NCBI RefSeq assembly: GCF_003122085.1
Contig: NZ_QEXV01000001.1
Location: 186,001-250,000, forward strand
Reading direction: 5' to 3'
Length of the DNA: 64,000 nt
Origin: Marinicauda salina
GTDB taxonomy: Bacteria; Pseudomonadota; Alphaproteobacteria; Caulobacterales; Maricaulaceae
Program-made: the position numbers and the translations under genes
The notes under the pieces: model-generated
What the model was told of the DNA's origin: nothing
The model's input: only the letters and a program-made list of their open reading frames with translations
Database searches by the model: none
Shown: one piece after another, positions 1 to 64,000 of the stretch
Layout: the number at the start of each line of letters is the position of its first letter
Position numbering within the stretch: the stretch's first letter is position 1

Positions 1-271
1 GCGCCCAGGACTGGGTGACATAGAGCTTCTGGCTGATGCCGACGACTTCCTTGGCGTAGATCCCCATCACCTTCTGGATCGCCGACTTGATGCTTTTGAG
101 CTTCGGATCCTCGAAGATGTACAGGTCCTCCGAGATCAGGTTCGTCTTGTTCTGAACCATCTTCAGGTTCTTGATGTACTCGGCCTGATCGTCGGAGATC
201 GCGTGGGAAATGTCCGCGGTGAAGACCGGCTCCACGAACAGCGGCTTCACCTCGTACTGCACGTCGCTCAT
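1..271 (-). CDS. TIGR02466-like putative 2OG-Fe(II) oxygenase, N-terminal part
   Basis: The gene runs off the left edge; only about 90 N-terminal residues are visible. The protein begins MSDVQYEVKPLFVEPVFTAD, and the 'LFVEPV' opening resembles TIGR02466-family proteins, which are predicted 2-oxoglutarate/Fe(II) oxygenases. The iron-binding His/Asp motif would lie in the missing part, so the enzymatic assignment rests on the N-terminus only. The ATG at 271 follows a strong purine-rich site (GGGGGAG, about 7 bases upstream). A second Fe(II) oxygenase lies upstream on the same strand at 393-1148, so the two may be functionally linked. Confidence 0.6.
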   Translation of the reverse strand, partial: MSDVQYEVKPLFVEPVFTADISHAISDDQAEYIKNLKMVQNKTNLISEDLYIFEDPKLKSIKSAIQKVMGIYAKEVVGISQKLYVTQSWA

Positions 272-392
272 CGTCTGCTCCCCCCGGGCGCTGCATACCA
301 GATGAGCGGAGTGTGAAATTTTGTTCATGTTCCTGCAAGGCGCCGGATCGCGGAGCCGCGCGATCGCGCCGCGCCGGGCGCGGCCGATCCGT

Positions 393-1148
393 TCAGACCC
401 CCGCTTCGCGCCCGCTGCGCAGCCAGCCCGTAATCGACAGCCGATGCCCGTCCACCCAAGGCGCGACCGGGCTGACGGCGTGGGGCGTCGGGACCTCGAA
501 CATCGCCAGCGCGTTGAAGGTCGGCGTGTAGGCGCGCTCGACATGGCCGTCGCCGTCGACAAACTGCAACTGGCCGCCGCAATCGGCGCGCCAGCCCCGC
601 GTGAGATTGATCACATACGCCGCGACCCGGTTCTTGCCGTCGACGGCGTCGTCATGGCGCGCGAGATAATGGCCGGCGCGGAAACGCGTGAGCTGCGCGT
701 CGGCGTAGGCGATCTCTGACCGGCCCGTGATCGTGCGCGCCAGCTCGAGGAATTCCGGCGAGCGCACGAACGCGAAGGCCGCGCCCAGGTCCGGATCGTC
801 AAGGCGCCCGGCGCGCGCGGCGTCATAGAGCGCATAGGTCTCGAACAGGTACTGGAATCCCTGTCGCGCCTCGCGGTCGATCAGGCCCTGGACGACGGCG
901 GCCTTGTCCTGCGGCAGCGCGGCCAGCCCCGCCGGATTGAAATCGCGGTGCGCGCTGTCGATCCGGGTGACCAGGTTCCAGCGCGTCCAGGACGCCGCGG
1001 CTGCGTGCAGCCGCGCGGCGTCTTCCTCCCGGAGAACATTCTCGATCAGCACGCGCCGGTCGCGCGCGAAGCGCCGCGCGGCGTCGGCGACCTGGCCGCG
1101 GCCGGCCGCCAACCGAACGCGCTCGATCGTTGAAGAGGGATCGTTCAC
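393..1148 (-). CDS. 2OG-Fe(II) oxygenase, prolyl 4-hydroxylase-like
   Basis: This 251-residue protein has the double-stranded beta-helix signature of 2-oxoglutarate-dependent dioxygenases. The metal ligands can be read directly: H165-x-D167 (ARHDDAV) and the distal H223 (PTPHAVSPV), with R236 (GHRLSITGWL) placed to bind the 2OG carboxylate. The family hydroxylates prolyl or other side chains, or small molecules; the substrate cannot be inferred here. The C-terminal 'HRLSITGWLR' ending matches proline-hydroxylase-like bacterial members. There is no signal peptide, so it is probably cytoplasmic. It lies upstream of the edge oxygenase on the same strand, separated by about 120 bases. Confidence 0.85.
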   Translation of the reverse strand: MNDPSSTIERVRLAAGRGQVADAARRFARDRRVLIENVLREEDAARLHAAAASWTRWNLVTRIDSAHRDFNPAGLAALPQDKAAVVQGLIDREARQGFQYLFETYALYDAARAGRLDDPDLGAAFAFVRSPEFLELARTITGRSEIAYADAQLTRFRAGHYLARHDDAVDGKNRVAAYVINLTRGWRADCGGQLQFVDGDGHVERAYTPTFNALAMFEVPTPHAVSPVAPWVDGHRLSITGWLRSGREAGV

Positions 1149-1271
1149 CGCCGGACCCGCATCGCCAGAAACGTGATGCAGCCAAGCTGTGGTGATGGTC
1201 TAAGTTGCTCAAGTTAAACGAAGTTCATTGACGCTTTGTAATGAACCGTCCACGAACCGCGCGGCGGATCC

Positions 1272-2489
1272 TCACGCCAGGTTCGTTCCCTCGCCGTAGA
1301 GATGCGCGTTCGCCGTCGCCGCCGGGCTGGCTTCCGCGGCGGCGCGCTCGAGCTTCTTCCGCTCGGACGCGCGCATCTTCTCCGAGGTCGACTTGAGTTG
1401 CCCGCAGGCGGCCAGGATGTCGCGGCCGCGCGGGGTGCGGATCGGGCTGGCGTAGCCGGCCCGGTTCACGATCTCGGCGAAGGTCTCGATCGTCTCCCAG
1501 TCCGAGCATTCGTACGCGCTGCCCGGCCAGGGATTGAACGGGATGAGATTGATCTTGGCGGGCACGCCCTCAAGCAGCTTCACGAGCGCCTTCGCCTCGG
1601 CGGGGCTGTCGTTGACGCCCTTGAGCATGACGTACTCGAAGGTGACCCGCTTGGAGTTGGACAGGTCCGGATAGGCGCGGATCGCGTCCATCAGCGCGGC
1701 GATCGGGTAGCGCTTGTTGATCGGGACGAGCTCGTTCCGGAGCTCGTCGTTCGTCGCGTGCAGGCTGATGGCCAGCATGGAGCGGGTGCGTTCGCCCAGC
1801 TCGACGATCTTGGGAACCACGCCCGAGGTCGACACGGTGATGCGCCGCCGGCCGATGGCGATCCCGTCGCCGTCGCTGATCACGTCGATGGCGTCGGCGA
1901 CATGGTCGAGATTGTAGAGCGGCTCGCCCATGCCCATGAAGACGATATTGGTGATCTGGCGGTCCTCGTTCGAGGTCGGCCATTCGCCCAGATCGTCGCG
2001 GGCGATCATCACCTGGGCGGCGATCTCGGCGGCGGTGAGATTGCGCACCAGCTTCTGCGTGCCGGTGTGGCAGAAGGTGCAGTTGAGCGTGCAGCCGACC
2101 TGGCTCGAAACGCACAGCGCGCCGGCCCGGCCCACGCCCGGGATGAAGACGGTCTCGGCCTCGACGCCCGGGGCGAAGCGGATGAGGTATTTGCGCGTGC
2201 CGTCGCCGCTGACCTGGCGCTCGACGAGCTCGGGCCGGTCCAGCGTGAAGCGGGTCTTGAGACCGGCGCGCAGATCCTTCGACACGTTGGTCATCGCGTC
2301 GAAATCCGTCACGCCGTAATGATAGATCCAGCGCCAGAGCTGCTCGGCGCGCATCTTCGCCTTCTTCGCCTCGACCAGGCCGGACTCGACGAGCGCGTCG
2401 CGCAATTGCGCGCGCGTCAGCCCCGCCAGCGAGGGGGTCGCGGGGTCGGCCGGCCGATCGGCCGCGGCGAGATTCAGCGTGGTGGTCAT
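1272..2489 (-). CDS. rlmN: Dual-specificity 23S rRNA/tRNA adenine-C2 methyltransferase RlmN
   Basis: RlmN is a radical-SAM enzyme that methylates C2 of A2503 in 23S rRNA and of A37 in some tRNAs. The 405-residue protein carries the radical-SAM cysteines as C133-x3-C137-x2-C140 (CTLNCTFC), a GMGEPL SAM-contact motif and the C-terminal resolving cysteine in 'DILAACGQL'. The frame is open far upstream, but the ATG at 2489 ([11 protein letters not shown]) is chosen because family homology begins shortly after it and the DUF6065 gene starts divergently close by. A basic C-terminal tail ([12 protein letters not shown]) is present. Identification is firm. Confidence 0.96.
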
Positions 2490-2573
2490 GGAGCGCGGAT
2501 ATAGTCGAAACCGCGCGGCGATGCGAGGGCGGGACGCTTGAACCCCCGCGCCGGTATGCGCGACAAGGTCGGT

Positions 2574-3338
2574 ATGAAACTTCTTCTCCACCCGCTCACC
2601 GCCGAGGACCCGCCCGTCCGGCCCGCGGAAACCCGCCGCGACTGGATGGACGAAACCCCGGAAAGCTTCGCCTATCGCTGCCTGCCGCTGGCCGCGGCCT
2701 GCCAGCACGGCTGGGAGGTGTTCGCGCCCACGGGCGTGACCGCGCGCTGGAACGGCGGCGACCGGGTCGAGGATGTCGAGGTCGAACTCGACGACCCCAT
2801 GGCCATGAACAAGCCCGGCGCGGCGATGACCAATTTCGGCGCCGGCATCCTCACCTTCGAGATGGGCTTCCTGCTCAGGACCCCGCCAGGCTGGAACATC
2901 TGGGTGACCGGCCCGACGAACCAGCCCAAGGACGGGATCTTCGGGCTGTCGGGCGTGATCGAGACCGACTGGAGCCCGTACTCCTTCACCATGAACTGGC
3001 GCTTCACCCGGCCCGGCGAAGTGCGCTTCGAGCCGGGCGAGGCGGTCGCCCATTTCTTCCCCGTGCGCCGCGACCTGTTCGACCGGGTGACGCCGGAGAT
3101 CCGCCCGCTGCACGCCGATCCGAAGACCTACGAGCAGATGCAGATCTGGCGCGAAAGCCGGTCGGACTTCTCCGGCCGGCTGAAATCCGGCGACGAAGAA
3201 GCCGCCGAGGAGAAGTGGCAGAAGGGCTATTACCGGGGCCTGATGCCCGACGGGAAGAAGGGCCCGGCCGACCACAAGATCAAGATCCGCGTGCCGGCGT
3301 TCAAACCCGGCGAGGCGAAGGGAAAGAAGAAGCGGTAG
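2574..3338 (+). CDS. DUF6065 family protein
   Basis: This conserved protein of unknown function has about 254 residues. The central segment with '[19 protein letters not shown]' followed by '[21 protein letters not shown]' is typical of DUF6065. It is soluble, without signal peptide or membrane segment, and ends in a lysine-rich tail (GEAKGKKKR). Start choice is open: ATG at 2574 (MKLLLHPLT) fits the family start best, but ATG 2556 and TTG 2538 are in frame, and the TTG has a better purine-rich site upstream. It is divergent from rlmN with a short shared promoter region. Confidence 0.75.
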
Positions 3339-3370
3339 GGGCTTGTTCGCCAGGCGCGATCAAGCGGCGC

Positions 3371-3473
3371 CCTCATCCTGAGGTGCTCAGCGCAGCTGAG
3401 CCTCGAAGGATGGGATGACGCTCACCTTCACATCCTTCGAGGCCCGCCTGTCGGCGGGCGCCTCAGGATGAGG
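3371..3473. repeat. Palindromic intergenic repeat, family B copy 1
   Basis: The element is framed by a perfect 13-base inverted repeat (CCTCATCCTGAGG at 3371-3383 and CCTCAGGATGAGG at 3461-3473). Inside is a second perfect inverted pair, CCTCGAAGGATG (3401-3412) with CATCCTTCGAGG (3431-3442). Related elements occur at 17585-17680 and 56241-56327. It is a REP/BIME-type dispersed element lying just past the stop of the DUF6065 gene and before the end of the convergent IalB-like gene. Confidence 0.85.
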
Positions 3474-3502
3474 TGATCGGGATGGCGAACCCGGGAACGC
3501 CG

Positions 3503-4006
3503 CTACCCGCACAGATCCTCGACGTCCTGCAGCGCCGCGGTGATGCCCATCAGCGAGAACTCGTAGGCCGTCGCGGTGCCGCGCGCCGAGGTCGCCTCGA
3601 CGCGCATGTCGGCGCCGCGGCGCATCGCCGAGACCAGCCGCTCCTCGTCGCGGCCGGATTCGATGAAGCCCTCCTGCTCGGAGACGTACATGCGGAAGCT
3701 GTCCGAGCCGACGCGCACGCGCGGCGGGCTGTCGGGTCGCAGCGTGTAGCCGGCGAGGAAGCTCGGCTGCTCCTCGGCGGCGCCGGAGGCCCAGGTCGCG
3801 ACGATGAAATAGACGTCGCCGTGATCGACGTTTCCGGGCCGGGAGTCCTGCGGCCGGCTGAGCGCGTAGCAGATGAGATCGTCGCCGGCGGCGCGCGTGA
3901 ACACCCGCCAGTCGCGATGCGCGCCCTGGAATTCCGGCTCCTGGGCGGCCGCCGTTGCGGCGCCCGCGGCGGACACGGCGATCAGGGCGAGAATCGTGCG
4001 AATCAT
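3503..4006 (-). CDS. IalB-like exported protein (invasion-associated locus B family)
   Basis: The 167-residue protein starts with a signal peptide (MIRTILALIAVSAAGAATAA, cleavage likely after AAA-QE). The mature part has the layout of IalB-family periplasmic proteins: an early 'DWRVFTR' strand, 'ICYALSRPQDSRPGN', a repeated beta-strand core and a late cysteine near the C-terminus. The two cysteines (ICYA and DLCG) could form the family's disulfide. IalB was named in Bartonella, but the family is widespread in free-living alphaproteobacteria, so no pathogenicity is implied. The ATG at 4006 is preferred over upstream in-frame starts because it begins the signal peptide and has a GGAG site. Confidence 0.72.
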   Translation of the reverse strand: MIRTILALIAVSAAGAATAAAQEPEFQGAHRDWRVFTRAAGDDLICYALSRPQDSRPGNVDHGDVYFIVATWASGAAEEQPSFLAGYTLRPDSPPRVRVGSDSFRMYVSEQEGFIESGRDEERLVSAMRRGADMRVEATSARGTATAYEFSLMGITAALQDVEDLCG

Positions 4007-4043
4007 GTCCGGCTCCGTTGCGGCTGCTCGACGCCTTGGGATC

Positions 4044-4074
4044 GCTATAAACCGACGCACCTCGGCGGTTTCAA
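4044..4074 (-). promoter_or_regulatory. Candidate sigma-70 promoter for the IalB-like gene
   Basis: Reading the minus strand, TTGAAA (4069-4074) is followed 18-19 bases later by TTATAG/TATAGC (4044-4050). Transcription would start roughly 30 bases before the ATG at 4006. This is a motif match only; the spacer is slightly long. Confidence 0.45.
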
Positions 4075-4137
4075 GGCAAGCGCGGTTGATTTCACGACGC
4101 GCCGGCGGTCTGATCAATCGAAGATCGCTTGTAACGG

Positions 4138-4728
4138 GTGGCGCGTTTGGCCGACACCAGTGTTGGAACCGAAGCCGCGCCGGATCGCGCGCGCCTCGAC
4201 GCGCTCGTCGAGGCCGTGGCGCAGCGCGACCGCGAGGCGTTCGCGCAGCTTTTCGCGTTCTACGCCCCCCGCGTTAAGGCCTATCTGCGGCGGCTCAACG
4301 CCTCGGATTCGCTGGCCGAGGAGATCGCCCAGGAGGTGATGCTCGCCGTCTGGCGCAAGGCCGGCCAGTTCGACCGCACGCAGGCCTCGGCGTCGACCTG
4401 GATCTTCCGCATCGCGCGCAATCGCCGGATCGATGCGGCCCGCCGCGCCGACAAGCCCGAGCTCGACGCCCACGAGCCGATGCTGCAGCCGCCCGACGAC
4501 ATCGCCCCCGACGACGCGGTCCACGCCTCCGAGCGCGAGGACCGGGTGCGCGAGGCCATGGCCGGGCTGCCCGAGGACCAGCTCACCCTGCTGCGCATGG
4601 CCTTCTTCGACGGGTTGTCGCATTCCGACATCGCCGAACGCGTCGGCGCGCCGCTGGGCACGGTGAAGTCGCGATTGCGGCTGGCCTTCGACAAATTGCG
4701 CAAGACGCTGAACCCGGAGGACCTTTAG
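4138..4728 (+). CDS. ECF RNA polymerase sigma factor, RpoE/ChrR-system type
   Basis: This 196-residue protein has sigma region 2 (about residues 25-95, including 'LAEEIAQEVMLAVWRK' and 'STWIFRIARNRRIDAARR') and region 4 (about 135-190, 'LSHSDIAERVGAPLGTVKSRLRLAFDKL', a helix-turn-helix for the -35 element). It has no region 1.1 or 3, as expected for an ECF factor. The next gene is a ChrR-like anti-sigma factor, so the pair resembles the Rhodobacter RpoE-ChrR singlet-oxygen response module. The start is uncertain: GTG 4138 or TTG 4147, both with poor ribosome-binding sites. TGATCA at 4111 resembles the RpoE -35 (TGATCC), but no convincing -10 at proper spacing was found. Confidence 0.88.
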   Translation: MARLADTSVGTEAAPDRARLDALVEAVAQRDREAFAQLFAFYAPRVKAYLRRLNASDSLAEEIAQEVMLAVWRKAGQFDRTQASASTWIFRIARNRRIDAARRADKPELDAHEPMLQPPDDIAPDDAVHASEREDRVREAMAGLPEDQLTLLRMAFFDGLSHSDIAERVGAPLGTVKSRLRLAFDKLRKTLNPEDL

Positions 4729-4831
4729 GCGCCGTGTACCCCCGCATGAAGAATCCTGGACCCAGCCTTGATTCGCCATCGGATCGGTCAATATCCGCTC
4801 CCCGGGCGAAGCGAGGCGACGCCGCAAGACC

Positions 4832-5548
4832 ATGCAAGCTGCCATGACCAATCATCCGCTTGGAGACGAGATCTACGCCGCCTATGCGTCCGGAGCGCTA
4901 TCCGGACCGATGCGGCTGCTCGTCGATTCGCAGGCTTTCCTGGACGAAGGCGTCCGCCGCCAGCGCGCCGACGCCGACCGCGTCGCGGGCGCGCTCCTGG
5001 AGTCGGCGGCGCCCGAGCCGCTCAAGAACGGCGCGCTCAAAGAGGTCATGGCGATCATCGACGCCGAGGAAGCCGGCGTCGGCGAAGCCGGCTCCATCGA
5101 TGCGGCCGCGCGCGGCGACGCCGCCGGGCGCAAGGCGGCGAAGGCCGCCGGCGCGGCGCTCGAGGAGATCCTCGACCTGCCCGAGCCGATCCGCGACCTG
5201 GCGCTTGCGCGCGGCGCGGGCTGGAGCTTCGCCGGGCCCGGCGTGCGCAAGATGGAGCTGATGTCCGAGGACGGCGCCAAGGCGGAACTGATCCGCCTCG
5301 AGCCCGGCCGCGGCGTGCCCCGTCACGGCCACGACTGCAAGGAATTCACCTTGGTGCTCACCGGCGCCTTCCACGACGGCTACGACCGTTACGGCAAGGG
5401 CGAAGTGTGCGCCGCCGATCCCGAGCTCGAGCACAAGCCCGTCGCCGAACCCGGCGAGGTGTGCATCGCGCTGGCCGTCACCGACGGCCCGCTCGCCTTC
5501 ACCGGCCCGCTCGGCTGGGTGCAGCGCGCGCTCGGCGGGATGAGCTGA
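4832..5548 (+). CDS. ChrR-like cupin anti-sigma factor with a degenerate zinc-binding N-terminal domain
   Basis: This 238-residue protein matches ChrR over its length. It has an N-terminal anti-sigma helical domain (1-80), an Ala-rich linker and a C-terminal cupin (about 125-235). ChrR binds the paired sigma factor and releases it on singlet-oxygen or peroxide stress. The cupin metal ligands are present: H165-x-H167, E171 and H201 (PRHGHDCKEF, ELEHKPVAE). In the N-terminal domain the zinc ligands are not: by ungapped comparison with ChrR, the second His becomes Q34 and the CxxC cysteines become D38 and V41, and no cysteine occurs before residue 169. ATG 4844 is an alternative start. It lies 103 bases after the sigma gene, probably in the same transcript. 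Confidence 0.85.
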   Translation: MQAAMTNHPLGDEIYAAYASGALSGPMRLLVDSQAFLDEGVRRQRADADRVAGALLESAAPEPLKNGALKEVMAIIDAEEAGVGEAGSIDAAARGDAAGRKAAKAAGAALEEILDLPEPIRDLALARGAGWSFAGPGVRKMELMSEDGAKAELIRLEPGRGVPRHGHDCKEFTLVLTGAFHDGYDRYGKGEVCAADPELEHKPVAEPGEVCIALAVTDGPLAFTGPLGWVQRALGGMS

Positions 5549-5599
5549 CGCGACGTTTCGCCGGTGTCATCGCGCGCCCGCCGCGCTAGTCTCGGCGCC

Positions 5600-6868
5600 A
5601 TGACACGCAAGCCCCTCTTCTCCGGCGATGTCGCCATATCCGGCGGCGGCCTGGCCGGGCTCACCCTCGCGCTCGCCCTGCACAAGGCCGGCGTGAAGGT
5701 CGCCGTCGTCGACGCCCTGCCGCTCGAGACCCGGCTCGCGCCGGCTTTCGACGGACGCGCCTCGGCGCTGGCCTACACCTCGTTCCGCATGCTTGAGGCC
5801 GTCGGCGCGGCGACGCATCTCGGCGAAAACGTTCAGCGCATCGAGGACATCCTCGTCGTCGACGGACGGCCCTCCGACGGGCTGAAGCCCGGCGGACCGG
5901 GACGCGACCAGCTGCATTTCGACCGCCGCGAGATATCCCCCGACGACGACGGCGAGCCGCTCGGCTGGATGGTCGAGAACCGGTTCACGCGCGTCGCCCT
6001 GGCCAAGGCCGCCGAGGAGGCGGGCCTGCCCGTCTTCGCGCCCGAGCGCGCGCTCGGCATGGATCAGCGGCCGGGCGGCGCCGAGCTGCACCTTGAAGGC
6101 GGCGGCCGGCTCGACGCCTCGCTGGTGATCGCCTGCGACGGCAAGTTCTCCACCCTGCGCGAGCAGGCGGGCATCCGCACCGTGGGACGGCTCTACGGCC
6201 AGAAGGGACTGGTCGCCACCGTCGCCCACGAGCTTCCCCACGAGGGCGTGGCCTACGAGTTCTTCATGCCCGCCGGCCCGTTCGCCATCCTGCCGCTGCC
6301 GAACAATCGCTCGAGCCTGGTCTGGACGGAGCGGTCGAAGGCCGCCGACGCGCTCAAGGACATGGACGACGACGGCTTCCAGGAGGCCCTCGAAGCGCGC
6401 TTCGGCGACTTCCTGGGAAAGCTGACGCCGGAGGGTCCGCGCTGGGCCTATCCTCTGGGGCTCAAGGTCGCCGAACGCTTCATCGACGATCGCCTGGCGC
6501 TGGTCGGCGACGCCGCCCGCGCGATCCATCCCATCGCCGGGCAGGGCTTCAATCTCGGCGTCCGCGACGCCGCCGCCCTCGCCGAGGTGCTCGTCGAGGC
6601 GAAACGCGCCGGGCTCGATCCCGGCTCGGAGGCGGTGCTCGCGCGCTACGAGCGCTGGCGCAAGACCGACTCGGCGGCGCTGGCGCTGGGCACGGATTTC
6701 TTCAACACGCTGTTTTCGAACGATATCGGACCGCTCAGGGCGGTCCGCGGCCTCGGGCTGTCGCTCGTCGACAAGGTCCCGGCCGCCCGGCGCTTCTTCA
6801 TGCGCACCGCCGGCGGCGAGACCGGCGACCTGCCCGCCCTGCTGCGCGGCGAGGCGCTCAGGCTCTAG
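5600..6868 (+). CDS. FAD-dependent ubiquinone-biosynthesis hydroxylase, UbiH/UbiF/VisC/COQ6 family
   Basis: The family hydroxylates the ubiquinone aromatic ring. The 422-residue protein has an N-terminal dinucleotide fold (SGGGLAGLTLALAL, residues 14-27), a middle substrate domain and the diagnostic FAD motif 'LVGDAARAIHPIAGQGFNLG' in the last third. The motif GQGFNLG is specific for the UbiH/COQ6 hydroxylases; which ring carbon is oxidised cannot be read from sequence. The start at 5600 is preferred because upstream in-frame codons are not conserved-looking. Its stop (TAG 6866-6868) overlaps the stop of the convergent lipoprotein gene through a shared CTAG. Confidence 0.9.
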   Translation: MTRKPLFSGDVAISGGGLAGLTLALALHKAGVKVAVVDALPLETRLAPAFDGRASALAYTSFRMLEAVGAATHLGENVQRIEDILVVDGRPSDGLKPGGPGRDQLHFDRREISPDDDGEPLGWMVENRFTRVALAKAAEEAGLPVFAPERALGMDQRPGGAELHLEGGGRLDASLVIACDGKFSTLREQAGIRTVGRLYGQKGLVATVAHELPHEGVAYEFFMPAGPFAILPLPNNRSSLVWTERSKAADALKDMDDDGFQEALEARFGDFLGKLTPEGPRWAYPLGLKVAERFIDDRLALVGDAARAIHPIAGQGFNLGVRDAAALAEVLVEAKRAGLDPGSEAVLARYERWRKTDSAALALGTDFFNTLFSNDIGPLRAVRGLGLSLVDKVPAARRFFMRTAGGETGDLPALLRGEALRL

Positions 6869-7395
6869 CCGTCGGCGAGAACCGACGCCGCACCCTCGCC
6901 GGCCGAGCAGAGCGCGCGCACCAGCATGGGATCGGTCTGCACCACGCAGATGCGCCCGTCGTCCATCTCGTAAACGCCCGTGCCGGAGGAATCCGAGCCC
7001 GGCATGACCCCGCGCTGGAAATGACCGGTGACGACCGAGTCGAACGCCGTGCGCGACGCCGTCGGCAGATCGGCGGCGGGGATGGTCCATTCGCGGCGCG
7101 CGCCGTCGACGGCGCAACCGATATAAACGTGCTCGTCGGCTGCTCTCGACGCGACGCTCGATCCCATCGGGAGCGCCTCGGCGAAGCCGGACGCGCCGGC
7201 CCGGCAGGCGGCCTCGGCGGCGCGGTCGAGCTCGCTCGCGGCGGCTCCGGACGCCTCGGGGGCGACGGGCGCCTCCTGGTCCGTGCGTTCGCCCTCGCCG
7301 CCCGCATAGGGCGAGATGTCGGGTTCGGTCTCCTCCGAGCAGGCCGCCGCGCCCAGCAGGGCCGCGCCCAGCGCGATCATCCGGAACGTCTTCAT
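6865..7395 (-). CDS. Hypothetical lipoprotein
   Basis: The 176-residue protein has a signal peptide ending in a lipobox ([10 protein letters not shown]), then a disordered acidic stretch, then a compact domain with four cysteines (for example EAACRAG, YIGCAVD and RICVVQT). The ATG at 7395 has a strong GGGGAGGA site. I do not recognise a family. It is probably anchored in the cell envelope. It converges on the UbiH-type gene, the two sharing the palindromic stop CTAG at 6865-6868. Confidence 0.75.
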
Positions 7396-7463
7396 CAACA
7401 CATCCTCCCCGTGCGGCTGAACCGCCCGGGGAGTGTGGCGCGCGGCGCGACGCCTCCGCAAGT

Positions 7464-8201
7464 TCAACGCGCGAAGAAGACCTCGACGTCCTCGATCAGC
7501 TTCGCCGCGGCGGCCTTGACGATGCGCTCGCCCTTCTCCGCCGTCGCCTGGGAGGGATCCGAGCCGATGCGCCCGTCGGGGAAGCGCGCGCGATAATCCG
7601 CGGCGTCGGCGAAGCCGCCGCTCGGCGCGATCTTCGGCTCCATCGCCACGTCCTTGGCCGCATCGGGATAGGCGTAATAGGTCACCGAGACCTCCGACGC
7701 CGTGGCGTGGCTGCCCTCGCCCTCCGGGAAGATCGACCGGCACAGCTCCATCATGCCCGGAAGCGTGAACCAGTTGGCCTGCTTCAGCCGGTAGGGGCAG
7801 GCCTCGCCGTCGAGCGACCAGTTAGCGTAGCTCTCCGCGAAGGCCGCGTCGATGGTGGCGATGTTCCCGCCATGGCCGTTGAGGAAATAGATGCGCTGGA
7901 AGCCGCAGCGCACGAGCGACTCGATCCAGTCGTTGAGCGCGGCGATCATGGTCGTGGGCCGCAGCGTGATCGTGCCGGGAAAGCCCAGATGGTGCTGGGC
8001 GCAGCCGACATTGAAGGTCGGCCCGACGAGAAAGCCCGCCTCGTCGCCGGCGTGCTTCGCGATCACCTCGGGACAGATCGCGTCGGTGCCCAGAAGCCCG
8101 TTCGGCCCGTGCTGCTCGGTCGAGCCGATGGGGATGACGATCCCCTTGGAGCGTTCCAGATAGGCCTCGATCTCCGGCCAGCTGGCCTGGTGAAGCTGCA
8201 T
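7464..8201 (-). CDS. Creatininase family amidohydrolase
   Basis: Creatininase-family enzymes are Zn/Mn-dependent cyclic amide hydrolases (creatininase; MftE and FAPy deformylase relatives). The 245-residue protein shows the metal-binding N-terminal motif '[18 protein letters not shown]' (E29, H31, D40), '[11 protein letters not shown]', and the signature 'LNGHGGN' at about residue 115, plus a late glutamate in '[10 protein letters not shown]'. The substrate cannot be assigned. ATG 8201 is chosen because it has an AAGGGAG site and matches the usual family start; an upstream in-frame ATG would add 24 atypical residues. It is divergent from acs. Confidence 0.88.
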
Positions 8202-8357
8202 CGCGGCGACTCCCTTCACTGCGCGGGGCGAGAGGAGCCGATCGCCGCGCGCGGCGCAAGCCGCGTGCGACATGACGCGCGCCCGGCGCGGCTTGCGCGG
8301 CGCGCCGCCGATCAGTCATTGTCCATGTCGACATCCCCCGCAGGCGGAGACCGCGCG

Positions 8358-10301
<1,944 letters not shown>

Positions 10302-10426
10302 GGCGGCGGCGCTCGCCGGCCGAATAACCCCGCAATTCCTGCGCGCTATTTGGCGGCGCCGGTGATCGTTGCGGCCGGCGGCCGCGATCGCGATATCGGG
10401 CTCGCAATCGATGCGAGGACCCGATC

Positions 10427-11092
10427 ATGCGATTTCTGCCCTATCTCGTCGGCGGCTTCATGCTGCTGCCCTTCCTGCTCTGGGCGGGACTGTGGGCCTT
10501 CGTCTTCCCCGGCCCCAAGCCGGGCCTCGACGTGCCGATCGTCACCGCGCTGATCGCGGTCTCGCTGCCGCTGGTGCTCTGGCACCTGATCGCCGGGCTG
10601 GCCTATGTCGCCAACTCCATGGCCGGCCGCGCCGGCGAGGAGGCGCCGGTCTGGGGACCGGCGCGCTGGGCCCTGCGCGCCATGCCCGCCGCAGCGCTCG
10701 CGATGGGCGCGGGCTCGACGGCGATCCTGGCGGCGACGGGCGAAGGCGCGCTCACCGCGGCCTCGCCGCTGGCGGCGGGCGCACTGATGGCCTGGATCAT
10801 GGCGATCGCGGCGCGCCCGGCGCAGCGCTCCTCCGCGCTCCACCTGCGGCCGGCCGCCGTCGTCCACGCGGCGATGGGGCTGCTCGGCCGCGCCGTGCTC
10901 GCCACGCCTGTGCTGGGCGGCATGCTGCGCGAGGCCGGCCGCGACCCGCATCGCGGCGCGCCGCTGCTGGCGCTCAACGTCATGCTGCTGCTGGCCGTGG
11001 GCGTCTGGCTGTTCGGCTTCGAGGTGCTGGTGATCCCGGCGATGCTGGCCACGCCGTTCATCTTCTACGCCCTGTTCGCGCTGACCGACTGA
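10427..11092 (+). CDS. Hypothetical integral membrane protein
   Basis: The 221-residue protein is strongly hydrophobic, with about six likely membrane helices (around residues 5-28, 37-62, 82-105, 110-130, 143-160 and 186-218). Loops are Arg/Pro-rich (AARPAQRSS, EAGRDPHRG). No family motif was recognised. It stands alone between acs and the beta-helix lipoprotein gene, on the same strand, with intergenic gaps of about 120 bases on both sides. Confidence 0.7.
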   Translation: MRFLPYLVGGFMLLPFLLWAGLWAFVFPGPKPGLDVPIVTALIAVSLPLVLWHLIAGLAYVANSMAGRAGEEAPVWGPARWALRAMPAAALAMGAGSTAILAATGEGALTAASPLAAGALMAWIMAIAARPAQRSSALHLRPAAVVHAAMGLLGRAVLATPVLGGMLREAGRDPHRGAPLLALNVMLLLAVGVWLFGFEVLVIPAMLATPFIFYALFALTD

Positions 11093-11213
11093 GGCCGCCC
11101 CAGCCGGGCGTGAACGCCGTTAACTCCCGGCTCGACAGGCCCGCGCCGGCGCGCTTACCCTTGCGTCGACGGGAGCGGTTCGTCCGCTCCGCAGGCGCCG
11201 GGGAGAGGCCGCG

Positions 11214-12449
11214 ATGAGCCGCATGCATGCATTTCTGTTGGTCGGGATTCTCGCCGGGGCGACGACGCTCGCCGCCTGCGGCGAACGCGGAACGCGAGAT
11301 GTCTCCGATGCCGACAGCGAGTATCAGGAGGAACTCCGCGCCGCGCTGATCGACGCCGAGCCGGGCGACGTGATCGAGATCCCCGCCGGCGTGTTCGTGA
11401 TCGAGCGCAGCCTCTCGCTCACCGTCGACGACGTCACCATCCGCGGCCAGGGCATGGACGAGACCGTGCTCAGCTTCGCCGATCAGCGCCAGGGCGCGGA
11501 GGGGCTGCTGGTCTCCGGCGCCGACGATTTCACGCTGGAGAACCTCGCCATCGAGGACACGATCGGCGACGCGGTGAAGATCACCGACGGAACCAATATC
11601 GTGATCCGCGGCGTGCGCGTGGAATGGACCAACGGGCCCGACACCGAGAACGGCGCCTACGGGCTCTACCCCGTCCAGACGACCAACGTGCTGATCGAGG
11701 ATTCCGTGGCGATCGGGGCGTCCGACGCGGGCATCTATGTCGGCCAGTCGGACAATATCGTCGTGCGCAACAACCGCGCCGAATACAATGTCGCGGGCAT
11801 CGAGATCGAGAACTCCAACCGCGCCGACGTCTACGGAAACGTCGCCACGAACAACACCGGCGGCGTCCTGGTGTTCAACATGCCCAACCTGCCCCGGCCG
11901 GGCGCGGGCACCCGCGTCTACGACAACGACGTCTTCGAGAACAACACCGACAATTTCGGCCATGAGGGCACGCCGGTCGCCAGCGTGCCGGCGGGCACGG
12001 GCATCATCGTCAATTCCAACGACGACGTGGAGATCTTCAACAACCGGCTGGCCAACAACCGGACCGCCCACGTCATCATCTCCTCGCTACACTCGGCGGG
12101 CTTTTCCGAGCTCGGCGTGACCGAGGATTTCGATCCCTATCCCGAGGGGATCTACATCCACGACAACCAGTACGAGGCCGGCGGCATGAACCCCGACAGC
12201 GTCGAGCTGCACGCCCTGCGCGTGGCGATGTTCGGCCCGACGGGCCGGATCCCGCCGGTGCTCTGGGACGGCTATGTCGACGAGGCCAAGCTGGTCGACG
12301 GCCGCCTGCCGCCGCCGCTGCGCATCTGCGCGCCGGACGCCGCCATGGTCAATGTCGACGCGCCCAACGACTACGCCAACCCGAGCATGGTCGGCGACGC
12401 CAATGACTGCATCCTCGAGCCCCTCGCCCCGGTCGAGCTGGATCTCTAG
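11214..12449 (+). CDS. Parallel beta-helix lipoprotein, TIGR03805-like
   Basis: The 411-residue protein has a lipobox (TTLAAC-GE). A right-handed parallel beta-helix follows over about residues 60-300, with short repeated strand-turn units ('DDVTIRGQGMDETVL', 'TNIVIRGVRV', 'TNVLIEDSVA', 'DNIVVRNNRAEYN', 'RADVYGNVATNN'). Asn-rich turns are typical of surface carbohydrate-binding or lyase folds. It resembles TIGR03805, a family I recall as commonly paired with TIGR03806. Here the pair is intact: the stop codon abuts the ATG of the diheme cytochrome gene with no gap. Its role is unknown; location is probably the periplasm or outer membrane. Confidence 0.82.
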   Translation: MSRMHAFLLVGILAGATTLAACGERGTRDVSDADSEYQEELRAALIDAEPGDVIEIPAGVFVIERSLSLTVDDVTIRGQGMDETVLSFADQRQGAEGLLVSGADDFTLENLAIEDTIGDAVKITDGTNIVIRGVRVEWTNGPDTENGAYGLYPVQTTNVLIEDSVAIGASDAGIYVGQSDNIVVRNNRAEYNVAGIEIENSNRADVYGNVATNNTGGVLVFNMPNLPRPGAGTRVYDNDVFENNTDNFGHEGTPVASVPAGTGIIVNSNDDVEIFNNRLANNRTAHVIISSLHSAGFSELGVTEDFDPYPEGIYIHDNQYEAGGMNPDSVELHALRVAMFGPTGRIPPVLWDGYVDEAKLVDGRLPPPLRICAPDAAMVNVDAPNDYANPSMVGDANDCILEPLAPVELDL

Positions 12450-13625
12450 ATGACCCGCCGCTTCGCCGCCGCGATCGCCGCCGGTCTTCTTGGGCTGGCC
12501 GCGGCGGCGTGCGGGGAGCAAGCCGCGCCGGACCCGACCTTCCACGCCGAGACCAACCCGGCCGCGCTCGCCGACTGGGGCCAGCTCGTCGTGCGCGACG
12601 GGCGGCTTGAGCTGGCCGAGGGCGTGACGCCCTACGATCTCAACACCGCGCTGTTCTCCGACTACGCGCTCAAGCTGCGCACGGTGTGGATCCCCGACGG
12701 CGCGGCGCCGGCGGGCTGGGAGGACCGGGAAAGCTTCGACTTTCCCGTCGGCACGGTGATCACCAAGACCTTCTACTATCCCCGCGCCGACGGCGATTTC
12801 GACGAGGTCGCGCTCAGCCGCGAGGCGATGGCCCATTTCGACGGCCGGTCGCTCGACCTCTCCGAGGTGCGCCTGATCGAGACGCGGGTGCTGGTCCGCC
12901 GCGCCGACGGCTGGGACGCGCTGCCGTATGTCTGGGACGAGGCGCAGCGGGCGGCCGAACTCTCGCGCACCGGCGACTTCCTCGAGCTCTCGCTCGTCGA
13001 CATGGCCTCCGGCGAGGCGCGGGCGCTCGACTATCTCGTGCCCAACGTCAACCAGTGCGCCAACTGCCACGAGACCGACACGACCGCCGGCGGAATCCGC
13101 CCGATCGGACCGAAGGCGCGCCATCTCAACCGGGACTTCGCCTACGCCGACGGTACGGCGAACCAGCTCGCCTTCTGGCGCGAGCACGGCCTGCTCGCGG
13201 GCGGACCCGCGCCGGACGCCGCCGCCCCGCGCGCGGCGGCCTGGAACGGCGAGGCCCCGGCGCTGCTCGCCGAAACCGAAGGCGCGCTGACGGACGCCGC
13301 GCGCAGCTATCTCGACATCAATTGCGCCCATTGCCATTCGCGCACCGGACCGGCGGACACCTCGGGCCTTTACCTGGAATCATGGGAGCCGGCGGGCCCC
13401 AATCTCGGCTTCTGCAAACCGCCGATCGCGGCGGGCCGGGGCACCGGCGGGCGCGTCTACGGCATCGTGCCCGGCGACGCCGACGCCTCCATCCTCGTCC
13501 ACCGCATGGCGAGCGATCGGGCCGACATCATGATGCCCGAACTCGGCCGCTCGGTCGCCGACCGCGAGGGCGTCGCGCTCGTGGCGGCGTGGATCGACGC
13601 CATGGCCGGAGGAGGCTGCGGTTAA
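12450..13625 (+). CDS. SO2930-family diheme c-type cytochrome, TIGR03806-like
   Basis: This exported protein of 391 residues has a lipobox-like signal (LAAAAC-GE) and two c-type heme sites: C203-A-N-C206-H207 (QCANCHET) and C292-A-H-C295-H296 (NCAHCHSR). The segments 'YDLNTALFSDYALKLRTVW' and 'FDFPVGTVITKTFYY' are characteristic of the SO2930/HNE_0200 family. The last part (IMMPELGRSVADREGVALVAAWI) resembles a cytochrome c C-terminal helix with a Met that could be an axial ligand. It is translationally adjacent to the beta-helix gene, implying one functional unit. Its redox partner is unknown. Confidence 0.88.
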   Translation: MTRRFAAAIAAGLLGLAAAACGEQAAPDPTFHAETNPAALADWGQLVVRDGRLELAEGVTPYDLNTALFSDYALKLRTVWIPDGAAPAGWEDRESFDFPVGTVITKTFYYPRADGDFDEVALSREAMAHFDGRSLDLSEVRLIETRVLVRRADGWDALPYVWDEAQRAAELSRTGDFLELSLVDMASGEARALDYLVPNVNQCANCHETDTTAGGIRPIGPKARHLNRDFAYADGTANQLAFWREHGLLAGGPAPDAAAPRAAAWNGEAPALLAETEGALTDAARSYLDINCAHCHSRTGPADTSGLYLESWEPAGPNLGFCKPPIAAGRGTGGRVYGIVPGDADASILVHRMASDRADIMMPELGRSVADREGVALVAAWIDAMAGGGCG

Positions 13626-13706
13626 GCACGACGGCGCCTCGGCCTTGGCCTGAGGCCGGGGCTTGGGCATTGTGAGCCCATCCGCTCCGCCAGAAGGTCA
13701 GCTTTG

Positions 13707-14207
13707 ATGTCTCCTCGCCATGTGCTCGCCGCCGGGATCGCCGGCGTCTCCCTCGCCGCCTGCGTGACCACCGACTCCGATCTCGCATGCGTGCAGCCCG
13801 ATCCGGGCGAACAGGCCGTCTTCACCGCGATCGTCGCTCACGACGAGGCCCGGCTCGCCGACCTGATGAGCCCGTCCTCCGCCGATCTCGCCGAGCAGGT
13901 GCGCGAGCTCGACCCGGAAGTTCGCGACCAGATCTTCGGCCGGCGCATGGGCGACCGCTCGGTGCGCAGCGTGCTCATGCAGCCGCCGATCTGCGTGCAC
14001 CGGCGCGAGGCCGGCGAGAACCAGCGCATCAGCTACGCCTTCCCCGAGGGCCGGCTGCAGGGGCTGCAGAACCCGGACCTGCCCGGGCCGGAATTCGGCC
14101 GCGGCGGCTACGACCACGCCGCCTGCCGCTTCGAGTTCGTCGACGAGCGGTGGCGCCTGACCGACGCCTGCCTGACGACCTTCACGACGCGCCAGCCGGC
14201 GAGCTGA
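13707..14207 (+). CDS. Hypothetical lipoprotein
   Basis: The 166-residue protein starts with a signal peptide ending in a lipobox (VSLAAC-VTT). Mature cysteines occur at 'LACVQPD', 'PPICVHR', 'HAACRFEF' and 'TDACLTTF', which suggests two disulfides. The C-terminal half, with 'FEFVDERWRLTDACLT', looks like a small beta-rich domain. ATG 13707 is used; a TTG directly before it is a less likely start. It may be read from the same transcript as the cytochrome pair, about 80 bases upstream. No family was recognised. Confidence 0.7.
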   Translation: MSPRHVLAAGIAGVSLAACVTTDSDLACVQPDPGEQAVFTAIVAHDEARLADLMSPSSADLAEQVRELDPEVRDQIFGRRMGDRSVRSVLMQPPICVHRREAGENQRISYAFPEGRLQGLQNPDLPGPEFGRGGYDHAACRFEFVDERWRLTDACLTTFTTRQPAS

Positions 14208-14300
14208 ATTCCGCGGTCTTTCGACGCGGCGCGAGGAAACGGCCCGTCGGGTCGCGGCGTTCTTTGCTAGAATGTCCACGACCAGACGGGAGGAAAGTTC

Positions 14301-14840
14301 ATGCGTCCTGATCCGGACAAGGTGCTCTGGGTGGCGGTCTTCGACGGCGGCAAGGCCCTGATCTACAGGAATGACGGCTTCGACGACGCGCCCGATCTCG
14401 AGCTGATCGAGCGCTTCGACAACGACAATCCGCCCGACCGCGAACAGACGACCGACGCGCCGGGCCGCTACCAGGACGCCGGGGGCGGGCGCGCCGGCGT
14501 CGACGCCCAGGTCGCCCACGGCCGCTCCTCGGTCCAGCAGACCGATCGCCACGAGCTGGAGAAGACCCGCTTCATCGAGCGGTTGATGGACCGGCTCAAC
14601 GCCGACGCCGAGGCGCGCAAGTACGACCGTCTCATCCTCATGGCCCCGGAGCGCGCGCTCGGCGCGGCGCGGGACGAGTACGGCCATCGGATGAAGGTGC
14701 GCCTCGAGCACGAGGAGGCCAAGGACGTGGTCAAGGAGACCACCGACGAGATCGAGCAGCGCGTCAAGGCGATCCTCGCCGCCAAGGCGGCCGAGCCGAA
14801 GAAATCCCATCTCGGCGTCAGCGGCCCGGAAGCCGAGTAG
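14301..14840 (+). CDS. Host attachment family protein (baeRF family 12)
   Basis: This 179-residue protein belongs to the 'host attachment' family, first tied to plant attachment in Agrobacterium. It is now grouped with the bacterial archaeo-eukaryotic release-factor-like proteins (baeRF12). Visible features are the N-terminal 'WVAVFDGGKALIYRNDG' strand pair, 'FIERLMDRLNADAEARKYDRLILMAPERALGAAR' and the terminal 'EIEQRVKAILAAK'. The release-factor GGQ loop is not seen, so peptidyl hydrolysis is not implied. It has a strong GGGAGGAAAG site. There is no signal peptide, so it is cytoplasmic, and its role in non-hosts is unclear. Confidence 0.8.
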   Translation: MRPDPDKVLWVAVFDGGKALIYRNDGFDDAPDLELIERFDNDNPPDREQTTDAPGRYQDAGGGRAGVDAQVAHGRSSVQQTDRHELEKTRFIERLMDRLNADAEARKYDRLILMAPERALGAARDEYGHRMKVRLEHEEAKDVVKETTDEIEQRVKAILAAKAAEPKKSHLGVSGPEAE

Positions 14841-14867
14841 GCCCGGGGCCGGATCGACAAACTTGAG

Positions 14868-14892
14868 CGGGCGGCCTGCGGGCCGCCCGTTT
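14868..14892 (+). terminator. Hairpin terminator between convergent genes
   Basis: A 9-bp G+C stem (CGGGCGGCC / GGCCGCCCG) with a TGCG loop is followed by only three T residues. It lies between the stop of the host-attachment gene (14840) and the end of the convergent DUF4149 gene (14901). The weak T-run lowers confidence. Confidence 0.6.
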
Positions 14893-14900
14893 CATGTGCG

Positions 14901-15329
14901 TCAGAAGCGCGTTGCGATCAGCGCCAGCGCGACGATGAATCCCGCCAGCTGGGCGAGATTGATCAGCATGGAGCGCTGGTGCAGCGCGGCGAAGCGCTGC
15001 TTGTCCTTCGACGCACGCGCCTTGTCCATCGCCGGCGAGAGCGCGAAGCGCCCATAGACGAAGCCCGCGGTGACCAGCGCCAGCAGCACCGCGCCGATGC
15101 GCGCGCCGGCGAGCCAGGCGCTGATCGTGGCCAGCGCGCCGAGCGCGATGAAGATCACGTGATAGATCGGGAAGATCGTCCGGATGAAGGGCCCGGCGGT
15201 CTCCTCGCCGAGCGTGCGGAACGCCGTCGGCGCGACCAGCGCGCCGAAGAAGATCATCACCCCTATCCCGGCGCCGATGAACAGCAGCGCCAGCACGCCG
15301 GGCAGGTCGGCCATGAATCCTTCGCCCAT
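14901..15329 (-). CDS. DUF4149 domain membrane protein
   Basis: The 142-residue protein has four predicted membrane helices (about residues 8-32, 52-72, 76-95 and 118-140). The pattern 'FFGALVAPTAFRTL' in the first loop and 'RFAALHQRSMLINLAQL' before the last helix is the DUF4149/TMEM205-like signature. Function is unknown. ATG 15329 has a GAGGAGA site; ATG 15314 is a possible internal start. It is separated from htpX, upstream on the same strand, by a tandem repeat element at 15401-15514. Confidence 0.78.
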   Translation of the reverse strand: MGEGFMADLPGVLALLFIGAGIGVMIFFGALVAPTAFRTLGEETAGPFIRTIFPIYHVIFIALGALATISAWLAGARIGAVLLALVTAGFVYGRFALSPAMDKARASKDKQRFAALHQRSMLINLAQLAGFIVALALIATRF

Positions 15330-15400
15330 TCTCGTCTCCTCGTCCGCGCGGGACTCAGCCTGGAGCAGGATCGCATCGACCCTGCTCGGGCATATTCTTC

Positions 15401-15514
15401 GTGGTCGCGTGATCGAACCGGTGAACCGGTCCCTGCTTCACCTGATCACGCTCCCTTTCTCAGTGGTCGCGTGATCGAACCGGTGAACCGGTTCCCACTT
15501 CACCTGATCACGCT
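15401..15514. repeat. Tandem pair of 52-bp palindromic elements
   Basis: Two near-identical 52-base units (15401-15452 and 15463-15514) are separated by 10 bases; they differ at about three positions. Each is an imperfect palindrome bounded by GCGTGATC and GATCACGC with CCGGTGAACCGGT inside. The second copy abuts the htpX stop codon at 15515-15517. This looks like the GATC-flanked palindrome class common downstream of alphaproteobacterial genes, and could fold into a hairpin that protects the htpX 3' end. Confidence 0.85.
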
Positions 15515-16471
15515 CTAACCCCACGGCCCGCCGAAATCGCGCGGCCGGTCGGGACCGTCGCCGTCGATATCGCCGCCCCACGGGCCCATATGGCCCCAGG
15601 GCCCCGCCGGCGGACGCGCCCCGGCGCCGGCCATCTCGCGCAGCCGCGCGATGCGGTTCGCCGTCGCCGGGTGGGTCGAGAACAGATTGTCCGCGCCCTG
15701 CCCGTTAAGCGGGTTGATGATGAACATGTGAGCCGTCGCGGGGTTCCGTTCGGCGTCGGCGTTGATCGTGCCGCGCGCGGCGCGTTCGATCTTCTCCAGC
15801 GCCGAGGCGAGCCACATGGGCTGGCCGGCGATCTCCGCGCCGACGCGGTCGGCCTCGTACTCGCGCGCCCGCGAGATCGCCATCTGCACCAGCGCCGCCG
15901 CGATCGGGGCGAGGATCGCGATCAGGATGCCCGCGAGCAGCCCGCCGCGCTCGCGCCCGCCGCCGAAGAAGAGCGCGAAATTGGCCAGGAAGCCGATCGC
16001 GCCGGCCAGCGTCGCGGTGACCGTCATGGTCAGCGTGTCGCGGTTCTTCACGTGCGCCAGCTCGTGGGCCATCACGCCGATCACCTCGCGCCGGTCCAGC
16101 CTTTCCAGCAGGCCGCGCGTGGCCGCCACCGCGGCGTTGTGCGGATCGCGCCCGGTGGCGAAGGCGTTGGGCTGATCGGTGTCGATCACGTAGATGCGCG
16201 GGCGCGGCATGTGCGCATTGTCGGCGAGCGCGACGACGTCCCGGGCGAACTGCAGCAGCCGCGGATCGCGCTCGTCGGGCGTGATCTCGCGGGCGTGGTG
16301 CATGCGCAGCACGATCTTGTCGGCGTTCCACCAGGCGTAGACGTTCATCGCCGCGGCGACGACGAAGGCGATGGTCGCGCCCGTCGCCCCGCCGATGAGC
16401 CAGCCCACGGCGATGAAGATCGCCGTCAGCGCGGCGATCAGGGCGAAGGTGCGAAGCGTGTTGGCGAGCAT
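15515..16471 (-). CDS. htpX: Zinc metalloprotease HtpX
   Basis: HtpX is an inner-membrane M48 protease that degrades misfolded membrane proteins. The 318-residue protein has two N-terminal helices (about 8-27, 30-50), the zinc motif H136-E-L-A-H140, two more helices (about 150-170, 178-200) and the third ligand in '[17 protein letters not shown]'. The '[14 protein letters not shown]' motif is conserved. It ends in a Gly/Pro/Trp-rich tail ([11 protein letters not shown]...FGGPWG) longer than in E. coli HtpX. The membrane-stress role is known for the family, but no CpxR-like element was sought here. Confidence 0.94.
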
Positions 16472-16560
16472 GGGGTTCCGTCTTCCCTGGCGAGCGCCGG
16501 CTTGGCCGGGCGGCGTCGAGCGCCTAGTTAAGTGGGTGAGAAACCACGGGACCGCAAGCG

Positions 16561-16773
16561 ATGCGCGACGACGAACAGACGCCGGAAAACGCCGACGACT
16601 CCGGGCCGCGAAAGCCGCTCACGCCGGAGGCGCAACGCGCCCTGGCCGAGGCCGAGGCGCGCCGGAAGAAGGCGAAGGGCGAAAACCGCCCGAAAGAGCG
16701 CGGCGGCCCCGACGGCCCCGAACCCACCCGCTACGGCGACTGGGAGAAGTCCGGCGTGGCGTATGATTTCTAG
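16561..16773 (+). CDS. DUF1674 protein, succinate dehydrogenase assembly factor 4-like
   Basis: This 70-residue protein has a disordered, charged N-terminus and the conserved C-terminal motif '[19 protein letters not shown]' that defines DUF1674/SDHAF4. In mitochondria SDHAF4 binds flavinylated SdhA and aids complex II assembly; bacterial homologues are presumed to do the same. No sdh genes are in the window. It is divergent from htpX. Confidence 0.85.
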
Positions 16774-16807
16774 CGCTGCGGGCTGATCGCGCCCATGCAC
16801 GCCGCTC

Positions 16808-16889
16808 TTTCCCGGCGAAAGCCGGGACCCAGAGATCATCGGACTCGGCGGTCCGACCTCTCCTGGGCCCCGACTTGCGTCGGGGAAGA
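16808..16889. repeat. Palindromic intergenic repeat, family C-like
   Basis: The arms TCCCGGCGAAAGCCGGGACCCAG and, on the opposite side, CTGGGCCCCGACTTGCGTCGG are imperfect inverted copies about 80 bases apart, each with its own small hairpin. This is a REP-type element of the kind that flanks many alphaproteobacterial genes. It fills most of the gap between the SDHAF4-like gene and the nuclease gene. Confidence 0.7.
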
Positions 16890-16973
16890 GGGGGTGCGTG
16901 CACACGCGAGTCCAGCGCATCCCACAACCTCCGGCACGTTGCGGGGATCGGATCATAATCCTATCGTGGGCGC

Positions 16974-17420
16974 ATGGTCCGCACCGCGCTCCTCCTCGCG
17001 CTCGTCATCGCCGCCCCGGCGGCGGCGTCCGAGCCCCTGCCGGGGCCGATCCCGGCCGAGGTCGTGCGCGTGATCGACGCCGACACCATCGCCGTGACCG
17101 CGCGGATCTGGCCGGGCCACACCGTCGCGACGCGCGTGCGGCTGGCCGGCGTCGACGCCCCGGAGATCTCGCGGCCGGGCTGCGACGCCGAGCGCGCGGC
17201 CGGGGAAGCCGCGACCGGATTCGTCCGCGAGCGCCTCGCGCCGGGTTCGCCCGTCACGCTGGCCGCGGTCGAGCAGGGCAGCTTCGCCGGGCGCGTCGTG
17301 GCGCGTCTGTCCGACGCAGAGGGCCGCGATCTCTCCGAGGCGCTTCTCGCGGCCGGCCACGCCGTCGCCTACGGCGAGGACGGCCACTGGTGCGGCGCCG
17401 CGGTCGAGCGGAGCCGGTAG
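16974..17420 (+). CDS. Secreted thermonuclease-family (SNase-like) protein
   Basis: The 148-residue protein has a signal peptide (MVRTALLLALVIAAPAAAS) and a staphylococcal-nuclease-like OB fold. The catalytic residues can be matched: D in 'RVIDADTIAV', R and E in 'RVRLAGVDAPE', and a second R in 'SFAGRVVARL', with the closing strand 'LSEALLAAGHAVAYG'. The enzymes cleave DNA or RNA using Ca2+. Cysteines at 'RPGCDAE' and 'HWCGAAV' could form a disulfide. It is probably periplasmic or secreted. The C-terminus is short, so a free small SNase domain is all there is. Confidence 0.85.
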   Translation: MVRTALLLALVIAAPAAASEPLPGPIPAEVVRVIDADTIAVTARIWPGHTVATRVRLAGVDAPEISRPGCDAERAAGEAATGFVRERLAPGSPVTLAAVEQGSFAGRVVARLSDAEGRDLSEALLAAGHAVAYGEDGHWCGAAVERSR

Positions 17421-17454
17421 AAAGGCTGAACCCGAAGCGGCGGCGTCCGCGCCT

Positions 17455-17836
17455 CTCCCTCCCCGCTTGCGGCGGAGGGCTGGGGTGGGGGCCTGCGGCG
17501 GCGACGGGATCACCCCACCCTGGCCGCGAAGCGAGCGGGGTGGGGTGAGGCCAGCGCGTGAACCCGGCGACATTGCATCAAAGGCCCTCATCCTGAGGGC
17601 CCCGATCCCCGTCCTTCGAGACGGCCGCTTCGCGGCCTCCTCAGGATGAGGGGATCGGGGCGTCTCGAAGGACGAGGGCCGGTCCACCCTCCCCACGGAG
17701 GGGGAGGGAGGGCCCCTGTCCGTCTCGGTCCTCGGACTTGCCTGCGTTCGCGAAGGCGAGGGATCCAAGGGCCCAGCCCGCTGCGTGTCTTCATCGGTCC
17801 TTGGGTCACCCGCTTTCGCGGGTGCAGGCAAGCCCA
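17455..17836. repeat. Composite of palindromic repeats between nuclease gene and folC
   Basis: No gene is seen from 17421 to 17861. The stretch holds four palindromic blocks in a row. Block A (17455-17546) has CTCCCTCCCC...GGGGTGGGG arms. Block B (17585-17680) is the family-B element CCTCATCCTGAGG/CCTCAGGATGAGG with an inner GATCCCCGTCCTTCGAGAC pair. A short CCCTCCCC/GGGGAGGG block lies at about 17690-17715. Block C (17736-17836) is a long inverted pair GACTTGCCTGC...CCAAGG / CCTTGG...GCAGGCAAG. Confidence 0.8.
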
Positions 17837-17861
17837 ATGACCGAGCGTTCTGGCTGAGCCC

Positions 17862-19184
17862 CTACCCCGCCGTCGCCTGCGGGTCCTCGCCCCCGAACGC
17901 CAGCGCCTCGCCGGCGAGATAGAGCGAGCCGCAGATGAGTATGCGCGGGCCGTCGAGCGCGTCGCAGGCGTCGTGGACGGCCTCGAGAAGCCCGGCCGCG
18001 GTCTGGGCGGGCAGGCCCGCGCGGCGGGCCGCCTCGGCGGTCTCCTGGGCGGGCTTGGCGCCCTCGCGGCCGCCGGAGAAGGTCACCGCCACGACCAGGC
18101 CCGCGAGCCCCTGGAAATAGGCCAGGAAGGCCTCGGCGTCCTTGTTGGTCGAGAACGCCGCGATGAGCGCGAGCGGGCGTTCGGCCTTCGCCTCCATCTC
18201 GCCGAGGCTGGCCGCCAGCGCCTCTCCGGCCGCGGCGTTGTGGCCGCCGTCGAGCCAGAGCTCGCCGCGGCCCGCCTCCGCGGCGGCGTGGAGCGGGCCT
18301 TCGGTGAGGCGCTGCAGACGGGCGGGCCAGCGCGCCGCCGGCACGCCCCCGCGCGCGGCCTTCTCGCCGAGCCCGACGGCGCGCGCCGCGGCGATCGCGG
18401 TCGCCGCGTTGGACACCTGGTGCGGCCCGATCAGGCCCGGCGCGGGCAGGTCCCACAGGAGGTCCTCCTCCTCGTAGACCAGCCGGCCGTGTTCCATGAA
18501 GGCGCGGAAATCCTCGCCCCAGAAGCGCGCCGGCGCGTCGAGGCGTTCGGCCTCGCGCCGGATCACCTCGCGGGCGGCGTCGGTCTGCGGGCCGACGACG
18601 AGCGGCCGGCCGGTCTTGATGATCCCGGCCTTCTCCGCGGCGATCTCGGCGATGGTCTCGCCGAGGAACTCCTTGTGATCGAGGCTGACCGGCGTGATCA
18701 CCGTTGCGTCCGGCGCGGCGAGCACGTTGGTCGCGTCATAGCGCCCGCCGAGCCCGGTCTCGAGGATGAGCCGGTCGGCCGGCGTCTCGGAGAACATGAG
18801 GAAGGCCGCCGCGGTTGTGATCTCGAAGAAGGTGATCTCGGCTTCGCCGTTGGCGGCTTCGCAGCGCGCGAACGCGTCGGCCAGGCGGGCGTCGTCGACG
18901 ATCTCGCCGGCGAGCATGATGCGCTCGTTGAAGCGCACGAGATGCGGCGAGGTGTAGACGTGGACGCGCTCGCCAGCGGCCTCGGAAATCGCCTTCAGGA
19001 AGGCCGCCGTCGAGCCCTTGCCGTTGGTGCCCGCGATATGGATCGCCGGCGGCAGCGTGTCCTGCGGTCGGCCCAGCGCGTCGAGCAAGCGCTCGATGCG
19101 GCCGAGCGACAGGTCGATCTTCTTCGGGTGCAGCCGGCCGAGCCGGGCCAGCGCCTCGGCGATGGTTTCGGGAGCGTGGCTCAT
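17862..19184 (-). CDS. folC: Dihydrofolate/folylpolyglutamate synthase
   Basis: FolC adds L-glutamate to dihydropteroate and tetrahydrofolates. The 440-residue protein has the Mur-ligase-type ATP loop 'GTNGKGST' (52-59), 'ETGLGGRYDATN', 'ITPVSLDHKEFLG' with the carbamylated-lysine region 'AEKAGIIKTGRP', and 'WLDGGHNAAAGEAL'. All FolC blocks are present and its length is normal. It is the last gene of the trpF-trpB-trpA-accD-folC run, about 100 bases after accD. Confidence 0.95.
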   Translation of the reverse strand: MSHAPETIAEALARLGRLHPKKIDLSLGRIERLLDALGRPQDTLPPAIHIAGTNGKGSTAAFLKAISEAAGERVHVYTSPHLVRFNERIMLAGEIVDDARLADAFARCEAANGEAEITFFEITTAAAFLMFSETPADRLILETGLGGRYDATNVLAAPDATVITPVSLDHKEFLGETIAEIAAEKAGIIKTGRPLVVGPQTDAAREVIRREAERLDAPARFWGEDFRAFMEHGRLVYEEEDLLWDLPAPGLIGPHQVSNAATAIAAARAVGLGEKAARGGVPAARWPARLQRLTEGPLHAAAEAGRGELWLDGGHNAAAGEALAASLGEMEAKAERPLALIAAFSTNKDAEAFLAYFQGLAGLVVAVTFSGGREGAKPAQETAEAARRAGLPAQTAAGLLEAVHDACDALDGPRILICGSLYLAGEALAFGGEDPQATAG

Positions 19185-19289
19185 GTCAGGTCCGGCTCGA
19201 TGAAACCCCGGCCGCGTCAGCGCGCCGGGGTCTCGGAGAATCAGGGTCCCGGCTCTCCCTGCGGTCGGCCGGGAATTCAGCGACGAAGC

Positions 19290-20201
19290 CTACTCGGCGG
19301 CCTTGTCGGTTTCGATCTCGGGCTCGACGGCGACAGGCGCGGTCGTCGTCGCCGCGACCGGGCGCTTCAGCAGCGTGCGCAGGATATTGCCGAGCGTCTT
19401 CGGGAGATCGCGGCGATGGACGACCTTGTCGACCATGCCCTTCTCCAGCAGGTACTCCGAACGCTGGAAGCCCTCGGGCAGCTTCTCGCGGATGGTCTGC
19501 TCGATGACGCGCGGGCCGGCGAAGCCGATCAGCGCGCCCGGCTCGGCGATGTGGACGTCGCCGAGCATGGCGTAGCTCGCCGTGACGCCGCCCGTCGTGG
19601 GGTCGGTCAGCACGACGATATAGGGCAGCTTCGCGTCCTTGAGCATCTCCACGCCGAGCGTGGTGCGCGGCATCTGCATCAGCGACAGCGCGCCCTCCTG
19701 CATGCGCGCCCCGCCGGCGGCGGCGAACATGACCAGCGGCGTGCGGCGCTCGACAGCGGTCTCGCAGGCCTTGAGGAAGGCTTCGCCCGCGGCCATGCCC
19801 AGCGAGCCGCCCATGAAGGCGAAGTCCTGGACCACGACCGTGGTCTCGACGCCCTGGACGCGGCCCACCGCGATCGCCATGGCGTCCTCGCGGCCGGTCT
19901 TCTTGCGCGCCGACGCGATGCGGTTCGAATAGGGCTTGTCGTCCTTGAACTTGAGCGGGTCCCTGGCGACCTCCGGGGAGGGGATCTCCTCCCACTTGGC
20001 ATCGAACGTGTAGGCGAACCTCAGCGCGGGACCGATGCGCATGTGATGGCCGGCGGGCGTGACGTAGAGCCCGGCCTCGAGATCCTTGTGGAACACCATC
20101 TCGCCGGAGATCGGGCATTTCACCCAGAGATTCTCCGGCGTGTCGCGCTTCGAGAACATCTTCGAGACGCCCGGCGGGGTGATTCTCGACAGCCAGTTCA
20201 T
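19290..20201 (-). CDS. accD: Acetyl-CoA carboxylase carboxyltransferase subunit beta, zinc-ribbon cysteines lost
   Basis: AccD with AccA transfers the carboxyl group from biotin to acetyl-CoA. The 303-residue protein has the catalytic crotonase-like core ('[17 protein letters not shown]', '[19 protein letters not shown]', '[16 protein letters not shown]', '[16 protein letters not shown]'). The N-terminal zinc ribbon, normally four cysteines, keeps only C29: 'KCPISGE' replaces CPxCGE, and '[10 protein letters not shown]' replaces CPxCGHHMRI. ATG 20201 with a GAGGGAAA site is chosen over an upstream in-frame codon. The stop is followed about 100 bases later by folC; trpA ends 26 bases before the start. 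Confidence 0.95.
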
Positions 20202-20227
20202 GCGGTTTCCCTCATCTGCCGCGGGCA

Positions 20228-21019
20228 TTATCGCGCATCATGGGCGGCTTCGGCCAGCGTCCGGGCGAGATGCAAGGCCCGGTCCACGCCGCCCTCGGCG
20301 AGCGCCTCGACGATCGCCGAGCCGACGACGACCGCGTCGGCGACCTGCGCGATCTCCGCGGCGCGTTCCGGCGTCTTCACGCCGAAGCCCACCGCGACGG
20401 GCAGGTTCGCGGCTCCCCGAACCCGGTCGACCGCGCTTCCCACGACCGCCGTCTCGCCGACGCCGGCGCCGGTGACGCCCGTCGTGGAGACGTAATAAAC
20501 GAAGCCCGACGTGTCCTCCACCACCCGGGGAAGCCGGGCGTCGTCGGTCGTCGGCGTCGCCAGGCGGACGAGCGACAGCCCCGTCTGCGTCAGCGCCTCG
20601 CGCAGCTCCCGGTCCTCCTCCGGGGGCAGATCGACGCAGATCACCCCGTCGGCGCCGGCGGCGGCCGCGTCGGCGGAGAAGGCCTCGTAGCCGTAGGAGA
20701 AGAACGGGTTGGCGTAGCCCATCACGACGACGGGCGTGTCGGAATTCGTCTCGCGGAAACGACGAACGAGTTCGAGCACGCCGGAAAGCGTCATGCCCGA
20801 TTTCAGACCCCTCAAGGCGGCGCGCTGGATCGTCGGGCCGTCGGCCATGGGATCGGTGAAGGGCGCGCCCAGCTCGATGACGTCGGCGCCGGCCTCGGCC
20901 AGCCCGCGCATCATGGCGAGCGTCGTCTCGGCGTCGGGATCGCCGGCCATGACATAGGCGACGAAGCCGGCCCGGCCGTCGGATTTCAGCCGGTCGAAGG
21001 TCGAGGAAAGGCGGGTCAT
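20228..21019 (-). CDS. trpA: Tryptophan synthase alpha subunit
   Basis: TrpA cleaves indole-3-glycerol phosphate to indole, which is channelled to TrpB. The 263-residue protein has the catalytic glutamate in '[20 protein letters not shown]' and the aspartate in '[11 protein letters not shown]', plus the phosphate-binding '[11 protein letters not shown]' and '[10 protein letters not shown]'. ATG 21019 begins the conserved part. trpA is normally directly downstream of trpB; here 1,050 bases with a repeat and brnTA separate them. Confidence 0.95.
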
Positions 21020-21070
21020 GGGCGGCGGCCTGTTTGTGACCAAACGGCGGGCGAGCGTCGGGCGGGGGCG

Positions 21071-21163
21071 ACCTCTCCCTCCCTCGCGAGGAGGGTCGGG
21101 GAGGTCTGGACCGCCCGCGGATATCACCCCGCCCCGGCCATCTCCTCAAGGGGAGGGCGAGAA
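21071..21163. repeat. Palindromic intergenic repeat, family A
   Basis: The block holds CCTCTCCCTCCCTCGCGAGGAGGGTCGGGGAGG followed by GGACCGCCCGCGG and CTCCTCAAGGGGAGGGCGAG, read in pieces. The CTCCCTCC/GGAGGGTCGGGG arms match those at 17455 and 23302. It lies between the end of brnA and the start of trpA. Confidence 0.65.
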
Positions 21164-21188
21164 GTTTCCGCATCGCGGCGGGCGGGCG

Positions 21189-21494
21189 TCAGCCGACATC
21201 CTTTTCATGCTTCTTCTTCATCGCGTCGACATAGGCGCGCAGCACGGCGTTCATGCGGGTCTGATAGCCGCGCCCGCCCTGCCTGAAGAAGTCGAGAATG
21301 TCGTGATCGATCCGGATCGTGACCTGCTTCTTTCCATGACCGGGATGCCAGGTCGCGTTCGCGAGTTCCTCTTCGGTCCATTCGGGAATGTCCGACGCGT
21401 CGATTTCCTCGTCGGGGATCGCCTCGATCTCGCGCAGGCGTTCTTCGGAGATGGGGGGTAGGTCTTCAAGTCTGACCCGGACTGTCCGTCCCAT
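21189..21494 (-). CDS. brnA: BrnA-family antitoxin
   Basis: BrnA is a DNA-binding antitoxin that neutralises the ribonuclease BrnT and represses its own operon. The 101-residue protein has an acidic N-terminal segment and the C-terminal ribbon-helix-helix region 'GKKQVTIRIDHDILDFFRQGGRGYQTRMNAVLRAYVD', the typical BrnA signature. It overlaps the 3' end of brnT by 29 bases, the usual toxin-first order of this system. G+C is lower than in the trp genes. Confidence 0.9.
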   Translation of the reverse strand: MGRTVRVRLEDLPPISEERLREIEAIPDEEIDASDIPEWTEEELANATWHPGHGKKQVTIRIDHDILDFFRQGGRGYQTRMNAVLRAYVDAMKKKHEKDVG

Positions 21495-21753
21495 AATAGA
21501 TTCTCCTTTCCCTGCGCTTGGCGGGCCGAGCCGAAATGATCCGGATCCGGCCTTGCCGGTCGGTGTGAATGACCGCGGCGATCATTCCACGCTTCAACGG
21601 GCCGAGAACCTTCCAGCGCGCCTCGCCGTCCGGACCCGGCCGCGCCGCCACTGTCACATGGGCGGCCAGGAAGACCCGCGCCGCCTCCTCGAACCCGATT
21701 CCGTGTTTGGCCCGGTTGGCGCGGTCCTTCGCTTCGTCCCACTCGAATTCCAT
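21466..21753 (-). CDS. brnT: BrnT-family ribonuclease toxin
   Basis: BrnT is a RelE-fold ribonuclease toxin. The 95-residue protein begins MEFEWDEAKDRANRAKHGI, the family hallmark (W-D-x-x-K and K-H-G), and ends with 'IRIISARPAKRRERRIYY', the conserved R-I-I-S-A-R strand and basic tail. ATG 21753 is used; a TTG lies one codon earlier. A perfect palindrome starts immediately upstream at 21754, a candidate operator. The pair sits between trpB and trpA on the same strand, so it may ride on trp transcription as well as its own promoter. Confidence 0.92.
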   Translation of the reverse strand: MEFEWDEAKDRANRAKHGIGFEEAARVFLAAHVTVAARPGPDGEARWKVLGPLKRGMIAAVIHTDRQGRIRIISARPAKRRERRIYYGTDSPGQT

Positions 21754-21771
21754 CAATTGTAACTACAATTG
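21754..21771. promoter_or_regulatory. Palindromic candidate operator upstream of brnT
   Basis: CAATTGTA (21754-21761), a 2-base spacer and TACAATTG (21764-21771) form a perfect 8+8 palindrome directly next to the brnT start. The surrounding bases (to about 21790) are A/T-rich in an otherwise G+C-rich region. BrnA is known to autoregulate its operon, so this is the natural binding-site candidate; binding itself is inferred. Confidence 0.6.
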
Positions 21772-21937
21772 TCATTACAAACAAGCACGCTATAGGCGAG
21801 CGGTTATTATCGATGCAATTATGGCGGGCGCCCCTTATGCAGAGCAAGCGCAGCTAGCTCACGCGCCCGAAGCGGGTCATGGGTGCTGTATTTCTCCCCG
21901 ACGAGTGCGCAGGCGTTCAAACGAACAACGCCCTCCT

Positions 21938-22050
21938 CCCCCTTGACGGGGGAGGTCGCCGCGAAGCGGCGGGAGGGGGTGAGGCCGAGACGCACCCCAC
22001 CCGGCCGGACCTGTCGGTCCGTCCACCCTCCCCATCGAGGGGAGGGAGGG
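21938..22050. repeat. Palindromic intergenic repeat, family A
   Basis: This block in the 317-base gap between brnT and the trpB 3' end contains CCCTCCTCCCCC/GGGGGAGG, CCGCCGCTTCG-type arms (CGCCGCGAAGCGGCGGGAGGG) and CACCCTCCCC/GGGGAGGGAGGGG pairs. It appears to be a composite of several hairpin units. No gene is seen elsewhere in this gap. Confidence 0.65.
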
Positions 22051-22070
22051 GAGCGGAAGCGAGCGCATCG

Positions 22071-23291
<1,221 letters not shown>

Positions 23292-23301
23292 CTCTCGGTT
23301 T

Positions 23302-23420
23302 CTCCTCCACCCCAGCCCTCCCCCGAGGGGGAGGGTGCCCGCTCGCGCGTCCCGCCGCTGTCAACGGCTTCCGGCGCGGCGGGTTCTCCCTCCCCTTGAA
23401 CGGAGGGTCGGGGTGGGGTG
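23302..23420. repeat. Palindromic intergenic repeat, family A
   Basis: Between trpF and trpB, CCACCCCAGCCCTCCCCC near the left end is mirrored by GGAGGGTCGGGGTGGGG near the right end, about 80 bases apart, with smaller hairpins inside (CCCCCGAGGGGG; CCGCCGCTGTC...GCGGCGGG). The arms match those at 17455 and 21071. Confidence 0.7.
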
Positions 23421-23425
23421 AGCCT

Positions 23426-24085
23426 TCACCTCTTGTCTTCTCCGACCGCCCTCGCGGCTGTCACGAAAGCATCGATCTTCCCGGCGTCCTTGACCCCGGG
23501 CGCGGACTCCACGCCCGAGGCGACGTCGACGGCGCGGGCTCCGGACGCCGCGATCGCGTCGGCGACATTGGCCGCGTCGAGCCCGCCCGAGAGCAGGAAC
23601 GGCGCGCGGCCGTCGTAATCGCGTAGCAGCCCGTAATCGTAGCCTGCGCCCCAACCGCCGGGTCGGTCCGCGCCCGCGGGCGGCTTGGCGTCGAACACGA
23701 ACCCGTCCACGCGACCCATATAGTTCGCGGCCCGGGCGATGTCCGCCGCTCCGTTCACCCCGATCGCCTTCCACACGCCTTCAGCCGCATAGGCGCGCGC
23801 ATCGAGGCAGCGCGCGGGGCTCTCGGCGCCGTGGAGCTGGATGATGTCGGGCGCCATCTCGGCCAGCACCGCGCCGAGCAGCCTGTCGTCGGGATCGACC
23901 AGCACGGCCACGGACTTCGCCGCGCCCTTTCGCCGCGCCAGCGCGCCGGCCTCGGAAGGGCTCACCGCGCGCGGGCTTCTCGGGAAGACGATGAAGCCGA
24001 GCCAGTCCGCGCCGGCGGCGACCGCGGCGTCGACGGCGTCGGGCGTGTTGAGCCCGCAGATCTTGACCTTCATCGCGTCCGTCAT
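23426..24085 (-). CDS. trpF: Phosphoribosylanthranilate isomerase
   Basis: TrpF converts phosphoribosylanthranilate to CdRP. The 219-residue (beta/alpha)8 protein starts 'MKVKICGLNTPDAV', with the catalytic Cys in KICGL, has 'VLVDPDD', 'DIIQLHGAE', 'VDGFVFDAKPP' with the general acid Asp, and ends 'LSGGLDAANV...VDVASGVES'. ATG 24085 is chosen; the later ATG 24073 would also give a complete enzyme. It is first of the three trp genes here; trpC, trpD, trpE and trpG are not in the window. Confidence 0.94.
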   Translation of the reverse strand: MTDAMKVKICGLNTPDAVDAAVAAGADWLGFIVFPRSPRAVSPSEAGALARRKGAAKSVAVLVDPDDRLLGAVLAEMAPDIIQLHGAESPARCLDARAYAAEGVWKAIGVNGAADIARAANYMGRVDGFVFDAKPPAGADRPGGWGAGYDYGLLRDYDGRAPFLLSGGLDAANVADAIAASGARAVDVASGVESAPGVKDAGKIDAFVTAARAVGEDKR

Positions 24086-24128
24086 CGGCGCGCCTATAGC
24101 AGGCGCGCGCGCGGGCGGGCCAGCGCTT

Positions 24129-25058
24129 TCAGCCGGCGTCCCCGGCGGGCGGGGGCGCGGCGGTCGCACGGTTGAGACAGAAGGCCTGCGGGTCGAACAG
24201 CACCCATTCGACAAAGGCGCGGATCTTCGGCGTTCGCGCGCGATCGGGGTCGTAGACCAGCCAGTGGCCGGCGCCCTCGTCGAGTTCGGTCTCGAAGGGC
24301 TTCACCAGCGCGCCGGCGGCGATCTCGGAGGCGAAGTAGAACGGCGTGACCATGACCGCGGCGTCGCCCGCGCCCATCGCCGCGGCGACCTCCATCGTCT
24401 GCGTCTCGAGCTCGAGAGCGGGCCGCTCGGGAAGCGGCGCGTCGCCCGCGCCGACGGCGGCGAACCAGCCCCGCCACCACTCGATCGGACCGATCAGGCG
24501 CAGCTTCAGCAGGTCCTCCGGCCGCTCGAACGGTCCGTGCGCGGCGACCGCGGCGGCGGGAACCAGCGGCGCGACGCTGCCCGGGAACAGGAAGCGCGTC
24601 TCCAGGCCCGGCCAGTCCCCGGAACCGACGCGCACGGCGATATCGGCCTCGCCGCCGCGCACGTCGACGAGCCGCCGCTCGGCGTCTATGCGCACGCCGA
24701 GGCGGGGATGGGCTTTCTGAAACGCGCTCAGCCGCGGCACGAGCCAGTTCTCGCAGAAGGTCGGCAGGGCGGAGATGGTGAGGATGTCGTCGCCGCCGCG
24801 CCGCGCCGCGTCGAAGGCCCGCTCGAGCATGCGGAAGGCCTCGCTCGTGCGCTCCGACAACGCCTCGCCCTGGCGCGTCAGGCTCACGCGCCGTCCCTCG
24901 CGCACGAAGAGCGGGAAGCCGAGACGCTCCTCGAGCTGCTTGATCTGGTAGCTCACCGCGGCCTGGGTCATGCCCAGCTCCTCGCCGGCGCGCGTGAAAC
25001 CGCCGAGACGGGCGGCGGCCTCGAAGACCCGGATGGCGTTGATCGGCGGCAGGCGCAT
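24129..25058 (-). CDS. LysR-family transcriptional regulator, GcvA-like
   Basis: The 309-residue protein has the LysR winged helix at residues 1-62 ('LPPINAIRVFEAAARLGGFTRAGEELGMTQAAVSYQIKQLEERLG') and a C-terminal type-2 periplasmic-binding effector domain (about 90-295). The 'P-x-N-A-I-R-x-F-E-A' opening is typical of GcvA-like regulators. Its stop is 43 bases before trpF on the same strand, so the two may be co-transcribed. A palindrome at 25068-25086 just before its start, and a divergent small ORF at 25162, are the likely targets. The effector is unknown. Confidence 0.9.
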   Translation of the reverse strand: MRLPPINAIRVFEAAARLGGFTRAGEELGMTQAAVSYQIKQLEERLGFPLFVREGRRVSLTRQGEALSERTSEAFRMLERAFDAARRGGDDILTISALPTFCENWLVPRLSAFQKAHPRLGVRIDAERRLVDVRGGEADIAVRVGSGDWPGLETRFLFPGSVAPLVPAAAVAAHGPFERPEDLLKLRLIGPIEWWRGWFAAVGAGDAPLPERPALELETQTMEVAAAMGAGDAAVMVTPFYFASEIAAGALVKPFETELDEGAGHWLVYDPDRARTPKIRAFVEWVLFDPQAFCLNRATAAPPPAGDAG

Positions 25059-25067
25059 GGCGGCCCC

Positions 25068-25086
25068 TGATAAGCTGAGTTTATCA
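25068..25086. promoter_or_regulatory. Palindromic candidate LysR operator
   Basis: TGATAA (25068-25073), a 7-base spacer and TTATCA (25081-25086) form a perfect 6+6 inverted repeat between the LysR start (25058) and the divergent small ORF (25162). This is the usual place for autoregulatory LysR sites. The A/T-rich arms stand out from the flanking G+C-rich sequence. Confidence 0.5.
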
Positions 25087-25161
25087 AGCTATATCGAGAT
25101 TGCGTTGGATTGAACCCCGCACAAGCATGATGAATCGGGCGTCCAGCAAAAGGAGGACGTC

Positions 25162-25293
25162 ATGAAAGATTTTGATGAAAACCGTTTCGCCGTCGAGACG
25201 CGCCGCGACAGCGTGCTCGACTTCCTGTTCGGCTGGCTGGCGCGCCGCGCCGCGCGCGACGGCGGCCACGCCGATCATCATCGCAAGGCGTGA
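25162..25293 (+). CDS. Small ORF, 43 residues, divergent from LysR gene
   Basis: The ORF starts MKDFDENRFAVETRRDSVLD and ends DGGHADHHRKA. A very strong ribosome-binding site, AAAGGAGGACGTC, directly precedes the ATG, which is the main reason to call it. The middle 'VLDFLFGWLARRAARD' could be a short amphipathic or membrane-interacting helix. The His-rich end could bind metal, but this is speculation. It is divergent from the LysR gene and convergent with ihfB, whose end is 22 bases beyond its stop. I do not recognise a family. Confidence 0.6.
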   Translation: MKDFDENRFAVETRRDSVLDFLFGWLARRAARDGGHADHHRKA

Positions 25294-25315
25294 GGCCCGG
25301 CGGCGCCGGCCCGGA

Positions 25316-25612
25316 TCAGGAGGATTTCTTGCCCGCCCCGTCGACCCGGGCGCGCAGCTCCTTGCCGGTCTTGAAGAAGGGCACGTGCTTCTCCTTGACC
25401 GCGACGGCCTCGCCGGTCCGCGGATTGCGGCCCTGGCGCGGCGGCCGGTTGCGCACGGAGAATGCGCCGAAGCCGCGAAGCTCGACCCGGTCGCCGCGCT
25501 CGAGCGCCTCGGCGATCTCTTCGAGCACGACATTGACGATCCGCTCGACGTCGCGCTGATACAGGTGCGGATGGGCCTGGGCGAGCTTGTCGATAAGTTC
25601 GGACTTGATCAT
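25316..25612 (-). CDS. ihfB: Integration host factor subunit beta
   Basis: IHF-beta pairs with IHF-alpha to bend DNA. The 98-residue protein starts [17 protein letters not shown], has '[33 protein letters not shown]' and the DNA-inserting arm '[32 protein letters not shown]' with the conserved Pro. ATG 25612 is the family start; upstream in-frame codons add unrelated sequence. It follows rpsA, as usual in this class. Confidence 0.95.
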
Positions 25613-25747
25613 GGCGGGGACCCCAGCGAGCCGACGCAAGCTTAAGTAATCGGCGCGCGCGGCGTCAATCTCAAACCCTTCCGCCGCCAAGAAAAAACGG
25701 CCGGAGCGCTTGCTCCGGCCGTTCCGTCCATCGCACTGCGTGCGATG

Positions 25748-27454
25748 CTACTCCTTGTCGTCGTCGTCCTGCTCCTTGAGCGCGGCGCCGAGGATGTCGC
25801 CCAGCGAGGCGCCGGAGTCGGTCGAGCCGTACTGCTCGACGGCCTCCTTCTCCTCGGCGATCTCGAGCGCCTTGATCGACACCGAGACGCGGCGGCTGGC
25901 CTTGTCGACATTGGTGACCCGGGCGTCGACCTTGTCGCCGACCGAGTAGCGCTCGGGGCGCTGCTCGGACCGGTCGCGCGACAGGTCCGACTTGCGGATG
26001 AAGCTCTTCATCTGGCCCTCGGCGCCCAGCGCGACCTCGATGCCGCCGGTGGTCACCTCGGTGACGGTGCAGGTCACGGTGTCGCCGCGCTTGAAGCCGC
26101 CTTCCTCCATCGGATCGCCGGCCAGCTGCTTGATGCCCAGCGAAACGCGCTCCTTCTCGACGTCGACGTCGAGCACCTTCGCGCGCACGACATCGCCCTT
26201 GTTGTAGTCCTGGATCGCCTCTTCGCCCGACCGGTCCCAGTCGAGGTCGGAGAGGTGGACCATGCCGTCGATCTCTTCGTCGACGCCGATGAACAGGCCG
26301 AACTCGGTGATGTTCTTGACCTCGCCCTCGACCTCGGTCCCGGCCGGGTGGGTCTCGGCGAAGATCTCCCACGGATTGCGCTGGGTCTGCTTGATGCCGA
26401 GCGAGATGCGGCGCTTCTCCGGATCGACGTCGAGGATCATGACCTCGACCTCCTGGGAGGTGGAGACCAGCTTGCCCGGGTGGATGTTCTTCTTCGTCCA
26501 GCTCATCTCGGAGACGTGGACGAGGCCCTCGACGCCCGGCTCGAGCTCCACGAACGCGCCGTATTCGGCGATGTTGGTGACGCGGCCCTTGAAGGTCGCG
26601 CCCACCGGGTATTTCGCCTCGACGCCTTCCCAGGGGTCGGCCTGGAGCTGCTTCATGCCCAGCGAGATCCGCTGGGTCTCCTTGTTGATCTTGATGATCT
26701 GGACCTGGACCGTCTGGCCGACCTCGACGACTTCGCTCGGGTGGCCGACGCGGCTCCAGCTCATGTCGGTGACGTGCAGCAGGCCGTCGATGCCGCCGAG
26801 ATCCACGAACGCGCCGTAGTCGGTGATGTTCTTGACCACGCCCTCGCGGACCTCGCCTTCGGCGAGCTGGCTGACCAGCTCGGCGCGCTGCTCGGCGCGG
26901 CTCTCCTCGAGGACGGCGCGGCGCGAGACGACGATATTGCCGCGCGGCCGATCCATCTTGAGGATCGCGAAGGGCTGCTCCTTGTTCATCAGCGGGCCGA
27001 CGTCGCGGACCGGGCGGATATCGACCTGCGAGCCCGGCAGGAAGGCCGAGGCGCCGCCGAGATCGACGGTGAAGCCGCCCTTGACCCGGCCGACGATGGC
27101 GCCGGTGACCGGCTCCTTCTTCTCGAACTGCTGCTCGAGGCGATCCCACGCCTCCTCGCGGCGCGCCTTGTCGCGCGAGAGGACGGCTTCGCCGAGCGCG
27201 TTCTCGATACGCTCCAGATAGACTTCCACCTCGTCGCCGGGCTTGGGCGGCTCGGCGCCCGGGCCGGTGAACTCGCGCATCGGAACGCGGCCTTCGGTCT
27301 TCAGGCCGACATCGATGACGACGACGTCGTTCTCGATGGCGGTGACTTTGCCGTTGACGACGGAGCCTTCGGCGAGATCGCGGCCGGCGAGGCTCGCCTC
27401 AAGCATTTCCGCGAAATCGTCGCGGCTCGGGGCGGCGGTGGAAGTGTCAGTCAT
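25748..27454 (-). CDS. rpsA: 30S ribosomal protein S1
   Basis: S1 helps mRNA bind to the 30S subunit. The 568-residue protein contains six S1 (OB-fold) repeats, seen as recurring 'G-x-V-x-x-I/F-x-x-Y/F-G-A/V-F-V' strands ('[22 protein letters not shown]', '[23 protein letters not shown]', '[23 protein letters not shown]'). Repeats 1-2 (about 30-190) are the more divergent ribosome-binding ones. ATG 27454 is chosen over upstream codons because [14 protein letters not shown] matches the usual start. The gene is followed by ihfB. Confidence 0.96.
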
Positions 27455-27782
27455 TAAGAGGTTGCTCCAGAGGGTTCGATCGAATTCCGGCCGGCCGGTT
27501 GTCTCCGGCGGTCTTGCCGCGCGCGGCGCGGACATCAACGCTTGTAGGGCCGCTCGCGGCCGGAACTGCTCCAGTCAATGGGCTTCGCGCCGCGCCATCG
27601 CGCCGCCGGTCGTCCAATCATCCGCTGGGGAAGGCAGGAAACCGGCCGTACGCGAACGAGCGCGGCGTTCGCCCGGCTCAGCGCCGCCGGACTTCGTTAA
27701 CAAGCGTTAACGCGAGTCCGAAGGCGCGCGCGTCCATACTGCAAACGGGCCTGCAGAGCAAGCGCAGCCGCAGAAATCGGCC
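27455..27782. other. Intergenic stretch between rpsA and aroA without a gene
   Basis: This 328-base stretch holds no supportable ORF. In many alphaproteobacteria cytidylate kinase (cmk) sits here between aroA and rpsA; nothing like its GPxGxGKS motif is visible in any frame. The segment around 27700 (GTTAACAAGCGTTAAC) has two GTTAAC sites. It probably carries the rpsA promoter and leader, but I could not pick one out. Confidence 0.6.
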
Positions 27783-29129
27783 TCAATCGACCGGGGCGAT
27801 CCGCGCGCCCAGCGCGCCCATGTCGTCGAAGAAGCCGGGATAGCTGGTCGCGATCATCGCCACGTCGTCCGCGATGACGGGCTCCTGCGCGCCCAGCCCC
27901 ATGACCAGGCCGGCCATGGCCAGGCGATGGTCCTGATGCGTCTCCACCCGGCCGCCGCCGGGCACGCCCTCCGGGCCGCGGCCGTGGACGATCAGCCCGT
28001 CGTCGAGCAGCTCGACGGCGACGCCGTTCGCGCGCAGGAGCGCCGCCGTTCCGGCGAGCCGGTCGCTCTCCTTGGCGCGCAGCTCGGCCAGCCCGGTCAT
28101 GCGCGTCGTTCCCTCGGCGAAGGCCGCCAGCACAGCCAGGATCGGGTATTCGTCGATCATCGCCGGCGCGCGCCCGGGCGGGACGTCGACGCCGCGCAGC
28201 GCGCCGAAGCGCACGGCGAGATCGGCCGTCGCCTCGCCCGACCGCGCCTCCGCCGGCGTCAGCGCGATATCGGCGCCCATCTCGCGCAGCGTCTCGAACA
28301 GGCCGACGCGTGCGGGATTGGTCATCACGCCGCGCACGGCGATGTCCGAGCCTGGCGAGATCAGCGCCGCGGCGACGGGAAACGCCGCCGAGGAGGGATC
28401 GCCCGGGACCGCGATGTCGACCGGCGTCAGCGGCCGGTCGCCGCGCACGCGCGCGACGAGGCTTTCGCCGGCGCGCTCCACGTCCAGATCGGCGCCGAAC
28501 AGGCGGGCCATCGTTTCGGTGTGGTCGCGCGTCGCCCGCGGCTCGCGCACGATCGTCTCGCCCTGCGCGCCCAGGCCTGCAAGCAGGACGGCGCTCTTGA
28601 CCTGGGCCGAGGCGACGGGCGGCGTGTAGTCGATCCCGCGCAGCGCCGCCGAGCCGTGCAGCGTCGCCGGCAGGCGGTCGCCGTCTACGGCCTCGAAGCG
28701 CGCGCCCATGCGCGTCAGCGGCTCGATCACGCGACCCATCGGCCGCCGCGACAGGCTGGCGTCGCCGGTGAAGGTCGCCGTCATGTCGAAACGCGCCGCC
28801 GCGCCCATCAGCAGGCGGACGCCGGTGCCCGAATTGCCGAGATCGAGCCGCGCGTCCGGGCTCATCCAGCGCCCGGGGCCGATCACGCGCCAGTCCGCGT
28901 TCGATCTCTCGACCTGCGCGCCGAGCGCCCCTACCGCCCTGGCCGTCGCCATGACGTCGGCGCTTTCGAGCAGGTTCGCGATCCGGCTCTCGCCGGCGGC
29001 GAGCCCGGCGAGGATCAGCGCGCGGTGCGAGATCGACTTGTCGGGCGAGGCTTCGACGGTCCCGGTCAACGGACCGGAAGCCGCGGCGGCGCAAGCCCCG
29101 GCGGGCGGTTTCATCGGCGTCTTCTGCAT
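27783..29129 (-). CDS. aroA: 3-phosphoshikimate 1-carboxyvinyltransferase (EPSP synthase)
   Basis: AroA joins PEP and shikimate 3-phosphate. The 448-residue protein has 'SPDKSISHRALILAGLA', 'LDLGNSGTGVRLLMG', 'FTGDASLSRRPMGRVIEPL', 'ASAQVKSAVLLAGL' and 'LRAKESDRLAGTAALL'. The GDASLxxRPM and ASAQVKSAVLLAGL blocks resemble the class II (CP4-like) enzymes; the PEP-loop glycine (NSGTG) is kept, whereas CP4 has alanine. Start is ATG 29129, with ATG 29114 possible. It is divergent from the TIGR02300 gene, a common alphaproteobacterial arrangement. Confidence 0.95.
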   Translation of the reverse strand: MQKTPMKPPAGACAAAASGPLTGTVEASPDKSISHRALILAGLAAGESRIANLLESADVMATARAVGALGAQVERSNADWRVIGPGRWMSPDARLDLGNSGTGVRLLMGAAARFDMTATFTGDASLSRRPMGRVIEPLTRMGARFEAVDGDRLPATLHGSAALRGIDYTPPVASAQVKSAVLLAGLGAQGETIVREPRATRDHTETMARLFGADLDVERAGESLVARVRGDRPLTPVDIAVPGDPSSAAFPVAAALISPGSDIAVRGVMTNPARVGLFETLREMGADIALTPAEARSGEATADLAVRFGALRGVDVPPGRAPAMIDEYPILAVLAAFAEGTTRMTGLAELRAKESDRLAGTAALLRANGVAVELLDDGLIVHGRGPEGVPGGGRVETHQDHRLAMAGLVMGLGAQEPVIADDVAMIATSYPGFFDDMGALGARIAPVD

Positions 29130-29232
29130 GCGGGCTCGCGGAGGCTGCGCGCGGGGCGCAAAAGGGGTTTTGACAGCGCGCCGCTAACGTGGCAACTGGC
29201 GCGCCGTTTACCGCTCGGAGAGGGGATGACCC

Positions 29233-29718
29233 GTGGCCAAGCCGGATCTCGGTGAGAAACGCGTCTGCAGCGAATGCGAAGCGAAGTTCTACGATCTCAA
29301 CAAGGACCCGATCGTCTGCCCGAAATGCGGCGCGACCCATAAGCCCGAAGACTTCGCCGCGCCGGTCGAGCCGGCGTCGAAGAAGAAGACGAAGCCGGCG
29401 CCGCCGACCGAGGACAAGAAGGCTGCGGCGAAGAAGGCCAAGGCCGCCGAGGCCGATGAGGACGCCGAGGACAGCGCCGACGAGGAGGAGGACGAGGGCG
29501 AACCCGAGATCGTCGAGGAGCCCGTCGACATGGGCGACGACGAGGACGACGACTCCGCCGCGCCCACGCCCGAGAGCGAGATCGAGGAGAACTTCACCGA
29601 GGAGGCCGATCTCGACGAGGAGGAGGACAGCGAATCCGACGTCCTGATCGACGACGAGGAGGACGATCTCTCCGACATCGACATCAACAATAATGACGAT
29701 GACGACGATCGCAGCTGA
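29233..29718 (+). CDS. TIGR02300 family zinc-ribbon acidic protein
   Basis: The 161-residue protein starts '[32 protein letters not shown]', a two-CxxC zinc ribbon that defines TIGR02300. It is followed by a Lys/Ala segment and a very long run of Asp/Glu (about 85-161). The family is almost confined to alphaproteobacteria and typically lies next to aroA, as here. The function is unknown; the acidic tail suggests a nucleic-acid mimic or binding partner. Confidence 0.9.
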
Positions 29719-29745
29719 AGCCCGCCGCGCCGCCGCGCTGCAGGC

Positions 29746-29774
29746 TTGATCGGGGGGCGCGAGCTGACTAAGTT
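29746..29774 (+). promoter_or_regulatory. Candidate promoter of tRNA-Ala(GGC)
   Basis: TTGATC (29746-29751) is followed after exactly 17 bases by TAAGTT (29769-29774). Transcription would start about 40 bases before the tRNA. The -35 is good, the -10 only moderate. Confidence 0.4.
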
Positions 29775-29819
29775 CCGCGCTCCTCGACGGGGCGGACCCC
29801 AAGCCGCCCGAACGATTTC

Positions 29820-29895
<76 letters not shown>

Positions 29896-29990
29896 GCCTT
29901 CGCTGCGAAGCAGCGCAAGGCTGCCCCGCCGAAGCCGACAGGCGTAGGCGGGCGGGTTGCATCCCGCAGCTTCGGCTAGGCATGCCTTGA
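29896..29990 (+). repeat. Paired imperfect hairpins directly after tRNA-Ala(GGC)
   Basis: Right after the CCA end, GCCTTCGCTGC (29896-29906) folds back on GCAGCGCAAGGC (29910-29921) with one bulge. Then GCCGAAGC is complementary to GCTTCGGC near 29970. This looks like a palindromic element attached to the tRNA 3' end, read in the same transcript up to the terminator at 29997. It is not a second tRNA. Confidence 0.55.
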
Positions 29991-29996
29991 GGCCAC

Positions 29997-30033
29997 AAGC
30001 CCCGCGCCGAACGCCGGCGCGGGGCTTTTCTTT
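29997..30033 (+). terminator. Rho-independent terminator after tRNA-Ala
   Basis: A perfect 13-bp stem AAGCCCCGCGCCG / CGGCGCGGGGCTT closes a 5-base loop and is followed by TTCTTT. It ends the tRNA-Ala(GGC) transcript. Confidence 0.85.
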
Positions 30034-30130
30034 CCCGGATCGACCTAAGCCCCTGAATGCACAGCTCTTGAACGGGTCCGGCCAGCTCACCATCTGAGTG
30101 TTCAGCTAGTTGGTGAGGAGGCCGCCGATC

Positions 30131-30385
30131 ATGGCCCGTGAAACCGAAGAGACGATCGAACTCGAAGAGACGCCGACCGTCTATGTGCGCACCGTCGCCG
30201 CCGCGGACGTTCTCTCCGAGATGAGCCGCAGCGAGATCGACGTGAGCGCCCTCGAACTCGACGAGGAGTCGACGCTCTACGCGATCCACACCGAGGACGG
30301 CCAGCGCATGGCCGTGTTCACTGATCGCGACGCCGCCTTCGCCGCGGCGCGTTATCACGGCGCGGAACCGGTGAGCGTCCACTAG
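30131..30385 (+). CDS. DUF1150 family protein
   Basis: The 84-residue protein starts 'MARETEETIELEETPTVYVRTV' and ends 'LYAIHTEDGQRMAVFTDRDAAFAAARYHGAEPVSVH', the DUF1150 signature. The family is typical of alphaproteobacteria and, as I recall, often follows small heat-shock (Hsp20) genes; none is present here. A GAGGAGG site lies before the ATG. It is followed by a strong terminator, so it forms a single-gene transcript. Function is unknown. Confidence 0.85.
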   Translation: MARETEETIELEETPTVYVRTVAAADVLSEMSRSEIDVSALELDEESTLYAIHTEDGQRMAVFTDRDAAFAAARYHGAEPVSVH

Positions 30386-30439
30386 CCTCAGATCCCCGAT
30401 CGCGCCGCATTCCCCCTCCCCCCGGCGGCGCGAACCCGG

Positions 30440-30474
30440 GCGCCCTCCGGCTTCGGCCGGAGGGCGCTTTTTTT
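30440..30474 (+). terminator. Rho-independent terminator after DUF1150 gene
   Basis: A perfect 12-bp stem GCGCCCTCCGGC / GCCGGAGGGCGC with a TTCG tetraloop is followed by seven T residues. It is the clearest terminator in the window. Confidence 0.92.
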
Positions 30475-30526
30475 GTCGGCGGGCGGATTTGCCGTCCGGC
30501 GCGACGCCCGCTAAACGCTCCTGCCC

Positions 30527-31054
30527 ATGAAGGGTTATTTCGCGATCGGCGTGGAAGGGATCTCCAAGGCGATGAATCTCGGCGCGGTGATGCGCACCGC
30601 GAACGCCTTCGGCGCGAGCTTCGTGTTCACCGTCGCCGCCCATCACCGCACGCGCGACATCTTTCGCTCCGACACCGCGCGCACGGCGCGAAACCTGCCC
30701 TGGTACAGCTGGGAGAGCGTCGACGAGATGGTGCTGCCCAAGGGCTGCGCGCTGGTCGGGATCGAGCTGGTCGACGAGGCGATCGAGCTGCCGAGCTTCC
30801 GCCATCCCCGCGCGGCGGCCTACGTGCTCGGCCGCGAGCGCGGCGATCTCAGCGAGGCGATGCTCGACCGCTGCGAGCACGTGGTGAAGATCCCCACCAA
30901 GTTCTGCGTCAATCTCGCCGTCGCCGCGGCGATCACCATGTACGATCGCGCCGTGTGCCTGGGCGGCTATCCCGAGCGTCCGGTCATGCCCGGCGGACCC
31001 GAGATCGGCGAGCCGCATGTCTGGGGCGCGCCGAAATCCCGCACCGGCGGCTGA
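30527..31054 (+). CDS. TrmH/SpoU-family RNA methyltransferase
   Basis: The 175-residue SPOUT protein has motif 1 'KAMNLGAVMRTANAFG', motif 2 'AAAYVLGRERGDLSEAML' and motif 3 'VKIPTKFCVNLAVAAAITMYDR', the SAM-binding trefoil knot. It lacks an extra N-terminal RNA-binding domain, so it is a minimal SpoU enzyme of the TrmL/TrmH kind that 2'-O-methylates tRNA. The exact nucleotide cannot be told. It converges on the Rieske protein gene, with stops almost touching. Confidence 0.88.
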   Translation: MKGYFAIGVEGISKAMNLGAVMRTANAFGASFVFTVAAHHRTRDIFRSDTARTARNLPWYSWESVDEMVLPKGCALVGIELVDEAIELPSFRHPRAAAYVLGRERGDLSEAMLDRCEHVVKIPTKFCVNLAVAAAITMYDRAVCLGGYPERPVMPGGPEIGEPHVWGAPKSRTGG

Positions 31055-31390
31055 TCAGGCCGCGACCACCACGCCGTCCTCGACACGCACGGCCACCGGC
31101 TTGAGCGACGCCTTGCCCGCCGGCCCGCCCGTGCAGGCGCCGCTCGCGATGTCGAAGCTCGCCCCGTGGAAGGGACAGACCAGCGTCTCGCCGTTCTGAA
31201 CCAGCGTCCTGCCCGAGGGCAGGCAGAGCGGCCGGCCGGCGTGCGGGCAGACATTGACGTAGGCGCGCACGATCTCGCCGCTGCGCAGGATCAGGATCGG
31301 CGTCGCCTCGAAGTCGGCCGGCGCGCCGCCCGGATCGGGGATGTCGGCGAGCGTTTTCAGCTTTTCGCCGGACGCGGGCATGTCGCTCAT
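31055..31390 (-). CDS. Rieske (2Fe-2S) ferredoxin-like protein
   Basis: The 111-residue protein holds a Rieske cluster: C48-P-H50 and C72-x-x-H75 (NVCPHAGRPL and LVCPFHGASFD). It resembles small non-heme-iron oxygenase ferredoxin components. No oxygenase partner gene is adjacent. The stop is one base from that of the SpoU gene. It begins 14 bases after the end of gpsA, so it is likely the third gene of tsaD-gpsA-rieske. Confidence 0.9.
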   Translation of the reverse strand: MSDMPASGEKLKTLADIPDPGGAPADFEATPILILRSGEIVRAYVNVCPHAGRPLCLPSGRTLVQNGETLVCPFHGASFDIASGACTGGPAGKASLKPVAVRVEDGVVVAA

Positions 31391-31404
31391 GGGGTCGCTC
31401 CGGC

Positions 31405-32406
31405 TCAGGCGTGCTCGTCGCGGAAGGGCCGCGCGAGCAATTCCTCGATCGCCGCATCGACATGGGCGTCGCCGGAGACGACCCGGCTCACGGATTCGCA
31501 GATCGGCATCTCGACGCCATGACGTTCGGCCAGCGCGACGACGGCCGGCGCGGTGGCCACGCCCTCGGTCACCGAATTGCGCGCGGCGAGGATGTCGGCG
31601 AGCGCCTCGCCGCGTCCCAGCGCGATGCCGCAGGACATGTTGCGCGATTGCGGCGACGAGCAGGTGAGCACGAGATCGCCGAGCCCGCACAGGCCGGCCA
31701 GCGTCTCGCGCTTCGCGCCCATCGCCACGCCCAGCCGGGTGAGCTCGGCGAAGCCGCGCGCGATTAGCGCGGCGTGGGCCGAACGGCCGAGGCCGCGGCC
31801 CTCGACGACGCCGGCGGCGATGGCGAGCACGTTCTTCACAGCCCCGCCGATCTCCGCGCCGATCAGGTCGTCGGCGTAGTACGGACGGAAGCTCGCCGAA
31901 CCGAGAGCATGCATCAGCGCCCGGCCGGCGCGTTCGTCGGCGCAGGCCAGCGTCACCGCCGTGGGCAGCCCCTTGGCGACGTCGATGGCGAAGGACGGGC
32001 CCGAGAGCACGGCGGCCCGCGTGCGGGGACAGACCTCGGCGAGCACCTCGGTCATCAGCTTGAGCGTCGCCTGCTCGATCCCCTTCGAGCACAGCACCAC
32101 CGGCGCGCCCTCGCGCAGGTGGGGCGCGAGATCGCCGAGCACGGCGCGCGTGTGCTGGGCCGGCGTGACGACGAGCGCGACGTCGCACTCGGCGAGCTCG
32201 ACGAGATGCGGCGTCGCCTGGATCGCGGCGTCGAGCCGCGCGCCCGGAAGGAAGGCGGTGTTCTCGCGCGCGGTATTGATCGCCTCGGCGACCTCGGACT
32301 CGCGCGCCCACAGCGTGACCCGTCGGCCGGTCTTCGCCGCGGCCTGGGCGAGCGCCGTGCCCCAGGCGCCGGCCCCGACGACGCCGATATGATCGAACCC
32401 GTTCAT
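31405..32406 (-). CDS. gpsA: NAD(P)-dependent glycerol-3-phosphate dehydrogenase
   Basis: GpsA makes sn-glycerol 3-phosphate for phospholipids. The 333-residue protein starts '[18 protein letters not shown]' (nucleotide-binding loop), has '[18 protein letters not shown]', the catalytic lysine in '[18 protein letters not shown]' and the phosphate-binding '[18 protein letters not shown]'. It lies between tsaD and the Rieske gene in one run; the gap to tsaD is 19 bases. Confidence 0.96.
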
Positions 32407-32425
32407 CGCGCCGCGCCCCCTCTGT

Positions 32426-33574
32426 TCATGCTTTCGGCCCCTTGCGGCCCGCCCCGCTCGCCGGGGCGGAAGATGCGGCCCGCCCGTCCAGCGGCCAGCG
32501 CGCCCGCGCCGGCGCGTCGAGATCGTCGACCTCTCCGCGGACGAAGCGCTCCGCGCCCGCCAAGGCGATCATCGCCGCATTGTCCGTGCAATATTTCAAG
32601 GGCGGGGCGACGAACGCGAAGCCGTGATCGGCCGCCTCAGCTTCCAGCCCGGCGCGCACCGCGGCGTTGGCCGCCACGCCGCCGGCGGCGACGAAAACGC
32701 GCTCGGCGTCGGGATGATCCGCGACGAAGCGTTCCATCGCGCGGCCGGCGCGCTCGGCGAGATGCGCCGCGATCGCGGCCTGCACAGCCGCGGCGAGATC
32801 GGCGCGGTCGGCGTCGGTCGGGTCTTCAAGCGATTCCCAGGCGCGCCGCGCGGCGGTCTTCAGCCCCGCGAAGGAGAAGTCGCAGCTCTTGTCTCGCGCC
32901 AGCATGCGCGGCAGCGCGAAGCGGCCGGGATCGCGCGCCTCGCTCGCCAGGCGCTCCACCGCCGGGCCGCCGGGAAAGCCGAGCCCCATGATCTTGGCGG
33001 TCTTGTCGAAGGCCTCGCCGGCCGCATCGTCGATGGTCGAGCCGAGCCGCGTCACCCGGCCGACATCCTCGACGGACAGCAGCTGGGTGTGGCCGCCGGA
33101 GACGAGCAGCAGCAGCCAGGGAAACTCCAGCCGGCGCACGAGGCGCGGCGACAGCGCGTGGCCCTCGAGATGATTGACCGCGATCAGCGGCTTGCCCGAT
33201 CCCAGCGCCAGCCCCTTGGCGGTCATCAGCGCGGCCATCACCCCGCCGATGAGCCCCGGCCCCGCGGTCGCGGCGACGGCGTCGATATCGGCCATCGTCA
33301 GGCCCGCCTCGTCGAGCACGCGGGCGGCGAGCCCGTCCATCACCTCGGCGTGGGCGCGCGCGGCGATCTCGGGCACGACGCCGCCATAGGGCGCGTGGGC
33401 GTCGTTCTGGCCGACGACGATCTCGGCGACGACCTCGATCGCGCCGTCCGGATCGCGGCGCACGATCGCCGCGGCGCTGTCGTCGCAGCTCGACTCCAGG
33501 CCGAGCACGAGGACCGGCCGCGACCGAGCGCGCGCTTGCGCGGGGCTTTCAGGGTGCGATAACGCCATCACCAT
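32426..33574 (-). CDS. tsaD: tRNA threonylcarbamoyladenosine transferase TsaD
   Basis: TsaD transfers threonylcarbamoyl to A37 of ANN-decoding tRNAs. The 382-residue protein has the ASKHA fold motifs '[14 protein letters not shown]', '[19 protein letters not shown]' (iron ligand His), '[13 protein letters not shown]', '[10 protein letters not shown]' and '[12 protein letters not shown]'. The N-terminal 20 residues are extra; ATG 33574 or 33568 are both possible. It is divergent from hemC with about 40 bases between the start codons, so the promoters must overlap. Confidence 0.96.
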
Positions 33575-33615
33575 CGGTTAGCGCCGCATCGACGGCGAGA
33601 CAACAGAGAGCCGCC

Positions 33616-34584
33616 GTGAGCCCAGCGCCCCAGCCCATCGCCACCCGCACCTCGCCGCTCGCCCTGGCCCAGGCCCGGCTCGTCCAGCAGCGCCTCGCCG
33701 CGGTCTGGGACGTCGCCGACGCCGAGGCGGCCTTCCCGATCCTCGGCCTGACCACGACGGGCGACCGCATCACCGACCGCGCCCTGCTGGAGGCCGGCGG
33801 CAAGGGGCTGTTCACCAAGGAGCTCGAGCGCGCGCTCATGGACGGCGAGGCGAGCTTCGCGGTGCACTCGATGAAGGACGTGCCCGCTCGCCTACCGGAC
33901 GGGCTCGAGATCGCCTGCGTGCTCGAGCGCGAGGATCCCCGCGACGTGCTGCTGGCGGCCGGCGACGCCGCCCGCGTCGCCGATCTGCCCGAGGGCGCGC
34001 GGCTGGGCACCGCCTCGATCCGGCGACAGGCCCAGGCGATGCATCTGCGCCCCGATCTCGAACCGGTGCTCTTGCGCGGCAATGTCGACACGCGGCTTTC
34101 CAAGCTCGCCGCCGGGGAGGTCGACGCGACCTTCCTCGCCCGCGCCGGACTCAGACGCCTCGGCCGGGACGAGGCCGAACGCCCCGCGCTGGCGCCCGAG
34201 GAGATGCTGCCCGCCCCGGCGCAGGGCGCGATCGGGATCGAGATCCGCGCCGACGACGAAGCCGCCCGCCAGGCGCTCGCCCCGCTCAACGACCTGCCGA
34301 GCGCGGCGTGCGTCGCCGCCGAACGGGCCTTCCTCGCCGCCCTGGACGGCTCCTGCCGCACGCCGATCGCGGCCTACGCCACGCTCGACGGCGCGACGCT
34401 CTTCCTGCGCGGCGAGGCGCTCACGCCCGACGGCTCGCACAAATGGGCCGACGCCGCGCGCATCGCCCTGCCCGAGATCGAGACCGGGGCGGCGGCGCGC
34501 ATCGGCAAGCGGCTCGGCGAGCAGGTCGCCGCCGCGGGCGGCGAAACGCTGCGCCGGGCGATCGCGGAGTCGGGCGGGACGTGA
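33616..34584 (+). CDS. hemC: Hydroxymethylbilane synthase (porphobilinogen deaminase)
   Basis: HemC polymerises four porphobilinogens to hydroxymethylbilane. The 322-residue protein has 'ATRTSPLALAQARLVQQRL', 'GDRITDRALLEAGGKGLFTKELE', 'AVHSMKDVPARLPDGL', 'RGNVDTRLSKL' and the cofactor-attachment cysteine C247 in 'DGSCRTPIAAY'. It starts with GTG 33616. The stop overlaps the hemD start (GTGA), so the two are translationally coupled. Confidence 0.95.
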   Translation: MSPAPQPIATRTSPLALAQARLVQQRLAAVWDVADAEAAFPILGLTTTGDRITDRALLEAGGKGLFTKELERALMDGEASFAVHSMKDVPARLPDGLEIACVLEREDPRDVLLAAGDAARVADLPEGARLGTASIRRQAQAMHLRPDLEPVLLRGNVDTRLSKLAAGEVDATFLARAGLRRLGRDEAERPALAPEEMLPAPAQGAIGIEIRADDEAARQALAPLNDLPSAACVAAERAFLAALDGSCRTPIAAYATLDGATLFLRGEALTPDGSHKWADAARIALPEIETGAAARIGKRLGEQVAAAGGETLRRAIAESGGT

Positions 34585-35270
34585 CCCGGCCGGTCCTGGT
34601 CACCCGCGCCGCGCCGGGGGCGCGGGCGACCGCCGCAAAGCTGGAGCGCGCGGGATTCGACGCCGTGCTCGCGCCCGTCGCCGACATCGTGTTCGAGGAC
34701 GACCCGCCCGATCTCGCCGGGATCGCGGCGCTGGCCTTCACCAGCCCCAACGGCGTGCGCGCCTTCGCTCGATTGAGCGAACGGCGCGATCCGCCTGTCT
34801 TCGCCGTGGGCGACGCGACCGCCGAGGCCGCGCGCGAAGCCGGCTTCGCCTCCGTGCGGAGCGCGCAAGGCGACGGCGCCGATCTCGCGCGCCTGATCGC
34901 CAAGGCGCGGCCCGGCCGCGTGCTTCATGTCCGCGGCCGCGACCTCGCTTTCGATCTCGCCGGCGCGCTCGCCGAGGCCGGGATCGCGGCCGACGAAACG
35001 ATCGCCTATCGCGCCGAGCCGGTCGACGCCCTGCCGCCCGGCGCGATCGAGGCGCTGCGATCGGGCTGCGATGTGCTGATCCACTCGCGCAAGGGCGCGG
35101 AGCGCCTGCTCGACCTGGCGGACGGCGACGCCCTCGCGCCATGCGGCTTCGCGGCGATCTCGGAGGCCGCCGCCGAGCCGCTGCGCGCGGCCGGGCTGGC
35201 GCGCATCATCGTCGCCGCCCGGCCGGACGAGGCCGCGCTGATCGACGCGCTCGGTCGGTTGCGACCATGA
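34581..35270 (+). CDS. hemD: Uroporphyrinogen-III synthase
   Basis: HemD cyclises hydroxymethylbilane to uroporphyrinogen III. The 229-residue protein is divergent as usual for the family but has the expected two-domain layout, with 'LVTRAAPGARATAAKLERAGFDAVLAPV', 'ALAFTSPNGVRAF', 'VFAVGDATAEAAREAGF' and 'DVLIHSRKGAERL'. The GTG start at 34581 overlaps the hemC stop by four bases. Its place between hemC and the mitofilin/hemY genes supports the call. Confidence 0.9.
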   Translation: MTRPVLVTRAAPGARATAAKLERAGFDAVLAPVADIVFEDDPPDLAGIAALAFTSPNGVRAFARLSERRDPPVFAVGDATAEAAREAGFASVRSAQGDGADLARLIAKARPGRVLHVRGRDLAFDLAGALAEAGIAADETIAYRAEPVDALPPGAIEALRSGCDVLIHSRKGAERLLDLADGDALAPCGFAAISEAAAEPLRAAGLARIIVAARPDEAALIDALGRLRP

Positions 35271-35341
35271 GCCCGCGCGCAGCTGTGGCGCAGGCGCGCG
35301 ACGCGGCCTAGACTCGCTTGCGCACCATTCGGCGAGGGCCC

Positions 35342-36697
35342 ATGAGCGCCAACGAGGACAGCGAGACCGGCGAGCCCGAACCCGTCGACGCGGAGTTCGA
35401 ACCCGCCGATGACGGACCGGAGGACGGCGCGGGCGATAGGCCGTCCGGCGGCGGCCCCGGCTGGCCCGCCTTCATCGGCGCGGTCATGCTGGCGGCATTG
35501 GTCGGCGGCGGTTCGGCCTGGATCGCCGAGCGCTATCTCGCCCCGGCGCCCGAGGCCGGCGTTCCCGACGCGGTCGAGTCGCGTCTCGCCGCGCTGGAGA
35601 ACCGGCCCGACGCGGCGACGCCGGCCGAGCTCGCCGCGATCGCCGACCGCGTCGAAGCCCTCGAATCCCGGACCGCCGAGCAGGCCGACGAGATCGCCGC
35701 GGTGACGACCGGGCTGCGCAGCCTGCGCGAGCTGATCGGCCAGGGCGACGACGTAGAGGGCGGCTCATCGGTCGATGTCGCCGCGATCGAGGATCTGATC
35801 GCCCGCGCCGAAACCGCCGCGGAAAGCGCCAGCGCGTCGGCCGAGGCCGCCCAGGACGCCGCCCGCGCCGCGCAATCGGCGTCGGCGTCGGCGGCCGAGA
35901 CCGCCGAGGCGGGCGCGCCTGCGGACGAAGGCCCCGATCCCGCCCTCGTGGCGCGTCTGTCCCAAACCGCCGACCGGCTCGACGCGCTCGACGCCGCGCT
36001 GGTCGAGACCCGCGAGGCGCTGGAGGCCCGGATCGCCGAGGCTTCGCAATCGAACGACGATCGCTTCGCGGCCCTCGCCGGGCGCATCGACACGCTCGAG
36101 CAATCCGTCGGCGCGACGCGCGAGACCGCCCGGAACGCGCTTGAAACCGCGCAGTCCGCCGAGGCCGCCGTGCAGGCGACCACCGGCGCGGCGACGGCCG
36201 AGCTGCGCGCCGTCGCCAGCCGGGCGCTGGGGCTCACCGCGCTGCGCGACGCCGCGGCCGGGTCCGGCCCGTTCGAGGCCGAGCGCGCCGCGCTCGCCCG
36301 CGTCTGGTCCGACCAGCCCGATCTCGACGCGCTGGAGACGCTGGCGCGTTCGGGCGCGCCGACGCGCGCGGCGCTCGCCGAGACCTTCCCGGGCGACGCG
36401 GTGCGCGACGCCGCCGGCGAGGCGCGGACATTCCTCGGCGTGATCAGCCTCAGGCCCGCCGAGGACGAGGGCGGCGACGGTCCCGCCGCGATCGCGTCGA
36501 GGATCGAGGCGCGGCTGGCCCGCGACGATCTCGCCGGCGCCGTCGAGGCCGCCGAGCGTCTGGAGGATGCGCCCGCCGAGGCGGCGCGCAACTGGCTTGC
36601 GGGCGCGCGGGCGCGGCTCGAGATCGAGGCCCGCCTGGCTGCGTTGCGCCGCGATCTCGCCGAGACCAGCGCGACCGAGGAGTTCGACCCGAGATGA
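35342..36697 (+). CDS. Mitofilin/COG4223-like membrane protein
   Basis: The 451-residue protein has an acidic N-terminus, one membrane helix (about residues 42-63), a long Ala/Glu-rich coiled coil (about 75-290) and a C-terminal helical domain (about 300-451) of the mitofilin type. Alphaproteobacterial homologues sit between hemD and hemY, as here, and are considered relatives of MICOS Mic60, which shapes inner membranes. The acidic and coiled parts are low-complexity, so sequence similarity is limited to the C-terminal part. The stop overlaps the hemY start (ATGA). Confidence 0.82.
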   Translation: MSANEDSETGEPEPVDAEFEPADDGPEDGAGDRPSGGGPGWPAFIGAVMLAALVGGGSAWIAERYLAPAPEAGVPDAVESRLAALENRPDAATPAELAAIADRVEALESRTAEQADEIAAVTTGLRSLRELIGQGDDVEGGSSVDVAAIEDLIARAETAAESASASAEAAQDAARAAQSASASAAETAEAGAPADEGPDPALVARLSQTADRLDALDAALVETREALEARIAEASQSNDDRFAALAGRIDTLEQSVGATRETARNALETAQSAEAAVQATTGAATAELRAVASRALGLTALRDAAAGSGPFEAERAALARVWSDQPDLDALETLARSGAPTRAALAETFPGDAVRDAAGEARTFLGVISLRPAEDEGGDGPAAIASRIEARLARDDLAGAVEAAERLEDAPAEAARNWLAGARARLEIEARLAALRRDLAETSATEEFDPR

Positions 36698-38169
36698 TCC
36701 GGCTGATCATAACGATCGCGCTTTGCGTGCTCACCGCGGCGGCCGCCGTGTTCCTCACGCTCAACCCGGGCGTCGTCACCATCGAGTTCCTGGGCTGGCG
36801 CGCCGAGGCGCCGTTCGCGCTCGGCGCGGCGGCGCTGATCGTGGCGACCTTCGTCCTGGTCGTCGCTTGGTGGCTGTTCACCAAGGTCTGGACCGCGCCC
36901 GACATGTTCCGCCGCTTCCGCGCCCGGCGTCGCCGCGAGCAGGGATTCGACGCGCTTGAGCGCGCGCTGATCGCCTCGGCCGCGGGCGAGGGCGAACTCG
37001 CCGTGCGCCAGGCCGCCCGGGCCGACGCCCTGCTCGACAGGCCGGCCATCTCGCGCCTGCTGGCCGCGCGCGCCGCCGAGGCCGCCAGCGATCTGCCGAC
37101 CGCCGAGACCCATTACGAGGCGCTGCTGGAGGATCCGCGCACGAAGCTGGTCGCCCAGCGCGGTCTGGCCGGCCTGGCCGAAGCGCGCGGCGACGCGCCG
37201 GCGGCGATCACGCATGCGAGCGCCGCCTTCGAGAAGTCCCGGACCGCCCGCTGGGCCTTCGAGACGCTGTTCAACGCCCAGGTCGCCGACGCGCGCTGGG
37301 AACCGGCGCGCCGCACGCTCGCCGAGGCCGAGCGCCGCAAGCAGGTCGGCGCCGACATCGCCGCGCGCCGGCGCGCCGTCCTGATGACCGCAGAGGCGCG
37401 CGCCTGCGCGGAGAGCGATCCCGACCGCGCCGCGGACCTCGCCGAGCGCGCCGCCGTGGCCTCTCCGGGCTTCGCCCCGGCCGCGGCGCTCGCCGGGCGG
37501 CTGCTGGCGAAGAAGCGCCGCCACCGCCGCGCCTCCGACCTGCTGGAGTCGGCCTGGCAGGCCGCGCCGCATCCCGCGATCGCGCGCGTCTACGGCGAGC
37601 TCAGGAAATCCGATACCAAGGCCAAGCGCGCCGAGCGCCTGCGCGATCTCGCCAGGCTCAATCCCGAGCATCGCGAGAGCCGCATCCTCACCGCCGAGGT
37701 CGCGCTCGAGCAGTCGAACATCGAGGCCGCGCGCTCAGCGCTCGCGCCCATCCTCGCCCATCCGCCGCTCTCGGCGCGGGTGTGCGCGCTGGCCGCCCGG
37801 CTGGCCCGGCTGGAAGGCGACGAGGACGAGGCGCGGCGCTACATGGCGCGCGCCAGCCACGCGCCGGGCGAGGCCGACTGGTCGGACATCGACGCGGCGG
37901 GAGCGGCGTTTCCCTATTCCGACGAGGACTGGAAGCGGATGGTCTACGCCTGGGGCGACGAGGCCCGCCTCATCCATCCCCGCTACGAGCGCTTCGAGAT
38001 CGCCGCCGAGGCGGTGCCGGAGACCGCCCTGCTGGAAGCGCCGAAACGGCCGGCGAAAAAGACTGAGGCGGGCGAGACGCACGGTCCGCCGCGCTATTAC
38101 GAACCCAGCCGCGCGCCCGACGATCCCGGCGTCGAGGACGAAGGGGACGACGGAGAGAAGGGACGATGA
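36694..38169 (+). CDS. hemY: HemY N-terminal-domain (PF07219) membrane protein
   Basis: The 491-residue protein has two N-terminal membrane helices (about 2-24 and 41-66), then the HemY_N motif with 'FEKSRTARWAFETLFNAQV' and TPR-like helical repeats over about 80-400. Despite its name, this proteobacterial HemY is not protoporphyrinogen oxidase. It is a TPR protein tied to heme genes; its biochemical role is not settled. Start and stop overlap both neighbours by ATGA. Confidence 0.9.
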   Translation: MIRLIITIALCVLTAAAAVFLTLNPGVVTIEFLGWRAEAPFALGAAALIVATFVLVVAWWLFTKVWTAPDMFRRFRARRRREQGFDALERALIASAAGEGELAVRQAARADALLDRPAISRLLAARAAEAASDLPTAETHYEALLEDPRTKLVAQRGLAGLAEARGDAPAAITHASAAFEKSRTARWAFETLFNAQVADARWEPARRTLAEAERRKQVGADIAARRRAVLMTAEARACAESDPDRAADLAERAAVASPGFAPAAALAGRLLAKKRRHRRASDLLESAWQAAPHPAIARVYGELRKSDTKAKRAERLRDLARLNPEHRESRILTAEVALEQSNIEAARSALAPILAHPPLSARVCALAARLARLEGDEDEARRYMARASHAPGEADWSDIDAAGAAFPYSDEDWKRMVYAWGDEARLIHPRYERFEIAAEAVPETALLEAPKRPAKKTEAGETHGPPRYYEPSRAPDDPGVEDEGDDGEKGR

Positions 38170-38840
38170 GCCGGCCGCCGCGCCTCGTCATCGGCGTCAG
38201 CGGAGGCTCGGCGTCGGGCAAGACCGAGATCGCGCGCGCGGTGGCCCGCGGCGCGGCGCCGCTGTCGGCGCTGGTCATGGCCGAGGACGACTATTACGGC
38301 GATCACGGCGGCGCGCCGGACTTCGATGCGGCGCGGTTCAATTTCGATCATCCCGACGCGCGCGATCACGGCCTGCTCGCCGAGCAGCTCTCCGCGCTCA
38401 GGGCCGGCCGGACGATCGCCGCGCCGGTCTACGATTTCACGACCCATCGCCGCCGCGCCGAGACGCGGCCGATCGCGCCGGCCGACATCGTGCTGGTCGA
38501 GGGCATCCACCTGTTCTGCACCGAGGATCTCCGCGCGGTGTTCGATCTCAGGGTCTATGTCGAGGCCCCGGACGACGTCCGCCTGGCCCGCCGCGTGCTG
38601 CGCGACGTCGCCGAGCGCGGCCGCGATGCGACGGCCGTCGTCGGCCAGTACCTCTCCACGGTGCGGCCGATGCATCGCGAATGGACCGCGCCCGGGCGCG
38701 AGCACGCCGACCTCGTCATCCGAAACGACGCGGCCGCGGCGCGGCCGGCCGGCCATCTCGAGGCCTTCTTCGACACGCTCGCCGGACCCGTGCTGGACGC
38801 GGTCCGGCGCGCCGAACGCGGCGTGCGCCGGGCCGGCTGA
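38166..38840 (+). CDS. udk: Uridine/cytidine kinase-like P-loop kinase
   Basis: The 224-residue protein starts 'LVIGVSGGSASGKTEIARAVA' (Walker A at 13-20), has 'MAEDDYYGDHGGAPDFDAARFNFDHPDARD' and 'APVYDFTTHRRRAETRPIAPADIVLVEGIHLF', the phosphoribulokinase/uridine kinase signatures. It phosphorylates uridine or cytidine to the monophosphate. It is joined to hemY by an ATGA overlap, an unusual partner. It is not cytidylate kinase (cmk), whose motifs differ. Confidence 0.85.
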   Translation: MSRPPRLVIGVSGGSASGKTEIARAVARGAAPLSALVMAEDDYYGDHGGAPDFDAARFNFDHPDARDHGLLAEQLSALRAGRTIAAPVYDFTTHRRRAETRPIAPADIVLVEGIHLFCTEDLRAVFDLRVYVEAPDDVRLARRVLRDVAERGRDATAVVGQYLSTVRPMHREWTAPGREHADLVIRNDAAAARPAGHLEAFFDTLAGPVLDAVRRAERGVRRAG

Positions 38841-38858
38841 CGGGGCGCATCTCGCGCC

Positions 38859-38887
38859 TTGTCGGCGCGAGCGTTTGCGGGTAGCTT
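38859..38887 (+). promoter_or_regulatory. Candidate promoter of tRNA-Thr(CGT)
   Basis: TTGTCG (38859-38864), 17 bases, then TAGCTT (38882-38887). Transcription would start about 30 bases before the tRNA. Confidence 0.4.
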
Positions 38888-38923
38888 CCGCGCCGCTTCA
38901 AACGGTCCGTCCCGACCGCCGGA

Positions 38924-38999
<76 letters not shown>

Positions 39000-39221
39000 T
39001 TTTTCAGAATTCACGACAGCTCGCGGATCCGCCCGCGCCGGCTTCGGGTCGACCGCCCGTCAGAGCGTCGCGCCCGTTCGCCGATTGCGCCGGCGGTCGA
39101 GGCGCGCCACCCTCACCGCGGGGCGGCGCGTCGTCACCCCGTCCAACCGCGCCCGTGCGACTGGCGCCGGCGCGCCGCCGAGACCGTCCGCTTCAGCCAA
39201 ATCCGACGTCGGGAGCCGCCG

Positions 39222-40508
39222 ATGATGAAAGTCCTGCTCGGGGTCTGGCCGCTGCTGCTCGGCGTGTTGCTGATCATGCTGGGCAACGGCATGCACTTCA
39301 CGCTCATGGGGCTGCGCGGCGGCATCGAGGGATTCTCGGCCGCCGAGCTGGCCGTCGTCACATCCGGCTATTTCGTCGGCTTCCTGTCGGGCGCGCGCCT
39401 GACCCCGTCGCTGATCCGGCGCGTCGGGCACATCCGGGTGTTCGCCGCGCTCGGCAGCTTCATGTCCGCCGGGCTGATCGCCTTCACGCTTCTGGCCGAG
39501 CCCTGGGCCTGGACGGGGCTGCGCCTGCTCCTGGGCTTCTGCATGTCCGGCATCTACGTCGCCGCGGAGAGCTGGCTCAACGACACGTCCACCAACGAGA
39601 CGCGCGGCACGGTGTTGTCGGCCTACATGATCGCCCAGACGCTGGGGATCATCGGCGCGCAGGGCCTGCTGACGCTGGGCGACGCGGCGACCGCCTCGCT
39701 GTTCATCGTGGCCTCGATCCTGGTGTCGGTCTCGTTCGCGCCCATCCTGCTCACCGTCGGCGCGGCGCCGACCGTCGAAGTCACGCGGCCGATGCCGCTC
39801 AGCCAGCTTTTTTCAAGTTCGCCGCTCGGGGTCGTGGGCATCTTCCTGCTCGGCGGCGCCTACGCGACGCAGGCGGGCATGGGCGCGGTGTTCGGCGCCC
39901 AGATCGGATTGTCGGCGACACAGATCGCCCTGTTCGTCGCGGTGATGTTCGCCGGGGCGCTGGCGCTGCAATACCCGATCGGGTGGATCTCGGACCGGTT
40001 CGACCGGCGCAAGCTGATCCTCGGGGCGGCCGTGTTCGGCGCGACGTTCTGCATGGTGGGCTGGATCGCCGGCGACGATCTGCAGCCGATGATGGCCGCG
40101 GCCTTCTTCGTCGGCGGCGTGACGACGCCCCTCTACGCCCTGTTCCTCGCCTACACGAACGACTTCCTGCCGGTCGAGGACATGCCCGCCGCATCGGGCG
40201 GCCTCGTCTTCACCTTCGGCCTCGGCGCCATCGCCGGTCCGCTCGTCACCGGCTGGGCGATGCAGGGGCTGGGTCCGTTCGCATTCTGGCTGGCGCTCGG
40301 CGGGATCTTCGCGGGCATGGCCGGCTACGCGTTCTACCGGATGACCCAGCGCCCCCGGCTCCCGGCGGAGGAGACCGAAAGCTATATCGGGGTCCTGCCG
40401 TCCAGCTCGACGGTCGCGGTGGAGGCGGCCGGCGCCTGGGCGGCCGAGCAAGCCGAGGCGGAGACCGATGAGGACGCCGACGCGGATCCGTCCGCCCGAG
40501 ACCAGTGA
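39222..40508 (+). CDS. MFS transporter
   Basis: The 428-residue protein has about twelve membrane helices in two bundles of six. The cytoplasmic motif between helices 2 and 3 ('SGARLTPSLIRRVGHIRVFA') and the equivalent 'ISDRFDRRKLILGAAV' in the second half are MFS-like, as is 'GFCMSGIYVAAESWLND', typical of the YfcJ/YcaD-like group. It ends in an acidic tail. ATG 39222 is chosen for its GGGAG site; the frame is open upstream through the tRNA region. The substrate is unknown. Confidence 0.87.
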   Translation: MMKVLLGVWPLLLGVLLIMLGNGMHFTLMGLRGGIEGFSAAELAVVTSGYFVGFLSGARLTPSLIRRVGHIRVFAALGSFMSAGLIAFTLLAEPWAWTGLRLLLGFCMSGIYVAAESWLNDTSTNETRGTVLSAYMIAQTLGIIGAQGLLTLGDAATASLFIVASILVSVSFAPILLTVGAAPTVEVTRPMPLSQLFSSSPLGVVGIFLLGGAYATQAGMGAVFGAQIGLSATQIALFVAVMFAGALALQYPIGWISDRFDRRKLILGAAVFGATFCMVGWIAGDDLQPMMAAAFFVGGVTTPLYALFLAYTNDFLPVEDMPAASGGLVFTFGLGAIAGPLVTGWAMQGLGPFAFWLALGGIFAGMAGYAFYRMTQRPRLPAEETESYIGVLPSSSTVAVEAAGAWAAEQAEAETDEDADADPSARDQ

Positions 40509-40680
40509 GCCGACATCGCGGTCGCCCGGCCAGCGAATTCTGGACGCGCCGCGCCATCCCCTGCACGATACGCGCGGGGAGGCGCGCGATCATGTTTCAC
40601 AAGCCTCGCGAATCCCGCGTCCGCGACGCCTCCTGCAGCGGCCGCGCGCTCAGCCGCCGCCAAGTCGAGGAGGTGTCCGT

Positions 40681-41514
40681 ATGACTTTCAAGACCACACG
40701 CGCCGGCGGAACCGCGCAGCGATCGCGGCGAATGCTCGCAGCCCTCGCCCTGTCCTTTTCGGTCATCGCCTGCAGCGGCGAGGAGGCCGACGCCAGCGCC
40801 GGGACCGATCCGGAATCAGAGGCCGGGACGACCGAATCCCGGGCGATGGAAGCCGCGGCCGCCGCCTCGATGGCCGCCTCCGCGCTGAACGCACAGTCCG
40901 ACGGCGAGGACTGCCAGGCGAAGCTCGACCGCCTGGACGCCCTCATCGCCGACGGACTCGACATTAATGAGGCCGAAGCCGCTGTCGTCGAGAACATGCG
41001 GGATAAGGCCGCCCAGATGTGCGCCCAGGGCCAGGGCGCCATGGCGGCTCCGCTGCTGGACGGCCTTCTGGAGGAGGCGGGCGCGGAGGCCGCCGAGCCG
41101 GACACCGCGCCGGAAACCGCCGAGGCGTCGGAACCGGCCGAGGAAGCGCCGCCGGAGGACTACGCCCTCGGCGAACCGCGCGCGGACCTGGACCGCTTCT
41201 ACGGTCTCTACCAGCTGCCCGACGATCCGAACCGGCGCCTGTTCGTCGCGCCGGCCGACAACGGCAATCCGGATCGTCCCATCCCCGACGGCTACCTGAT
41301 GGTGGGCGCCATGTGGGGCGACGCGGCCAACTGGTTCATGAAATCGCTCTCGGACACCGAGTTCGAGCAGCAATGGACCAACGGCCTTCAGCCCGTGCGC
41401 GTGACGTTCATGACGGACGCGGATGGGAACGCCGAGGCGATGAGCATCAGCTCGCGCTACATGAATTACGACCGCATGGAGCGCGTCGGCGACCTGCCGG
41501 ACGGGTGGCGCTGA
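40681..41514 (+). CDS. Hypothetical lipoprotein
   Basis: The 277-residue protein has a long signal peptide with a lipobox (SFSVIAC-SGE). A helical Ala/Glu-rich region follows (about 50-165), with two cysteines (EDCQAK, AQMCAQ), then a C-terminal domain (about 165-277) with 'DLDRFYGLYQLPDDPNRRLFVAP' and 'TFMTDADGNAEAMSISSRYM', which looks like a small beta-barrel. A GAGGAGG site precedes the ATG. I do not recognise a family. Location is probably the outer or inner membrane, facing the periplasm. Confidence 0.72.
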   Translation: MTFKTTRAGGTAQRSRRMLAALALSFSVIACSGEEADASAGTDPESEAGTTESRAMEAAAAASMAASALNAQSDGEDCQAKLDRLDALIADGLDINEAEAAVVENMRDKAAQMCAQGQGAMAAPLLDGLLEEAGAEAAEPDTAPETAEASEPAEEAPPEDYALGEPRADLDRFYGLYQLPDDPNRRLFVAPADNGNPDRPIPDGYLMVGAMWGDAANWFMKSLSDTEFEQQWTNGLQPVRVTFMTDADGNAEAMSISSRYMNYDRMERVGDLPDGWR

Positions 41515-41685
41515 CGGGGCGCTGTTTCGACGGAGTCTCTCGCACGCGCCTCCGGGACCGGGAGCGCCCGGCGCGGCGACGCCCGGAGCCGCCGTCGCAT
41601 CGCGCGCCGATTGTCCTTGTCACCCTCCGGGATTTTGGCGAGCATCGGCGGTTCACGGCGACTCGCCAATGGCTGGAGGGTTCAG

Positions 41686-42276
41686 ATGGGTCTCGCTTCC
41701 AAGGCGCTCGTCATCTCGACGGCGAGCATGGTGACGCTGCTGGGCGCGGCCGCCGCGGCGCAGGACGCCCGGCCGAACGGCCGGGCCTATGTCGGGCTCG
41801 GCTACAGCTGGGCGAATGTCGACGACGACAGCTTCGATTCGCTCGGCCTGGACGTCGACTACTCCTTCGACACGATCAGCGGCGTCGCGGGCTACACCCT
41901 GCCGCCCTATCTGGGGTTCGAGGCCGAGTTCGCCGCCGGCCTCGACGGCGACCAGCAGACCGTGTCGGGAACAACCGGGACGGCGGACCTCAACTACCTG
42001 GTCGCCGGCTATGTCGTGGGGCGCCTGCCGGTGCACTGGAACCCGGCGAACGCCCTGTTCGCGCGCGTCGGCGCCTACACCGCCGAGGCGGAATTCACGT
42101 TCGATAACGGGGTCACGTCGCTGTCCGACGATGCGAGCGACTCCGGCCTCACCGTGGGCGTCGGCGGAGAATTCCTGTTCCATCAATGGAACGGCGCGCG
42201 CTTCGACATCACCTATTACGACGGCGACGACATCGCCGCCTACTCGGTGGGCGTGAAATACATCCGCCGCTTCTAG
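41686..42276 (+). CDS. Outer-membrane beta-barrel protein
   Basis: The 196-residue protein has a signal peptide (about 1-25, ending AAAAQ) and then alternating amphipathic strands ('RAYVGLGYSWANVD', 'DTISGVAGYTLPPYLGFEAEFAAGL', 'LNYLVAGYVVGRLP', 'GLTVGVGGEFLF', 'FDITYYDGDD'), with a C-terminal aromatic residue (YIRRF), as expected for an 8-stranded OmpX/OmpA-like barrel. A GGAGGG site is in front of ATG 41686. Confidence 0.85.
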   Translation: MGLASKALVISTASMVTLLGAAAAAQDARPNGRAYVGLGYSWANVDDDSFDSLGLDVDYSFDTISGVAGYTLPPYLGFEAEFAAGLDGDQQTVSGTTGTADLNYLVAGYVVGRLPVHWNPANALFARVGAYTAEAEFTFDNGVTSLSDDASDSGLTVGVGGEFLFHQWNGARFDITYYDGDDIAAYSVGVKYIRRF

Positions 42277-42333
42277 GCCCGTCCGCTCGGCGCCTGGCGC
42301 GCGCGGCCGCCCGCGGTCGAAGGCGAGGCGTCC

Positions 42334-42855
42334 ATGGTTCGATCCCTGATCCTGCGCGAAACGCTCGGCGCGATCTTCATCATCGCGGCGGGCAGCCTGC
42401 TGCACTTCACCTACGCGCTTTCGGGCGAGCAGGCCTGGGTCGCCGTGTTCTCGGCGACCAGTGAAAGCGTCTGGGAGCATCTCAAGCTGGCCTTCTGGCC
42501 CGGCCTCGCCTGGGCGCTCGCGCTCGCCGCGCCCGATCGCGCGGCGTGGCGGGCCGTCTGGCTCGGCCGGACCGCCCAGCTCGTGGTCGCGCCGGCCGCG
42601 ATCGCGGTCGGCTATTACGCCTACACGGCGATGCTCGGCGAGCACCGGCTCGTGCTCGATCTCCTCCTCTTCGTGCTCGCGATCGCGCTGGGCCAGGCGG
42701 CGTTCGTCGCGATCCGGCTGGGGCGGCGGCCGCCGCGCGGCGCACCCGCCGCCGCGCTCGCGCTGCTGGCGGGCCTCACGCTCGCCTTCTCGACGCTGAG
42801 CTTCTTTCCGCCCGACCTGCCGCTCTTCGAAGAGCCGACGCACGCCGACCCGTAG
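42334..42855 (+). CDS. DUF6512-like membrane protein
   Basis: The 173-residue protein has about five membrane helices. The motif 'GSLLHFTYALSGEQAWVAVFSATSESVWEHLKLAFWPGL' (ESVWEH) matches what I know as DUF6512. Function is unknown. It converges on the VWA gene with a gap of only 4 bases. Confidence 0.72.
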   Translation: MVRSLILRETLGAIFIIAAGSLLHFTYALSGEQAWVAVFSATSESVWEHLKLAFWPGLAWALALAAPDRAAWRAVWLGRTAQLVVAPAAIAVGYYAYTAMLGEHRLVLDLLLFVLAIALGQAAFVAIRLGRRPPRGAPAAALALLAGLTLAFSTLSFFPPDLPLFEEPTHADP

Positions 42856-42859
42856 CGGG

Positions 42860-44203
42860 CTATTCGTCCGCCTCGGAGATCTCGATGCGGTCGAACAGGG
42901 CGAGCGTCTGCTCCGACCCGCGGGTGCCGACGAACAGCGCCGGCGCGCCCCCGGCCCGCAGCACGGTGACCGGCTCGGTCTCGAACTCCGCCGGGCCGCC
43001 CTCCTGGATGGTCCAGCCGAGCGTCTCCAGCCGCGCGTGGTATTCCCGCCCGCGCTTGACCAGGCTCAGCCGCGCGCCCTGCTCCTCGAAATCGGTGAGG
43101 ATCTGCGCCAGATCGTAGCCGCGGGTGTCGCCGGCGATCTCGATCCATTCCTCCGTCGGGTTGCCGCCGACCATTCCGCGCAGGCCGAACCACATGTCGT
43201 CATTGGAATTGCCCTGACGGGTGATCTCGGCGACGAGGTAGTTCTCGCTGTCCTGATAGCGGCCGACCTGGATGACGGCCTCGCGACCGCCGAGCGTTTT
43301 GACCACGCCCATCTCGGCGGTGAACGTCGCCGTGATCGCATGGTCGCCGTCGGGAATCTCCGCGCCGGTCCAACGCAAAACGTTGGCGGCGTCCTCCGCG
43401 CCGATATCGCCGGGCCTCACCGTCATGGCCAGCAATTCGCCGCCGTCCAGCAGATAGCCGGTCGGCTCGGGATTGAGGATCTCCCAGTCGGCCCCGAGTT
43501 CGTCGCGTTCGAATTCGTCGACGGCCGCAGGCTCGAGCGGGGCGGGCGCCTCCTCGCGGGCGGTCTCGAGCGCGCTGCCGAGGCTCTCGGCGTCGGAAGC
43601 CGGCATGAATCGTCCGCCGGTCTCCTCGGCGAGGCAGGCGAGCTGGCCGGTTTCGTCCTCGACGTCGAAGCCGATGACGTGAGCGGTGAAGCCCGTGCCG
43701 CTCTCCTCGAGCGTCGCGCCGAGTTCGCAGAGATCGGCCTGGCAGGTCTCGCGACCGTCGGTCACGAGAATGATCGTGGCGGGACGGTCCTCGGAGCCGA
43801 GAACCTCGGCGGCGCGCTCGACGGCCGCGCCGATCGGCGTCTTGCCCTGCGGCGTGATCTCCGCAGTCATCGCGTTGAACGCCGCGCGGTCGAGCGGACC
43901 GGGCTCGGCGATGACCTCGATATCGGTGCAGTCCCCCTCGGTGCGATGGCCGTAGGCCATCAGGCCGAGATGCCGGTCCGCCGGCCAGTCGGCGAGCATC
44001 TGATCGATCGCGTCGCGGGCGATTTCGATCTTCGCCGTTCCGTCGATCTGTCCCCACATGCTGCCCGACCCGTCGAGGATCAGCATGGACTGCGGGCCGC
44101 CCGCCGGTTCGGACTCGTCCTGGGCGAGCGCCGGAGCCGGCGCGGCGGCGAACGCCCCGACGGCGAGGGCCGCGGCGAGAAAAGGAGAGGCTGAATGGAT
44201 CAT
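42860..44203 (-). CDS. VWA-domain exported protein
   Basis: The 447-residue protein has a signal peptide (1-28, ending ALA-Q) and a von Willebrand A domain (about 37-220). The domain keeps an intact metal site: D44-G-S-G-S48, a Thr in 'GKTPIGAA' and an Asp in 'LVTDGRET'. Four cysteines (GDCTD, TCQADLC, LACLAE) suggest disulfides. The C-terminal half (about 230-440) is a beta-sandwich with 'EFERDELGADWEILNP', like a concanavalin/DUF1349 domain. It is probably a periplasmic or surface adhesion or scaffold protein. It is divergent from the CARDB-like protein. Confidence 0.83.
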   Translation of the reverse strand: MIHSASPFLAAALAVGAFAAAPAPALAQDESEPAGGPQSMLILDGSGSMWGQIDGTAKIEIARDAIDQMLADWPADRHLGLMAYGHRTEGDCTDIEVIAEPGPLDRAAFNAMTAEITPQGKTPIGAAVERAAEVLGSEDRPATIILVTDGRETCQADLCELGATLEESGTGFTAHVIGFDVEDETGQLACLAEETGGRFMPASDAESLGSALETAREEAPAPLEPAAVDEFERDELGADWEILNPEPTGYLLDGGELLAMTVRPGDIGAEDAANVLRWTGAEIPDGDHAITATFTAEMGVVKTLGGREAVIQVGRYQDSENYLVAEITRQGNSNDDMWFGLRGMVGGNPTEEWIEIAGDTRGYDLAQILTDFEEQGARLSLVKRGREYHARLETLGWTIQEGGPAEFETEPVTVLRAGGAPALFVGTRGSEQTLALFDRIEISEADE

Positions 44204-44368
44204 GGATCGCTCCGTGGTCTGCGAGACTCGGCTGGGCGCTGCAGCGAATCCCGCGCCCCCCGGGGCGCACGGTGTCGGATCATCGCCGCGGCCTCAACCG
44301 GGCGCCGGACGCCCGGATATGATATGCAGGGGCTCGGCGCGCGGCGCCGCGCATGAAGGGAGACGGCG

Positions 44369-45217
44369 ATGACCGGAGCCTCGCGACCCTGCGCAATCAC
44401 GGCCGCAGTCCTCACAGCCGCGTTCACCGCGGCGGCGGACGCGCAGGCTCCCGAGGCGGGCGAGCTGCAACGGACGCTTCCCGGCCCGCAGGTGCTCCAG
44501 GGTCGGCTCGCCCTCGAGACACGGCCCGACCTGGCGATCGGCGTGCGCGGGCCTGAAACGGCGGCCCCCGGAGAGACGCTCCGCTTCGAGGCGGAGCTGC
44601 GCAATCTCGGCGACGCCCCGGCCGATCTCGACCAGCGCGACGAAAGCGGCGATCCGGTCCCGATGGTGCAGTGGGCGGTCCTGAAGCCGGGCCAGGACCT
44701 CAACGACCTGTTCGTCGCGCGGCCGGGCGAAGGCGTGGGAAATTTCCTGGATACGGACCCGGACGACGCCGAGCCGGCCCAGCGACAGACGCCGCGCACC
44801 GATTTCGGCTCGATCATCGGCGAGGGCCTGGACCGGCCGGACATCGGCGAGCGCCTCGCCGCCGGGCTTCTGCGCGAAGGCGCGGCCGCCGAGGAGGGAA
44901 TCATCGCGACCGAGACGATGCTCGGCGTGCTCGAGCCCGGCCGGTCGCTGCGGCTGCGCGTGAGCTATCGCGTCCCCGCCGAACCGCCGGGAACCTACCG
45001 CATCTGCGCCGCGGTCGACCCCGAGGCGGTGATCGCCGAGGCCGATGAGTCACGCAATATCGGCTGTGTGGAGATTCATGTCTCCGTGCGGCCGGACGAG
45101 GCGCAAGCGGATCTGGAAACGCGCGACCCGCTCATGCAGATCGAGGCGCCGGTGGCGAGGGATCTGCCCGCTCCGGACCTGCGTCCGGTTCAGCCCGAAG
45201 AGGACCCTCAGGATTGA
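44369..45217 (+). CDS. Exported protein with CARDB-like domain
   Basis: The 282-residue protein has a signal peptide (1-25). It then shows a beta-sandwich pattern split around a loop: 'RPDLAIGVRGPETAAPGETLRFEAELRNLGDAPA' and 'LRLRVSYRVPAEPPGTYRICAAVDPEAVIAEADESRNIGCVEIHV', the classic form of CARDB domains (P-G-x-Y...D-x-x-x-x-I-x-E-x-x-E-x-N). The inserted loop (about 100-190) is acidic. It is divergent from the VWA gene and might be a partner at the cell surface. Confidence 0.72.
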   Translation: MTGASRPCAITAAVLTAAFTAAADAQAPEAGELQRTLPGPQVLQGRLALETRPDLAIGVRGPETAAPGETLRFEAELRNLGDAPADLDQRDESGDPVPMVQWAVLKPGQDLNDLFVARPGEGVGNFLDTDPDDAEPAQRQTPRTDFGSIIGEGLDRPDIGERLAAGLLREGAAAEEGIIATETMLGVLEPGRSLRLRVSYRVPAEPPGTYRICAAVDPEAVIAEADESRNIGCVEIHVSVRPDEAQADLETRDPLMQIEAPVARDLPAPDLRPVQPEEDPQD

Positions 45218-45237
45218 AGGCGACGCGCTCGCCGCGC

Positions 45238-45723
45238 TCAGAATCCCGGCGCGGGCGTGAGCGCGTACCAGAGCAGCCCGCAGACCAGCGCCACGCCGAG
45301 ATAGCGCGCGACCGGCCGGACCAGGCCGGGTCCCGTCGCAGCCTCCCGCGCATCGTCGAGGTTCGCCGGATCATAGCTCACCGGCACGTGCGCGCCGACA
45401 TGCACCGTCTCCGCGTCCATGGGCAGATCGGAATCGAACGCGCGCTCGACGCCGGCGGCGTCGCGAAACCGGATTCGCGGCGTCGCCGAACCGTCGGCGT
45501 TGTGAAAGATGACCGCGACCTCGCCGTCAGCGGTCGCGCGGCGCCGGGCGAACCCGCTGGCGCGGGCTTCCCCGACTGCGAGCGCGCCGCCGAAAGCCAG
45601 GGCGAGGACCAGGGCGGCGAGCTGGACGTCGGTCCGCTCGACTCCGACCGTCGCGAGCAGGGTGTGAAACGGCGCCGACGCCGTATCCGCCGCCTGCTGG
45701 AGAAACGCGCTCCAAGCCTTCAT
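45238..45723 (-). CDS. DUF3592-like membrane protein
   Basis: The 161-residue protein has two membrane helices (about 32-50 and 140-158) and a small periplasmic beta-domain between them with 'RIRFRDAAGVERAFDSDLPMDAETVHVGAHVPVSYDPANLDDARE', the DUF3592 signature. Function is unknown. It converges on the CARDB-like gene with a 20-base gap. Confidence 0.72.
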   Translation of the reverse strand: MKAWSAFLQQAADTASAPFHTLLATVGVERTDVQLAALVLALAFGGALAVGEARASGFARRRATADGEVAVIFHNADGSATPRIRFRDAAGVERAFDSDLPMDAETVHVGAHVPVSYDPANLDDAREAATGPGLVRPVARYLGVALVCGLLWYALTPAPGF

Positions 45724-45868
45724 GGCCGCGCCTCGCAGTCGCGTTACAAGCCCCCAGTATCGCGCATTCGAGGCAAAATGTCCCGAGCGTTCGCGCGGGG
45801 CGCGACCCCATCATGAACAGATAATTTACCCAGCCGTCCGATCCTGAACACGAGCAGGAGAGCCTCTC

Positions 45869-47970
<2,102 letters not shown>

Positions 47971-47974
<4 letters not shown>

Positions 47975-48387
47975 GCGAAGCGGTCGCTCGCCTCCAGCGG
48001 CGCGTGGCGAATGAGCCGGCTGTCGGCCACCGCGGCCTGTCGATGGGGGACGGCGTCGGACTGGTAGGTCGGGTCGGCGACCATCTCGAGAAAGGCCGCG
48101 GCGCTGGGATAGGCCGCCACGAAGGCGAGGTCCCACGCCTCGTCCGAAGGCCCGATGAGCACCAGCCTCGGCCGGCCGCGCCAGACGATCCGTCCGCCGA
48201 CGCGCCGGAAGATGGGGCCGGACTGCTCGCCATAGGCCTTGTACGCCTCGAGTCCCGTGGCCTCGCGTCCGTCGGGGTAGGCCGCCCGCTCGCGCAGGCG
48301 GATCAGGTTCAGCATCTCGACGGGCTCGTCGCGCGGCAGCGCCTTGAACGCCTCGAAGGCGGCGCGATCGGGATCGATATGGCTCAT
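47971..48387 (-). CDS. DUF1330 domain protein
   Basis: The 138-residue protein has a dimeric ferredoxin-like fold pattern: 'DEPVEMLNLIRLRERAAYPDGREATGLEAYKAYGEQSGPIFRRVGGRIVWRG', then 'DLAFVAAYPSAAAFLEMVADPTYQSDAVPHRQAAV', the DUF1330/EthD-like signature. The 3' end overlaps the histidine kinase stop by 4 bases (tail to tail). The ATG is coupled to the end of the isomerase gene by an ATGA overlap, so the two are co-translated. Reaction unknown. Confidence 0.8.
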
Positions 48388-49046
48388 GCGCGGGGCTCCT
48401 CGTTGCGCGGCTTCAGGCCGGCCTGCTTCATCCGCCACAGGCACAGCTCGATGCGATCCTGACCGAAGAAGGGCTCGCCGTCGAAGACGAGCGTCGGCAC
48501 GCCCCAGTGGCCGGCCGCGGCGAGCGCGGCCTCGTTGTCGGCGATCACCGCCTCGACGCGCTCGGCTTCGGAATCGACGACGGCCTCGAGCGCGGCGAGA
48601 TCGATTCCTTCCGGCTTAAGGGCGGCGGCCAGCCGTCCCGGCTCGGTCCAGCGCTCGCCCGACCAGATCAGCCGCGAGGCGGCGTCGAGAAAGGCCAGCC
48701 CGCGCCCCGCCTCCGCCGCCGCGACGCCCAGGCGCGTCAAGCGCATGACCCGCGACTGGTCGGCCGCCGGCGCGCCGGTGTCGGGATCGATGGCGACCGG
48801 ATCGGGATCGGGCGGCGCGATCGGAACGCCGAGAAACTCGCCCAGCCGGGCGACGTCGATCAGGAGGTATTCGACCCAGCGCCGGCCCCGGCTCTCGAAG
48901 AAGTCATCCTCGCGCAGGGCGAGCGGACGAACCGGCCTGACATTGACCGAGAGGTCCCACGCGCGCTCCAGCGCGCGGATGCGCGGCGTGGCGAGATAGC
49001 TGTACGGGCTGCGGAAGGACCAGAAGAGATCGACGGCGAGGGTCAT
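48384..49046 (-). CDS. 2-hydroxychromene-2-carboxylate isomerase-like DsbA-family protein
   Basis: The 220-residue protein has the kappa-class/HCCA isomerase layout: 'DLFWSFRSPYSYLATPRI' with the active serine, a helical insertion, and 'AAAGHWGVPTLVFDGEPFFGQDRIELCLWRM' with the cis-Pro loop. In Pseudomonas the enzyme uses glutathione in naphthalene degradation; here there is no other aromatic pathway gene, so the substrate is open. It is translationally coupled to the DUF1330 gene. Confidence 0.85.
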   Translation of the reverse strand: MTLAVDLFWSFRSPYSYLATPRIRALERAWDLSVNVRPVRPLALREDDFFESRGRRWVEYLLIDVARLGEFLGVPIAPPDPDPVAIDPDTGAPAADQSRVMRLTRLGVAAAEAGRGLAFLDAASRLIWSGERWTEPGRLAAALKPEGIDLAALEAVVDSEAERVEAVIADNEAALAAAGHWGVPTLVFDGEPFFGQDRIELCLWRMKQAGLKPRNEEPRA

Positions 49047-49095
49047 GCCGCGGGACTATCATGCGTCTCGCCGGCGCAGGCAAACCTCGTCCCGG

Positions 49096-49503
49096 TCAGA
49101 GATGGAGCGTGTCCTCGGCGGCGTCGCGGACATGGTCGAGCAGGGCGCGGCTCTTCTCCTCGTCGCGGCCGTGGAAGAAGTCGTTCTTGTCCAGTAGCGT
49201 GACGTGCGGAGCGATGCGGTCCGCGTCGACCAGCGCGGAGCCGGTCAGCACGAGGATCGGGGTGGCGCTGGCGTGGCGCTCGATCATCGCGATGGTCTCG
49301 ACCGGATCGGTGGAGTCGGGAAGGCGAAGATCGGCCACGACGAGGTCGTACTTGCGACGCGCCAGCATGTAGCGCGCATCCACCAGCGTGCGCGCCACCT
49401 CGAGCTTCACGTCGAGGCCTCCGGCGTCGAACAGCGCGTGCTGGAGCAGCATGGCGTCGGCGAAATCATCCTCGATGTGCAGGACCCGGATCGAATCGCC
49501 CAT
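49096..49503 (-). CDS. Stand-alone response-regulator receiver protein
   Basis: The 135-residue single receiver domain has the acidic pair 'HIEDDFADA' (E11, D12), the phosphorylation site D58 ('DLVVADLRLPD'), 'ILVLTGSALVD' and the conserved lysine in 'LLDKNDFF'. It has no output domain. It may serve the hybrid kinase at 45869 or another partner by phosphotransfer. ATG 49503 has a GAGGGAGG site; it lies about 65 bases downstream of folD on the same strand. Confidence 0.88.
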   Translation of the reverse strand: MGDSIRVLHIEDDFADAMLLQHALFDAGGLDVKLEVARTLVDARYMLARRKYDLVVADLRLPDSTDPVETIAMIERHASATPILVLTGSALVDADRIAPHVTLLDKNDFFHGRDEEKSRALLDHVRDAAEDTLHL

Positions 49504-49568
49504 CGCGGCCTCCCTCTTGAACGCACTCAACGGGTAGGCGCGACGCGTTATGGAAGCGTTAAGACGGC

Positions 49569-50501
49569 TCAGAGCGCGGCGAGCGCGGCGGGTTCGTCGA
49601 GACCCGCGCGCAGCGCCGCCGCGCGCACCGCGTTGGCCAGCAGCATGGCGATCGTCATGGGCCCCACGCCGCCGGGCACCGGCGTGATGAAGGCGGCGCG
49701 TTCGGCGGCCTCGTCGTAGGCGACGTCGCCGATGAGGCGGGTCTTGCCCTCCCCCTTCTCGGGGGCGTCGATCCGGTTGATCCCGACATCTAGCACCAGC
49801 GCGCCCGGCTTGATCCAGTCTCCGCGGACCATTTCCGGCCGGCCGACGGCGGCGAGCACGATGTCGGCTCCCGCGCACAGCGCCGGAAGGTCCCGGGTGC
49901 GCGAGTGCGCCATCGTCACCGTGCAGTTCTGCTCCAGGAACAGCATCGCGGCGGGCTTGCCGACCAGGATCGAGCGTCCGATCACCACGACGGAGCGGCC
50001 GGAGAGATCGCCCAGCGCCTTGCGCGCCAGCCACACGCAGCCCGACGGCGTGCACGGCCTCAGCCCGGGCGCGCCGAGCATGAGCCGGCCGGCGCTTTCG
50101 GCGGTGAGCCCGTCGACGTCCTTGGCCGGATCGATGGCGTCGATGACGCGCCGCGAATCGATGTGATCGGGCAGCGGCATCTGGACGAGAATCCCGTCCA
50201 CGCCGTCATCGGCGTTGAGCGCATTCACCAGAGCGACGAGGTCGGCCTCGGAGATGTCGGCGGGCTCGAGATGCTCGATCGAGCGCATGCCGGCCGCCTC
50301 GGTGCGCTTTATCTTGTTGCGGACATAGACCTGGCTGGCGGGATCCTCGCCGACCAGCACGACAGCGAGACAGGGCGGGCGGCCGAGCGCGGCGGCGAGC
50401 TCGCCGGCGCCCGCCTTCGCGGCGGCGTCGATCGTGGCGGCGGCGGCCTTGCCGTCGATGACGGCGGCCCGGCCCTCGACAGGTTTGATGAAGTCGGTCA
50501 T
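49569..50501 (-). CDS. folD: Bifunctional methylene-THF dehydrogenase/methenyl-THF cyclohydrolase
   Basis: FolD interconverts methylene-, methenyl- and formyl-tetrahydrofolate. The 310-residue protein has '[28 protein letters not shown]' (catalytic Tyr/Lys), '[13 protein letters not shown]', '[10 protein letters not shown]', the NADP site '[19 protein letters not shown]' and '[16 protein letters not shown]'. It overlaps the DUF167 gene stop by ATGA. The yggT-DUF167-folD order suggests one operon. Confidence 0.96.
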
Positions 50502-50827
50502 GGCGCGCTCCCCTGAACCAGCCCTCGCGCGGCGTCAAGGGCGGGATGGCCGGCCGGCGCGGCGACGGCGAAGACCTTGTCGCGCGACGCGCCCCCGGCA
50601 TGCAGCGTGACGGCGGTCTTCGGCACGCCGAGCGCCTTGGCCAGAAGCTTCGCGATCGCGGCGTTGGCCGCGCCCTTCTCGGGGGCGGCGCGCACGCGGA
50701 CCTTGAGCCTGGCCCCGCCGTCGGCGCCGGCGACGACGCCCTCGATCCGGTCGGCCGCCGCGCGCGGCTGGGCCTTCACCCGCAGGCGAAAGCCCGACTT
50801 CGTCTCCTCGAGGACCGGCGCGCTCAC
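50498..50827 (-). CDS. DUF167 (YggU) family protein
   Basis: The 109-residue protein has the DUF167 core '[19 protein letters not shown]', '[47 protein letters not shown]'. It starts with GTG at 50827, overlapping the yggT stop by GTGA. It is coupled at both ends to its neighbours. The molecular role of the family is unknown. Confidence 0.9.
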
Positions 50828-51129
50828 CCCAGCAGGCGGAACAGCTGGTCGCGCACGAGCCAGTCGCGCACGAAGAACACCACCAGGAGAAGGATGAGCG
50901 GCGAGAAATCCATTCCGCCCAGCGGCGGGATCACCTGGCGGATCGGTCTGAGCAGCGGCTCGGTGACGGCGTTGGTGAAGCGCCAGATCGCGCGCACCAG
51001 CTGATTGTGCGGATTGAGCACGTTGAACGCCACCAGCCAGCTCATGATCACGCCGACGAAGATCAGCAGGATCAGGAGGCCGAGCAGGGGGTCGATGAAA
51101 TAGACGATGAGCGCCTGACCGAAGGACAT
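50824..51129 (-). CDS. YggT family membrane protein
   Basis: The 101-residue protein has two main membrane helices (about 7-35 and 74-92) and the motif 'FNVLNPHNQLVRAIWRFTNAVTEPLLRPIRQVIPPLGGMDFSPL', which defines YggT. In plants and cyanobacteria relatives assist cytochrome or nucleoid functions; in proteobacteria the role is unclear. The start has a GGGGAGAG site. Confidence 0.9.
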   Translation of the reverse strand: MSFGQALIVYFIDPLLGLLILLIFVGVIMSWLVAFNVLNPHNQLVRAIWRFTNAVTEPLLRPIRQVIPPLGGMDFSPLILLLVVFFVRDWLVRDQLFRLLG

Positions 51130-51211
51130 GGGCTCTCCCCGGGATCGCGAGCGGTCCGACGTCTCTAGCCGCGTTCCGCACGCCCGCGCAAGGCGCGGCG
51201 CCGGCGCCCGC

Positions 51212-51240
51212 TTGACAGCGGCCCGGCGCGGCCGTACCTC
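51212..51240 (+). promoter_or_regulatory. Candidate promoter of tRNA-Ala(CGC)
   Basis: A consensus TTGACA (51212-51217) is followed after 17 bases by TACCTC (51235-51240). Transcription would begin about 10 bases before the tRNA. Confidence 0.55.
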
Positions 51241-51257
51241 ACGCCTTCCTCGGGAGC

Positions 51258-51333
<76 letters not shown>

Positions 51334-51509
51334 TTCCCGCGGATTCCGGCGCATTCAGCGCGCCGACCTCCCCCGCAAAGATGATTGAACTCTAAGCCGG
51401 AATCGGGTTGCTCACCGATTTCGCATATTTCTTGTCCGGAATTCGCTTTTACGATGAACCCGAGACGGGTAATTTGCGTTAACCATTCTTCCAGGAGAGG
51501 GGGGAAGCT

Positions 51510-53084
51510 ATGGTTCCGCTCGAAGCGGTGGGACGACAAGCCGGAGAACCAGAGCCTGCTTCGAGGGGCGTCCGCGCGCCGCGGACGGCCGCGGTGCTCG
51601 TCGCGCTTCTGGCCGCGATCGGCCTGGCCGGGTGCGATTTCGGCGACGGCGGGGTCGTCGACCGGGTCTACGAGGCCTGCCTGTACGACGAGGAAGATCT
51701 CTACGAATCCGAGGATTGCCGGTGCTTCGCCGATCGCGTGAGCCGGCAGCTCGCCCCGACGGACATGTACGCCTACGCCGACATGGCCGATCGCGGTTTC
51801 TATCGCGATGCGGAGCGCCTGCGCTCGCGCTTCGGCGAGCAGACCCTGACCGATATCGAAAACATCGCCGAACGCTGCGGGCTGTGTCCTCCCGGCTCGA
51901 GCCAGGACACGAACGGAGACTGTACGTCCGACGACCCCTCCCATACCCTCCCGCAGCCCGACGCCAACCCGTTCCCGGCGCAGCCCTGGCCGTTCCGGGT
52001 CCGCCAGATCGAGCCGGAGGAGATCTGCATCGAGCGTCGGCTCTACCGCACGCAGTGCATGACCCGCGAGGCCGCCGCGCGGCTCTACAATGACGGCGCG
52101 CGCTACTGGTTGCTGCGCGGCGATGCGATGCTGTCGACGGTCGATCTCGACCGCGTCTTCCCGCCCTACCAGCTCGAGGCGACGCAGGAGCGCGGCGCTT
52201 CGGGGCTCACCGCCGAATACTATCCCGATCGGGCCTATGCGCTTCGCGACGCGATGGCCTTCTGGAACCACTCGATCCAGTGGGGCCGCCCGTTCGGCGC
52301 GCAGTCCGCCCTGATGGCGCAGCGTCGCCTGCAGGCGCACATGGTTCAGTGCGAGTCGTCGCAGACGAGCCTGTCGCGGATCTCCCGGCGCGCTCCGGGC
52401 GCGGTCGGGGACGTCATCAGCCTCGAGCTGCGCCAGCAGGCGCTCGCCGCCCTCGGCTACTACGCCGACAATGTCGACGGCGCCTACGGCCCGGCGACGC
52501 GGTCCGCCGCGCGCGGCTTCCAGCGCGAACTCGGCTATGACGAGACCGGCTCGCTGTCGCCGCGCCAGGTCACGCTTCTGATCTGCCACGCCGCCCAGAC
52601 CGCCCGCGATCCGCACATGCAGAACGCGCTCGGCATCATGTACGCCACCGGCCTGGGCGTGGCGCAGAACACCGACCTGTCGCTGGAGTGGTTCGAGACC
52701 GCGGCCCGGCGCGACGACGCCGACGCCTATTTCAATCTCGCGCTCATCTACGGCACGGGCGCCGTCCTGGGCAGCTACCGCATGTGCGGGATCATCGAGA
52801 ACCCCGAGCGCGCCGACGCCTATCTGCGCGACGCCGCCCGGCTCGGCCATCCCGTCGCGCAACGCTGGCGGCGGCATCCGGAATTCCAGAACCATCGCAA
52901 CGCAGACAGCCGGTGGGTCGCCATCGAGAACCGCCTGGAGGAAGCCGCCCACGAACGCGGCGGCGACTACTATCTCGAATGGCGCACCTGGTTCGATTTC
53001 TCGCGGATAGACGCCGCATCGCCGTCCTGTCTCGATCCCGAAGGAGGAGGCGTCGATGCCCCGCCCTATCCCCCGCAGGACTGA
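51510..53084 (+). CDS. Lipoprotein with peptidoglycan-binding and Sel1-like repeats
   Basis: The 524-residue protein has a long signal region with a lipobox (AIGLAGC-DFG). It has a Cys-rich N-domain (about 45-190), a middle segment, a peptidoglycan-binding domain (about 305-350, 'LRQQALAALGYYADNVDGAYGPATRSAARGFQRELGY') and Sel1/TPR-like repeats (about 365-445, 'QNALGIMYATGLGVAQNTDLSLEWFETAARRDDADAYFNLALIYGTG'). It likely sits in the envelope and binds cell wall while holding partners by Sel1 repeats. The ATG has a strong GGAGAGGGGGG site. It is followed by another lipoprotein. Confidence 0.82.
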   Translation: MVPLEAVGRQAGEPEPASRGVRAPRTAAVLVALLAAIGLAGCDFGDGGVVDRVYEACLYDEEDLYESEDCRCFADRVSRQLAPTDMYAYADMADRGFYRDAERLRSRFGEQTLTDIENIAERCGLCPPGSSQDTNGDCTSDDPSHTLPQPDANPFPAQPWPFRVRQIEPEEICIERRLYRTQCMTREAAARLYNDGARYWLLRGDAMLSTVDLDRVFPPYQLEATQERGASGLTAEYYPDRAYALRDAMAFWNHSIQWGRPFGAQSALMAQRRLQAHMVQCESSQTSLSRISRRAPGAVGDVISLELRQQALAALGYYADNVDGAYGPATRSAARGFQRELGYDETGSLSPRQVTLLICHAAQTARDPHMQNALGIMYATGLGVAQNTDLSLEWFETAARRDDADAYFNLALIYGTGAVLGSYRMCGIIENPERADAYLRDAARLGHPVAQRWRRHPEFQNHRNADSRWVAIENRLEEAAHERGGDYYLEWRTWFDFSRIDAASPSCLDPEGGGVDAPPYPPQD

Positions 53085-53112
53085 CCTTCAACGCCTCGCC
53101 GGAGGTTCGATC

Positions 53113-53841
53113 ATGAAACGCGCCGCGCTTGTCGTCTCCATCATGCTCGCCGGCTGCTCGACGGGCGGCGGCGACATCCACGAGCACAATCTCAGACCGG
53201 GGATCGTGCCCTCCTCGGACTCGTTCTCGGTGGAGGCCGCCGAGCGGATCTGCTCGATCGACTCGCTCACCCAGGCGCGCAATGAGTGGCGCTCGGAGAT
53301 CCGCGACACGGACTGGGCGATCGACCCCCTCATCGGTCCCGACCAGAGCGAGACCGGCGAGACCAACGTGCAGGAGCACGATTTCGTCGCGCCGCGCCCC
53401 TACGGACGCCAGACCGAGACCGTCGAGCTGGTGCGGGCTTTCGAGACCGATCTCGACGCCGCCTACCGCTTTGCGCACTCCTCGTGCCAGGCCTACGCGG
53501 TGTGCATGCACCAGCGCGGCTACGAGGAGCAGCGCTGCTCGGAATCGCGCCTGCAGTGGACCGAGGCGCGCGCGGATTTCTACGATCTCTCGGAGCGCCT
53601 CGCCGACATCCGGCTGGCGATGGCCGAGAGCTGCCCCGAATGCCGGCTCGCCGACGTCGCGCCGCGTCGCCCCGGTCATCATGGCCGACCCGGTCGCCCC
53701 CCGCACCACCAGCCGGGCGGTCATCACGGCGGCGACGGGCGCTACACCGAATGCGACGGCGTGCTCGGCGACGTGTTCACCACCAGCGCCTGCGTGGAAC
53801 GCGGCGACTATCCGCCGCGGCCGCCCTGGCGCCGCGACTGA
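53113..53841 (+). CDS. Hypothetical cysteine-rich lipoprotein
   Basis: The 242-residue protein has a lipobox (IMLAGC-STG). Mature cysteines lie in 'RICSIDS', 'SSCQAYAVCMHQ', 'QRCSES', 'ESCPECRLAD', 'TECDGV' and 'SACVERG'. The segment 'RFAHSSCQAYAVCMHQRGYEEQRC' looks like a disulfide-rich helical pair, and a Pro/His/Gly-rich linker (RPGHHGRPGRPPHHQPGGHHG, read in parts) follows. It starts 28 bases after the Sel1 lipoprotein gene, so they are probably co-expressed. No family was recognised. Confidence 0.72.
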   Translation: MKRAALVVSIMLAGCSTGGGDIHEHNLRPGIVPSSDSFSVEAAERICSIDSLTQARNEWRSEIRDTDWAIDPLIGPDQSETGETNVQEHDFVAPRPYGRQTETVELVRAFETDLDAAYRFAHSSCQAYAVCMHQRGYEEQRCSESRLQWTEARADFYDLSERLADIRLAMAESCPECRLADVAPRRPGHHGRPGRPPHHQPGGHHGGDGRYTECDGVLGDVFTTSACVERGDYPPRPPWRRD

Positions 53842-53881
53842 GGCGAACCCTCCCTTAACCGCGGGGCGCTAGCCTGCGGGC

Positions 53882-54340
53882 ATGATCTTGCGCCCGCGCA
53901 TGCTCCTCGCCGTGACGCTCGCCGCCTGCGCGATCGCGCTGGCCGCCGCCCCGAGCGCGGCCGCGGCGCCGGCGGCGTCGCCCGCCGAAAGCGAACCCGG
54001 CCGCGGCCGGGTGATCACCGGCTCGGAGGACTATGTTCCCCTCGACCCGATCGTCGCGGCGGTCCAGGCGGACTTCGCGCTCAAGGGCCTGCTGCACATC
54101 GAGGTGGGCCTCAACGCGGACAGCCCGGCCCTGCGGCGGCGCATCGAGGCGCGCATGCCCCGCCTGCGCGACGCCTACACCGCCGCGATCCTCAGCTATA
54201 CCGGGCTGGCCTACCAGTACGGCGACGTGCCGGACGCCGAGCAGATCTCGGCGATGCTCCAGCGCGCCACGGATTCGACGCTCGGCGAGACCGGCGCGAC
54301 GGTGCTGCTCGGCATGATCATCATCTACGACAACGAATAG
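53882..54340 (+). CDS. Hypothetical exported protein
   Basis: The 152-residue protein has a signal peptide (about 1-28, ending ASA/AAA) and a C-terminal domain (about 48-150) with 'YVPLDPIVAAVQADFALKGLLHIEVGLNADSPALRRRIEARMPRLRDAY' and 'ATDSTLGETGATVLLGMIII'. This pattern resembles exported proteins of Caulobacter-like bacteria and, distantly, the FliL C-terminal domain. No flagellar gene is nearby, so that link is weak. It converges on phhB. Confidence 0.65.
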   Translation: MILRPRMLLAVTLAACAIALAAAPSAAAAPAASPAESEPGRGRVITGSEDYVPLDPIVAAVQADFALKGLLHIEVGLNADSPALRRRIEARMPRLRDAYTAAILSYTGLAYQYGDVPDAEQISAMLQRATDSTLGETGATVLLGMIIIYDNE

Positions 54341-54353
54341 GCCCGGACAGGCC

Positions 54354-54635
54354 TCAGGCGATCGAGTCCATGAAGGCGGCCATGTCGCGGTCGCGCCCGG
54401 TGACGCCGCCGGCGTCGTGGGTCGTCAGCACGACCTCGACGGTGTTGTAGACGTTCGACCACTCGGGGTGGTGGTCCATTTTGTCGGCCTTCACCGCGAC
54501 CCGGCTCATGAAGCCCCACGCCTCATTGAAATCCTTGAACTTGAACGTCTTGGCGATGGCGTCGCGGTCGCCGGGGACCTTGGTCCATCCGTCGAGTTCG
54601 CCGATCACCGCCTCGGCGCCGATCTTCTCGGCCAT
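54354..54635 (-). CDS. phhB: 4a-hydroxytetrahydrobiopterin dehydratase (PCD/DCoH)
   Basis: The 93-residue enzyme recycles pterin by dehydrating 4a-carbinolamine. The active-site motif '[32 protein letters not shown]' is intact, with the two catalytic histidines. The size is standard. phhA (phenylalanine hydroxylase) is not in the window. Confidence 0.93.
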
Positions 54636-54770
54636 GTGCGCGTCTCCTGTCTGTCGCTCGCCCGCGAGTCTGGAGCCCGCGCGCGCATGTTCAAGCCCGC
54701 CGGGGCGCGTTTACGGAAAAATGACCCCGGGCGGGCATGATGCGCGATCAAGTGAAGAAAGGAGGCGGCG

Positions 54771-55043
54771 ATGACCCGCTTTCTGAAGTCGGAGACCAAT
54801 CCCGAGGGCCGCAAGCTCGAGGACATCCTGCTCGAGCTGCGCGAGGATGTCCTCAAGCGCTGCACCAAGATCGCCGGCGATCATCGGCCCGAGGCGCTTC
54901 ATGTCATGGCCAACAACATGAAGATCCTCGAGCACATGACCGCCGCCATCGAGCTGGCCCAGGATTCCACCAACCTGCTCGACCGCGCCTTCGGTCCGTC
55001 CGAGGCCGACAAGGGCGGCGCGCCGCGGATCGGGGCGGCGTAG
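54771..55043 (+). CDS. Conserved-looking small cytoplasmic protein
   Basis: The 90-residue protein is mainly helical and charged ('NPEGRKLEDILLELREDVLKRCTKIAGDHRPEALHVMANNMKILEHM'), without signal or membrane segment. A strong AAAGGAGGCGGCG site sits before the ATG. It is divergent from phhB with a shared 135-base promoter region. I do not recognise a domain. Confidence 0.65.
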   Translation: MTRFLKSETNPEGRKLEDILLELREDVLKRCTKIAGDHRPEALHVMANNMKILEHMTAAIELAQDSTNLLDRAFGPSEADKGGAPRIGAA

Positions 55044-55102
55044 GCGGTCACTCGGCGGCCCGGGCAGCGGGAAAACGCCGTCTGCGGCCTGGAAACTGAT
55101 GG

Positions 55103-55714
55103 TCAGATTGGGCCTGTAATCGTCAGCAGAACGCCGGTCGCCGGCGACAGCAGAACACCGCCGGGCGTGTCCGAAACCACGCGCGCCCGTTCGGCGTCGC
55201 TGGAGACGATCGCGGTATAACCGCCGCCAAGATCGTAGCGGCGCGCTTGGGCGTCTTCCAACGCTTCAAGCGGCGGCAACGTCGTTGACTCCGCGTTGTC
55301 CAGAACCGGGTGGGCTGGCCCAGCTGCGCGAAGAGCATCTTCCCATCCGCTCAGAACGTCATTCAACGAACCGTCCATGGCGGCGATGGTGCAAATGCGC
55401 TGCCCCTGGCTCTCAGTAATCCATACGTGCACTCTGGGGATCGCGGGTGTCGCGTAGCTGGTCGCGGGAAAGTAGATGATCCGCTGATTGAATGGGTTCT
55501 CCTGAGCAACCGCGCCGACCGCGTCCACTGCGGACTTGAACTGCGCCCCTTCCACCACGGCCGGAAGGCAGACATCGCGGAGAACTCGCTCGGCGTGCGC
55601 TGGCGCGGCTGCGAAACTGTCATGCGTGCTCGCCGGCAGGCCGTACCGCCCACCAGATATGGAGCAGGCTGCGACAGCAAGACCCATCGCAGCGATAAAT
55701 GCGGTTCGAAACAT
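55103..55714 (-). CDS. Hypothetical lipoprotein downstream of the atp terminator
   Basis: The 203-residue protein has a lipobox (LAVAAC-SIS) and a compact domain with cysteines in 'RDVCLPAV' and 'RICTIAAM'. Its base composition is less G+C-rich than the atp genes. Its ATG at 55714 lies only about 15 bases past the atp operon terminator, so it would be read by terminator bypass or from a promoter overlapping the terminator. No family was recognised. Confidence 0.7.
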   Translation of the reverse strand: MFRTAFIAAMGLAVAACSISGGRYGLPASTHDSFAAAPAHAERVLRDVCLPAVVEGAQFKSAVDAVGAVAQENPFNQRIIYFPATSYATPAIPRVHVWITESQGQRICTIAAMDGSLNDVLSGWEDALRAAGPAHPVLDNAESTTLPPLEALEDAQARRYDLGGGYTAIVSSDAERARVVSDTPGGVLLSPATGVLLTITGPI

Positions 55715-55729
55715 GAGCGCCCCCGATCA

Positions 55730-55761
55730 AAGAAAAACCCCGCGCGAATACTCGCGCGGGG
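55730..55761 (-). terminator. Rho-independent terminator of the atp operon
   Basis: On the minus strand a perfect 10-bp stem CCCCGCGCGA / TCGCGCGGGG with a 4-base loop is followed by TTTTTCTTT. It ends the atpHAGDC transcript about 28 bases after the atpC stop. Confidence 0.88.
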
Positions 55762-55788
55762 CGACCCCCTGATCAATCAGGAATTGCT

Positions 55789-56193
55789 TCAGCCGTCCGC
55801 CAGCGCGGCGGTGAGCGCCTCGAACTTCCCGACGCGCTCCTCGGCGAGGCGACGCTCGTGCTCGTCCTCGGCGTCGGCGACGTCCTCGCGGGCGTTCTTG
55901 AGATCCTGGGCGACCTGGTCGCGATCGACGTCGGCCAGCTTCATCGCCTCCTCGGCGAGGATCGTCAGACCGGCCGGGGTGACCTCGGCGAATCCGCCGT
56001 GGATGAAGGTCTTCGTCACCTCGCCGCCGTCATGCACCGCGATCGCGCCCGACCGGATCGTGCTCATCAGCGGGGCGTGATCGGGCAGCACGCCGAAATC
56101 GCCGTCGCCGCCGGGCACCACGACCATGTCGACGGCGCCGGAGAAGACGCGCTCCTCGGGCGAGACGAGATCGAACTGAAGCTTCTCGGCCAT
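55789..56193 (-). CDS. atpC: ATP synthase F1 epsilon subunit
   Basis: The 134-residue protein has the N-terminal beta-barrel ('LQFDLVSPEERVFSGAVDMVVVPGGDGDFGVLPDHAPLMSTIRSG') and a C-terminal helical hairpin ('DVDRDQVAQDLKNAREDVADAEDEHERRLAEERVGKFEALTAAL'). It couples rotor torque and can inhibit the enzyme. It is the last gene of the operon; a repeat lies between it and atpD. Confidence 0.95.
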   Translation of the reverse strand: MAEKLQFDLVSPEERVFSGAVDMVVVPGGDGDFGVLPDHAPLMSTIRSGAIAVHDGGEVTKTFIHGGFAEVTPAGLTILAEEAMKLADVDRDQVAQDLKNAREDVADAEDEHERRLAEERVGKFEALTAALADG

Positions 56194-56240
56194 GCCTTCG
56201 TGCTCCTGGCCCCGTTCACGCCGGGGCGCCGAGGCCCTCG

Positions 56241-56327
56241 CCCTTCGAGACGCCCGATCCCCTCATCCTGAGGAGGCCGCGAAGCGGCCGTCTCGAAGGA
56301 CGGGGATCGGGCCCTCAGGATGAGGGC
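56241..56327. repeat. Palindromic intergenic repeat, family B copy 3, inside atp operon
   Basis: CCCTTCGAGACG and its partner CGTCTCGAAGGACG enclose CCTCATCCTGAGG, and CCTCAGGATGAGG closes the right end. The same arms occur at 17585-17680, and the CCTCATCCTGAGG pair at 3371-3473. It fills most of the 145-base gap between atpD and atpC and would form a strong hairpin in the operon mRNA. Confidence 0.85.
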
Positions 56328-56338
56328 CTCTCCAATTC

Positions 56339-57835
<1,497 letters not shown>

Positions 57836-57844
57836 TCAGTCCGC

Positions 57845-58729
57845 CTAAACCGCCTCGGCGCCGGAGATGATCTCGATCAGCTCCTTCGTGATCTTGGCCT
57901 GGCGGCTGCGGTTGTATTCCAGATTCAGGTCGTCGATCAGTTCGCCCGCATTGCGCGTGGCGTTGTCCATCGCGGCCATGCGCGCGCCCATCTCGCCGGC
58001 GGAGTTCTCCAGCAGCGCAGACAGGATCACGGTGTCGACATAGCGCGGCAGAAGCACCGAGAGGATGCTTTCCTCGTCGGGCTCGTAATCATAGACCGCG
58101 CCCTTGAGATCGGGGCGCTCGACGCTCTCGTCGATCGCCTCCTTCGCCGGGATCAGCGTCTGCGTGCGCGGCTTCTGCGAGATCACCGAGACGAACTCGG
58201 AGCTGATCACCTGGCAGACGTCGAACTCGCCGGCGTCGAACAGGGTGCGGATCTTCTCGCCGATGCGCCCGGCGACCGAGCTGTCGAGGGACTTCACCTC
58301 CTTGAGCTCGATCGTCTCGATGATCTTGTCGCTGTGCAGGCGCTTGAGCTGGTCGTAGCCCTTCTTGCCGATGCACAGGATCTTGACGGTCTTGCCTTCA
58401 GTGATGAGCGCGGAGATGCGCTCGCGGGCGCGCCGGACGATATTCGTGTTGAAGCCGCCGCACAGGCCGCGATCGGCGGTGGCGACGACCAGCAGGTGGA
58501 CGTCGTCCGATCCGGTCCCGACCAGCAGGCGCGGCGCCTCGGGACCCGTGATCGCGTTGGAGAGATTGGCCATCACAGCGGCCATCTTCTCGGCGTAGGG
58601 ACGCGCGGCCTCGGCGGCGTCCTGCGCCTTGCGCAGCTTGGCCGCGGCGACCATCTGCATCGCCTTCGTGATCTTCTGGGTCGACTTGACCGAGTTGATC
58701 CGGTTTTTCAGCTCTTTGAGGCTGGCCAT
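57845..58729 (-). CDS. atpG: ATP synthase F1 gamma subunit
   Basis: The 294-residue central shaft begins '[34 protein letters not shown]' and ends '[44 protein letters not shown]', the two long helices of the coiled coil. Middle Rossmann-like domain is normal. Its start follows the small ORF at 58749-58895 by about 19 bases. Confidence 0.97.
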
Positions 58730-58748
58730 GACTGATCCCGTCTGCGCG

Positions 58749-58895
58749 CTAGCCGAGGATGCGGGCGGCGGCTTCGCCGACCTGAACGCCCGTCACGAAG
58801 AGGAGGACGCCCGCGCCGATCGCGACGAGCGTCGCCAGCCCGGCGCGCTCGCGGCGATCGAGGCCGTCCATCCAGTTCGTGAACTCGCGCGTCAT
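58749..58895 (-). CDS. Small single-helix membrane ORF between atpA and atpG
   Basis: The 48-residue ORF starts [20 protein letters not shown], has one membrane helix (about 19-38, '[20 protein letters not shown]') and ends [16 protein letters not shown] site lies 6 bases before ATG 58895. An in-frame ATG two codons earlier (58901) touches that site and is a poorer start. It fits the atpA-atpG gap almost exactly, with about 19 bases on each side, as a normal operon member. I know no named F1 operon member of this type; a role in ATP synthase assembly, anchoring or regulation is a guess from context. Confidence 0.72.
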
Positions 58896-58914
58896 CGACA
58901 TTCCTTCCGATCGC

Positions 58915-61012
<2,098 letters not shown>

Positions 61013-61208
61013 CGTTCCAGGCCGCTTTCTTCTCGTGATGTGCGCTGCGGGTCCGCTGTGAGCCGCGGAGCAAGCGCTTGAAATTCCGTGACTTTCTGCA
61101 CGCAGGCGCACAGACCTTACCGGTCGCCCCGCACAGTCCGGCGCTCACCTAGCACAGGGGTATCGGGGCGGCAACCCGCCCCGCTCCGACGTTGCATGCC
61201 GCGGGGCG

Positions 61209-61940
<732 letters not shown>

Positions 61941-62073
61941 GGGGGTCTCCGGCTGCCGCGTCGGCGCGGGATCATGGACGATGGCGCGGACGGCGCAAGA
62001 CCCGCGGCGCGTTTGCGCGCGCCGACGCGGCTGATAGGGTTAACGCCTTCGCCATGTCGAGGGGGGATACGAC

Positions 62074-62679
62074 ATGAATGGCGTCTTCACGGTCTCGGTC
62101 CGCTGGCCGCAATTCCTGGCCGGCGTCGCGCTCACCGTCGCGCTGCTCAAGGCGACGGCCTACCTGCCGCCGCAATACTATTTCCAGTTCGTCTTTCTCT
62201 GGGACGTCTTCAGCGGAAACCTCGCCGGCAGCCCGGTCGATCTCGCCGTCGCCATCGGGGTGCGCCTCGCCGTGCCGGCGATCGCGGGCTTCGCCGTCGG
62301 ACTGATCTCGGGCCGCAACGGCGCGATGACCGCCGGGCTGGCCGCGGCGATGGGAACGGCCGTGCTGTGGTGGCCGGTCTTCTTCTTCTGGGATTTCTTC
62401 CAGTCGGCGCCCTATGTCGAGATGCGATGGCTCTTCCTGGCCATGTACCTCGCCTACACGGCGAGCTACGGGCTGATCGCCTGGTGGGCCGCGGCGATCT
62501 CGAGCGGCGTATGGCGGCTCTTCCCGTCCTCCGCAGAGGAGGAGGCGGGCGGGGTCCGCGCGGCCGGCTCCTTCCTGTCCTTCCTGCACCCGCGCGTGCT
62601 GATCGCCGGGGTGGCGGCGAACCTGACGGCGAGCGGCGTGGCGAGCGGAATCCTCAATGTGGCCAACGGCGGCGGCTAG
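62074..62679 (+). CDS. Hypothetical integral membrane protein
   Basis: The 201-residue protein has about five membrane helices (around 12-30, 50-75, 83-105, 118-145, 168-195), with aromatic stretches 'QYYFQFVFLWDVF' and 'VLWWPVFFFWDFF' in between. No family was recognised. It overlaps the next gene by 23 bases, so the two may be coupled. Confidence 0.7.
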   Translation: MNGVFTVSVRWPQFLAGVALTVALLKATAYLPPQYYFQFVFLWDVFSGNLAGSPVDLAVAIGVRLAVPAIAGFAVGLISGRNGAMTAGLAAAMGTAVLWWPVFFFWDFFQSAPYVEMRWLFLAMYLAYTASYGLIAWWAAAISSGVWRLFPSSAEEEAGGVRAAGSFLSFLHPRVLIAGVAANLTASGVASGILNVANGGG

Positions 62680-63199
62680 CCTCCTCGCCCTGGCGCAAGC
62701 CGAAGCGGCCGATCCCGCGCAAGGGATCGACCGCATCGCCGAACGCCGCGCCGAGGCGATCCTGGCCGGCCCGATATGGGAAAGCCTCGCCGCCTGCCCC
62801 GGCGCGCCCGATCCGCTCGCGCGCGCCCTCGTCGCCGTCGAGAGCGACGCCCGACCCGGTTGGGTCCGCGGCCTGGAGCTCGGCTGGGCGCGCGCGGTCA
62901 TGAGAACGACCGGCGACGCCCCCGATCTCACTCTCGGCCCGGCGCAGATCCGCGTCTCCAAGGCCCGCGCGCTGCGTCCCGACCTCGACGACGACGCGCT
63001 TTTGGCCGCGCTTTCCGAGCCCTGCGCGGCGCTCGATCTCGCCGAGGACCTGCTCGATGCGGAGAACGCCGGCGATGAGGAAAGCGCTATCCGCGCCTGG
63101 CGGGGACTGGAGGATCAGCATCCGTCCCGCGACCGCCCCGGCGACCGGCTCTACGCCGCGATCGCGCTCAGGCTCGCGGCCGCCGCCTCACAGGAATGA
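62657..63199 (+). CDS. Hypothetical protein with a weak transglycosylase-like motif
   Basis: The 180-residue protein has a short hydrophobic start (WPTAAASLLALAQAEA) that may be a signal peptide. The segment 'ALVAVESDARPGWVRGLELGWARAVMRTTGDAPDLTLGPAQIRVSKARAL' recalls lysozyme-like folds (catalytic Glu in VES, then GPAQIR), but the spacing is atypical. It overlaps the upstream membrane gene. Function is unsure; a cell-wall role is a guess. Confidence 0.6.
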   Translation: MWPTAAASLLALAQAEAADPAQGIDRIAERRAEAILAGPIWESLAACPGAPDPLARALVAVESDARPGWVRGLELGWARAVMRTTGDAPDLTLGPAQIRVSKARALRPDLDDDALLAALSEPCAALDLAEDLLDAENAGDEESAIRAWRGLEDQHPSRDRPGDRLYAAIALRLAAAASQE

Positions 63200-63307
63200 A
63201 TGCGGCTCAGCAAGGTGCTTAGGATGCCGATGGAGGTAACCCGCGGTTGCGGTCGCGACGGAACGCTGTTTACTCGTTTCAGTTGCAGCAGGTTCGGCGA
63301 ATTTGAA

Positions 63308-64000
63308 TGTTTGAAGAATGGTTTTCCGCTACCCCCAGCGCTGACGAGAAGCCGTGGGAGGAGTGGTTTGAGGGGATAAGTTCTGCAGACACTTATCCCT
63401 ATGCATCCGCCATTCCGGATGAGGCTGGTCTATTCGGAGATGGGCTCAAGGCGCTGCTACTGATTCATTTCCGGCCTAACGAGAACCCACCATTTGGCCC
63501 AATGATGGTTATGGAGGGGAAACGCACACCTGACGTGTGCGACATTCCCAAAGATCAGTGCCCAACGCTCGTGCAGCTCGCGGGGCGAATTGATGCCGCG
63601 GCTCCAAGAACGAGGCTTTCAGACCTAGCTTGGGAAGCAGACAAGTCCATTCGCGAAGCCGCTGAGCAGGCAGTTGCTGGCTATCTAGAAATCATCGACG
63701 CTGTCCTAGATGGCCGACTAGCGCACGCGCATTCCGACAGAGGGATAACCTTTCAAACCTGCGGCTTCGTCCGACGAGCGGCGACGATCAGTAGGCAAAT
63801 CGGGGACGATGAGGTTCTCGCCGAGGTCAGATCCCGCGCTGATAAGACCTTCGAAGCGGCACTCTCAAAGGGATCAGCAATCACGCACGCCCTTGCCCTA
63901 GGAACAAACCTAGGCCTTCTGACAAATCTCACTGAACGAGCCGAGGCAACGCTCGAGGCCACTGAGGGAGCCGACGACTTATTTACTGCTAGGGACTATT
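63308..64000 (+). CDS. Atypical low-G+C gene, 5' part, cut by window edge
   Basis: An open frame runs from ATG 63308 to the right edge (231 codons, no stop). The protein starts MFEEWFSATPSADEKPWEEW and is rich in acidic and aromatic residues at first, then helical ('LAWEADKSIREAAEQAVAGYLEIIDAVL'). Base composition and codon use (AGG, AGA, CTA, TTA, ATA) contrast sharply with the rest of the window, where such codons are rare. No ribosome-binding site stands out. This suggests recent transfer and a possible island border. I do not recognise the family from the visible part. Confidence 0.68.

Follow-up and report, generated by a model that had tools for sequence, protein, structure and literature searches.

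CydX, CydY and CydZ are clade-limited, sequence-plastic proteins made of one helix, feature a conserved Trp residue at the helix start, and are encoded in the cytochrome bd operon (PMC4325964). KdpF and DltX also lie in the operon of their own complex (PMC10903887 and general knowledge). Proteins of the KdpF, AcrZ and DltX type are one-helix partners of larger membrane machines. Additions to FoF1 are described as well, such as AtpTheta of cyanobacteria, a small regulator outside the core set (PMC9241938). In mitochondrial ATP synthase, subunits e and g feature single-pass, GxxxG-bearing helices and help hold dimers together. Small membrane proteins of atp operons include AtpI (PF09527) and, in N-ATPases, AtpQ and AtpR, and an extra gene, "gene X", reportedly resides in the F1 operon of Rhodobacter (Rhodopseudomonas) blastica. 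The atpHAGDC genes, the products of which are soluble, are, as a set, among the least variable in Alphaproteobacteria.

In the window, the 64,000-nucleotide stretch of Marinicauda salina DNA analyzed here, a 48-codon ORF with a predicted membrane helix resides between atpA and atpG. The product resembles CydX, CydY and CydZ in the single helix, the conserved Trp, the low number of fixed residues, the clade-limited distribution and the location in the operon of an energy complex, but the operon is that of F1 ATP synthase rather than of cytochrome bd, and interaction with the complex is here suggested by gene position. The Trp residue (W8) is invariant in the seven known copies and precedes the long predicted helix by six residues, so that the match to the CydX-like kind is approximate on this point. 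KdpF, AcrZ and DltX-type proteins are comparable as one-helix partners, but have other sequences and belong to other complexes. AtpI differs in being encoded by its own gene on another contig (G000:C3:553978) and in lacking sequence match; AtpQ and AtpR are set beside the ORF by description only. Subunits e and g are eukaryotic and do not match in sequence, the likeness being limited to a short motif found in many helices. AtpTheta and the alphaproteobacterial zeta are similarly small FoF1 add-ons outside the core set, but act as inhibitors and have their genes outside the F1 operon, and zeta is separately present here.

The ORF between atpA and atpG

The window carries a complete minus-strand F1 operon, in the order atpH, atpA, atpG, atpD, atpC, ended by a terminator-like hairpin (Table 1); no terminator-like site was found on the operon strand within the operon. 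A gap of 185 bases separates the stop of atpA from the start of atpG, and one operon-strand ORF lies inside, at 19 nt from either neighbour. Direct reading confirmed the original prediction of a 48-codon ORF preceded by GGAAGGA and flanked by 19 bases on each side. The one clear membrane helix was found as described, a 19-residue stretch having a mean hydropathy of 2.19 in the window protein and of 2.3 to 2.7 in homologues. A second ATG (58901) directly abuts GGAAGGA; homologues start at the downstream ATG, which gives the 48-aa form. In the window, RNA at the borders of the ORF folds no better than shuffled sequences do. The GC3 of the ORF tracks that of the flanking genes in each host genome, being 0.938 versus 0.946/0.922 in the window, and 0.458 versus 0.564/0.558 in G313, a carrier from another family of the same order.

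Table 1. Features of the F1 operon region, numbered from the first base of the window
Feature	Coordinates	Strand	Basis
48-aa single-pass membrane protein gene (finding)	58749..58895	-	conservation, hydropathy, GC3, predicted model
GGAAGGA, Shine-Dalgarno-like, six bases 5' of the ATG at 58895	58902..58908	-	read directly
Start codon of the 48-aa form, in agreement with homologue starts	58893..58895	-	sequence, homologues
Alternative ATG, 50 aa product	58899..58901	-	sequence
Codons for residues 19-37, the 19-residue stretch of highest hydropathy, forming the core of the predicted membrane helix	58785..58841	-	
atpA (F1 alpha), upstream neighbour of the ORF	58915..60447	-	
atpG (F1 gamma), downstream neighbour of the ORF, ATG at 58729	57845..58729	-	
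atpD (F1 beta)	56339..57781	-	translation read
atpC (F1 epsilon)	55789..56193	-	translation read
atpH (F1 delta), first operon gene; true start within the listed ORF	60452..61111	-	translation read
Terminator-like hairpin 3' of atpC, 11 pairs, T-rich tail	55737..55762	-	

The product may be viewed as a putative bitopic inner-membrane protein of 46–48 residues having the N-terminus inside, an orientation suggested by the charged residues which precede the helix and the few which follow it. The AlphaFold model, obtained from an alignment of three sequences, features a helix at residues 2–10, a break, and a helix at residues 14–47 (mean pLDDT 92), helix-break-helix being a common and easily predicted shape. 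Residues 2–10 would form a short amphipathic helix on the cytoplasmic side, W8 and L12 lying at the membrane interface, followed by the break, the charged E16-R17 pair and one long helix predicted to cross the membrane, on which G36xxxG40 would provide a helix-packing face. A PDB fold search gave no match with E under 6, as expected for a single helix.

Homologues, constraint and distribution

Six homologues of the 48-aa ORF have been identified in whole-genome searches, five in Maricaulaceae and one (G313) in the other family. Inspection of the atpA-atpG gaps of 90 genomes (the window and 89 relatives having atpA and atpG on one stretch) revealed homologous ORFs in G014, G029, G013 and G028. 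The profile of the first homologues then found G147 and, at E 1.3e-9, G313, the copy of which was not contained in that profile; Maricaulaceae copies score E 1e-16 to 1e-27 per genome. Named carriers of a homologue are Marinicauda pacifica and Oceanicaulis sp. HLUCCA04. All seven copies, on the same strand as the operon, reside between atpA and atpG, a location in keeping with the CydX-like kind, 19–49 nt after the former and 12–29 nt before the latter. The gap search thus revealed a conserved ORF which keeps its place, and the description of an ordinary operon gene proved apt: conservation across homologues shows that 58749..58895 truly encodes a protein as part of the F1 operon.

Products measure 46–48 aa in all copies, and the stop falls right after the helix. 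Nine residues are invariant in the alignment of seven (M1, W8, L12, E16, L23, V30, L31, G36, G40), and R17 and Q38 differ solely in G313. Common to all copies are the hydrophobic helix and the G36-x-x-x-G40 motif. In the two closest pairs, amino-acid changes are fewer than expected when the same base changes are redistributed randomly over the sequence: 10 versus 14.8 in G028/G013 (p 0.009; dN/dS 0.22), 22 versus 27.5 in G014/G029 (p 0.012; dN/dS 0.44). dS between copies ranges from about 0.4 to saturation. In a sample of seven sequences of about 48 residues, codon-level comparison thus indicates that the ORF is under protein-level constraint, at p about 0.01 in each close pair.

No fitting family was found in Pfam, NCBIfam, PHROGs or PDB. 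In Pfam scans, no member matched CydX (PF08173) or the families of mitochondrial subunits e and g up to E 10, and no match was found to AtpI or to the CydY and CydZ models. No mention of a gene between atpA and atpG was found in the literature with the terms tried. By these searches, the 48-aa protein is a family without any database entry; at 48 residues, such a new family may easily be overlooked by annotation pipelines.

All seven members match T2SSM (PF04612) weakly in Pfam, with a best E of 7.5e-4; the window protein scores 13 bits (E 0.12), far below the gathering cut-off of 27.8 bits. Comparison to GspM by hhalign gave 92.5% and a score of 33.9 over 31 columns, reached by 0 of 200 column shuffles. 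The score was about unchanged when the membrane part alone was shuffled, which identifies the signal as the tail motif W...L...ER. This likeness, the sole recurrent one, is confined to the N-terminal tail, about residues 1–18, and ends in the membrane helix. The tail is of the GspM kind, in which W is followed by [RK]-E-[RQ] at fixed spacing and by the membrane helix. In contrast, GspM is the product of a separate gene, has about 110 more residues (about 160 in all), and lacks the GxQxG helix end. Identity as GspM was rejected because of the sub-cut-off score, the length of 46–48 aa, the stop right after the helix and the missing periplasmic domain. Genomes studied have an ordinary, separate gspM; a recent offshoot of the host gspM was also rejected, since GspM tails from some other genomes are, by eye, more similar than the hosts' own. 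The tail likeness can be due to common descent from the start of a GspM, or to a shared membrane-entry motif.

The ORF is found in 6 of 137 Maricaulaceae genomes, window included. Carriers span four genera: the window's, the Marinicauda genus (g15, 2/2 genomes), the Oceanicaulis genus (g14, 2/5) and genus g5 (1/6). In the AtpG tree they fall within one clade of 14 genomes from four genera, interspersed with non-carriers. The closest relatives by AtpA (G033, G010, G058, G048, G043, G040) have no ORF and plain gaps of 29–61 nt. This patchiness, with most sister genomes lacking the gene, means that the protein is not a core subunit. By count, one gain plus about five losses and four gains at one site would explain the pattern about equally well. 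Next to the ORF stop, G147 has the bases AATTGACACGAGCGGCACGGAAATC, which can still be made out in the ORF-less sisters G033 (TTTGACACCAGCGGCACGGACCC) and G043 (ATTGACCCCAGCGGCGCGGAAATC), and the matching 3' flank, read by eye, suggests that the ORF was lost in both. In these two gaps (L005 in G033, L009 in G043; 57–61 nt) a G+C-rich hairpin, GCCGGCGG...CCGCCGGC, directly precedes the bases matching the G147 flank.

In whole-genome searches of 137 family, 398 order and 385 class genomes, no convincing copy came to light at any other place in the genome. No confident match was seen outside the order in the 385 class-wide genomes, and no second convincing copy in 105 genomes of the G313 family. 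Relocated copies were likewise not found by profile search, an approach which may miss strongly diverged copies; 158 gaps were also read directly. In the AtpG tree G313 groups with its own family (support 87/53 at the closest node, 100/100 for the family group), and on this ground acquisition of a complete F1 operon by this genome was rejected. The ORF therefore did not arrive with a foreign F1, and would be either very old or have moved independently.

In other Alphaproteobacteria the median atpA-atpG gap is near 30 bases. Gaps larger than 90 bases are 3 of 68 class-wide, and none of the 68, these three included, hosts a membrane-helix ORF. Unrelated genes were observed in five gaps of the same order, L018 (G004), L065 (G082), L070 (G098), L071 (G078) and L073 (G092); they correspond to short lipoprotein-like ORFs with cysteine motifs and to a methyltransferase-like ORF. 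The lipoprotein-like ORFs of L018 and L071 have no detectable relationship. The occurrence of unrelated genes suggests that the gap takes insertions repeatedly. Gaps L049 (G074) and L054 (G062), which measure 187 and 257 bases, contain by eye an apparent dispersed palindromic-type repeat instead of a gene.

Candidate role and alternative explanations

The position of the gene suggests that it may encode a lineage-specific, dispensable, CydX-like single-pass accessory of FoF1, made together with F1, our leading reading, though one for and against which we hold the case to be evenly balanced; the nearest described parallel is that of CydX, CydY and CydZ with cytochrome bd. Ribosomes on the atpHAGDC message would reach the ORF straight after alpha and ahead of gamma, and the peptide would consequently enter the membrane while F1 is made. 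Its GxxxG face would pack against Fo helices or against itself, and the effect might be to stabilise the complex, to ease F1-Fo joining, or to pair complexes. A role on ATP synthase is favoured because the protein would be made with F1 and the gene is never found elsewhere; as close relatives lack it, the protein must be an optional add-on. The link to the enzyme is one that we infer from position. The original prediction had proposed an assembly, anchoring or regulatory factor. A conserved, selected membrane gene of the F1 operon is what was found, but a generally required subunit of any such type is at odds with its absence in the closest AtpA relatives.

Several observations count against this role. 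Presence is patchy between sisters, a position can be inherited without shared function, GxxxG is common in membrane helices, and the gap takes elsewhere unrelated genes which need not serve the enzyme. AtpI and zeta were found in all 20 genomes tested, with or without the ORF; no compensating change is thus seen, and replacement of either protein by the ORF product was rejected. That the product is a supernumerary FoF1 subunit translated from the F1 message, packing via GxxxG and controlling assembly or pairing, as an independent counterpart of the mitochondrial one-helix subunits, is unlikely. A conserved one-helix gene within this operon, gained or lost between sister genera, would offer a natural experiment on ATP synthase additions and losses.

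The chief rival sees in the ORF a selected membrane protein which uses the strong, constant F1 message and works elsewhere, for instance in a secretion or transport complex. It is kept alive by the lipoprotein and methyltransferase-like genes found in the same gap of other genomes, and the 18-residue N-terminal tail, similar to the cytoplasmic tail of GspM (type II secretion), is in line with it. However, it gives no reason for the identical place in two families, or for the gene never appearing elsewhere, and the GspM likeness stems solely from the tail motif, in genomes having a separate gspM; we regard it as possible, though doubtful. Alternatively, translation of the small ORF may serve as a spacer which sets ribosome flow from atpA to atpG and thereby adjusts the proportion of alpha to gamma, in which case the peptide would be of little importance. 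The short distances to both neighbours and the ribosome-binding-like site would suit a spacer, as would the two sisters (L005, L009) having a 57–61 nt gap and a strong hairpin instead, as if expression were controlled. Yet amino acids are conserved beyond a mere open frame, and most genomes manage with a gap of 12–45 nt, which makes this reading quite improbable.

Patchy presence and tail likeness to GspM could also denote a decaying insertion or gene fragment, for example the first part of a copied gspM, by now selectively neutral. Length, start, stop and fixed residues are, however, kept across genera in which synonymous sites have strongly diverged, GC3 is matched to the hosts, and constraint was detected in two independent pairs, so that decay is very improbable. 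Open frames are common in DNA of 72% G+C, and in the window an antisense 116-codon frame overlaps the ORF; still, seven syntenic copies, that of G313 having 50% G+C, reject a chance ORF, the probability of which is close to nil.

Minor observations concern neighbouring and functionally related genes. Two adjacent zeta (PF07345) matches are found in G010 (C1:27481-27786 and 27984-28280), and a second, weak zeta match adjoins the first in G313 (C15:423930 and 423502). In the window, a TerC-like multi-pass membrane protein, identified by eye, is encoded just upstream of the F1 operon (61209..61940, minus strand). Two adjacent plus-strand genes (51510..53084 and 53056..53841) encode predicted lipoproteins with several cysteines each, and the product of the former features, by eye, apparent SEL1-like and peptidoglycan-binding-like stretches.
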